Positions 1 through 33,763 of a stretch of DNA of 33,763 bases are shown here, piece after piece. Position numbers and translations under genes: made by a program. The notes beneath the pieces were generated by a model. The model saw only the letters and a program-made list of their open reading frames with translations. It searched no databases and was not told the origin of the DNA. The stretch lies in the IMG/VR virus record IMGVR_UViG_3300050821_008520, positions 1 to 33,763 of that record; one strand, written 5' to 3'. The number at the start of each line of letters is the position of its first letter. Positions within the stretch are counted from its first letter, which is position 1. Source of the stretch: a virus.

Positions 1-537
1 GACGTTGGGGTCAAATGTCCGAGGAATAGCCGCCATCTCGTCTTGATTGAACACTCCAGAGGATTGAACTTGAGCAAGAGCACTTGGCATCAGTTTGTCA
101 GCTTCAGCTCGAGCGAGTTGTTCAGGCTTACCTTCTTTCAATGCTCTTTGATAGGCGTTCCAAGCAGGGGTGGCTGCCTCAGCAATTACCTTTTGCTTCC
201 CTTCTTGGGTCTTCAGGACGTCTAATCCAGCTTGGGCCGTAAAGTGCTTTGCCTGAGCCGCATTCTTATCCAGGTCACTGAACTGCTTCATCAGTTTCAT
301 ACCGACCTGAGGGGCCTTCTGCATGATATCAACCAAAGCAGCATTTCGTCCCTCAGCGGTGCTGAAATCTGCTCCCTTGAAGGCTTCAACTTCAGCCTTT
401 CGTTCATCAAGGGCCAATTGACGGGCCTGATTCTCCTGCTGGAGACCTTGTAGTTGTAAAGCCTTACCAGTCATTCCCATAACGTCAGGGGCCTGGTATT
501 GCTGTACTTGCAGGGGGATAGAAGCATCAATAGGCAT
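1..537 (-). CDS. Putative internal virion/ejection protein, N-terminal part (cut by window edge)
   Basis: An open frame starts with ATG at 537 on the minus strand and runs without a stop for 179 codons to the window edge, so the C-terminus is missing. The start follows a strong GGAGGAGG-type ribosome site that overlaps the end of the upstream gene. The protein begins MPIDASIPLQVQQYQAPDVM and continues as a Gln/Ala/Lys/Glu-rich, probably helical chain (residues 25-60 and 90-150 look coiled-coil prone). I do not recognise a family. Its place directly downstream of a Gly/Ala-rich ejection-type protein and the neck genes suggests an internal virion or DNA-injection protein (inference). Confidence 0.75.
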   Translation of the reverse strand, partial: MPIDASIPLQVQQYQAPDVMGMTGKALQLQGLQQENQARQLALDERKAEVEAFKGADFSTAEGRNAALVDIMQKAPQVGMKLMKQFSDLDKNAAQAKHFTAQAGLDVLKTQEGKQKVIAEAATPAWNAYQRALKEGKPEQLARAEADKLMPSALAQVQSSGVFNQDEMAAIPRTFDPNV

Positions 538-538
538 G

Positions 539-2086
539 TTAACCTCCTCCCGAGGAATTATCTACACGTCCAGCAGAGTTCAATGCCGACGTAATTTGCT
601 GCTGATTCTGTGAAGCCCAATCGTAGTACTGACGAATCGTCTGCCAATCGCTGGGACTAAAACTACCAGTGGGATTGGTTTGATTGTAGAAGTTAGCTGC
701 ATACTGATCCCACGGTGTAATGGCACCAGCCACCCTCTGTCCTGACGATTGATCCCATTGCCAAGGCACGGGGCCAGTGTAGGAAGCAACCCCAAAACCA
801 GGACTTAGACCTGTACCCCCTGGAGCACCAGCTGCCTGAAGGGATGGGATAGCTTCAGACATTAAGCTGCGAAGTCCACTAGTTACTTCACTTGGACTGG
901 TTCCACCAGCATTAGCTAATAGCATTCCACCAGCGAACAATCCCAGAGGGGCAGCAAATCCTGCTGCTGCACCTAAACCTGCTGCGCCACCTCCACCACC
1001 CCCAGCTCCTGCACCAGCCGCTGCACCTGATTCTGCGGCACCAGCCCCTGCGGCTGTGGCGGTGCCTCCGTTAAAAGACGAGATGAGAGCGTCAAGTCCT
1101 GCTTGAGTAGAAGGCCCGTATGTACCTCCGATGGACATTCCCAGAGCATCCCCTAGACCCCCAGCAGCCCCAGGACTAATCCCAGACAGAAGGTCACCCA
1201 AGCCAGCCCCTAGGCCTCCTCCACCACCCCCCATTAACCGATAGGCAGACAGGAGGTTACTGATATTTCCCATCCCCCCAGTCAGAGCGTTGGTAGCCCC
1301 AATGCGACCTGCGGCAGCTGCATTTCCTGCCCCAAGGATATTGCCTCCTAGAGCGCCACCCAGCCCAGAGTAGAGGTTTGCAATATTGGTCCCAGCAGTT
1401 CCAATCCCACTGGCTAGACCAGAGGTTGCAGTTGCACCTTGACCTGCCTGCATTCCCAGGGTATTCAGGATGTTGGATCGGTTCTGGGCATCCGCCGTGG
1501 CAGCATTTTGGTAAGCCTGTTGGTAATCCTGACTTGCCAATCCCGTGCCGTAAGCTTCAAGATCCTTAATCGTATTGGGGCTAAGCAACATTCCCTTAGC
1601 AGCAGCATTGTTTTGGATAGTACCAAGTCCTTGTTGCAATGCGAATTGGTATCCCGGACTTTGCTTATACTGGTCAGCTGTGAAACTGAATGGGGTAAAC
1701 AGGTTTGATAGGGGGCCACTGGTAGCAGCTCCCAGGGTAGTGCCCCCGGGGAGAGCCGTTTGGGGGAGTCCCAGTCCGGCTTGCAGGGCCTGTTGAGCCT
1801 GATTTCCTACCGTGATTTGGGGGTTAAGCAGTTGGGCCAGACTCCCTACCATCTGGTTTTGAGCCCCAATGGCCTGACCAGTTGTACCTTGCAGGATTTG
1901 ATTGGCCTGATTGGCTGCCCCAATCTGGGCACCAGCTGCTCCTTGAGCCCCAGATGCCCCGATGGCAGCCCCACCCAGTGACCCGATAAGTCCTAGAACA
2001 GAGGGGTCTTGATATTTACCGAATGCGGGACCTCCAAAAGGGTCCCCCATCGGGTTGTCCTGATACCAGGGATGATTCCTAGACAT
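539..2086 (-). CDS. Gly/Ala-rich virion protein, probable DNA-ejection/internal virion protein
   Basis: This 515-residue protein is dominated by Gly, Ala, Ser and Gln. There are hydrophobic Gly/Ala stretches around residues 30-60, 240-310 and 340-395, the last including an AAGAGAGGGGGGAAG-like run. Such sequences are typical of podovirus internal proteins that cross or coat the envelope during DNA ejection. It overlaps the preceding GNAT-like gene by 8 nt and ends 2 nt before the next start, so it is translationally coupled in the morphogenesis operon. The N-terminus (MSRNHPWYQDNPMGDPFGG) is polar. Assignment rests on composition and position; no catalytic motif is visible. Confidence 0.75.
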   Translation of the reverse strand: MSRNHPWYQDNPMGDPFGGPAFGKYQDPSVLGLIGSLGGAAIGASGAQGAAGAQIGAANQANQILQGTTGQAIGAQNQMVGSLAQLLNPQITVGNQAQQALQAGLGLPQTALPGGTTLGAATSGPLSNLFTPFSFTADQYKQSPGYQFALQQGLGTIQNNAAAKGMLLSPNTIKDLEAYGTGLASQDYQQAYQNAATADAQNRSNILNTLGMQAGQGATATSGLASGIGTAGTNIANLYSGLGGALGGNILGAGNAAAAGRIGATNALTGGMGNISNLLSAYRLMGGGGGGLGAGLGDLLSGISPGAAGGLGDALGMSIGGTYGPSTQAGLDALISSFNGGTATAAGAGAAESGAAAGAGAGGGGGGAAGLGAAAGFAAPLGLFAGGMLLANAGGTSPSEVTSGLRSLMSEAIPSLQAAGAPGGTGLSPGFGVASYTGPVPWQWDQSSGQRVAGAITPWDQYAANFYNQTNPTGSFSPSDWQTIRQYYDWASQNQQQITSALNSAGRVDNSSGGG

Positions 2087-2444
2087 AGTTACACCTCACG
2101 CATTCCATGGTAATTATCCCTTCCCGTATCACTTTATTCTCGAAACCGAGACGATGGCAGAACTTAATCCCTCGGTCATTGTGTACGTGTACCTGGGTGA
2201 CAACCTTCCCATACTCTTTCAGGATTTCCCCTATCGTTTGACGGATGGCCCTTCGGATACAGTTTCCTTGTTTAATGAACCCCACATGGAGCTCATTCCC
2301 TTTTCTTATGGCAGTCCCGATCAATTCTTTACCCTCATGAATGGGGATAATTTCCCATCCATCTAGATAACCTTCAAACTCTTCAAAGGAAAAATCCGCT
2401 TTATCCTCAATTGATTTGTACAGGCATTGTTGAGGCGTCATCAT
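2079..2444 (-). CDS. GNAT-like acyltransferase-fold protein in the tail module
   Basis: The 121-residue protein has the layout of a small GNAT fold. A central strand pair around residues 38-56 (ELIGTAIRKGNELHVGFI) leads into a basic helix (RRAIRQTIGEIL, 64-75). The C-terminal pattern VHVHNDRGIKFCHRLGFENK (84-103) resembles the GNAT motif of an Asn followed by a helix and an LGF turn. The N-terminus is acidic. GNAT-fold proteins recur in podovirus tail modules, sometimes as non-enzymatic virion parts, so catalysis is uncertain. The start has a weak ribosome site and two tandem ATG codons (2444, 2441). Confidence 0.7.
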   Translation of the reverse strand: MMTPQQCLYKSIEDKADFSFEEFEGYLDGWEIIPIHEGKELIGTAIRKGNELHVGFIKQGNCIRRAIRQTIGEILKEYGKVVTQVHVHNDRGIKFCHRLGFENKVIREGIITMECVRCNYV

Positions 2445-2459
2445 GATTTTACCAGAAAA

Positions 2460-2714
2460 TCATCGTGGGGTGCCAGTAGCATCTACCCAAACATTGGGTC
2501 CAGTGGACCTAAGCCAGATTGGATATCCCAGGGTTGTGCTGAAATATCGGCGACCTATCCAAAGATCTGTTGTAGGACGACTGGCATCGGGTCCAGCATC
2601 TTGAATACTGAAGCAGCAGATAAAGACTGCTCGGAACCAGCCAGCCCACCACTTCTGAATACTGCCTTGCTTATCAAAGATCTGACCCTCTGGGTTCTCC
2701 GTGATAATGGCCAT
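2460..2714 (-). CDS. Small virion-associated protein with IWLRSTGPNVWVDATG-type C-terminus
   Basis: The 84-residue protein has a Trp/Phe-rich N-terminal half (residues 20-35, WWAGWFRAVFICC). Its C-terminal half (60-84) follows the YPIWLRSTGPNVWVDATGT pattern. Similar 'kPIWW..g..WvDa.G' endings are common in short phage proteins and fibre tips (family memory, not searched). An excellent CAAGGAGG ribosome site precedes ATG 2714. It lies between the gp10-like neck protein and the GNAT-like protein in the same operon, so a minor tail or neck component is likely. Confidence 0.65.
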   Translation of the reverse strand: MAIITENPEGQIFDKQGSIQKWWAGWFRAVFICCFSIQDAGPDASRPTTDLWIGRRYFSTTLGYPIWLRSTGPNVWVDATGTPR

Positions 2715-2716
2715 TA

Positions 2717-4177
2717 TTAACCTCCTTGATTCTGGTTATCTGTTCCTAGTCTCGGGACAATACCGCCACCGGAGAGAACGAATTTTACGGGGTCAGTCAT
2801 CTGGAACTTAAAGACAAAGTCTCGTCCCGACCCTAGTCGTCTCCAGATAGCCCGATGATCCTTATACTGTCCAACAGCACCAAAGGGTTTCCATCGCTCA
2901 ATGCCAAAAGTTCTGCCATTGTCTTTAGAGACCTGCATCATGATTTGGGGGAGTGATCCTTGACCGCTTTGAAGGCCTACCCCTGTTTCGAGATCCAGGA
3001 AGAGTTCATCGATCCCCAGGATGTTGTAGTCCTGGTATACATGCCTCGTTTGAAGTATACGAGGAATGGTGCTACCATTATCGGTGTAGGCAATCGAACT
3101 CAACTGATAGACTCTCCCTGCTTGGAAGTCCCCACAGTAAAAATTACCGTTAAACCCAACACCCAAATTGCAGTAATGTCTACCAATCAGACCCACCCCT
3201 GTTTGGGCTTCTCCCCAGAGTTTAGTGGTATTATCGTAGATAAAGGTCCTCCCAGCTGTTGGGAAGGTAATCTGGTATACGATATGGCCGTCATCAACAT
3301 ACCCCATGGCTACTGCATCCGAGGTTGTTGAAAACTGGTTAATGATGAAATCAAGGTCAGGGGTAGAGATTCGAGCAGGGGTATATCCCTGGAGCATGAA
3401 TACCGAGACCTGTCCTTGTTGATTTTGACCCAAGAAAGCAATGGTATCTTCCACGGGTGCAATTGACCACCTTGCAGCCAAACCATAGGGACTTGCGGAT
3501 TGTTTAAGTACTGAGTAAGGAAATCCCGAACCCCCAACATTTTGCCAGAATTCCAGGGCAAGGGAACCGAACAAGATAACCGCACCGGCCAGAGCGAAGA
3601 CCCGGATCAGTTGATTCGAACTTGTCGAAAATGTACCGAAATCGGTAGCTGACCAGGAGGTGCCATCAAAGGCTGCACTCTTCCAGAATCGACCAATATT
3701 GGTTGGATCGTCTACCAGAAAATACCCCGAGTCAAAGGAACAAGTGATAGCATTCTGGGGGAAATTGGCGTTGGCAATTTGGGTCAGGACATTGGTTTGA
3801 GTATTGAAAATCCAACCCTTGGCACCATCCAGGATAAGCAATTGGTGGCCACTACCGTTGTCTTCCATGGCCACAATGTTAGTCCCAGCGGTAATAGCTC
3901 CCCGGTTCGTGGCAACCCCGTTTTGATCGATCTCCAATAACTGATTAGTAATGACCACGTATAGTCTGGAATTAGCCACAAAAGTGTGCATTCCTCGCAC
4001 ACCTCCCAGAATGGCACTTTGGTCACTGAACAGGATTGTCCCAGGGGTTCCTCGGATAATTATCTGTTGTTTGTCCCCATCCTCCCTCATTTCGTACAGG
4101 CAATTCACCCGACGTTGAGCCGTTATGATGGCGGACTCTCCCGTCACCCCCTGACCGAATAAAGGAAGGGATTTCAT
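2717..4177 (-). CDS. Packaged-DNA stabilisation / tail hub protein, P22 gp10-like
   Basis: This 486-residue protein begins MKSLPLFGQGVTGESAIITA and then has AQRRVNCLYE. That matches the opening of the P22 gp10 family (start LP..G.., then QRCINLYPE), whose members plug the neck and hold packaged DNA. The rest is beta-rich with repeated short blades (for example LFGSLALEFWQNVG near 200, AFLGQNQQGQVSVFMLQGY near 250), as expected of the gp10 beta-propeller-like fold. It overlaps the gp4-like gene by one base (TAATG). Length and position agree with the family. The call is from motif memory, not a search. Confidence 0.8.
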   Translation of the reverse strand: MKSLPLFGQGVTGESAIITAQRRVNCLYEMREDGDKQQIIIRGTPGTILFSDQSAILGGVRGMHTFVANSRLYVVITNQLLEIDQNGVATNRGAITAGTNIVAMEDNGSGHQLLILDGAKGWIFNTQTNVLTQIANANFPQNAITCSFDSGYFLVDDPTNIGRFWKSAAFDGTSWSATDFGTFSTSSNQLIRVFALAGAVILFGSLALEFWQNVGGSGFPYSVLKQSASPYGLAARWSIAPVEDTIAFLGQNQQGQVSVFMLQGYTPARISTPDLDFIINQFSTTSDAVAMGYVDDGHIVYQITFPTAGRTFIYDNTTKLWGEAQTGVGLIGRHYCNLGVGFNGNFYCGDFQAGRVYQLSSIAYTDNGSTIPRILQTRHVYQDYNILGIDELFLDLETGVGLQSGQGSLPQIMMQVSKDNGRTFGIERWKPFGAVGQYKDHRAIWRRLGSGRDFVFKFQMTDPVKFVLSGGGIVPRLGTDNQNQGG

Positions 4178-5160
4178 TAGTCATCCCCCGATTGGAAGAA
4201 CAAGGAAGAGTTTTCTGGTTCCTTGTGCCGAGCAATAGACAATGACTCGGTGTAATTGTCCTGCATTAAAGATGTCCAGGGCATATTAAACATTGGAGCA
4301 GATCGCTTGGACAATCCCCAGCACAGGGGGTCAAACCACTCAGCCGGGTATTCAGGGTTGTCCGTTGGGTTCACAAATACCTGGATTTCCTCCAGATAAG
4401 TGAGTACAATGTATCGAGTCACATCTTGAGCTGCAGCTACATCAGTGAAAAGTTGAGAACTACTTAGGTGCCATTCGTAATAAATAGAGGTGGGGTCAGA
4501 GATATTATTCAAGTCTACTTTCGACGGGAGTATATCATAGTCTTGAGTAGATACAAAAATTCTTAGTGGGGTGTCTTCGTTACTATTACTACTATCTCGA
4601 AGAACGGCAGCTTCAATGGTCAGGGGGTTTTGAGCAACAGTAGTGAAATCATAAGCCACTGCCCCAATCGATACGGCTGCTGCTAAGTTAGCCCCAAGCG
4701 TGATTACCCCTGTTCCTGAGTTATAATTGGAGACTGTTGTCCATTGAATATCACCGTTACCGCCCCCTCGGTTAATTTGAATCCCGATGTTATCGCCAAT
4801 GACAATTCCAGTGGTACCAGGGGCAACGGTAACAGTATTTGTTCCCGCGGCCGAAGCTAAAGTGGTGACTAATCGAGTAAAAGAGTTCGTCCATCCTGTA
4901 GCATCAGGGCCAACCGTATATTGCCCGGTGTTGTTGTGAAGGAATAGAAATCCTCTCTTTCGGGTCCAGGTTTTCAATCCCGGGGCAAAATCTGCCTTAC
5001 CCATCCACTGCTTAACCATCATGTTAAGCTTAAGGGCCATGTCAATGGTTTCTTGGGGAGAGGGAGATTCCCCTTCCCCCAATTTACCGATGTTTAACAT
5101 TGCCTGGCGGATAATATCGTCCCGCTGAACCGTTAGAGTATAAACGCCAGAGGTAGTCAT
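4177..5160 (-). CDS. Head-to-tail adaptor / tail accessory factor, P22 gp4-like
   Basis: The 327-residue protein opens with a helical adaptor segment, DDIIRQAMLNIGKLGEGESPSPQET and then ALKLNMMVKQW (residues 14-54). This is the hallmark of gp4-type adaptors that bind under the portal. A GQYTVGP strand (about 80) is followed by an inserted Gly/Thr/Val-rich beta domain (about 95-175) that the short 166-residue P22 gp4 lacks. The family pattern then resumes with an LTIEAAVLRDSS...PLRIFVSTQDYD segment. An acidic C-terminus ends the chain. It sits directly downstream of the glycan-modifying block; its start has only a weak ribosome site, consistent with that block having been inserted upstream. 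Confidence 0.75.
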   Translation of the reverse strand: MTTSGVYTLTVQRDDIIRQAMLNIGKLGEGESPSPQETIDMALKLNMMVKQWMGKADFAPGLKTWTRKRGFLFLHNNTGQYTVGPDATGWTNSFTRLVTTLASAAGTNTVTVAPGTTGIVIGDNIGIQINRGGGNGDIQWTTVSNYNSGTGVITLGANLAAAVSIGAVAYDFTTVAQNPLTIEAAVLRDSSNSNEDTPLRIFVSTQDYDILPSKVDLNNISDPTSIYYEWHLSSSQLFTDVAAAQDVTRYIVLTYLEEIQVFVNPTDNPEYPAEWFDPLCWGLSKRSAPMFNMPWTSLMQDNYTESLSIARHKEPENSSLFFQSGDD

Positions 5161-5161
5161 T

Positions 5162-6760
5162 TTAGGTACCTACTTGCTGGATTAATCGATTTGTGAGACC
5201 ATACATGATACGATCAACTTCCTGCCACACTTCCTCAGCCGTAATGTCTGCCTGGCATTGAGCTGTTCCGCTTTCCTCATGTTTCTTGCAGAAATCCCAA
5301 GAGTAATGGAGAGCATGGCAAGCTGTTACTTCATTCTTACCTCGACCAAAACACTCAGTCTTATCAGACCAGACCGCGATAGTATGCTTCCAGTCTCGAG
5401 TCAGGTTTTCCCAGGTGGAATGAGAAAGCAAGCAAATCTTCCAGCAATCCATACCGGAGGCTGCATTCAACACCCCAGTTTCGGAACCGATAACCAGGTC
5501 CGTCTGATCCAAGAAGGCCAGGGTTTGTCGAATGTTCCACTTACCGCAGGTCCTATGGACTCGAGGTTCGTTCTCCCACCCAGCCTCGAGCATGGCGGCT
5601 TCAGGACCCCCAACGAGCATAACATCGGTATCGGGATAAGTCAGGAGGATGGCCGCAATGATATTGTCCATCCCAGCCCAGGTCTTATGGACTGCACTAC
5701 CAGCCAATGACCACATGACAACTTGCTTTCCCTTGAGTTTTTCTCGTTCTTTACGGGCCCACAGTTTCTCTTCGGGGGTGGGATAGAACTTCACTTGGGG
5801 TTTATGAGGGACTCCTGCCAGCTCGTGTTGGAATTCAACATAGTTCTTGTTCATCCGGTCATGACGTACCTTGGGACTCCAGAACCGTGGAGCTCGATCC
5901 CACATGGCCAGGAGAGTACCTTCAACGGATTCAGAGAGATTGATGAACTTGTCATACTTTTTCTTGTGCCAATCCCAGAATTCCATCAAGTTACCATTTG
6001 GTACTTGATCCTTGTCAAGAATCATGAAATGGTCAATATTGGGGTCATGAAGGACTACATCCACCCCAGGAGGTGAGCACATGAGGGTGACTTCATATCC
6101 CTCGTCCTTGAGTCCGGCAAACACACTTGAGGCTTGCATCAAGTCCCCGTAAGCCCCAAATCGAACTACCATTGCCGTTTTTTCAGGTACTTGTTTCTGA
6201 TAACTGAAGGTATGTCTAACACCAGGAGCTTTAACCAACTTCTTGTAAATTTGCAAGAATGAGTATTCTTTACCCTCACCCCGAGTCTGGTTTTCAACAA
6301 GGTCCCAGGGAGCAAGATTCCACATCCACTCCTCAACCATTCGATTGTTCAGATTCCATTTGTGGTCGGGGTTAGCCCCATCCTCTCCCATCTTAGGGTA
6401 ATAGTCCTCATGGGGGAGATAAAGAATCAAATAACCGCCGGGTTTGACCAGTCGATACCATTCTCGGAGACATTCTTCGGGATTTACCATGTGTTCCAGG
6501 AGGTGACTGGAATACACAAAATCGAGTGATTGAGAGGCGAATACGGACAAATCGGAGGCTGTTTGGACGAAGATATCCGGCCGGATGTTGTAACCGAACG
6601 CGTTATGATGACAATTATCCACGCTGATTACGTGAGGGAGAACCTTGAAGTCTCCCGCTCCCAAATCTACTCCACGACCCCTTAGATAGGGGGTCACTTC
6701 CCACACGATTTTCTTTGATTCATTACCTTGAGAATCTTCTTTACGCCATACCATGGTCAT
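5162..6760 (-). CDS. Fusion: SAM methyltransferase + GT9 (heptosyltransferase-like) glycosyltransferase
   Basis: Two enzymes are joined in one 532-residue chain. Residues 1-175 form a class I SAM methyltransferase: motif I VDLGAG (31-36), the YSSHLLEH segment (83-90) and VKPGGYLILYLP (105-116). Residues 190-532 look like a GT-B glycosyltransferase of family 9: VVRFGAYGDLMQ (198-209, matching the RxGxxGD loop), LAGSAVHKTWAG (352-363) and IGSETGVLNAASG (424-436), the nucleotide-sugar region. GT9 enzymes normally add heptose to LPS. Lacking membrane segments, it should act in the cytoplasm. It overlaps the TylF-like gene by 4 nt (ATGA). Substrate and acceptor are unknown; host LPS, a virion protein or a small sugar nucleotide are all possible. 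Confidence 0.85.
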   Translation of the reverse strand: MTMVWRKEDSQGNESKKIVWEVTPYLRGRGVDLGAGDFKVLPHVISVDNCHHNAFGYNIRPDIFVQTASDLSVFASQSLDFVYSSHLLEHMVNPEECLREWYRLVKPGGYLILYLPHEDYYPKMGEDGANPDHKWNLNNRMVEEWMWNLAPWDLVENQTRGEGKEYSFLQIYKKLVKAPGVRHTFSYQKQVPEKTAMVVRFGAYGDLMQASSVFAGLKDEGYEVTLMCSPPGVDVVLHDPNIDHFMILDKDQVPNGNLMEFWDWHKKKYDKFINLSESVEGTLLAMWDRAPRFWSPKVRHDRMNKNYVEFQHELAGVPHKPQVKFYPTPEEKLWARKEREKLKGKQVVMWSLAGSAVHKTWAGMDNIIAAILLTYPDTDVMLVGGPEAAMLEAGWENEPRVHRTCGKWNIRQTLAFLDQTDLVIGSETGVLNAASGMDCWKICLLSHSTWENLTRDWKHTIAVWSDKTECFGRGKNEVTACHALHYSWDFCKKHEESGTAQCQADITAEEVWQEVDRIMYGLTNRLIQQVGT

Positions 6761-7278
6761 AGCCTCACAAATGTCTTGTTACATTTAGTATGAAGGAGTA
6801 GTTGATCTATACTGAATCGCTCATTCACCGCCTTGGCTGCCCCAGCCAAACAATAGTCATCAAACCAAATCACTGTCCCCGATTGACACTTAGGGATGAG
6901 ATAGTCAAATGAGTCTTTGTAGGATTGATACTGGTCACAGTCCAGGTGGATGAATGCGATTGGTCCCATCTCAATGGCTGACTGAGGAAAAATCCCCTGT
7001 ATGACATGAGCATAAGGAATCGCATCCCTGACAGCCTCAAAGGTGGTATCAGAAAAATCCCCCACCCGATGATTGTCAAGTCCTTCTTGAGTATAGGGGA
7101 TACCTGTAAAGGTATCGTAAAGATAGATTTCCCTTCCCTGCATCTCTGCAATTTGAGAGAGTAGCCACCCCGTGCCTCCCTTATATACTCCTACCTCAAC
7201 AAAGCATCCAGAAGGAGTACCTTTACAGGTTTCGGCCAAAGCGCTTAGTACATCATCACCTACCAGGGTGGGGAGCAT
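6757..7278 (-). CDS. TylF/MycF-type SAM-dependent methyltransferase
   Basis: The 173-residue protein matches the macrocin O-methyltransferase (TylF) family: CFVEVGVYKGGTG (residues 25-37) is the SAM-binding motif, YLYDTFTGIP (52-61) follows the second strand, and FIHLDCDQYQSY (109-120) with VIWFDDY (136-142) supplies the acidic residues that bind Mg2+ in this family. TylF-type enzymes methylate sugar hydroxyls, which fits the adjacent glycosyltransferase fusion. At 173 residues it is shorter than the usual 230-280, lacking an N-terminal extension. Second gene of a three-gene block with its own promoter. Confidence 0.85.
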   Translation of the reverse strand: MLPTLVGDDVLSALAETCKGTPSGCFVEVGVYKGGTGWLLSQIAEMQGREIYLYDTFTGIPYTQEGLDNHRVGDFSDTTFEAVRDAIPYAHVIQGIFPQSAIEMGPIAFIHLDCDQYQSYKDSFDYLIPKCQSGTVIWFDDYCLAGAAKAVNERFSIDQLLLHTKCNKTFVRL

Positions 7279-7281
7279 AAT

Positions 7282-7626
7282 TCACTCCATGGGAAGACGC
7301 CAGAAGGTATTGTCTCGAATCTTGTAGCAGGAAAGCTTCATTTCCGCGGCCGCATTCTTGACATTGTTCCAGGGGAGACCAAGGGTTTCAGCTTCCTTGA
7401 AAAGATCATTCCGATTCATTGGACCTTCAGCAAGAACTCGTTGAAGGTATTCTCGAGCATTTTCAACGTTGGAGGTGGGATCATTGTATCCCTCCTCCTG
7501 AATCTCTTCACGGTCACTTTGCTCTGCGTAGGACTTTCCTGCCCCATCGTAGAGTGTACCACCTTGTTCAAATTTTGCCCAGGGGTGGCCCCAAATTGTT
7601 CCATAGGACTTGGTCTTGTCAAGCAT
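7282..7626 (-). CDS. Hypothetical protein with winged-helix-like C-terminus
   Basis: This 114-residue protein is first in the glycan-modifying block. Residues 1-50 are polar (IWGHPWAKFEQGGTLYDGAG). Residues 58-112 resemble a winged helix: AREYLQRVLAEGPMNRNDLF, then LPWNNVKNAAAEM as recognition helix and YKIRDNTFWRLP as wing. Domains like this occur at the C-termini of phage and plasmid AAA/primase proteins; here it stands alone and might regulate the block (inference). AAGGAG lies 7 nt before ATG 7626, and a clear promoter is just upstream. Confidence 0.7.
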   Translation of the reverse strand: MLDKTKSYGTIWGHPWAKFEQGGTLYDGAGKSYAEQSDREEIQEEGYNDPTSNVENAREYLQRVLAEGPMNRNDLFKEAETLGLPWNNVKNAAAEMKLSCYKIRDNTFWRLPME

Positions 7627-7656
7627 TTATTTTCTCCTTGAGGTAATGCAATACTT

Positions 7657-7685
7657 ATTATATCACAACTGAAGGTAGAGATCAA
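7657..7685 (-). promoter_or_regulatory. Sigma70-type promoter for the methyltransferase/glycosyltransferase block
   Basis: On the minus strand TTGATC (7685-7680) is followed after exactly 17 bp by a perfect TATAAT (7662-7657), with an upstream TG one base before the -10. The -35 overlaps the stop codon of the 410-residue gene. It would start transcription near 7650, in the leader of the 114-residue gene. Confidence 0.75.
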
Positions 7686-8914
7686 TACAACTCTGACCAG
7701 GTAATAGCCCCCGCACAATTAGCCGTACCAGACATTGAGGTTACTACGAGACTAATGGTGTCCTGAGTATTCTGCAGGGATGAATAGACAACAGGAAATT
7801 GAGACAGGATATTAGCTGGAATAGACCCCGTACTATTAGCCCCGTTCCCAGTAGCTGTCAAGTATCCAGAAGTTACCATCGCACCCCCCGAGATGGCCGT
7901 AGCTGAAATATCAGAGTTTGCAATACTGGTAGGTCCTACTGATGAGAAACTAGCCCCAGTCAAAACCCCATTCTGAATAATCTCGAAGAACAGATTAGCA
8001 TCAGTGATCAGACTTAGAGTGTTTCCAATAATCTGACCGAAGTTTCGGTTGACCCCATTAATAGTTAGGGTTTTCGCTTGAATACTAAAAATTGGTCGAC
8101 GGGTGGTGGCTGCTACCAGGGAAGTTCCTCTCCCCGCTGAAGTCAAGAATGACACTGCCTGTTCAGTGGCCCCCTCGGACATGACATTGGCATTGTAGAC
8201 CGTAAATGAGGTCGATCCAGCCACCCCACTGAGGTTTACAATTTCTTGGCGAACAGTAAGATTGAGGGTCCCAATACTCAGGGGCATGGGACTATTTGTT
8301 CCTTCTAACACATGAACAAGGTTAAACTGAGCCCCAAGATATAAGTAAAATCGAATCCCTAAGGATCCGAAGAAATCCATCCGTAAATCCTGACTAGCCA
8401 GGGGATTGAAGACCAGCCCACTTGGGCCAGTGCCGTCCATTTTATCGAAATTCCACTGAGATTGGGGCGTTGGGGTATCAACACCATTATTACGTGTCGT
8501 CAGATTGATTACAGACCCGTTTTGCTCAATGAAAGCCCCATTATTGGCATCAAAGAACCCGTTTTTCTTAGAAACTCCATCCACCCCCTGACCAAAGTTG
8601 AAACTTGCACCAAAAAAGATGGGTTTTCCAACTTGATAGCGGATATAATAGCGAGAAGCTCGAACCGCTGAGGCATTAGCCAATCCCCCACCAGTTGATA
8701 AGGTAGTAGAACCGCCAACAAAATTATCCGTAAGAGTACCGGTACCAACCGTTAACTTATCCCATTTAAATGGGTTAGTACCATTCTGGTTATTGTGTTC
8801 AAAGAGGGTCAGGGGGGTGCCTACTCGAGACCTCCCCGCGGGATCTATCAGGGGGTTTGGGATATATCCCCCCTCCAGTCCAGGTTGGATGTATGGGGCG
8901 ACGGGTAAGGGCAT
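7682..8914 (-). CDS. Putative virion surface/tail protein, beta-rich
   Basis: The 410-residue protein is rich in Gly, Ser, Thr and Asn, with alternating hydrophobic patterns typical of beta-structured virion proteins. The N-terminus (PVAPYIQPGLEGGYIPNP) is Pro/Gly-rich and may anchor to the particle. The middle (80-220) has Phe/Asn-rich strands (GASFNFGQGVDGVSKKNGFF). The C-terminal part (300-410) ends in a Ser/Thr/Ala-rich region. No enzymatic motif is seen. It follows a terminator at 8926-8947 and an AGGGG ribosome site. I do not recognise the family; a head fibre, decoration or tail protein are all possible. Confidence 0.65.
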   Translation of the reverse strand: MPLPVAPYIQPGLEGGYIPNPLIDPAGRSRVGTPLTLFEHNNQNGTNPFKWDKLTVGTGTLTDNFVGGSTTLSTGGGLANASAVRASRYYIRYQVGKPIFFGASFNFGQGVDGVSKKNGFFDANNGAFIEQNGSVINLTTRNNGVDTPTPQSQWNFDKMDGTGPSGLVFNPLASQDLRMDFFGSLGIRFYLYLGAQFNLVHVLEGTNSPMPLSIGTLNLTVRQEIVNLSGVAGSTSFTVYNANVMSEGATEQAVSFLTSAGRGTSLVAATTRRPIFSIQAKTLTINGVNRNFGQIIGNTLSLITDANLFFEIIQNGVLTGASFSSVGPTSIANSDISATAISGGAMVTSGYLTATGNGANSTGSIPANILSQFPVVYSSLQNTQDTISLVVTSMSGTANCAGAITWSELY

Positions 8915-8925
8915 CTTGACCCCTA

Positions 8926-8947
8926 TAAAAAGAGGCCCCGAAGGGCC
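8926..8947 (-). terminator. Intrinsic terminator between small head genes and the 410-residue gene
   Basis: Read on the minus strand, GGCCC-TTCG-GGGCC (8947-8934) is followed by TCTTTTTA. A 5-bp GC stem with a UUCG loop and a short U tract should end or attenuate transcripts from the capsid genes. Confidence 0.75.
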
Positions 8948-8972
8948 AATAGGAGAAAATTACTACAGGAGA

Positions 8973-9377
8973 TTACTCCCGATCCAGGTAGTTGTTCCGT
9001 TCAACGAACCCTTGCTCCTGCTCAGAATCACCATAGGCAATCCCATAGAACAGGTCGATGTGCTCACCCGTATACTGGTCATCCGTACCGGACATCTTGG
9101 CACGACTATACCCCTTCTTCAGGAAGTCCTTGTCGTTTTTGGTCACGTCATTGTGGCCATCCAGGAAGTACGGCATCTCAGGAGTTTCCCGACATTGGTT
9201 GGTAATGTCCATACCGGGGGGCATTTCATTGAACTTGCCATCGGTTTTTTGAGCAGCTGTCGAATTGTTGTAGGCCATCTCGCCTTTGGTATCTCGAGCG
9301 GACTCAAAAGATGCCCACGGTTCATTGCCGGTATCTTTGCCGGGGAGGGTAATTTGGAAACGTTCTTTCAAAGACAT
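8973..9377 (-). CDS. Small capsid-cluster protein with PPGMDITNQ motif (copy 1)
   Basis: This 134-residue polar protein shares PPGMDITNQ (about residues 53-61), followed by a short acidic stretch and MPY, with the 120-residue protein encoded at 9430-9792, so the two are paralogues. It is rich in Asp, Asn, Lys and Tyr, with no membrane segment. A TTGGAGTAAATC leader precedes the ATG, and it is bracketed by two terminators. Function unknown; a minor head protein is likely from its position near the major capsid gene. Confidence 0.65.
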   Translation of the reverse strand: MSLKERFQITLPGKDTGNEPWASFESARDTKGEMAYNNSTAAQKTDGKFNEMPPGMDITNQCRETPEMPYFLDGHNDVTKNDKDFLKKGYSRAKMSGTDDQYTGEHIDLFYGIAYGDSEQEQGFVERNNYLDRE

Positions 9378-9387
9378 GATTTACTCC

Positions 9388-9409
9388 AAAAAAGGGGACC
9401 GGAGTCCCC
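9388..9409 (-). terminator. Intrinsic terminator between the paralogous PPGMDITNQ genes
   Basis: On the minus strand GGGGAC-TCCG-GTCCCC (9409-9394) is followed by six T (9393-9388): a compact, convincing Rho-independent terminator. It lies about 11 nt before the next ATG, so that start codon is reached only by readthrough. Confidence 0.85.
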
Positions 9410-9429
9410 CTTCAAGATGTTGCTCAGGA

Positions 9430-9792
9430 TCAGGCACCCTTCTTGAGGGAAGGCTCCCAGCCATCTCCAGGATACGAGAGGTCGGTGATTTCCTTGTACG
9501 GCATGTCTCGCATGTCGCAGTTTTCCTGATTGGTGATATCCATGCCAGGAGGGAGATAGTTGAGCTTCAGGTTTTCACCGTATCCCATCCCCTTCTTGAC
9601 AATGTAACCCTCGGTTTCGAAGCCGGAGTATTCACCAATGTCGTTGGTCTTGGAGTCCATGCGGTCAATACGACCGTAGTCCTCCCGGGTCTCACGAGGA
9701 TCAGCGAACTTGTCCGGTTGAGCATTACCCTTGAGTTGACCTTCGTCATGCTTATTGAGGCCAGCCTTGGGGAGCTTGGGTTTGACAGCCAT
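9430..9792 (-). CDS. Small capsid-cluster protein with PPGMDITNQ motif (copy 2)
   Basis: The 120-residue hydrophilic protein starts with a basic, Pro/Lys-rich arm (MAVKPKLPKAGLNKHDEG). An acidic middle follows, and near residues 81-89 comes the PPGMDITNQ motif, then MRDMPYKEI, as in its paralogue. AAGGAGTAAATC precedes the start. It lies 10 nt after the 134-residue Thr-rich protein in the capsid cluster. A structural accessory or head-morphogenesis role is inferred from location only. Confidence 0.65.
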   Translation of the reverse strand: MAVKPKLPKAGLNKHDEGQLKGNAQPDKFADPRETREDYGRIDRMDSKTNDIGEYSGFETEGYIVKKGMGYGENLKLNYLPPGMDITNQENCDMRDMPYKEITDLSYPGDGWEPSLKKGA

Positions 9793-9802
9793 GATTTACT
9801 CC

Positions 9803-10207
9803 TTACGTAGTAACGTTAGCCAGGGGTTGGACCAGTTGCTCAATGGCACCGTTATAGGCCACAGTCGCATCCGTACCCTTCTGAACCCAGAAGGTATCAC
9901 CCTGAAGCTGAAGCTGAGCGGTACCTGGGACGGGGAGGGACTGGAACGCAGTTGCGCCCGAACCAAACGTACCAAGGGCCGTTGTGGTGGTAGTCGTACC
10001 GCTGATGTTAAGCAAGTTAACAATGTCGTTGGACGTACCAGCCGTGGAGGGTTTCATGATAACGGACTTCAGGAGGAAGTTCGTCCATGCAATATGCTTG
10101 AGGCCAGCTGTGCTCGCACCGGTGAGGGTAGCAGCAGCTGTCACTACCTCCAGGGGGGAACGGGCCAGATATGCGGGGTTGTCATACCCCATGCTTTGAG
10201 TTGCCAT
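9803..10207 (-). CDS. Putative head decoration-type protein
   Basis: The 134-residue protein is rich in Thr, Ala, Gly and Val (TTTTTALGTFGSGATAFQSL in the middle) with a beta-rich pattern (LQLQGDTFWVQKGTDATVAY). It lies close downstream of the major capsid gene, the usual place for decoration or capsid-stabilising proteins. No specific family recognised. The start follows TTGGAGTTAGATC; two GC hairpins lie in the gap upstream. Confidence 0.6.
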   Translation of the reverse strand: MATQSMGYDNPAYLARSPLEVVTAAATLTGASTAGLKHIAWTNFLLKSVIMKPSTAGTSNDIVNLLNISGTTTTTTALGTFGSGATAFQSLPVPGTAQLQLQGDTFWVQKGTDATVAYNGAIEQLVQPLANVTT

Positions 10208-10229
10208 GATCTAACTCCAATGTAATAAT

Positions 10230-10280
10230 GCGGACCTCTCCCGCGTTATGTGTTTAGGAGTGGGGGGAGAAGGTCCCCCA
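10230..10280 (-). other. Two GC hairpins in the gap downstream of the capsid gene pair
   Basis: This 80-nt gap holds two inverted repeats: TGGGGG...CCCCCA (10261-10280, 8-nt loop) and GCGG...CCGC (10230-10244, 7-nt loop). Neither has a T tract on the minus strand, so they are more likely to modulate mRNA stability or elongation between the capsid gene and downstream genes than to be true terminators. Confidence 0.45.
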
Positions 10281-10287
10281 CAACAAG

Positions 10288-10506
10288 TCAGTCCGGCTTC
10301 TTAATCTTGCCATTCTTGGACAGGGTGGTTTTCTCAGCGCTTGTGGGAGCAGCTTGGATTCGAGCATGGTCTGGCAAGTTATCATCAACTGCCAGACCAG
10401 CCCCCTTCGCATACCCCAACGTATAGATTGCCCTCAGCGCCGCGGAGTGACCATTCCCCAAGAATTGAGCGTAAGCCGATTCAAGGTCAGAATTAGTCAT
10501 ACCCAT
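10288..10506 (-). CDS. Small hypothetical protein, paralogue of the one at 15658-15861
   Basis: The 72-residue protein contains MTNSDLESAYAQFL and then HSAALRAIYTLGYAKG. This lines up with MTDNDLENIYKL...HYAALRAVWDSGYNYA of the protein encoded at 15658-15861. The shared half is helical; the C-terminal half is a polar, Ala/Lys-rich tail that differs between the copies. It starts 4 nt after the capsid gene stop, so it is coupled to capsid synthesis. Function unknown. Confidence 0.65.
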   Translation of the reverse strand: MGMTNSDLESAYAQFLGNGHSAALRAIYTLGYAKGAGLAVDDNLPDHARIQAAPTSAEKTTLSKNGKIKKPD

Positions 10507-10510
10507 TGCC

Positions 10511-11491
10511 TTAAGCCTGGCTGTCCCACTTCACAATACGAGCATTGCCTGGTGCCGAAGTGCTGGCATGGACGATGCCAAAACCTCCCAGGTAGTACCA
10601 CGCAACACCCTTGGAACGACCGTAGTCAGTCGGGATCTTCCCTCGAATTTCTTCAGGGACAGTGATGGCCTCAGCCACAGTGTCATTCCCGAAGAAGAAG
10701 ATCCAGTCGGATTTCCCGTTGGTCCAGGTGGTTTGAGTGATACCGTCAGTGCCAGTACCCTTGGCAATGTTGGTCTGCTCAACGTAGCGCACGTTCTCGT
10801 AACGGCCAATCTCACCATTCATGATGAGCTTGAAGCCAGTGTCCGAGTATTGGTGGATGGTTTCCAGGTTGTTCTTGAACGAACGCAGGGTGGTCGGCCA
10901 GGCCAGGGCATAGTAGTCATCGCCCAGGTAAGCCGGAATGTTACGTTCCTTCATCGTGTCAACAATGGACTTGGCGTGCCCGTTGTTGTAAGCGATGGAG
11001 TTGGTACCAGTCACCGTGCCGTTGGTGTACAGCGTGATCGCTGCAGTATCCGTACCACCCACAGGGATAGCGCGGAGCAGGGTTTGATTGAATTGGGTCC
11101 AAGCTTGGCGGTCGAACGTCTTGACCGCGTCATTCTTGAGAACCTTTTGAATCAGCTCCATCACCGGGAACTTGGACAGATTGTCCAGCTTACCCGAGTA
11201 AGGAACCGAGTTGCCCAGTTCAGTCACAGTCAGGGTACCCTGAATGATCGTGAAGTTGGTTTCCGGCATGGTGTTCGTTTCATTGATCACCCCACCGGCG
11301 GTTGCCACGTCCGAGAAGACGTCCCAGGTGAAGATATCACCCTTCTTCTTCCCTTGCTGAGACGCATCGCGGACGTCGCAGAACTGACGGAATTTGACCA
11401 GAGGCTGCACAGCCATGCGCAGCACATTCGAGAGTTGGCGGCTATACATGAAGCCACCGAGGCTATTCACAGCCCAGACCTGACCCGCCAT
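10511..11491 (-). CDS. Major capsid protein, N4-gp56 family
   Basis: The 326-residue protein shows the N4-gp56 capsid pattern: an N-terminal segment LRMAVQPLVKFRQFCDVRDA (about 25-44), the KKKGDIFTWDVFSDV stretch, MPETNFTIIQGTLTVTELGN (about 82-101), and DAVKTFDRQAWTQFNQ (about 129-144). The C-terminal half is a mixed alpha/beta domain (YLGDDYYALAWPTTLRSF). It lies right after the scaffold-like gene, the usual scaffold-capsid order. GC content is visibly higher than its neighbours, as is common for highly expressed capsid genes. GAGGTGA precedes ATG 11491. Confidence 0.88.
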   Translation of the reverse strand: MAGQVWAVNSLGGFMYSRQLSNVLRMAVQPLVKFRQFCDVRDASQQGKKKGDIFTWDVFSDVATAGGVINETNTMPETNFTIIQGTLTVTELGNSVPYSGKLDNLSKFPVMELIQKVLKNDAVKTFDRQAWTQFNQTLLRAIPVGGTDTAAITLYTNGTVTGTNSIAYNNGHAKSIVDTMKERNIPAYLGDDYYALAWPTTLRSFKNNLETIHQYSDTGFKLIMNGEIGRYENVRYVEQTNIAKGTGTDGITQTTWTNGKSDWIFFFGNDTVAEAITVPEEIRGKIPTDYGRSKGVAWYYLGGFGIVHASTSAPGNARIVKWDSQA

Positions 11492-11509
11492 TTTATCACC
11501 TCATTCAAG

Positions 11510-12535
11510 TTAAGACCGAAGCCATTGGGGTCCTCCCCGTTGCTTGGCCATGTTCGCAATCGTGTCCGATACGGACTCTTCCTCGTCATCTTCCACCGGA
11601 ACCGCAACCTTGGATGATGCTGGTTTTGGTACCGAGGGAGCGGCTGCTTTGCGGGCTTTCTTGTCCGGCGCAGTTTCGACCTTCGTTTCTGGGGGATCGG
11701 TGTTAGTTGCCTCGGGCTGTGGGGCCTTCGACCGGACCCAACTACGGATCCCTTCACCGATATCCTTGTACCGCTCAACGTATGGACGTTGATCCCCCTG
11801 GCTTCTCATGATATTATCTTGTTGAATAGCCAGTTGAGTCAAGAGCGGATCAGAAACAATGTCCTGATACTGCGTGGAAAACCACTTCGTAGCATCCTGG
11901 AAGGTGAGCCGTTCGTCAATCGTGCGAGCCAGATCGTCCGAAGATGGACCTGTTGAACGAAGCTTGCGAATCGCTGCTACTGCTTCCTCTTCACTTCCCA
12001 TTTGGATGGCGCGGGCAAGCCCTACTTCATCCATTTCCTCAGGCTGAGCTTCCTCGGCCTTCGGGGTCTTAGTGAGACTTCGTGCATCTTGATTGAGTCG
12101 GGCAGCTTCCCTCAGATAGTCATCAGCAGACTCGACCTTTTGGGCTGTTGCGATCAACTCATCAACACTAACCTCTTTCTGAACCCCATTTACTGTAATT
12201 TTATACTTTGTTGGCGGATCTGTCAACCCCGTTGCAGGTTTTTCTTCAACAAGAGCAACTTGTTCTTCAGTCTCTTCCTCGTGCTCCTCGTCATCCTCAT
12301 GATCAGTCTCATGAGTCCCTTCTTCTTCATCATCTTCCTCACTTGCCTCAATGGTAAAGTCAGTGGTATTACCCTCGTCATCTACCTCAAAGAATTCTTC
12401 CGCCCGAGCTTTGTCGTTGCCGTCTGCAATTTGATTATACATTGCCAGACGCTTGTCATTCTCAGTGCCAATCACGTTGCCGCTATCGTCGGTTTCGACT
12501 TCCGGGGCAACCTCAACCTTTTTCTTGCGTCCCAT
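11510..12535 (-). CDS. Acidic scaffold-like protein
   Basis: This 341-residue protein has a highly acidic segment at about 64-95 (runs of Asp/Glu with His). A short beta/alpha module follows near 110-135 (YKITVNGVQKEVSVDELIA), a pattern frequent in phage scaffolds. The middle is helical, and the C-terminus is Lys/Ala/Pro-rich and ends in a basic tail. Charge pattern, length and location between portal and major capsid genes support a scaffold. No protease motif is seen. Confidence 0.78.
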   Translation of the reverse strand: MGRKKKVEVAPEVETDDSGNVIGTENDKRLAMYNQIADGNDKARAEEFFEVDDEGNTTDFTIEASEEDDEEEGTHETDHEDDEEHEEETEEQVALVEEKPATGLTDPPTKYKITVNGVQKEVSVDELIATAQKVESADDYLREAARLNQDARSLTKTPKAEEAQPEEMDEVGLARAIQMGSEEEAVAAIRKLRSTGPSSDDLARTIDERLTFQDATKWFSTQYQDIVSDPLLTQLAIQQDNIMRSQGDQRPYVERYKDIGEGIRSWVRSKAPQPEATNTDPPETKVETAPDKKARKAAAPSVPKPASSKVAVPVEDDEEESVSDTIANMAKQRGGPQWLRS

Positions 12536-12541
12536 TTTTAT

Positions 12542-12814
12542 TTACTCCTCTTCAAGTTCTTCAATCAGGTTTAGGGCCCGGAGACCCTCCTCAACAGCAT
12601 CAACTAGCCAAGTCCTGATTGACTCAGCTCGTTTCATGTCAGACTGGTACTTCAACAACTCTTCAGCTGAACAATCCCTCAGGGCTACTATTGCATTTGC
12701 CAACTCCTTATCAGCCTTGCCAAGTAAATATTTTCCAATATCAGATGAGAGAAAGTCTTCAATCTGTTTACCAAGTACAGCCTTAACCCAGAGGATCTCA
12801 GTATCATTTTCCAC
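12542..12814 (-). CDS. Small helical protein between portal and scaffold
   Basis: The 90-residue protein is predicted all-helical and acidic: GKQIEDFLSSDIGKYLLGKA, then KELANAIVALRDCSAEELL, an IRTWLVDAVEEGLRALN helix and a Glu-rich end. Its 5' end overlaps the portal stop by 11 nt. Small proteins of this shape often sit here in podovirus head operons; no function is known to me. Confidence 0.7.
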   Translation of the reverse strand: MENDTEILWVKAVLGKQIEDFLSSDIGKYLLGKADKELANAIVALRDCSAEELLKYQSDMKRAESIRTWLVDAVEEGLRALNLIEELEEE

Positions 12815-14945
12815 TTTGTTTCTTCCCTTGTTGACTTGATAGATGTTTGAAGACCTCGAGACGAGCGTTTTGATCCATCTCCTTCAATGCACGAAGGTGC
12901 GTGATGGTGTTCCGTTCGTTCTCTGCTTTTTGTTTGATTTGCTCCTTGATGAGGTTGGTCTGATTGGTTTCTCGTTTCCCCTGCAGATTGACCATATGAC
13001 CCGTTTGCTTCTCTTTCACCTTCGCCTGCAATTGTTGGATCATTGCCATGGCCTGTTGAAGCTGTTGAGTCATCACTGCTACCTGAGGATTGTCTGTGGT
13101 AAAGAACCTCGAGGCGTCATCATAACCCAGATACCCGAAGATTTCCTTAGCCACCTCCTGAAGATTGACCCCAGGGATGGGTCGCTGAGTCATCTGAGTA
13201 AAGGTACTCATCGCGGTCAGGAACTTTTGAAGTTTCAGTTGTGGATCAGTAGCTCCCATCCCCACATTGATGGTTAGAGTCATCTCCTTCATCAGGAGTT
13301 CGTCGGTTATATTGTCCATCCCGAACTTTTGCCACAGCTTTGCCTTCTTTCCGGCAATAGCTAAGACCGTCGCATCGGTTTCATAGTGTTGTTCCAGGAG
13401 GACGATTTGCCTCATCACGGGTTGAACGAAGGTCTCATTGAATGTGCGAAGCAGATATTCTGTCAAACTACCCGTCGAACTGCTCAAAATGGACATGTTA
13501 TGGGCCGGCGCATTCATATTCCGGTCCATCAACAGGCTGGAGGATGAAAAATTCCCCAAAAGCTCATTCATGTCATTGTCAATGCGCTTTTGTTCCTCAT
13601 ACGAACTCGAAGTAACATCCTGCCAGTTCACCTCACGGATATCCTTCTCAGGATCGTCCGTAAGTAGCACGCCACCAGGGACATTTCGGACAAGACCCCC
13701 AAGATCTACCTCGGCCCCTCGACGTGCAATCCACTTCTTATTCAGGACAAACTTAACATTGTCGATCCGCTGATTGGTAATTTCGTTGGACTCGTTCTGC
13801 AACTCCCTTCCCAGTTGAGGAATGCTGCTTGGCATGATCTTGTGAGTCTCAATAACCGCCGATCCCAACACGTAGGGTCGTTTCCCGTGGAAAACAACCT
13901 CAATCAGGGGTTTAGGGACAGACAGGAGTGTCACGTCCCCAAGCATATAGAATTCCCAGTCAATGTCAAACCGACGATGAATATGCCGTTGAACCCAAAC
14001 AATCTCATAGTCCTTGATATCGGGACGATTTTCCGATGCTTGAGGGTCATCCTTGTTCTTATTACGGGCTACTCGGGTCGAATCCATGTACTGACCCATA
14101 GCCTGTTTGACCTGATTCAGGGAGACCGAGAGCCATTCACCGCTTTCAATCTTCTCCTTGAGGTCCATCACATACATCGGAATCATGTGGATCACATAAG
14201 GACTCGTCCCAATAGGATCCATCCAGGAAGCTGCAGGGTCAATCCGAAGATTCTCAATGGGTACCAACTCAACAACGGGTCGGTCGGTGACGTGTCGCTT
14301 CGGTTGGGAAGTAATAGTAGCTCGTGGTTTCTTCTTTTCTGGTCCGGGCTCGACAGGTTCCGCTCCTTCAGGGGTTTTACTTTGTTCGGGGTATTCTTCT
14401 TCCTCGGGCTCTTTGTCAACCGTAGCCGATGAGGCAATGGTAACTTCCTTGTACTCCCAGTAAATATGGGCACAAGCCACATTCACTTGTGCATCTTGCA
14501 TTGCCCCCATCAGGAACTTGAACCAGTCAATGGACTTGGTGAGTCGGTACTGGATCAATTGCTTCATTAACTCGGCCGATGCTACTTCGGCCTTGTTAGA
14601 TTCATCAACTGCCTTGAAACTTGCGGTGTCGATGTTGGAAAAGTATGCCGCTGCTGCTGCAGCCTCATTCTTCCGGATGACCGTTCGAATCTTTGGTCGG
14701 AAGATATGGCTACGTTTTTGATACGACTCCTGGACAAACTTACTGTCCGATGGGTGCATGTTGTTGAAAGCCCGAATGGAGTCTTCCCATTGCTTACGAT
14801 AATTCTGATCAATATAAGTAGTGGAAAAACGGTATGCCTCACGAGCTCGCCGAACCCACCCCTCAAACTCAGGATTATCTTCAGGACCGTAATCCTGACC
14901 TGTCTGAGATGTGGGGGGCTGAGGATTCAGTTTTTGGTAAGTCAT
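12804..14945 (-). CDS. Portal protein, P22 gp1-like
   Basis: The 713-residue length, the position after the packaging genes and the content fit P22-type portals. The N-terminal helical part contains FSTTYIDQNYRKQWEDSIRA and KRSHIFRPKIRTVIRKNEAA (about 38-110). The wing region contains PVVELVPIENLRIDPAASWM (about 225-244). A stem/clip section holds SSIPQLGRELQNESNEITN (near 373). The C-terminus is a Gln-rich coiled coil (MTQQLQQAMAMIQQLQAKV) like the barrel of long portals. It overlaps a HAD-like gene at its start and the 90-residue gene at its end. Confidence 0.85.
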   Translation of the reverse strand: MTYQKLNPQPPTSQTGQDYGPEDNPEFEGWVRRAREAYRFSTTYIDQNYRKQWEDSIRAFNNMHPSDSKFVQESYQKRSHIFRPKIRTVIRKNEAAAAAAYFSNIDTASFKAVDESNKAEVASAELMKQLIQYRLTKSIDWFKFLMGAMQDAQVNVACAHIYWEYKEVTIASSATVDKEPEEEEYPEQSKTPEGAEPVEPGPEKKKPRATITSQPKRHVTDRPVVELVPIENLRIDPAASWMDPIGTSPYVIHMIPMYVMDLKEKIESGEWLSVSLNQVKQAMGQYMDSTRVARNKNKDDPQASENRPDIKDYEIVWVQRHIHRRFDIDWEFYMLGDVTLLSVPKPLIEVVFHGKRPYVLGSAVIETHKIMPSSIPQLGRELQNESNEITNQRIDNVKFVLNKKWIARRGAEVDLGGLVRNVPGGVLLTDDPEKDIREVNWQDVTSSSYEEQKRIDNDMNELLGNFSSSSLLMDRNMNAPAHNMSILSSSTGSLTEYLLRTFNETFVQPVMRQIVLLEQHYETDATVLAIAGKKAKLWQKFGMDNITDELLMKEMTLTINVGMGATDPQLKLQKFLTAMSTFTQMTQRPIPGVNLQEVAKEIFGYLGYDDASRFFTTDNPQVAVMTQQLQQAMAMIQQLQAKVKEKQTGHMVNLQGKRETNQTNLIKEQIKQKAENERNTITHLRALKEMDQNARLEVFKHLSSQQGKKQSGK

Positions 14946-15298
14946 TTTTCTTCCCGGGTCAGAATATCCTCGTTTTCAGGGGAGTAGGGTTCCCCTGTAT
15001 TTCTCTCCATCCCAATTGCCCTATCATCGTAAAGGGCCTGCATGTACTGATCCTTCACATTGGTAATTGGAAGAATCACCCCTAGATGTTTTGCCATCCA
15101 ACGGCGAATGGCTGGATGAGGAAGTCTTGCGGTGAAAAGTTTTACATCCTTACCTTCCTTAATGAATTGTTTGACTCGATCCACCATGGGCTCAATAGGG
15201 TCCCCAATGTGCTCATCACCCTTGTACGTATCATAGTGGGCCAGGGTACCATCAAGGTCTACCCCTATCCAGGCCTTATTCTTTCTCTCATCAGTCAC
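14942..15298 (-). CDS. HAD-like phosphatase
   Basis: This 118-residue protein has HAD motif I as WIGVDLDGTLA (residues 10-20, catalytic Asp pair DLDGT), motif II as KLFTARLP (53-60, Thr) and a late acidic segment near NVKDQYMQALYDDRAIG, where motif III/IV Asp residues lie. HAD phosphatases act on phosphorylated small molecules or nucleic-acid ends. The substrate here is unknown. It overlaps the portal start by 4 nt and the upstream gene by 8 nt, so it belongs to the late operon. It is short for the family and lacks a cap domain. Confidence 0.8.
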   Translation of the reverse strand: MTDERKNKAWIGVDLDGTLAHYDTYKGDEHIGDPIEPMVDRVKQFIKEGKDVKLFTARLPHPAIRRWMAKHLGVILPITNVKDQYMQALYDDRAIGMERNTGEPYSPENEDILTREEK

Positions 15299-15650
15299 AA
15301 TTCAGGTCCCTAAAAAATCGAGGGTCAGACCCCTCCAGGGTTTCAGCCATTCGACCATTCCATGGCTTATGTCGATCAATGCCAGCCCTTTCAAGCAGTT
15401 CCCCACCAGCCAGTACCGCTTTCTTGGCAAGGTCACTGGCACTGTAGGAATCGGAGTGTTTGATGATAAACCCGTAAAAGGTGGAGATGGCCAGGTTCTT
15501 TACAACTAGTACTCCACCTTGTACAGACACCATCCAGAGATGACCCGGATATTTCGAGGCTAAGGTATCACCAACTTCCTTAGCCTTCTCCATATCCAGG
15601 AGTTCACCTGGGCCTGCCTCCTCAAAGACTATAACCTCGTGATTATCCAT
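15291..15650 (-). CDS. Hypothetical protein of the portal operon
   Basis: I place the start at ATG 15650 (MDNHEVIVFEEAGPG), after TGAGGT. A longer frame to 15698 would overlap the previous gene and lacks a ribosome site. The 119-residue protein has a beta/alpha pattern: a segment around HLWMVSVQGGVLVVKN (residues 35-50), then a helix-rich part (SASDLAKKAVLAGGELLERAG). Compact and cytoplasmic in composition. Family not recognised. Confidence 0.65.
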   Translation of the reverse strand: MDNHEVIVFEEAGPGELLDMEKAKEVGDTLASKYPGHLWMVSVQGGVLVVKNLAISTFYGFIIKHSDSYSASDLAKKAVLAGGELLERAGIDRHKPWNGRMAETLEGSDPRFFRDLNCD

Positions 15651-15657
15651 GACTACC

Positions 15658-15861
15658 TCAGGGTTGAACCACAACACCAGCCGTCGGCGTATCCGCAATG
15701 GCTGTTGCAGCCGTCGCGGTATTGGAGGGATCGGCCGTGCTGGCTGACTGACTCAGGGCATAGTTATAGCCTGAATCCCAAACTGCACGAAGCGCTGCAT
15801 AGTGGCTTTCTGGAACATTCAGCTTATAAATGTTTTCCAGGTCGTTGTCAGTCATCATCAT
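15658..15861 (-). CDS. Small hypothetical protein, paralogue of the one at 10288-10506
   Basis: The 67-residue protein shares its first 35 residues (TDNDLENIYKL and HYAALRAVWDSGYNYA) with the 72-residue protein after the capsid gene. The tail is Ala/Thr-rich. Three consecutive ATG codons (15861, 15858, 15855) follow AAGGAGA; the second or third has the better spacing. Function unknown. Confidence 0.62.
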   Translation of the reverse strand: MMMTDNDLENIYKLNVPESHYAALRAVWDSGYNYALSQSASTADPSNTATAATAIADTPTAGVVVQP

Positions 15862-15882
15862 TTCTCCTTACACGGTTAAAAA

Positions 15883-16653
15883 TCAACGTACACGGCGGGC
15901 ACTTATAAATCCTGTTGCGTTACAAGTACTAGCAGTAAATACCGCAAAACCCACCAAAAAAATCGTAGTCGTAGATGACAAACTAACTCTTGTGGTTGGA
16001 ATAACTTGTGATTGCCCAAGTCCAGCTCCAGCCGTGAAGTTTCCGATAGATCGATTTGGGGCTGACGGTAGAGTGGCACTAACCGTATTAGCCCCAGAAG
16101 CACACTGAGTAATACTAGTTCCACCCGCCGGGAGGTATTCAATATTACCTCTCACATCCCAGTCACCGGCCGTCAAACTAATGGAGGTAATGTTTGCCCC
16201 TGCACCTGAAGACAACGAAACATTGGTACCTGTTGCAGTAATGTGTTCCCCTACACTCCCGGCATTGGCATTATTGTTTGTCGTAGTTCCAACAATGCCA
16301 TTTGTCTGTGACGGGGTAATGGTTCCGGTAACTGTTACGGTCGTAAAAGACCCAGCTGCCGGAGTAGTTCCCCCAATAGGAGTGCTATCAATTGTACTAC
16401 CGGTAATGGTACTACCGACCAGGGTAGCGGCGTTACTAAAGGCTGCCACATTCCCTGATTGCAAAACAAGCATCTGTCCAACGGTCCCTGACAGAAGAGT
16501 TCCTAACCCTTGAGAGATCAGTTGATTGACCGAAACTTTGACCGTAACAAGAGTGCCCCCTTGAATCTGGTCAATTACCGTAACCTCAGTACCTTGTAAC
16601 GTTGCTGCTACGGGAAGTCCAGTTATTGTCGAGTCACCACTAGGATTTGACAT
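15883..16653 (-). CDS. Fibre-like virion protein (paralogue B)
   Basis: This 256-residue protein is Thr/Ser/Gly/Ala-rich. It opens with STITGLPVAATLQGTEVTVI and a VSVNQLISQGL segment (residues 8-50) like the N-termini of phage fibre or baseplate-attached proteins. Repeats of the GSTI/GTT type follow, and from about 115 a C-terminal domain (TSISLTAGDWDVRGNIEYLP, ending FISARRVR) is shared with the upstream gene. Such domains probably form trimeric receptor-binding tips (inference). No signal peptide, unlike its paralogue. Confidence 0.72.
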   Translation of the reverse strand: MSNPSGDSTITGLPVAATLQGTEVTVIDQIQGGTLVTVKVSVNQLISQGLGTLLSGTVGQMLVLQSGNVAAFSNAATLVGSTITGSTIDSTPIGGTTPAAGSFTTVTVTGTITPSQTNGIVGTTTNNNANAGSVGEHITATGTNVSLSSGAGANITSISLTAGDWDVRGNIEYLPAGGTSITQCASGANTVSATLPSAPNRSIGNFTAGAGLGQSQVIPTTRVSLSSTTTIFLVGFAVFTASTCNATGFISARRVR

Positions 16654-16666
16654 AGCCTTTTCCCGG

Positions 16667-17623
16667 TTATCGAACTCGACGAGCTCGTATGAACCCGTTT
16701 ACAGTACAGGTGCTGACGCTAAAACTAATCTGGGTCACCAAAAATACGGTTGTTGTACTCGCAAGACTAATACGAGTTACCATTGGCGATACAGCTGGAT
16801 TTGTTCCCGTTCCAAGAGTGCCAGTAAGTATTGTTACACCAAGTCCACTAGTTATCGCCGGTATTACAGCCGATGCAGTATTGATAGCAACGCTAACTTG
16901 ACTAAGAACGGTTGATCCAGCCGGCACGGCTACAATTTGCCCTGTAACATCCCAATCCCCCGCCGTCAAAGAGATCGAGGTTACGTTCGCTGCTACGCCA
17001 CTGCTGACAGAAACGGCCGAAGCGTTGGCGGTTACATATTCTCCTACGCTACCCGCGTTTGAGCTGTCATTCGTTGTAGTCCCAACAATGCCATTTGTTG
17101 AGGATGGAGTAATAGTTCCCGTCGCTACAATAGTTGTGAATGAACCCGCGGCTTTAGTCGTGCCACCAATTACAGCATTATCAATGGTGCCACCAGTAAT
17201 AGTCGGGTTATTCCCGAATGCGGGATCAGCACCAGTCACTCCCAGGAGCATTTGCCCCGTAGTACCCACAGCTGTCGGGGCAATGGCAGCTGTCCCTTCC
17301 CCAATCAAAACACCATGGGCGGTGAGGGTTCCTAATCCAGTACCCCCACTGGTTACTCCCATGGGGGTTGAGGCAGATAGGGTGGTGAAGACCCCGGTTC
17401 CGGGTGTGACAGCCCCAATACTGGTTGCATTGAGTCCAGTGAACTTGCCAGTTCCAGCAGTTATTGCCCCGATATTCACCCCATTAATAGAGCCACCCGT
17501 AATCACTGGATTAGCTAAGGCGCTATTGAGAGCAGGGGCTGTGAGTACTTGACCATTGACGAACTGAGCATTGGCACTCACCGAGAGTAGCAATGCTGCA
17601 AGAAAAGTAAAGAGTCTTTTCAT
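16667..17623 (-). CDS. Fibre-like protein with Sec signal peptide (paralogue A)
   Basis: The 318-residue protein begins with a textbook signal peptide, MKRLFTFLAALLLSVSANA then QF (cleavage after ANA). Short GGSING/GAITAGTGKF repeats follow (35-90), then a GTLTAHGVLIGEG module (about 99-111). The C-terminal domain (about 175-318) is shared with the next gene, including NGIVGTTTND, TSISLTAGDWDV and the end FIRARRVR. A fibre-like protein sent to the periplasm is odd for a virion part: it may be exported to mask or decorate the cell, or the leader may have another role. A TAGGAT site precedes the ATG. Confidence 0.72.
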   Translation of the reverse strand: MKRLFTFLAALLLSVSANAQFVNGQVLTAPALNSALANPVITGGSINGVNIGAITAGTGKFTGLNATSIGAVTPGTGVFTTLSASTPMGVTSGGTGLGTLTAHGVLIGEGTAAIAPTAVGTTGQMLLGVTGADPAFGNNPTITGGTIDNAVIGGTTKAAGSFTTIVATGTITPSSTNGIVGTTTNDSSNAGSVGEYVTANASAVSVSSGVAANVTSISLTAGDWDVTGQIVAVPAGSTVLSQVSVAINTASAVIPAITSGLGVTILTGTLGTGTNPAVSPMVTRISLASTTTVFLVTQISFSVSTCTVNGFIRARRVR

Positions 17624-17625
17624 GT

Positions 17626-18009
17626 TTATCCTAACTTGGAAGTCCCCAAAACAAAGGGGTTACCAAAGATATCCAGCAGTGTTGGGGTTTGAGGACGAGG
17701 AGATTGTTGGAACCGGATTTTCCACTTGGTAGCTTTACCATCAGCATCTTTCCCTTGCTGAACCAGGTGAGCTGGTGCATCTGGGTAAAAATTCTGAAGG
17801 ATAATCGAATCAATGACAGTAGTCGCCGAGGCATATAGTCCAGTGACCCCTTTGTCCGTAGAGTCAAAGTCTCGGCCATTTGACCACTCATAGACGTCAT
17901 GGTCATTTTCTGCCCACTCTTCCCCCCAAGCTCGAACAGCCAAATCCCGCTGAGTAATCTCGCGGTACGTAACCTTGTAGGTAATATTGGGAAGGGACTT
18001 AGCGACCAT
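17626..18009 (-). CDS. Hypothetical protein downstream of TerL
   Basis: The 127-residue protein has mixed secondary structure: strands around ITYKVTYREITQRDLAVRAW (9-28), Asp/Trp-rich middle, a helix ASATTVIDSIILQNFY, and a C-terminal ATKWKIRFQQSPRPQTPTLL. It is 2 nt after the terminase stop and 2 nt before the fibre start, so it is clearly part of the operon. Family not recognised. Confidence 0.62.
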   Translation of the reverse strand: MVAKSLPNITYKVTYREITQRDLAVRAWGEEWAENDHDVYEWSNGRDFDSTDKGVTGLYASATTVIDSIILQNFYPDAPAHLVQQGKDADGKATKWKIRFQQSPRPQTPTLLDIFGNPFVLGTSKLG

Positions 18010-18011
18010 AG

Positions 18012-19607
18012 TCAGTTATACTCGGGCTCAATGTACGACCGTTCATTGCTGATAGGCGGGCGTGCACTCATGTCATAGATGCGACTAGCAGCGTCTACGA
18101 GATCCTTCAATGAACCGTACGGGAAATAATGCAATTGCATTTTAAATTCTTCCGTGAGGTTGTATTTTTTTCCTTCCTCATCCTTACGAATTATAGGCTG
18201 AGCAATCCGATAAGTCAACCCATCAGCTACCATTTCTCGCTGATACTTGGTCATGTTCTTCGGGTCGGTATGGTGGGGCAAGTAAAACTTGTGAGACCGA
18301 ATGTCAGGGCCTAGTCGTTGAACTCGGTCGGTCTTAGCTCCCTCACCATCTCGAGGCCACTCAAGCTCAACGATCTCAAACTTGGGTTGACCCGGACGGT
18401 CCATCTGTTCTTTGAAGTAATCCATGTCAGCCTGGGCCCCAAACTTCTCATACCCAGCTCGGACCATCTGCACTCCAGGCATGCGAGACCAGCGCTTGTA
18501 CATGAGGCTGAAGTGTTCCCACCGTTCCTTCAAGTCCATCCGGTGATTGAACCCATCCAGGAGATACTTATTCATCCCGTGGTCAACACCGATCACCACA
18601 ACAGCGGTCTTCGCCGAGCCCCGTTTCTTGGACCGTGCGGGGTCACACAGAATATAGACATTCAGGGTTGCAGGACGCAACTCATAAACCATCAGGTCCT
18701 CAATATTGAACATCCGCTCCTTACCACCCAGGGGGTTCTGGAGCATCTGACAACTAAAAGTTGAAGGTCCTTGGACAATCTTCTTTTCATTCAGGAGTTC
18801 TTGAGGGAGGAAGACGGATGGCCCGTCGTAGGTACCGTCCTTGGTGGCAGGGTGAAGTCGAACTTGAACAGCTCCCCGATTGATGATGGTCTCGTAGGTG
18901 TCCCCAAAGGACCAACGAGTACCAATGTGCCACTTACGACCGCCCAAACTACCCAAGTTATCAGAGGTTTCCCAGGACTCAGTAGTCTTTGCAATTTGTT
19001 CCGGGGTGCTAACTGATTCCTTCACCACCACGTCATCATACACCATCAACCTGAAGTGCTTTGATGTGGGCTGACCGTCCACAAGACCACTAGCTTCAAC
19101 AGTTGCCTCTTTAGGATTTGAGGTCCGTTTGACAACAATACCCTTATCTAGGGACCATAGGGGGGATTGACTACGGGGATTCTCGTATAGGATATCAGGG
19201 AACAGTTTCTTGAGTCGTTCATTCACCTGAAGCTCATTCCGAATCTGACCCAGAAAGGCCTTTGCAATTGGCGCTGTGTGAGAAAAAAGGCCTACAGTGA
19301 TATTGGGATCACGCAATATTTCCTGGATAACCCCACCAAAGGTGATGATAGTGCTCTTATAGTGCTCTCGAGCCCAGAGATCCAGGTAACCGTCAGGGTC
19401 CTTCTCCACTTCCCGGCACCGATCGTAGAGCCAGGGGTGGAGCATGTCCGTTCGACCGCAGAGTTGAACAAGTAGAAAGTACCGATCCTCGAGCGCTAGA
19501 GCTCGAACCATCGGGACATTCGTTCCCTTCTTTGTTAGATCTTCCCATACCTCGAGGATTTCTTCAAAGGGAACGTTAAGAATATCGAGTGGTTTTGGTT
19601 CGTCCAT
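18012..19607 (-). CDS. terL: Terminase large subunit (packaging ATPase/nuclease)
   Basis: This 531-residue motor protein pumps DNA into the prohead and cuts it. The ATPase part shows a variant Walker A, AREHYKST (79-86), a Walker B LMVYDD (186-191) and the coupling motif IGTRW (227-231). The nuclease part begins near NVYILCDPARSKKRG (RNase H-like first Asp) and VVVIGVDHGM, with further acidic residues toward the C-terminus (LKDLVDAASRIYD). The 'AREHYKST' form of Walker A is seen in a known branch of phage TerL proteins. A weak terminator-like hairpin lies upstream, after the TerS candidate. Confidence 0.9.
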   Translation of the reverse strand: MDEPKPLDILNVPFEEILEVWEDLTKKGTNVPMVRALALEDRYFLLVQLCGRTDMLHPWLYDRCREVEKDPDGYLDLWAREHYKSTIITFGGVIQEILRDPNITVGLFSHTAPIAKAFLGQIRNELQVNERLKKLFPDILYENPRSQSPLWSLDKGIVVKRTSNPKEATVEASGLVDGQPTSKHFRLMVYDDVVVKESVSTPEQIAKTTESWETSDNLGSLGGRKWHIGTRWSFGDTYETIINRGAVQVRLHPATKDGTYDGPSVFLPQELLNEKKIVQGPSTFSCQMLQNPLGGKERMFNIEDLMVYELRPATLNVYILCDPARSKKRGSAKTAVVVIGVDHGMNKYLLDGFNHRMDLKERWEHFSLMYKRWSRMPGVQMVRAGYEKFGAQADMDYFKEQMDRPGQPKFEIVELEWPRDGEGAKTDRVQRLGPDIRSHKFYLPHHTDPKNMTKYQREMVADGLTYRIAQPIIRKDEEGKKYNLTEEFKMQLHYFPYGSLKDLVDAASRIYDMSARPPISNERSYIEPEYN

Positions 19608-19619
19608 AGTTTTTATACC

Positions 19620-19647
19620 AAAATGGCTGAACCCTGCAGTTCAGCCA
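19620..19647 (-). terminator. Weak terminator-like hairpin between TerS candidate and TerL
   Basis: On the minus strand a perfect 9-bp stem TGGCTGAAC / GTTCAGCCA with a 6-nt loop (19647-19624) is followed by only four T. It probably attenuates rather than ends transcription, setting the ratio of upstream genes to TerL. Confidence 0.6.
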
Positions 19648-19668
19648 CTAGATTAACTCCAGGAAAGT

Positions 19669-20064
19669 TTACTTGTTTTCGGGCTTTGGCACAGCAGCGA
19701 TTTGCGTAACAACAGCAGTCTTTCCTCGAATCAATTTACGGAGGGCATCAACTCCAGTCAACTCAACCTGAACAGGTGGAGCACCGTCATCACCTCCCAC
19801 AACCACCGACTGAAGACGGGGATGGAAATATGGCGCCACGTTCTTCGCAATCTCACAGGCTTCAACCATACATGCCCCGGCCTGTTTCAGGTAGGACATC
19901 TTCTGGTCGTCATTACGACACATTTCCGCCTCTCCCATCAGTTCATCATAATCCTTGTACAGTCGACGCATGGTAATTACCATGACCTCAACTGGACTGA
20001 CCCCCCCTTCGGTGAGTCGGTCAATGATTTCCTTGCTGGTTTTGGTCTTGCGAGTGCGCGCCAT
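19669..20064 (-). CDS. Putative terminase small subunit
   Basis: The 131-residue protein has a basic N-terminus (MARTRKTKTSKEI), GGVSPVEVMVITMRRLY (20-36), a helical pair rich in Ala/Glu, and a conserved-looking APYFHPRLQSVVVG segment (about 76-89). Small proteins with a 'SP.EVM' helix and 'APY.HPRLQSV' end occur next to TerL in related phages (from memory). Position before TerL and size fit TerS. A clear helix-turn-helix is not evident, so the call is tentative. Confidence 0.6.
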   Translation of the reverse strand: MARTRKTKTSKEIIDRLTEGGVSPVEVMVITMRRLYKDYDELMGEAEMCRNDDQKMSYLKQAGACMVEACEIAKNVAPYFHPRLQSVVVGGDDGAPPVQVELTGVDALRKLIRGKTAVVTQIAAVPKPENK

Positions 20065-20080
20065 ATTTTCCTCTTACTTC

Positions 20081-20173
20081 TCAGTAGCCCCCCGGAGTCT
20101 TCTTCTTGCCCTTCTTCATCGGGGACTTTTCTTTCATGGGTTCCTTGGGCATGGGCTTGTGCGGCTTTTTCAT
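20081..20173 (-). CDS. 30-residue Lys/Pro-rich microprotein
   Basis: A short frame (ATG 20173, TGA at 20081) encodes a peptide starting MKKPHKPMPKEPMKEKSPM and ending KTPGGY. It has 11 Lys, 6 Pro and 4 Met. It is preceded by a near-perfect AAGGAGAAGGAA site, lies 12 nt after the upstream stop and is followed 16 nt later by the TerS candidate with AGAGGAAAAT. The ribosome site and gap-filling position support translation. Its charge suggests nucleic-acid binding, but this is inference. Confidence 0.6.
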   Translation of the reverse strand: MKKPHKPMPKEPMKEKSPMKKGKKKTPGGY

Positions 20174-20185
20174 TTCCTTCTCCTT

Positions 20186-20428
20186 TCACTCAGCGGGTGT
20201 AAAATTGACGTAGAACTTGTCCCCAGGTTTGAACTGGCCGAACAGGGCGGGATTGGTGATCATGATCTTGCATTCAGCAGAAGGCGACCACTTGGCAAAC
20301 GTATTGTCCTCATCGTTGCCATCCGCAGGGTATGCCTTAGCGGCGACAGCATGAAATTTCACCTGTTCACTGCTGCCGAACACTTCAACACTGCCGATTT
20401 GGAACTTCGCACGCATGGTGGTACTCAT
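20186..20428 (-). CDS. Hypothetical small protein
   Basis: The 80-residue protein has a beta-rich pattern: MRAKFQIGSVEVFGSSEQVK, VKFHAVAAKAY, then AECKIMITNPALFGQFKPGD and KFYVNFTPAE at the end. The 'FQPGKEYYVDFTPAE'-style ending is a frequent feature of small phage proteins of unknown function (from memory). Its ATG overlaps the stop of the upstream gene (ATGA at 20428). Confidence 0.7.
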   Translation of the reverse strand: MSTTMRAKFQIGSVEVFGSSEQVKFHAVAAKAYPADGNDEDNTFAKWSPSAECKIMITNPALFGQFKPGDKFYVNFTPAE

Positions 20429-20685
20429 TAGTCATCTCCGTGGTAACCGTCATAACCTTGATAACCCGTACGAGGACCGTAGGTCTTGTGGGGACCGGGT
20501 TCTCCAGGGGCAATTGAGTTGAACAACCCCTCGGCCTTGAGGTGATGGACGAGGTCAGTGCGGAGTCGCTTCGCCTTTGCATGCATGATCGAAGCGTCCA
20601 TTTCGAAATCCCCAGTGATATTCGGAGTGTGAGTCCACTCCTTGGGGGCACATTGATGGCAGTTGTTCCCTTTGGGATACTTCAT
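20428..20685 (-). CDS. Hypothetical small His/Cys-containing protein
   Basis: I choose ATG 20685 (MKYPKGNNCHQCAPKEWTHT) because CAGGAGT lies just before it and the promoter at 20711-20739 would be inside a longer reading. The 85-residue protein has a CxxC (residues 9-12) and scattered His residues, a helix (MDASIMHAKAKRLRTDLVHH) and a Gly/Tyr-rich tail. A single CxxC is not enough for a zinc finger call. First gene after the leftward promoter. Confidence 0.68.
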   Translation of the reverse strand: MKYPKGNNCHQCAPKEWTHTPNITGDFEMDASIMHAKAKRLRTDLVHHLKAEGLFNSIAPGEPGPHKTYGPRTGYQGYDGYHGDD

Positions 20686-20710
20686 AGTAGACTCCTGTGG
20701 ATTCATGTAT

Positions 20711-20739
20711 AACATACCATGAACTCGTGCATCTGTCAA
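20711..20739 (-). promoter_or_regulatory. Strong sigma70 promoter for the packaging/morphogenesis operon
   Basis: Minus-strand TTGACA (20739-20734), 17 bp spacer, TATGTT (20716-20711). The -35 is a perfect match. It fills the 56-nt gap between the PrimPol-helicase gene and the first small late gene. Expected start near 20704, giving a leader of about 19 nt with a CAGGAGT ribosome site. Confidence 0.8.
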
Positions 20740-20741
20740 CT

Positions 20742-22862
20742 TCAAATCCCCCAATCTCGATCAAACAATTTTGGTTCATTCATCTTTCTCTTCACAAACT
20801 CCTTACAAGTATCCAGTGGGGGTAGATGATAGAACCTTTTAAGAATCCCTCCTATTCTCTTCCTAACAATTACCATCTCATTTGGGGCCATGGTTTTGAA
20901 GACCATCCCAAAGCTTACTTGATTCCCTCGATCATTTGCTCTGGTCCCCGAGGAGTTGAAGTAATCCCTATACAAAGCGTCTACCTGAACATAAGATTCC
21001 CATTTATCCCCTCCTCGAGTAGGAGTTCCTTGCATAAGTCGCTGTAACCACCATCCCAGAATAGGATTACTGTTTGCTGCAGTCAGAATCTTATTCTTTG
21101 TAATGGCCCCCGTATCAGGAAGTTTTCTTAGATTCTTTGTGATCTTGTAATTCTTCAGGTACCAGAGGAGAGATTCTGGGCCCTCATTTTCCATCTCAAA
21201 CTTCAGGGCTTCAAAATAATCATAGTCTTCATACCGTTTATTTGATACGTCAATAATACAGAATCGACGTGCATTACCGCTAGCGGGAACTGCCCACACA
21301 TCATTGGTGGCCATGATAACCCTGAGATAATTTTCCATCTCAAAGGAATCAACCCCCTTCGGTTCATAAGTAAGAATATCCCCCGTAATCATGTTATGAA
21401 GCACTTTCTCCTGTTGATGGTTCCCAGCCCAACAGGATTCGTCAGCAAACACCATTAGTTTATTGGCTAAATGAAAATTATGTTTTCCAAACAGGTGATT
21501 GGAGTTAGTAGAAACTGCTCCATAGGTCCCATACATCTTTAAGATATACTGTGCAAAGAGGGTTTTACCAATCCCCTGCTCTCCTTGAAGGATCAGAGCC
21601 ACTCCAGGTCGGACCGTTGGGTTCTGAATGGCATCAGCTAACCAGTTAATCACATAGTCATATAAGGCCATGTCTTCAGAACAGATAACTTCCTTGATGT
21701 GATTTAGAAATAACTGACACCCCCCCTTATCGGGATTCTCATTAACAGGCCATCCCTTCCAAAGGTTGTATTCCATCTCCCTACAACCATCAGGGGCAAA
21801 CACCATTCGTATGTAGTTCCTCCGCTCAGGAGCGTTTAGCCACACATCAAATTTAAGTTTGGGTTTTTTCTTATCCTCAACGATCTCTCCTTTATGACGG
21901 AACATGTCCCGAGCATCTGTAACCTTTAGGAATTGAGGGTGATTCAATGACCAGTAACCCCCATCCAGAAGAATCCGGGTTCGTCCTCCCAGGTTGATAA
22001 CCCCAATTTCCTGGTTGAACTCGTGGACCATATTCAGGGACCTAACCCCCATCCAGTCGATCACGCGGGTTCCAATATCCGGGCCCAGGATATTCATGAG
22101 GGAAGGAATCCCAGGGACTTTCTCGTTCTTCTCGAGGCGCTTTTGCTGATACTCAGCCTTCAGCCTCATGTCCAGCTCTTCGTCCCCAGCTGCATCAGCA
22201 ATTGCCCCGAGCCACTCATCAACGTAGTCAGGGTCTCGCTTCATGCGAAGCATGAGACCACACAGGGCTACGGCAAGTTCGTCCCGTTTTCCTGAGGCCC
22301 ATCCGTGCCGGAGCACAAGTACTGCTGCGGCAAGATCTCCAACACGTTGATAGAGCTCGGTGGCTGGAACGTCACGAGGAGGAAACTGCTTCCATGCTTC
22401 GTCATAGAAGTTAATGGATTCACCTGAAGGGTGAATTGATCCAGGCCCAACCGTTTGAGCGCCGTCAGATCGAATTTCAAGGAGCATTCCTCCATCTTTC
22501 ATCGGTGAAGCGTACTTCGTTGTCTTTGAATCCTTGACCGTGTACATGTAGTGGGATCGAGGCGCTGACTTGCGACCGAACACCCAATTGGTTCCAGGAA
22601 GGATTCTAGGCGCGAGTTTAACGGCCTCCGGGCAATCTAAATCAATATCCGTGAGATTCTGGGATGACCGGCCCAGAATAATCCCAATGTTGTAGTCGGT
22701 GAAAATACTCGCCGCTTCAACATTGGTGTAGAACTTTGTCGTCCAATCCTTTTCAACGGGTTTTTTGGAATGAGGATGGATTTTTGTTAGGGCTATCTTC
22801 CTCTTGAGATAATCGTATGCCATACGACTGCCGATGGCATCCCTGATCTGCACAACCGTCAC
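20742..22862 (-). CDS. Primase-polymerase/SF3-type helicase replication protein
   Basis: The 706-residue protein joins two replication activities. The N-terminal PrimPol-like domain has TDIDLDCPEA (71-80, metal-binding acidic pair), SHYMYTV (103-109, the S-H motif) and LEIRSDGAQTVGPGS (127-141). The C-terminal ATPase, similar to D5/DUF5906-type SF3 helicases, has Walker A GEQGIGKT (426-433), Walker B KLMVFADE (467-474), sensor VIMATND (514-520) and GNARRF (528-533). It probably unwinds and primes the phage origin. Translation starts at GTG 22862 after AGGGGA; no ATG lies nearer. Confidence 0.87.
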   Translation of the reverse strand: MTVVQIRDAIGSRMAYDYLKRKIALTKIHPHSKKPVEKDWTTKFYTNVEAASIFTDYNIGIILGRSSQNLTDIDLDCPEAVKLAPRILPGTNWVFGRKSAPRSHYMYTVKDSKTTKYASPMKDGGMLLEIRSDGAQTVGPGSIHPSGESINFYDEAWKQFPPRDVPATELYQRVGDLAAAVLVLRHGWASGKRDELAVALCGLMLRMKRDPDYVDEWLGAIADAAGDEELDMRLKAEYQQKRLEKNEKVPGIPSLMNILGPDIGTRVIDWMGVRSLNMVHEFNQEIGVINLGGRTRILLDGGYWSLNHPQFLKVTDARDMFRHKGEIVEDKKKPKLKFDVWLNAPERRNYIRMVFAPDGCREMEYNLWKGWPVNENPDKGGCQLFLNHIKEVICSEDMALYDYVINWLADAIQNPTVRPGVALILQGEQGIGKTLFAQYILKMYGTYGAVSTNSNHLFGKHNFHLANKLMVFADESCWAGNHQQEKVLHNMITGDILTYEPKGVDSFEMENYLRVIMATNDVWAVPASGNARRFCIIDVSNKRYEDYDYFEALKFEMENEGPESLLWYLKNYKITKNLRKLPDTGAITKNKILTAANSNPILGWWLQRLMQGTPTRGGDKWESYVQVDALYRDYFNSSGTRANDRGNQVSFGMVFKTMAPNEMVIVRKRIGGILKRFYHLPPLDTCKEFVKRKMNEPKLFDRDWGI

Positions 22863-22891
22863 GTTAGTCCCCTAAGAAAGTCCCGAGGGGA

Positions 22892-23116
22892 TTAGTTAGT
22901 CTCTTCAAGCTGACGGGAGAATCGTACCGTTACCTTACCCCCGGAACCTTCAATCTTCACATCGCTGAATCGGCTAGCGATGACTTCAGGGATGAACTTG
23001 TCTTCGATAATCGCAAGGGTCTTGATCTTGCGGATGGTGGACGGATGAAGCCAGCATGCGAATTGCACCAGGCCCTGTTCCTTGTAACGTTCAGCTGCTG
23101 TCTTTGCTTTGCTCAT
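22892..23116 (-). CDS. Small hypothetical protein, possibly DNA-binding
   Basis: The 74-residue protein has a basic N-terminal helix (SKAKTAAERYKEQGLVQF), a WLHPSTIRKIKTLAIIED segment that resembles part of a ribbon-helix-helix or antitoxin-like fold, and a beta end (GGKVTVRFSRQLEE). Located just upstream of the primase-helicase gene. CTGGAGTAAGTC precedes the start. DNA binding is a guess from charge and pattern. Confidence 0.62.
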   Translation of the reverse strand: MSKAKTAAERYKEQGLVQFACWLHPSTIRKIKTLAIIEDKFIPEVIASRFSDVKIEGSGGKVTVRFSRQLEETN

Positions 23117-23128
23117 GACTTACTCCAG

Positions 23129-23392
23129 TTAGTCAAGTCCTGTTTCAGAGGGTGCGGATAGAATCAAGTCGTGAGCTTCCAGGAAAGCATTGGCCAGAGC
23201 CCTGCGCCGTGCAGGGGACTTCGGCAACCAGAAGGTCACAGCGCTACGGTCGTCATCCTCGGGGGGATGATGCAGTCGTTCACTACTGTGGAGAATGAAC
23301 TGGACCGCATGGTACGTTACCTCGGTATTGCTTTCCTTAGCAATCAGGATAACCTCATCGGTCAACTCTTGGCTATAGACATTGATTCTCAT
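23129..23392 (-). CDS. Hypothetical early protein
   Basis: The 87-residue protein opens with a strand-helix (MRINVYSQELTDEVILIAKE), a His-rich middle (SSERLHHPPEDDDRSAVTFW) and a helical C-terminus (PARRRALANAFLEAHDLIL). Similar short proteins recur in phage early operons without known function. It overlaps the preceding stop by 4 nt (ATGA). Confidence 0.68.
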   Translation of the reverse strand: MRINVYSQELTDEVILIAKESNTEVTYHAVQFILHSSERLHHPPEDDDRSAVTFWLPKSPARRRALANAFLEAHDLILSAPSETGLD

Positions 23393-23655
23393 TGCTTTGC
23401 CTTCCTATCCAGGGATTCGACTGCGGCAACGGCGAGAGCCGCGATCTTGATGAACATTTCACGGTCACTTTTGGCCTGTTCAACCGTCCCAGTATGAGGG
23501 GTTGTCCTTTCAACCTGGTGAGCCATGTAATCAATCCAGTCCGAGGTTTCATGCGTATCATCATGCTCGGGACCGCCCCACTGCATGTCTTGACGCTTGC
23601 GCTCGGTGATAACCTGGCTGATCACAACGACGTCTGGGCTAAGCTTGTTGGTCAT
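23389..23655 (-). CDS. Hypothetical protein with ERxRQ...WGG..HDD motif
   Basis: The 88-residue protein contains ITERKRQDMQWGGPEHDDTH (16-35), followed by SDWIDYMAH and a C-terminal helix FIKIAALAVAAVESLDRK. The ERxRQ-x-xWGG-x-xHDD pattern is widespread in phage and some bacterial small proteins; I do not know a proven function. The acidic/His cluster could bind metal (inference). ATGA-coupled on both sides. Confidence 0.72.
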   Translation of the reverse strand: MTNKLSPDVVVISQVITERKRQDMQWGGPEHDDTHETSDWIDYMAHQVERTTPHTGTVEQAKSDREMFIKIAALAVAAVESLDRKAKQ

Positions 23656-23837
23656 GATTGTTCCTTATTGTCAGGGTCTTTCGGTTCCAGTGTGGGAATA
23701 CGGATTCGATGGGCTTGATGACCGTCGGTATCCATACTCGGGTCACGGATATACTCAATGGGATGCTCATTACCGGCTTCATCAACAATGACGTCTTTCC
23801 CGTCTTTGCGAATGATCCTGTACCTGGGTTTGGTCAT
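23652..23837 (-). CDS. Small hypothetical protein, first gene of the leftward early operon
   Basis: The 61-residue hydrophilic protein (MTKPRYRIIRKDGKDVIVDE...) has a basic N-terminus and a charged C-terminus. It follows AAGGAGAAAAGGA and directly follows a consensus promoter. Function unknown. Confidence 0.65.
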   Translation of the reverse strand: MTKPRYRIIRKDGKDVIVDEAGNEHPIEYIRDPSMDTDGHQAHRIRIPTLEPKDPDNKEQS

Positions 23838-23866
23838 TCCTTTTCTCCTTGTTGAACAACGATTAT

Positions 23867-23895
23867 ATTGTATCGCATCGCGCGATCTTTTTCAA
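23867..23895 (-). promoter_or_regulatory. Leftward early promoter with embedded palindrome (likely operator)
   Basis: Minus-strand TTGAAA (23895-23890), 17 bp, TACAAT (23872-23867). The spacer contains a perfect 10-bp palindrome ATCGCGCGAT (23877-23886), well placed for a repressor or activator dimer to block RNA polymerase. It drives the operon 23837 to 20742 and faces away from the iteron array about 105 bp upstream. Confidence 0.78.
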
Positions 23896-23998
23896 CTACT
23901 ATATTTCATTTAAAACTTTTTAAAAGAGGTTGAAAAAATTTTCTGTACCCAACTTTTTGGTGAAATAGAAATTTTGTCAAAAAAATCCTGGGGGTCGA
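23896..23998. other. AT-rich segment between leftward promoter and iterons
   Basis: About 100 bp of A/T-rich sequence with A and T tracts (tttttaaaag at 23917-23926, ttgaaaaaatttt near 23930). No convincing gene. Next to an iteron array this would be a natural candidate for a duplex-unwinding element (inference). Confidence 0.4.
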
Positions 23999-24141
23999 CT
24001 TGTATACAAACTTTGCATACAAAACTTGCGTACCGACTTTGCATACAATCCTCGCATGCAAAACGTGTATGCAATCCTCGCGTGCAATGTTTGTATGCAA
24101 TTCGTGTGTGCGATGAATGCATGCAAGGATTGCGTACAATA
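23999..24141. repeat. Array of eleven 13-bp palindromic iterons; candidate replication origin
   Basis: Eleven tandem units of exactly 13 bp follow one another without spacers. Consensus is yTTGYRTRCAAnn, with a near-palindromic TGYRTRCA core; unit 1 (TGTATACA) and unit 10 (TGCATGCA) are perfect palindromes. Unit starts: 23999, 24012, 24025, 24038, 24051, 24064, 24077, 24090, 24103, 24116, 24129. The strict phase with variable bases between cores marks binding sites, not a coding repeat. Together with the flanking AT-rich stretch and the leftward primase-helicase operon, this looks like a replication origin. Partition or repressor binding are alternatives. Confidence 0.8.
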
Positions 24142-24200
24142 TCGCATCGTGAACTTGTAACATCACAACATTTTTTTCGTACATCATATATTATTGAAAT

Positions 24201-24219
24201 ACACAAACGATGTTTGTGT
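24201..24219. promoter_or_regulatory. Perfect 8-bp dyad, operator-like
   Basis: ACACAAAC (24201-24208), GAT, GTTTGTGT (24212-24219). It lies just upstream of the first rightward ORF of the dinucleotide-depleted island. No T tract follows, so an operator or 5' hairpin is more likely than a terminator. No good -35/-10 pair is visible beside it. Confidence 0.5.
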
Positions 24220-24224
24220 GATTC

Positions 24225-24695
24225 ATGTTCATTAACAACGAAACGACACACGACGCGCATGCATCGCGCATGACGCGCGTGATCGTTCAACAACTGGATA
24301 TCATCATGACGAAACGCAATCAACGCGCAAACGCACGCAACAACGAATCGAACGTCACAAACGACGATGCGCACGTGCATATCGAAATGAACGTCAATGA
24401 CGACGCGTCGCACGATATTGTGCACGATGTCATCAACGCGCAAATCGATGCACAAATCGATGATGCAAACGACAACGCAACGTCAACGAACGTTGTGACG
24501 TTGAAACACATCATTGCAATGCACAAAATCAAATGTGACGCAAAATTGATTCGTCGCGTGTTGCGCAAATATTATGCGTCGAAAATCAATCATCAATTGC
24601 GCGATGCGTGGACATTTCACGAATCGCAAATCGATGATGTCGTTAAATTGATCGACACGCATTGTCGTTCAATGAAATCGTCGACAAACGCATAA
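24225..24695 (+). CDS. Putative DNA-binding protein of the island, no Gly or Pro
   Basis: The frame gives 156 residues from ATG 24225, or 129 from ATG 24306 (MTKRNQRANARNNES). Neither start has a Shine-Dalgarno sequence, since the island lacks AGG/GGA. The first 85 residues are a low-complexity Asn/Asp/Ala/His/Val-rich stretch. Residues 91-150 look folded and basic (TLKHIIAMHKIKCDAKLIRR, then an RVLRKYY helix and WTFHESQIDDVVKLI), recalling helix-turn-helix domains of phage early proteins that pair 'LK.I......D....R..LR' with a final W..... helix. There is no Gly or Pro in the whole chain. A strong terminator follows 23 nt after the stop. Coding is likely but not certain. Confidence 0.55.
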   Translation: MFINNETTHDAHASRMTRVIVQQLDIIMTKRNQRANARNNESNVTNDDAHVHIEMNVNDDASHDIVHDVINAQIDAQIDDANDNATSTNVVTLKHIIAMHKIKCDAKLIRRVLRKYYASKINHQLRDAWTFHESQIDDVVKLIDTHCRSMKSSTNA

Positions 24696-24717
24696 TCATT
24701 ATCAACAATATCAAACG

Positions 24718-24750
24718 CGCGACACGTCAAATAAACGTGTCGCGTTTTTT
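24718..24750 (+). terminator. Strong intrinsic terminator, island
   Basis: A perfect 10-bp stem CGCGACACGT / ACGTGTCGCG (24718-24727 and 24735-24744) with a 7-nt loop and six T (24745-24750). It also obeys the island's dinucleotide rule in every base. Confidence 0.9.
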
Positions 24751-24753
24751 ATT

Positions 24754-24954
24754 ATGTCATACGAAAATTTCATGCACGATTGCATCGTGCATTCGTCAAT
24801 CATTCGTGTTGCAATCGTCGCATCGTTTTTGAATATGACGATCGATGAATTGATTCACGATTGTTTTCATAATGAATTTGACGAATTTGAATTTTATTCG
24901 TCGAATGATTTCAACGATTTCGTTGATTTCGTATATACGAATTACGTGCATTAA
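24754..24954 (+). CDS. Small acidic Phe/Asp-rich protein of the island, no Gly or Pro
   Basis: A 66-residue frame starts 3 nt after the T tract of the terminator and has no Shine-Dalgarno site. The N-terminal half (MSYENFMHDCIVHSSIIRVA) is mixed; residues 29-40 (MTIDELIHDCFH) look helical, and the rest is rich in Phe, Asp, Asn and Tyr (FDEFEFYSSNDFNDFVDFVY). The start so close behind the terminator means its mRNA would begin in or before the hairpin, or be leaderless. Restricted dinucleotides lengthen chance ORFs here, so the call is tentative. Confidence 0.45.
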   Translation: MSYENFMHDCIVHSSIIRVAIVASFLNMTIDELIHDCFHNEFDEFEFYSSNDFNDFVDFVYTNYVH

Positions 24955-24956
24955 TC

Positions 24957-25100
24957 ATGACGATCGATGAATATAACGAATTATTTCATGCAATTGAAAA
25001 ATTGCATAATGACATTGACAAATTAATCAACGATCAATCGATCGAATCACAATTCGATTTGTTGTATCAAATGATTGAAAACATATGTGACGACACATAA
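24957..25100 (+). CDS. 47-residue acidic helical protein of the island, no Gly or Pro
   Basis: ATG 24957 to TAA 25100 encodes MTIDEYNELFHAIEKLHNDI and so on, an acidic, heptad-like helix rich in Ile, Leu, Asp and Asn. It starts 2 nt after the previous stop and begins with the same MTIDE as an internal segment (MTIDEL) of that protein, hinting at a partial duplication. A terminator follows 17 nt after the stop. No Shine-Dalgarno site; translation might be coupled to the upstream gene. Confidence 0.45.
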   Translation: MTIDEYNELFHAIEKLHNDIDKLINDQSIESQFDLLYQMIENICDDT

Positions 25101-25117
25101 CGCATACACAAACCCTA

Positions 25118-25145
25118 ACGCACATCAAATCGATGTGCGTTTTTT
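25118..25145 (+). terminator. Intrinsic terminator at the end of the island
   Basis: A 9-bp perfect stem ACGCACATC / GATGTGCGT (25118-25126, 25132-25140), 5-nt loop and a T6 tract (25140-25145). It closes the rightward transcription unit of the island. Confidence 0.88.
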
Positions 25146-25291
25146 ATTGCCTATTTCCCACGCCCATCCCACATCCACACTTCAAACCCATCCGGCCGCC
25201 CCACCTATCTCCCACCCGACTTCCCGCACCGCACCAAATCTGCAACCCGCTGTGCGGCTCAGCCGCCCTTTCCAAAAACCGCAATTCATGT

Positions 25292-25318
25292 GGCAGAGCC
25301 ATTTCAAAAGCTGAGCCA
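25292..25318 (+). repeat. Direct repeat copy A, flanking the leftward gene at 25400-25786
   Basis: GGCAGAGCCATTTC then AAAAGCTGAGCCA. It matches copy B (25976-26000) at 23 of 25 aligned bases plus a 2-nt insertion. The two copies lie in the same orientation about 685 bp apart, one on each side of the leftward gene. Confidence 0.65.
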
Positions 25319-25377
25319 TTGAAGTGGTTGGACCAACCGCTGCGGGCCGGCTAACCCAACTGTGTGGCCAATGATAA

Positions 25378-25392
25378 GCCCGCAACGCGGGC
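25378..25392 (-). terminator. Hairpin downstream of the leftward gene at 25400
   Basis: GCCCGC-GTT-GCGGGC on the minus strand (25392-25378), 8 nt past the stop codon. The stem is strong but only TTATCATT follows, so termination may be partial. Confidence 0.5.
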
Positions 25393-25399
25393 AATCATT

Positions 25400-25786
25400 T
25401 CATTGGGCCGCAATCATCATGCGGAGAATGTCGGTGACAATCATGATATGTGAGCCGTTGTAATCAACATCGTCATCCCCGGACAGGTCGTATTTTTCCC
25501 AGGTCGGCATCGGGTCAGGGATGTTGTCATACTCCTCGGAAATTTTCACGGCCTCGTCATCAATGATATCCAGGGTGTTGGAGTGGTCGATGAACACAGT
25601 ATCATCAACAATTCGGAGACCAGCCTCGGTCATGAATTGTGCGAATTTTGTTGTGCAAGCCGTTGCAAGGCCGAGGAATTCATCCCAACGTTCGTTTTCA
25701 TCATCAACAAAAAAACCCAGGTCCTCGAGTTTATCAATGTTTTTGATTGCAAAGTCGAGGAATTGTTGTTTCGTAATAACGGTCAT
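25400..25786 (-). CDS. Hypothetical acidic protein
   Basis: I place the start at ATG 25786 (MTVITKQQFLDFAIKNIDKL), after CCTGGAGT; the longer frame up to 25882 lacks a ribosome site and runs into the promoter. The 128-residue protein is acidic and probably helical at the start (KNIDKLEDLGFFVDDENERW), with a later ISEEYDNIPDPMPTWEKYDL stretch and a hydrophobic end (IMIVTDILRMMIA). Not recognised. It is flanked by direct repeats and has its own promoter, so it may be an inserted accessory gene. Confidence 0.68.
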   Translation of the reverse strand: MTVITKQQFLDFAIKNIDKLEDLGFFVDDENERWDEFLGLATACTTKFAQFMTEAGLRIVDDTVFIDHSNTLDIIDDEAVKISEEYDNIPDPMPTWEKYDLSGDDDVDYNGSHIMIVTDILRMMIAAQ

Positions 25787-25810
25787 TTCATACTCCAGGA
25801 TAAATCGTTG

Positions 25811-25828
25811 TTGATGATTTATTATATC
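25811..25828 (-). promoter_or_regulatory. Leftward promoter -10 element, shared sequence 1
   Basis: Minus-strand GATATAATAAATCATCAA with a perfect TATAAT (25826-25821). The -35 region is poor; AT-rich DNA (TTTTTAAAATTTTT) lies upstream. Seventeen of 18 bases match the promoter at 26424-26441, which supports a shared regulator or a duplicated promoter. Confidence 0.6.
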
Positions 25829-25861
25829 AAAAATTTTAAAAAGTCTTACCGTAAAAAATGA

Positions 25862-26104
25862 AAAGTGGACCGGCTGCGCCAAGCGGACGGACCAACTCTA
25901 CGGCTTGTTAGACGGACCGTCCAATCCAGGGTGGAACGGCTTAACCGCTGAGACGGACCACCCAATTAGACGTGCGGCAGCCATTTGAAAAGCCGAGCCA
26001 CGTGGACAGTTTTGAGTTTGGTTGGACGGCCCACCCACTTGGGTTACGGCCAGACAGGGAGTTTGGCTTCGGCGGGAGGCCGGTGGACGGCCCGAGTGCT
26101 TGAG
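25862..26104. other. Gene-free segment with GGAC-rich repeats
   Basis: No supported gene. GACGGACC occurs three times in 74 bp (25886, 25911, 25952), with related GGACGG/TTGGAC motifs further on (near 26020 and 26083). GC-rich short inverted motifs are frequent, so this could encode a structured RNA or protein-binding sites. Confidence 0.45.
25976..26000 (+). repeat. Direct repeat copy B
   Basis: GGCAGCCATTTGAAAA then GCCGAGCCA. Near-copy of 25292-25318, in the same orientation. Confidence 0.65.
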
Positions 26105-26126
26105 AAAAAAAGCTCCCGAAGGAGCT
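26105..26126 (-). terminator. Intrinsic terminator after the 78-residue leftward gene
   Basis: On the minus strand AGCTCC-TTCG-GGAGCT (26126-26111) followed by a T tract of 6-7. A UUCG loop and clean U run make this a strong terminator, placed 37 nt past the stop at 26163. Confidence 0.9.
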
Positions 26127-26162
26127 AAACACCATGACGAGTGGTAGGATGACTAGGGTTTG

Positions 26163-26399
26163 TTAGCCGCAGATATAACAGCCGACGAGGTCCTCAGTAA
26201 TTTCTTGAATTTGTTCGATTCGAGGTTCAGCTTGCTTGCCAAAGACGTCACCGAGGTGAATAATCATCGATGAGGCTGCGTCAATCGCAGATTTACAATC
26301 CTCACCACAAGGTGAATCGAGGGGAATACTTGCAAAATCCCCGTTCGGATCGTCAAATTGTGCGTCAACTTTTTCACGAAAATATTGAGCTACATTCAT
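26163..26399 (-). CDS. Small hypothetical Cys-containing protein
   Basis: The 78-residue protein (MNVAQYFREKVDAQFDDPNG...) has a central DSPCGEDCKSAIDAASSM segment and ends GCYICG, giving a CxxxC and a terminal CxxC that could form a small metal site or disulfide. AAGGATAAATC precedes the start. It is a single-gene transcription unit with its own promoter and terminator, typical of an accessory gene. Confidence 0.7.
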   Translation of the reverse strand: MNVAQYFREKVDAQFDDPNGDFASIPLDSPCGEDCKSAIDAASSMIIHLGDVFGKQAEPRIEQIQEITEDLVGCYICG

Positions 26400-26423
26400 G
26401 ATTTATCCTTGTTTTAAAACGTT

Positions 26424-26441
26424 TTGATGATTAATTATATC
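26424..26441 (-). promoter_or_regulatory. Leftward promoter -10 element, shared sequence 2
   Basis: Minus-strand GATATAATTAATCATCAA with perfect TATAAT (26439-26434). The -35 is weak (TTTTAA at 17 bp). The 18-bp block differs by one base from 25811-25828. Confidence 0.65.
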
Positions 26442-26936
26442 TTGAAGTCGATCTTTTTAAAACTTTAATTTTTCTTGCTTGAGATAATCTGTGCTAATCT
26501 TTTTTCTTGTTTTTTAGCGGTTGGAGCTTGTTTTTGAGATAATCTGCTAAACTAACCGGGTCAAAAAAAAAAATATGTGTTTTTTTCGACGTGTCAATAC
26601 ATGCCCAGCAAGTAAGACATAGAAAAGAGCCCTTTAGCCCTTGCTTTCCATACTCTCTTTTTATCATTGTTTTATATCTTAAATTTTAATTTTAGTTTAT
26701 GTTAGATTATCTCAAATATATCTAAATCATTGATTTTAAATGAAAAAAGCTGAGTCTATCTTGTTCCAAACTAACCCAATCTTTTCCTCCATCATCAATG
26801 TTTATAACGCATTCCAGTCATCCCCAAGATTATCTCACAAAAATCAAGGATAAATTTCAGTTGACCCAAGACCTTGGTCCTTGTACAATGACAATGCAAC
26901 ATCAATCGTCTTGGTATCACTCTCAGAACCCCACCC
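26442..26936. other. AT-rich gene-free control segment
   Basis: About 500 bp of AT-rich DNA with A and T tracts (an 11-A run near 26566, T7 near 26580) and four copies of a TTGAGATAATCT-type motif. A 60-codon frame at 26798 has no ribosome site and unlikely composition. I see no clear rightward promoter, though one should lie here for the genes from 26937 on. Confidence 0.5.
26479..26838. repeat. Four dispersed copies of TTGAGATAATCT (two direct, two inverted)
   Basis: Copies at 26479-26490 (+), 26534-26545 (+), 26704-26715 (-) and 26827-26838 (-, first base G). The core AGATAATCT is a perfect 9-bp palindrome around its centre base. Copies 1 and 2 extend into G(TG)CTAA(A/T)CT. The facing arrangement suggests binding sites for a dimeric regulator or replication protein upstream of the rightward genes. 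Confidence 0.7.
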
Positions 26937-27239
26937 ATGAAAAACATCAATCTCTACAATCGCCTCGGTATTCTCCTTAACATCCTGGATTCTCAACCTG
27001 AAATCAACGTATCACATGCAATGATCGATCGCACGGATACGACAGCATGCCTGGCGATCGAATACACGTGCCTTGGAGACGCTGGAAAGCGCTGGGTGAT
27101 ACGCGCATATACATCATCCCCCCAAATTTCCGTATGGGCCGGTTTTCACGATGAAGACAACAGCGATGACGACCCCGAAATCAACTGCGAATCTTGCCTC
27201 GAATTTGAGATTTGGCTCCACAAATTCCTGGAGAAATAA
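26937..27239 (+). CDS. Hypothetical protein, first rightward early gene
   Basis: The 100-residue protein (MKNINLYNRLGILLNILDSQ...) has a mixed N-terminal helix, a beta pair (TTACLAIEYTCLGDAGKRWV, VIRAYTSSPQISVW) and an acidic C-terminus ending FEIWLHKFLEK. No clear Shine-Dalgarno precedes ATG 26937; an internal ATG at 27018 is an alternative. Its stop overlaps the next start (TAAATG). Not recognised. Confidence 0.6.
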   Translation: MKNINLYNRLGILLNILDSQPEINVSHAMIDRTDTTACLAIEYTCLGDAGKRWVIRAYTSSPQISVWAGFHDEDNSDDDPEINCESCLEFEIWLHKFLEK

Positions 27240-27398
27240 ATGCCCAACACTCACAACACTTACGTCATCACTGTCTATCATGATGGTGACAATGGAGAAG
27301 CCTTCATCGAGATGGAGGTCCGAGCCACATCATACGAGGCAGCCATAGAGATAGTACGACTCGTCATCCCTGACTCGGATCGGTTCGGAATTTATTAA
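27240..27398 (+). CDS. 52-residue hypothetical protein
   Basis: ATG 27240 directly follows the upstream stop. The product begins MPNTHNTYVITVYHDGDNGE and ends with a helix ATSYEAAIEIVRLVIPDSD, a 'strand-strand-A.s.eeA...v' pattern frequent in small phage proteins. The tight junction supports coupled translation. Confidence 0.62.
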   Translation: MPNTHNTYVITVYHDGDNGEAFIEMEVRATSYEAAIEIVRLVIPDSDRFGIY

Positions 27399-27427
27399 AC
27401 GTTTCAAAACATCCTTTTTAAAATAGT

Positions 27428-27631
27428 ATGAAAGATTTTGGACAGTGGCTGGCCGATGCTGGCAAAGGCGAGACAGAGGAAGTTGACGACACCATTTACT
27501 TGACTTGCATATCATGCGGTAGAACTGAATACGTTTCCTTGGCTGAATACGAGAACGGTGACACCGGTTGGCTCGTCGATCTCGAATCGGGTGAAGGATT
27601 GTGCGGCGGAGGACAATTTTGCTTGCCTTGA
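27428..27631 (+). CDS. Small Cys-rich protein, possible zinc ribbon
   Basis: The 67-residue protein has CISCG at residues 27-31 and two further Cys near the end (GLCGGGQFC, 58-66). Together they form a CxxC...CxxxxxC set that could bind zinc. The N-terminus is helical (MKDFGQWLADAGKGE). No clear ribosome site. Function unknown. Confidence 0.55.
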   Translation: MKDFGQWLADAGKGETEEVDDTIYLTCISCGRTEYVSLAEYENGDTGWLVDLESGEGLCGGGQFCLP

Positions 27632-27643
27632 ATGAAATAGCAG

Positions 27644-27672
27644 TTTCAAAGCGGCAAGAGTTCACATACAAT
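27644..27672 (+). promoter_or_regulatory. Possible rightward promoter
   Basis: TTTCAA (27644-27649), 17 bp, TACAAT (27667-27672), followed by the palindrome TACATATGTA (27672-27681) at the likely start point. The -35 is weak, so this is tentative. Confidence 0.4.
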
Positions 27673-27700
27673 ACATATGTAACGTGAATAGGAGAACAAC

Positions 27701-27943
27701 ATGAAATTGCATTTCACTGAATCTGGAGAACCCTTCGTCTTGCATACAGCTGGAACTGACGACTTCGGAAACGCCTTTTACATTAACTTCATCAACGAAG
27801 AGTTCGATTCTCCCCAGGCTATCCGGAGAATTCGCAAAGAACACACTGTTGTCAGTGAAGACACTTACGATCACGCGACAAGAGGTGAAGTGCGATGCGA
27901 TTGCGTGACAGGCGAATACCCTTCCACCACCACGGAGCTATAA
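27701..27943 (+). CDS. Hypothetical protein
   Basis: The 80-residue protein (MKLHFTESGEPFVLHTAGTD...) is beta-rich at first and then acidic/basic mixed, with CDC near residue 67. AGGAGAACAAC precedes ATG 27701, the same leader seen at several genes here. It joins the next gene without a gap. Not recognised. Confidence 0.68.
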   Translation: MKLHFTESGEPFVLHTAGTDDFGNAFYINFINEEFDSPQAIRRIRKEHTVVSEDTYDHATRGEVRCDCVTGEYPSTTTEL

Positions 27944-28174
27944 ATGAACGAGACCATTGTTTTCGACACGCCCGAGGACATTTCTTACGCACGACTAGCA
28001 GCCCTGAAGGCCTCAGTCAAACTTGAAAAGGTTGGGATGAAAATGTCCCGAGGCCCGTCGCGCACGTCCATCGCACGCAAGGAATTCGGCTTGAAGGCAC
28101 GAGCCCCTCACGACGAGGTAATCGCTGCGATCCAGGCCAAAATGGACGCGATACTTCAATCAGTAACGTTTTAA
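27944..28174 (+). CDS. Hypothetical protein
   Basis: The 76-residue protein has a helix ISYARLAALKASVKLEKVGM, a basic turn (KMSRGPSRTSIARKEFGLK) and a final helix (DEVIAAIQAKMDAIL). The pattern resembles small phage proteins with a 'R.....R.eyglk...' core; DNA or RNA binding is possible. Starts immediately after the upstream stop. Confidence 0.68.
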   Translation: MNETIVFDTPEDISYARLAALKASVKLEKVGMKMSRGPSRTSIARKEFGLKARAPHDEVIAAIQAKMDAILQSVTF

Positions 28175-28239
28175 GGTCGAAACAGGGCTAGTCCCTGTCT
28201 GCACGTCATGCGTACACTGACGAGACCAAGGAGAACAAC

Positions 28240-28374
28240 ATGCCTCACATCAGCAACTATATCGACTGCACCCCCATTAAGGGCTATCGCCAAGTGAGAG
28301 TGGGAAGGCGAGATGGAGTTACTTTCGCTCGACTCCATCGCTACATTTCCTTCAACGACGTGGTGTGGTGCTAA
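28240..28374 (+). CDS. 44-residue hypothetical protein
   Basis: ATG 28240 after a clear AAGGAGAACAAC. The product MPHISNYIDCTPIKGYRQVR... is basic with a beta pattern and ends FNDVVWC. A 6-bp hairpin (28182-28198) lies in the 65-nt gap upstream. Function unknown. Confidence 0.6.
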   Translation: MPHISNYIDCTPIKGYRQVRVGRRDGVTFARLHRYISFNDVVWC

Positions 28375-28375
28375 C

Positions 28376-28486
28376 ATGACCAAAGTCAAACGTCTCCTGC
28401 GCATGTGCGGCATCAACGCCACGGCCCTGTATCTCAAGAACCGTGGCTACACTCCCGAACAAGCTATCACCCTGATGTTTCGATAG
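28376..28486 (+). CDS. 36-residue hypothetical protein
   Basis: ATG 28376 one base after the previous stop. The peptide MTKVKRLLRMCGINATALYL... ends with RGYTPEQAITLMFR; the 'L...Gy.peqA..L' end resembles short helical domains of phage early proteins. Basic. Coding is supported by the gap-free position. Confidence 0.5.
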   Translation: MTKVKRLLRMCGINATALYLKNRGYTPEQAITLMFR

Positions 28487-28494
28487 GAACAACC

Positions 28495-28713
28495 ATGAGT
28501 GCCTTTTTTCTTGCTCAAATTTCCCGAGAAGAGCTTGTCGCCGAATTGGCTTGGCGTGAAGTGATGATCACTATGGAAGCCGCAGCCGAGGACAATGAGC
28601 CAATGTCCCAGCTGGAGGCCATCGCCGAAGTCATTGACTTCATCAACGACGATGGTTACGCGCTCAAGGACGAAATCATCGATGCACTCAACGAGATGAA
28701 GAAACAGCTATGA
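28495..28713 (+). CDS. Hypothetical acidic helical protein
   Basis: I choose ATG 28495 (MSAFFLAQISREELVAELAW), preceded by TAGGAACAACC; a longer frame from 28405 overlaps the previous gene. The 72-residue product is acidic and helical and overlaps the next gene by 4 nt. Confidence 0.65.
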   Translation: MSAFFLAQISREELVAELAWREVMITMEAAAEDNEPMSQLEAIAEVIDFINDDGYALKDEIIDALNEMKKQL

Positions 28714-28910
28714 AAATCAGCCGAGTGTCCCGATTCACCGGGAAAACCCACGAAATGGAACTGCCCATCACTCAAAGGCAGATCTACCGATTCAACAACG
28801 GGGAAATGGTCCAGGACGTATTTCCCGATCTCACTCCTGGGCAACGCGAGTTCATTCTCACCGGCGTTACTCAAGAAGAGTGGGATTTGTTTATGAAGGA
28901 AGAAGAATGA
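28710..28910 (+). CDS. Small protein with LTPGQREFILTGVTQEEWD motif
   Basis: The 66-residue protein has a beta N-terminus (MKISRVSRFTGKTHEMELP) and the C-terminal block LTPGQREFILTGVTQEEWDLF. 'ReFi.tG.t.eeWd' endings are widespread in small phage proteins of unknown role (from memory). ATGA-coupled on both sides. Confidence 0.72.
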   Translation: MKISRVSRFTGKTHEMELPITQRQIYRFNNGEMVQDVFPDLTPGQREFILTGVTQEEWDLFMKEEE

Positions 28911-29062
28911 AACGGGCTCGAGCAGGAAAGCGTTTCTTTTATGCCATGGGACAACAGGACAGTGCCCGAAACAATTGGTACGGTAGTACTGGGGTCAAGG
29001 GTTTTTGGAGATTGCCTGATTGGGCACGTGATGCCTACATGGGCGGATTTTTTGGCTGGTAA
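28907..29062 (+). CDS. 51-residue basic aromatic protein
   Basis: Starts at ATG 28907 (ATGA overlap). The product MKRARAGKRFFYAMGQQDSA... is basic at the start and ends with an aromatic, Gly-rich WARDAYMGGFFGW. Function unknown. Confidence 0.58.
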   Translation: MKRARAGKRFFYAMGQQDSARNNWYGSTGVKGFWRLPDWARDAYMGGFFGW

Positions 29063-29073
29063 GGAGAACTGAA

Positions 29074-29358
29074 ATGGCAATCTCAAAAGTTAAACGACAG
29101 CTATTGATCAAGGCCCGAGAACGAATCATATGGGGTAAAAACGACCTCATTTGCTACGCGCTCATGGATGCTGCTAGAACTCAGGAGGAACAACACGCCT
29201 CTCACCTGTTAAGGAGTTATATCTCTCAACAGTTGGGTGGTGGCTGGATGAGACTTGAAATCTGGCAACGGGAGAACGGTTATGGTAACCGTGACAGGCA
29301 TCAGGTAAAACAAGACCGAATCAACTGGATCAGTTGGATGTTAGGAGAACTGGAATGA
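29074..29358 (+). CDS. Hypothetical protein
   Basis: The 94-residue protein (MAISKVKRQLLIKARERIIW...) has a basic helical N-terminus, a second helix (MDAARTQEEQHASHLLRSYI) and a C-terminal part rich in Trp, Arg and Asn. AAGGAGAACTGAA precedes the start. Charge suggests nucleic-acid contact; no family recognised. Confidence 0.68.
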   Translation: MAISKVKRQLLIKARERIIWGKNDLICYALMDAARTQEEQHASHLLRSYISQQLGGGWMRLEIWQRENGYGNRDRHQVKQDRINWISWMLGELE

Positions 29359-29564
29359 AATTGACCGAATGGTATCCCCCTCATATCAAGCCCGCTTACG
29401 TCGGGTATTACCAACTTTCCCGATCAGGAAGTGGAGGGAGGGAATTGGGTTTTCAAGGAATCCCACAATGGTGGGACGGTAATCAATGGTGCCACGGCGT
29501 TGACCCCTTGTGGCCCCTATGTTTCCAGAATAGGGAATGGCGAGGCATGGAGAAAGAAGAATGA
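29355..29564 (+). CDS. Small Trp-rich protein
   Basis: Start at ATG 29355 (MKLTEWYPPHIKPAYVGYYQ), overlapping the previous stop; a longer frame lacks a ribosome site. The 69-residue protein has the 'W.p...kP...G.Y' and QWWDGNQWC patterns typical of small phage proteins with a repeated Trp motif. Unknown function. Confidence 0.7.
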   Translation: MKLTEWYPPHIKPAYVGYYQLSRSGSGGRELGFQGIPQWWDGNQWCHGVDPLWPLCFQNREWRGMEKEE

Positions 29565-29713
29565 AAGATTCACATTTCAAGACGCCACGAACACTACGTG
29601 AGGCGTTTGGTGAAGATACACGACTTGGGGATAAGTTTCGCTCAGGGTTGGAATGGGCAGGGATTCTCCTGATTGGAGTTCTCATTGGGCTAATGCTTGG
29701 CTACAGAGGTTAA
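29561..29713 (+). CDS. 50-residue single-pass membrane protein
   Basis: ATG 29561 overlaps the upstream stop. The N-terminal 30 residues are charged (MKDSHFKTPRTLREAFGEDT); residues 30-48 form a hydrophobic segment (WAGILLIGVLIGLMLGY) followed by RG. Probably inserted in the host inner membrane. Role unknown. Confidence 0.65.
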   Translation: MKDSHFKTPRTLREAFGEDTRLGDKFRSGLEWAGILLIGVLIGLMLGYRG

Positions 29714-29714
29714 C

Positions 29715-29903
29715 ATGACACATCCAGACATTCTGATAGAGATTGACCGCGAAACGGAAACCCGCTGGATCACGTATGGCGAGAATCACTATCCCTTTCA
29801 GGAAAAAGGAGGTCGTGAAACCTACGCAGAACAAGATCCTGGACGTCTCGTGCATTATGGCACTGATAACGAGGGTTATTGGGAGTTTAAATTCTGGAAA
29901 TAA
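29715..29903 (+). CDS. 62-residue acidic hypothetical protein
   Basis: Start at ATG 29715 (MTHPDILIEIDRETETRWIT), one base after the previous stop. The product is acidic and aromatic, ending GYWEFKFWK, with a beta pattern. Not recognised. Confidence 0.62.
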   Translation: MTHPDILIEIDRETETRWITYGENHYPFQEKGGRETYAEQDPGRLVHYGTDNEGYWEFKFWK

Positions 29904-29975
29904 TTGGAGTTATATTCGGCGAGACTTTCAATTACAATATCAATGTGCGCGATGCACGAACAAACTGGAGTGAAC

Positions 29976-30176
29976 ATGAAGCTGAACGCAACGAACGCCG
30001 GGGCTTACCTGGTGTGCCATGACGATCAAAATAATTCCTACCTGCGCCTGGAATCGGTCACCGATGGCGGTATTGTCTGGTATCAATTCACAGACACTGG
30101 CTGGGAAGCTATTGATAACGGTCCCCTCGTCAAGACTCTCGAAACCAGCATTTCCGAAACCGTGGAAGGAATGTAA
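29976..30176 (+). CDS. Small beta-rich hypothetical protein
   Basis: Start at ATG 29976 (MKLNATNAGAYLVCHDDQNN) after TGGAGTGAAC. The 66-residue protein has alternating strands (SYLRLESVTDGGIVWYQFTD) and a helical end. A 72-nt gap upstream contains a TACAAT (29931-29936) but no convincing -35. Confidence 0.65.
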   Translation: MKLNATNAGAYLVCHDDQNNSYLRLESVTDGGIVWYQFTDTGWEAIDNGPLVKTLETSISETVEGM

Positions 30177-30179
30177 ATC

Positions 30180-30407
30180 ATGAACCAAAAGAAAGCCAAA
30201 GAACTGCGTCGCGCAGTGCGTTTTGAAGGTCTCGATCCCCGAGCCGTGAAGCCCGTGTTGATCGGCGCGCAATTCATCCCAGGAAAGCCAAGTCTCGTTC
30301 CTGGCCTGACACTCGCAACTCCCGGGTGCCATTTCCTGGGGCAACGTTCCCTGGATCCGAGCTGCGGTCGTTCGATTTACCAACAATACAAGAAGGAGGC
30401 AGCATGA
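30180..30407 (+). CDS. Small basic hypothetical protein
   Basis: The 75-residue protein starts MNQKKAKELRRAVRFEGLDP, a basic helix, followed by a Pro/Gly-rich part and SIYQQYKKEAA. The 'kakkLRr' start is common in phage proteins located near replication genes; function unknown. An ATGA overlap links it to the next gene. Confidence 0.66.
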   Translation: MNQKKAKELRRAVRFEGLDPRAVKPVLIGAQFIPGKPSLVPGLTLATPGCHFLGQRSLDPSCGRSIYQQYKKEAA

Positions 30408-30616
30408 GCGAAACCAATCAAAAGAAGCAAAAGGCATCGAAGCCCCACAAGCCCAGCAAGGGCGAGCGTCGGTCGTCGATGAAGACCAGCGGTTTCAAGG
30501 GGGCATTCGTGCCCAGCATGAAACACGTGAAACCGGGGTACTCGTCCAAACAAGCTGCCAACCTGCATCGTTGGCTGTTTGAACAATCCCGAAGCGCTGT
30601 TCAAGCAACGGAGTAG
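30404..30616 (+). CDS. Highly basic small protein
   Basis: Start at ATG 30404 after AAGGAGGCAGC. The 70-residue protein opens with a Lys-rich disordered stretch (MSETNQKKQKASKPHKPSKG) and has a helical end (SKQAANLHRWLFEQSRSAV). Likely to bind nucleic acid (inference). Confidence 0.65.
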   Translation: MSETNQKKQKASKPHKPSKGERRSSMKTSGFKGAFVPSMKHVKPGYSSKQAANLHRWLFEQSRSAVQATE

Positions 30617-30621
30617 CGACG

Positions 30622-30807
30622 ATGCCCCAATTCGCAGTGATCATTCATACGGAACTCAGCAAGGAACCCGTCCGATTCACGTGCATTGCCAAGGACTCCT
30701 TCGAGGCATTTGAAAAGGCCAAACAGGCCTATCCCTTGTGGAAAAGCCTGATGTTGGAAACAACCATGGTCCCGACGATCGATTGGGACTTCGACGGAGA
30801 ACAATGA
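30622..30807 (+). CDS. Small hypothetical protein
   Basis: The 61-residue protein (MPQFAVIIHTELSKEPVRFT...) shows a strand-strand-helix order with SFEAFEKAKQAYP, like small phage proteins with a '.A.s.eeA...' helix. It resembles in layout the 52-residue protein at 27240-27398. Confidence 0.64.
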   Translation: MPQFAVIIHTELSKEPVRFTCIAKDSFEAFEKAKQAYPLWKSLMLETTMVPTIDWDFDGEQ

Positions 30808-31091
30808 TGGATCAAGAGATCAAAGCCAAATGGGTTGTTGCCCTTCGGGGCGGTAAATACCAACAAGCTCGTTATCAACTCCGACATGACAACAGGTATT
30901 GTTGCCTCGGTGTACTCTGTGACGTTCAGGGACTTAGTCAAAGCAATCCTCTCTGGCAAGAAGCTTATCCCCTCCCTAATCTTCGGGGGGACATGTCCTT
31001 CCAGGACATGATGAAACTGTCCTACATGAACGACCACCATGATAGCAAGTCCTTCAGCGAAATCGCTGACTGGATTGAGGAGAACCTGTAA
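30804..31091 (+). CDS. Hypothetical protein with YCCLGVLCD motif
   Basis: Two ATG codons, 30804 and 30807, overlap the preceding stop. The protein (about 95 residues) contains KWVVALRGGKYQQARYQLRH and YCCLGVLCDVQGL, and ends FSEIADWIEENL. This 'W...Lrsg.y.q....L....CClGvlcd' family is common in phages of many hosts; its function is not established to my knowledge. Confidence 0.78.
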   Translation: MMDQEIKAKWVVALRGGKYQQARYQLRHDNRYCCLGVLCDVQGLSQSNPLWQEAYPLPNLRGDMSFQDMMKLSYMNDHHDSKSFSEIADWIEENL

Positions 31092-31092
31092 C

Positions 31093-31383
31093 ATGGGCAA
31101 AAAACAACAAAATGTAGTCCAACTGTTCAAGGATTTGGTTCCCCGAGCTCCATTCATTGACACCCCCCGACGAAAGTTGGCTCGGGAACGCAACTTCTGC
31201 AAACGGATCCTCAATTGCATCGAGTCCCTCGGCTTGTTCATGAGGAACAACAAGTGGCTGGGGGAGGCTCAATATCTCCAGCTAATTCGAGCAGTCAAGA
31301 CGGCTTCGTACTCGGTTGATTCCAACTGGTACGAGAAAATCGAAGCCCTCGAGAAGAGAGAACGACAAGGAAAACGGAAATGA
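31093..31383 (+). CDS. Basic helical hypothetical protein
   Basis: Start at ATG 31093 (MGKKQQNVVQLFKDLVPRAP). The 96-residue product is helical and basic (RRKLARERNFCKRILNCIES, IEALEKRERQGKRK). No match recognised. ATGA-coupled to the next gene. Confidence 0.64.
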   Translation: MGKKQQNVVQLFKDLVPRAPFIDTPRRKLARERNFCKRILNCIESLGLFMRNNKWLGEAQYLQLIRAVKTASYSVDSNWYEKIEALEKRERQGKRK

Positions 31384-31709
31384 CTGAAGATGAGGCAAAA
31401 CGATTTCCCATTGGGTCAACGGTAAGAATTGCCAATTACCTCAACGATCACCATGGGAAACAAGCTGTTGTCCTTCACCATCAAAAACGAGTTGGTGGTC
31501 CTAGATCTTGGATAGTAGTACTCGATAACGGAACCACCTGGAGTCATCGGGATTCATTGGAAATCGTGAATCCAGGGACCGCTCAACAGTCCGATGTTGA
31601 CAAATGGTTCGACGAGCAACTCACGAAAAAACCCGAGACCCAGAAGGAATGGCAACCCGATAAAGAGATTGATTGGGAATCCCATAAAGGCTTCATGAGG
31701 GGGTTGTAA
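31380..31709 (+). CDS. Protein with SH3/KOW-like N-terminus
   Basis: The 109-residue protein begins with a small beta-barrel pattern: FPIGSTVRIANYLNDHHGKQ, AVVLHHQK, WIVVLDNGTTWSHRDSLEIV (residues 9-64). It resembles SH3 or KOW folds that bind nucleic acid or protein. The acidic C-terminus is probably flexible. Coupled to neighbours. Confidence 0.66.
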   Translation: MTEDEAKRFPIGSTVRIANYLNDHHGKQAVVLHHQKRVGGPRSWIVVLDNGTTWSHRDSLEIVNPGTAQQSDVDKWFDEQLTKKPETQKEWQPDKEIDWESHKGFMRGL

Positions 31710-31912
31710 TGCAATTCACCGGGAAAAACCTGGTGATGGTATTGTGGGCCTTGAACGATGCTATCGCCGAGGTTCACAATCAAATCGCCACCTGCCCTGA
31801 CGTTATCCACCACGCTGATGCCATAGAGGAATACGAGAAACAAGAATTGGAGTACACAAAGTTGAAGAACAGGGTTGAAAAAGGGTGTAGGAAACTTGGA
31901 TTGATTGAATAG
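31709..31912 (+). CDS. Coiled-coil-like hypothetical protein
   Basis: The 67-residue protein is nearly all helical: VMVLWALNDAIAEVHNQIAT and IEEYEKQELEYTKLKNRVEK with heptad-like spacing. Shares one base with the upstream stop. Confidence 0.62.
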   Translation: MQFTGKNLVMVLWALNDAIAEVHNQIATCPDVIHHADAIEEYEKQELEYTKLKNRVEKGCRKLGLIE

Positions 31913-31922
31913 GAGAACGAAG

Positions 31923-32264
31923 ATGAATGAATGGAACGATGAAGGACACATTGCAAATCAGCAATATCAAGCATCCATGCAGGCAGCCTCATCAGTTAAG
32001 GTCATCTCAAAAGGACCATCAACACTTGGGGATGCAATTGACAATCTCGAGAAGGCCATCAATGGGGCCCTAATGGAACTGGAGACTTTGGGAGACGTGA
32101 TCAAGCCTATCTTGATTGATGATCCTGATATCGGTAAGACACCAGGAGAAAATCGCTCCATAGAGCCTGGTTCCCCGATGACTCAACGTATAAGAGGCCT
32201 GTATGAGTTGGTAACCCACCTCAACAGGCGAATTTGCGAGATGAGGCGCCACGTCAACGTTTAG
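31923..32264 (+). CDS. Hypothetical helical protein
   Basis: Start at ATG 31923 after AGGAGAACGAAG. The 113-residue product has helices at LGDAIDNLEKAINGALMELE (35-54) and MTQRIRGLYELVTHLNRRIC (85-105) joined by an Asp/Gly/Pro-rich loop. Possible oligomeric protein; not recognised. Last gene before a fresh promoter. Confidence 0.68.
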   Translation: MNEWNDEGHIANQQYQASMQAASSVKVISKGPSTLGDAIDNLEKAINGALMELETLGDVIKPILIDDPDIGKTPGENRSIEPGSPMTQRIRGLYELVTHLNRRICEMRRHVNV

Positions 32265-32276
32265 GGAAAATAGCGG

Positions 32277-32305
32277 TTGAATAGTCTTGCTCCCAGGGAT
32301 ATAAT
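32277..32305 (+). promoter_or_regulatory. Strong rightward sigma70 promoter
   Basis: TTGAAT (32277-32282), 17 bp, perfect TATAAT (32300-32305). Transcription should begin near 32312, just inside the first arm of a perfect hairpin. Confidence 0.82.
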
Positions 32306-32309
32306 ACAA

Positions 32310-32339
32310 ACATGCGCACTCGTTGATCGATGCGCATGT
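32310..32339 (+). promoter_or_regulatory. 5' leader hairpin or operator at transcription start
   Basis: ACATGCGCA (32310-32318) pairs with TGCGCATGT (32331-32339) across a 12-nt loop. At or just past +1 it can be a 5' stem that stabilises the mRNA, or an operator half-site pair. It is not a terminator (only TTTCCC follows). Confidence 0.65.
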
Positions 32340-32362
32340 TTCCCTTACGACTGGAGCTAATA

Positions 32363-33055
32363 ATGGATCGCGAAAAAGCCCTCAGCAAGATTAACAAGCT
32401 CATGAACCTGGCCAACAATGAGGCCGCGTCCGAGGGCGAGGTTGACAATGCCCTGCGTCAGGCTGAAGCCTTGATGCGCAAATTTGCCATTGACATGAGC
32501 GAGGCCCTTCAAACTGGGAAAAAGCCCGCGTTTGACTGGCAACAAGATTCGACCTATTTTGGTCAAGGCAATAAGTCCAATCCTGTCTGGTATCAATGGA
32601 TGGCTGTTGCAGTTGCTGATTTCACTGATACCATTGCTTCAAACATAAAGGATGTGCAAGGAGCTGGTGTCAAGTTCCGTGGCCATTCCGATGATGTGGT
32701 ATTCGCCACCTGGCTGATTGATTGCCTGAAGGAACAGCTTCGTCGAGCAACGCGAGATGCCAAGTGCGGCTCCCCAGAGAACCGTGAGACCTTTCGCAAG
32801 GCATTTGCGCGAGGTGTGGTCATAAAAATCCGTGACATCCGAAAGCAACGGGACCAGAAACTCCCTGGTAATGCCCTCGTTGTGGTGAATACCAAAATCG
32901 TTGAGCGAGATGCCCACTTTGGTGAAGCAAAGTACAGGACCTCAAAGGCACGTACGATTGGCGATGCAACCATCTACCAGAAGGGAATTGAAGCAGGAAA
33001 GAATGCTTCGCTTCACAAGCCCATTACGAATCAATCGCGCCAGGCGCTGAATTAA
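32363..33055 (+). CDS. DUF2786-type protein
   Basis: Start at ATG 32363 after GGAGC; the longer frame begins inside the leader hairpin. The 230-residue protein opens with the DUF2786 pattern: ALSKINKLMNLANNEAASEG, then VDNALRQAEALMRKFAID (residues 5-47). A middle domain (WYQWMAVAVADFTDTIA, VFATWLIDCLKEQLRRATRD) follows, with a basic C-terminus (RETFRKAFARGVVIKIRDIR). DUF2786 proteins are common in phages and prophages and have no proven activity. Own promoter and leader hairpin suggest timed expression. Confidence 0.8.
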   Translation: MDREKALSKINKLMNLANNEAASEGEVDNALRQAEALMRKFAIDMSEALQTGKKPAFDWQQDSTYFGQGNKSNPVWYQWMAVAVADFTDTIASNIKDVQGAGVKFRGHSDDVVFATWLIDCLKEQLRRATRDAKCGSPENRETFRKAFARGVVIKIRDIRKQRDQKLPGNALVVVNTKIVERDAHFGEAKYRTSKARTIGDATIYQKGIEAGKNASLHKPITNQSRQALN

Positions 33056-33065
33056 GGAGTCAACA

Positions 33066-33227
33066 ATGAAAACAATCCTTATCCTAACCCTTTTCCTAGC
33101 CGCTTGTGGGGGAGGGGGTGATGATAGCCCTCAAACGTCCCCAGAGGTTCCCAAGTATCATGTGGTTGAGCCCACAACAGCACCAGCAAAGCCCGATTGT
33201 TCAACGACTTATCCTTGCGGGAAATGA
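33066..33227 (+). CDS. Small lipoprotein
   Basis: ATG 33066 follows AAGGAGTCAACA. The 53-residue product MKTILILTLFLAACGGGGDD has a perfect lipobox LAAC (residues 11-14) after a hydrophobic leader. A Pro/Thr-rich mature part with two more Cys follows (PDCSTTYPCGK). It should be lipid-anchored in the envelope. Phage lipoproteins of this size serve as superinfection-exclusion factors or outer spanins; no partner inner spanin is evident, so exclusion is slightly favoured. Confidence 0.72.
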   Translation: MKTILILTLFLAACGGGGDDSPQTSPEVPKYHVVEPTTAPAKPDCSTTYPCGK

Positions 33228-33229
33228 TC

Positions 33230-33319
33230 ATGGAAGAAAAGGTTCTCATTGGGATATTGTTCTCCCTGGCTGCTGCCCTCGTTGTCTACACCTTTTGCAT
33301 TGCTGTTTTGGGGATGTGA
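33230..33319 (+). CDS. 29-residue membrane peptide
   Basis: ATG 33230, two nt after the lipoprotein stop. MEEKVLIGILFSLAAALVVY and a short tail form a single hydrophobic helix. It has no close ribosome site, so it may be coupled to the lipoprotein. Confidence 0.5.
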   Translation: MEEKVLIGILFSLAAALVVYTFCIAVLGM

Positions 33320-33320
33320 A

Positions 33321-33431
33321 ATGTCCAAGTTTCAAGAACTCAAATTGCTAGCTTTCGCCGCGTATGTCCTGGGATGTGGACTGCTGGTGAGTGCCACTTC
33401 TTACTTCATTGTTTCGGGGTTCCTGGAATGA
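33321..33431 (+). CDS. 36-residue membrane peptide
   Basis: ATG 33321, one nt after the previous stop; its stop overlaps the next ATG (ATGA). Residues 8-32 are hydrophobic (LLAFAAYVLGCGLLVSATSY). With the lipoprotein and the preceding membrane peptide it forms a three-gene envelope cluster. Confidence 0.52.
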   Translation: MSKFQELKLLAFAAYVLGCGLLVSATSYFIVSGFLE

Positions 33432-33763
33432 AGCGCAAATTCACGCACCATAATGCCTGGCAACCTGAGGAAATCAAGATCCTTGAGGAAAACTGGAACA
33501 ACAGAGTCCCAATCAGGATGTGGGCAGATCAGATCCCGGGTCGGAATTTGTCAGCCATTATCTGCAAGGGTCGGCAACTTTACGGGGCTCGAGCATTAGC
33601 CGAGAAGAGTGAGTGCTTGACCTGGAGAGCCATCAAACAAGTGATGAAAGATGGTAACCTTCGATCAGCGCAGGAACTGGCCGGGATCACCAAGTTGAAC
33701 CAGGATTTCATCTTCCGCCAACTCCTAAGTCACAGTCCTGATGAAGTCCACATCAAGGATTAC
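33428..33763 (+). CDS. Myb/SANT-like DNA-binding protein, 5' part (cut by window edge)
   Basis: The open frame from ATG 33428 runs 112 codons to the window end. The N-terminus AWQPEEIKILEENWNNRVPI with ISAI-like LSAIICKGRQLYG (residues 10-53) follows the W-x-x-EE...L...W...P...R spacing of Myb/SANT-like HTH domains used by phage regulators and small terminases. The second part (TWRAIKQVMKDGNLRSAQEL) looks like a further HTH. A transcriptional or homing-type regulator is likely. Confidence 0.68.
   Translation, partial: MKRKFTHHNAWQPEEIKILEENWNNRVPIRMWADQIPGRNLSAIICKGRQLYGARALAEKSECLTWRAIKQVMKDGNLRSAQELAGITKLNQDFIFRQLLSHSPDEVHIKDY

Follow-up and report, generated by a model that had tools for sequence, protein, structure and literature searches.

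The stretch of DNA analysed here (the window) spans 33,763 bases and is the IMG/VR virus record IMGVR_UViG_3300050821_008520. It represents a fragment of a tailed-phage genome in which the portal protein is SU10-like, the terminase belongs to PHROG 38, and a Prim-Pol/DUF5906 primase-helicase is also encoded. Given that terminase relatives in bacterial genomes were mostly proteobacterial (e.g., Nevskia, Pseudothauera, and Aromatoleum), the host was likely a proteobacterium. Near the replication module lies an island of unusual base-step usage that coincides with one apparent transcription unit, in which a leader, ORF1, a terminator, ORF2, and ORF3 follow each other up to a second terminator. 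The features are, in window coordinates:

20742 to 22862, minus strand: Prim-Pol/DUF5906 primase-helicase, the replication module near the locus
23981 to 23997, plus strand: element AAAAATCCTGGGGGTCG, which borders the array on its left and is conserved in the relative
23998 to 24153, no strand: repeat array of roughly twelve units, each of 13 bp, that share a palindromic core, TTGYRTRCAA (autocorrelation 0.58 at 13 and 0.65 at 26)
24127 to 25260, plus strand: broader zone in which the coding strand has no AG, corresponding to an 893-bp AG-free zone in the relative
24156 to 25111, no strand: island without AG, GG, CT, or CC except at three steps, established by recount and shuffles
24295 to 24298, plus strand: TGGA 5' of ORF1, putatively ribosome-binding, containing one GG exception
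24306 to 24695, plus strand: ORF1, 129 aa, with a conserved C-terminal half (68% identity over the domain)
24717 to 24753, plus strand: intrinsic terminator between ORF1 and ORF2, which obeys the rule
24754 to 24954, plus strand: ORF2, 66 aa, acidic, 35% identical to ORF2 of the relative
24957 to 25100, plus strand: ORF3, 47 aa, whose first 16 bp repeat ORF2 bases 24835-24850
25113 to 25260, plus strand: C-rich, G-poor tail with no AG and many CC, possibly rut-like, with a similar tail in the relative
25117 to 25148, plus strand: second intrinsic terminator, just before which the zone free of C-pyrimidine steps stops

We propose that this unit is an autonomous phage operon encoding a regulator predicted to bind DNA, along with one or two small proteins of acidic character. 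The C-terminal half of ORF1 was predicted to adopt a small helix-turn-helix-like fold; most of this domain had a pLDDT of 80-89, against 63 for the whole model and a poorly predicted N-terminal half, and the best viral match in a structure search was weak (E 0.015). Glycine and proline were wholly missing from all three proteins. The 13-bp array resembles iterons or an operator array and may function as either. Next to it lie the conserved element CCTGGGGGTCG and an AT-rich stretch, the ensemble having an origin- or operator-like appearance, and the array, the AT-rich stretch, the primase gene, and a transcription divergence point are mutually adjacent. No clear promoter was found within the window, and no known RNA family matched the locus near its gathering score. 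The C-rich, G-poor tails that follow the operon in this phage (25113-25260) and in the relative (L002 3412-3588) resemble Rho-utilisation sites. Degenerate 30-nt repeats were observed at 25342-25371, 25865-25894, and 25931-25960, and AGCCATTTSAAAAGCYGAGCCA occurs twice nearby (at about 25298 and 25978), with a similar form in the relative.

In its layout, the unit is reminiscent of acr-aca style operons and morons, with which it shares a predicted helix-turn-helix regulator, small acidic proteins, its own terminators, and upstream repeats. However, no sequence similarity to the island operon was found among them, and we know of no base-step rule in such operons. It is the predicted fold of ORF1 and the acidic small proteins that would place the unit in this class. 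A recently imported moron should be absent from the same place in relatives, whereas the relative that covers this position has the locus, with conserved flanks.

The base-step rule and its limits

The island comprises 956 nt (A324, C198, G173, T261; GC 39%), and among its 955 steps only three belong to the avoided set (AG 0, GG 2, CT 1, CC 0). This recount agreed to the base with a sequence-only reading of the window, including the exceptions at CT 24294, GG 24296, and GG 24610. Composition-keeping shuffles of the island gave a mean of 184.7 for the four steps together (sd 9.7, minimum 150), in line with the roughly 190 that had been anticipated, and chance was rejected (3 vs. 185 ± 10). Composition as a cause fails on the same shuffles, as had also been argued from the abundance of the reverse pairs, GA (75) and TC (71). 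Among the other steps, CG was strongly over-represented (99; odds 2.77) and TA scarce (37; odds 0.42), with CA at 98 and TG at 72. The island is therefore also CpG-rich and TA-poor, and avoidance is only part of its signature. Restated, the base after C is nearly always a purine, and the base before G is nearly always a pyrimidine. The few exceptions have a functional look: the two GG steps are the TGGA before ORF1 and the sole Trp codon, and the CT adjoins TGGA. Trinucleotide counts were all predicted by dinucleotides to within about 1.5 sd, indicating a pure nearest-neighbour (first-order) rule, and a rule on longer motifs was rejected.

The limits differ slightly between strands. Purine-G (RG) steps are rare from 23994 to 25255, with exceptions at AGG 24126-7 and GG 24296, 24610, and 25194, while the zone free of C-pyrimidine (CY) steps spans 24155-25112 except for 24294. 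The rule was obeyed in the leader, the intergenic gap, and the terminator as well as in the ORFs, so that the sequence-only reading was right to place it below the codon level. In a codon-choice null for ORF1, 15.1 AG, 15.0 CT, and 13.6 CC were expected, and none of any kind was observed. On this null, together with the obedience of non-coding parts, codon usage or protein composition was rejected as the cause. Avoidance of RNA structure was likewise rejected, given that terminator-like stems were more frequent in the island (12) than in shuffles (2.4).

The rule is local. Sliding-window odds, which had been put forward as a check, were normal elsewhere in the window (about 0.8-1.27 for 500-bp segments clear of the island edges), and across the other phage and bacterial loci retrieved, 726 kb in all, no 400-bp window fell below 0.55 outside the islands of this phage and its relative. 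One low window, L004:1-400, was dismissed as a further island, since it reflects an in-frame protein repeat (YGNARVSGDA..., L004:1-294) at a contig end. A short literature search found no described counterpart, as had been supposed. We know of no process that bars four of the sixteen base steps throughout a kilobase, coding and non-coding alike, while sparing the remaining genome.

The same locus in a related phage

Searches with ORF1, ORF2, the RHH gene, the primase, and the upstream element recovered one relative with the locus and none further; the remaining relatives were too distant or truncated, so that this one alone covers the position and the comparison is between two genomes, one of them a fragment. 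ORF1 was not found in 484 bacterial genomes of two orders in a search without a positive control, which makes this weak evidence. The relative is a 57-kb contig, IMGVR_UViG_3300028023_000002 (L002, G001), with a terminase 85% identical to that of our phage. Both flanks and the first two ORFs are conserved (ORF1 64% identity over 72 residues, E 4.5e-27), while ORF3 was not found there. To the left of the array position it carries the element AAAAATCCTGGGGG, although clear periodicity of the array was not seen, and downstream it has a terminator-like hairpin that shares the CCCTAAC lead, then a tail rich in C, and shared sequence beyond that tail.

In this relative, the rule is partial and strand-biased. 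Its coding strand runs for 893 bp without AG, the next longest AG- or CT-free stretch of the genome being 245 bp, and every GG in the core (4277-3569) is preceded by T. C-pyrimidine steps are only partly depleted, with CT at 0.37 and CC at 0.61 of expectation, giving strand counts of AG 0 vs. CT 16 and GG 11 vs. CC 33. Codon choice again does not account for this, with no AG observed against 14.5 (ORF1) and 5.5 (ORF2) expected. The two phages have their exceptions at comparable sites, namely the TGGA leader, where the relative has TGGATA, and the Trp TGG. Outside the island, odds were normal in the relative's genome. A second, weaker CpG-rich patch poor in RG and CY was observed in the same genome at L034:4180-4720, where the four steps stand at 0.5-0.7 of expectation.

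A graded rule at the same place, between conserved flanks, makes chance, assembly error, and recent import unlikely. Assembly error or chimera in particular was rejected, given that an independent contig has the homologous locus between conserved flanks. The sequence-only reading had held that homologous phages with normal composition at this locus would speak against it; the sole relative with the locus instead carries a weaker rule. Its suggestion of foreign DNA was not supported in the sense of a recent arrival, given that both flanks are homologous.

The relative also encodes a thymidylate-synthase-like protein (L036:10027-10851) with Asp at the substrate-selecting Asn position, which also matches CMP hydroxymethylase. 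This gene sits near a kinase/MazG-like fusion, and the genome further has a dCMP deaminase and a uracil-DNA-glycosylase-like gene. Modified cytosine is therefore possible in the relative, but nothing ties these base-modification genes, including the dCMP-hydroxymethylase-like protein, to one operon, and we rejected them as the cause. This genome also has genes for several HNH endonucleases and for a Thoeris inhibitor that resembles Tad3.

Selection or mutation at the locus

The main rival to selection is a context-specific mutator tied to the unit's transcription or replication, which would change C before a pyrimidine on either strand. Its target would be exhausted here and only partly so in the relative, purifying selection having spared the Trp codon and the ribosome-binding site. 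We consider this possible but doubtful. A mutator would explain the pure first-order structure, the like effect on coding and non-coding DNA, and the sacrifice of glycine and proline. It is also favoured by synonymous differences from the relative, which in ORF1 and ORF2 were mostly transitions (26:5, vs. 151:109 in the primase), and by CT to TT being the commonest difference. The nearest-neighbour structure and the transition excess are what keep this reading alive. However, simulated saturation of CY to TY on both strands gave a GC of 0.22-0.25 and a CpG of 0.04-0.05, while the island has 0.39 and 0.104; CpG is doubled, and AA stands at 0.10 where C-to-T decay predicts 0.20. Both CpG and C before purine are enriched above the phage's own level: 65% and 78% of NNY codons before a purine end in C, against 39% elsewhere in the phage, which suggests that C before purine was favoured and not merely spared. 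Moreover, CC in the relative pairs with CG in this phage at 6 of about 22 sites, a transversion that would be expected from choice among allowed codons. The same codon was used at conserved amino acids more often in ORF1 (0.59) and ORF2 (0.64) than in the primase (0.44), terminase (0.49), or RHH gene (0.39), which would suit constraint better than hypermutation. Silent change at the locus was not faster than in neighbouring genes, although an exhausted target could mimic this. CpG, the GC of 39%, and the pace of synonymous sites thus disfavour simple C-to-T decay by cytosine deamination, and the mutator proposed by the sequence-only reading stands as a possibility, only not in this form.

Context-dependent hypermutation is known from RIP in fungi, from APOBEC/AID, and from bacterial DNA deaminases, and the island shares with these a nearest-neighbour rule on both strands and a local footprint. 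It differs in that GC is not lowered as decay predicts, CpG is raised, and CC-to-CG differences occur, and no evidence of a deaminase was found at the island locus. Phage base hypermodification is dinucleotide-specific as well, at TG/TC in M6, ViI, and phi W-14 (PMC6449724), and phage enzymes can thus act with two-base specificity; however, the base it modifies is T within TS, a step common in the island, and no sequence avoidance has been described for it.

Four further explanations were considered. An RNA enzyme or binding protein attacking purine-G in RNA is an unlikely cause. While the zone equals an apparent transcription unit, the coding strand is AG-free in both genomes, and the relative's strand counts point the same way, it would need the relative to be transcribed in one direction and this locus in both. 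Antisense transcription is an assumption, the phage's other genes are all full of RG, and the abundant terminator-like stems leave structure avoidance no part as a reason. Derivation of the operon from a replicon where the rule is general seems decidedly unlikely to us: no genome with such a rule was met, the flanks and ORFs homologous in two phages indicate no fresh insertion here, and a fading strand-symmetric rule would not leave AG at 0 with CT at 16, even though the CpG-rich, C-ending codon usage differs from the remaining phage in both genomes and the relative has its second patch. We give little credence to the exclusion of primer starts beside an origin, which the sequence-only reading had raised. 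Bacterial DnaG starts at CTG, CTA, or CCC (PMC5204125), and because these starts are all 5'-CY, the island offers almost none on either strand, the only one being CTG 24294. Its neighbours would fit an origin, the antisense strand of both zones lacks CT, and a cumulative GC-skew minimum, confounded by gene direction, lies within a few kb in both genomes. Yet the relative's coding strand keeps 17 CTG (the other strand none), avoiding all eight CY trinucleotides exceeds any known primase's need, the characterised phage PrimPol sites GTG and TTTGGTTA (PMC8718748) mismatch the avoided steps, and an origin at the locus is itself a candidate. Evasion of CRISPR PAMs or restriction, likewise raised earlier, appears highly improbable. 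The motif set fits, given that RG on both strands covers NGG/NAG, AAG, and CC PAMs, and phages are known to lose short motifs through DNA-level selection across codons (PMC4246573). However, that depletion was studied across whole phage genomes and concerns longer motifs, while here two-base steps are nearly absent from one operon; a cut anywhere would harm the phage, and yet RG and CY are normal elsewhere in its genome.

Our preferred reading, advanced tentatively, is that selection has long acted on this unit at the nucleic-acid level, through an agent that we leave unnamed. Selection, rather than mutation, would maintain the rule by acting against the purine-G step, equivalent to C-pyrimidine on the opposite strand, within an operon beside a repeat array and replication genes. 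Given that the constraint lies mainly on the coding strand in the relative and on both strands in this phage, the agent would read the two-base step one strand at a time. That the rule maps onto itself under reverse complement suits a DNA-level agent, while the strand bias in the relative suits one reading single strands. A rule confined to one unit would also confine the agent to that unit, through its transcription, its transcript, or an origin next to it; candidates touching only this unit would be priming or nicking linked to an origin, or an enzyme that works on the unit's transcripts. Because PAM evasion should be genome-wide, transcript-level avoidance would need antisense transcription, and primase sites mismatch, we limit our commitment to selection at the nucleic-acid level. 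Against it, the stripping of every glycine and proline from three proteins is hard to imagine site by site, and the strand difference between the two phages is unexplained by one simple agent. It is conceivable, and again only tentatively proposed, that an enzyme specific for a two-base step (RG/CY) acts on the single strands of one transcription unit of a phage, as DNA or as RNA, and has shaped nearly every base of it at the cost of all glycine and proline.

The newness we claim is that of the phenomenon and not of a proven mechanism. This small locus, of which a graded relative exists, is open to recoding tests. Something new has to be at work, whether a selective agent or a type of mutator bound to sequence context.
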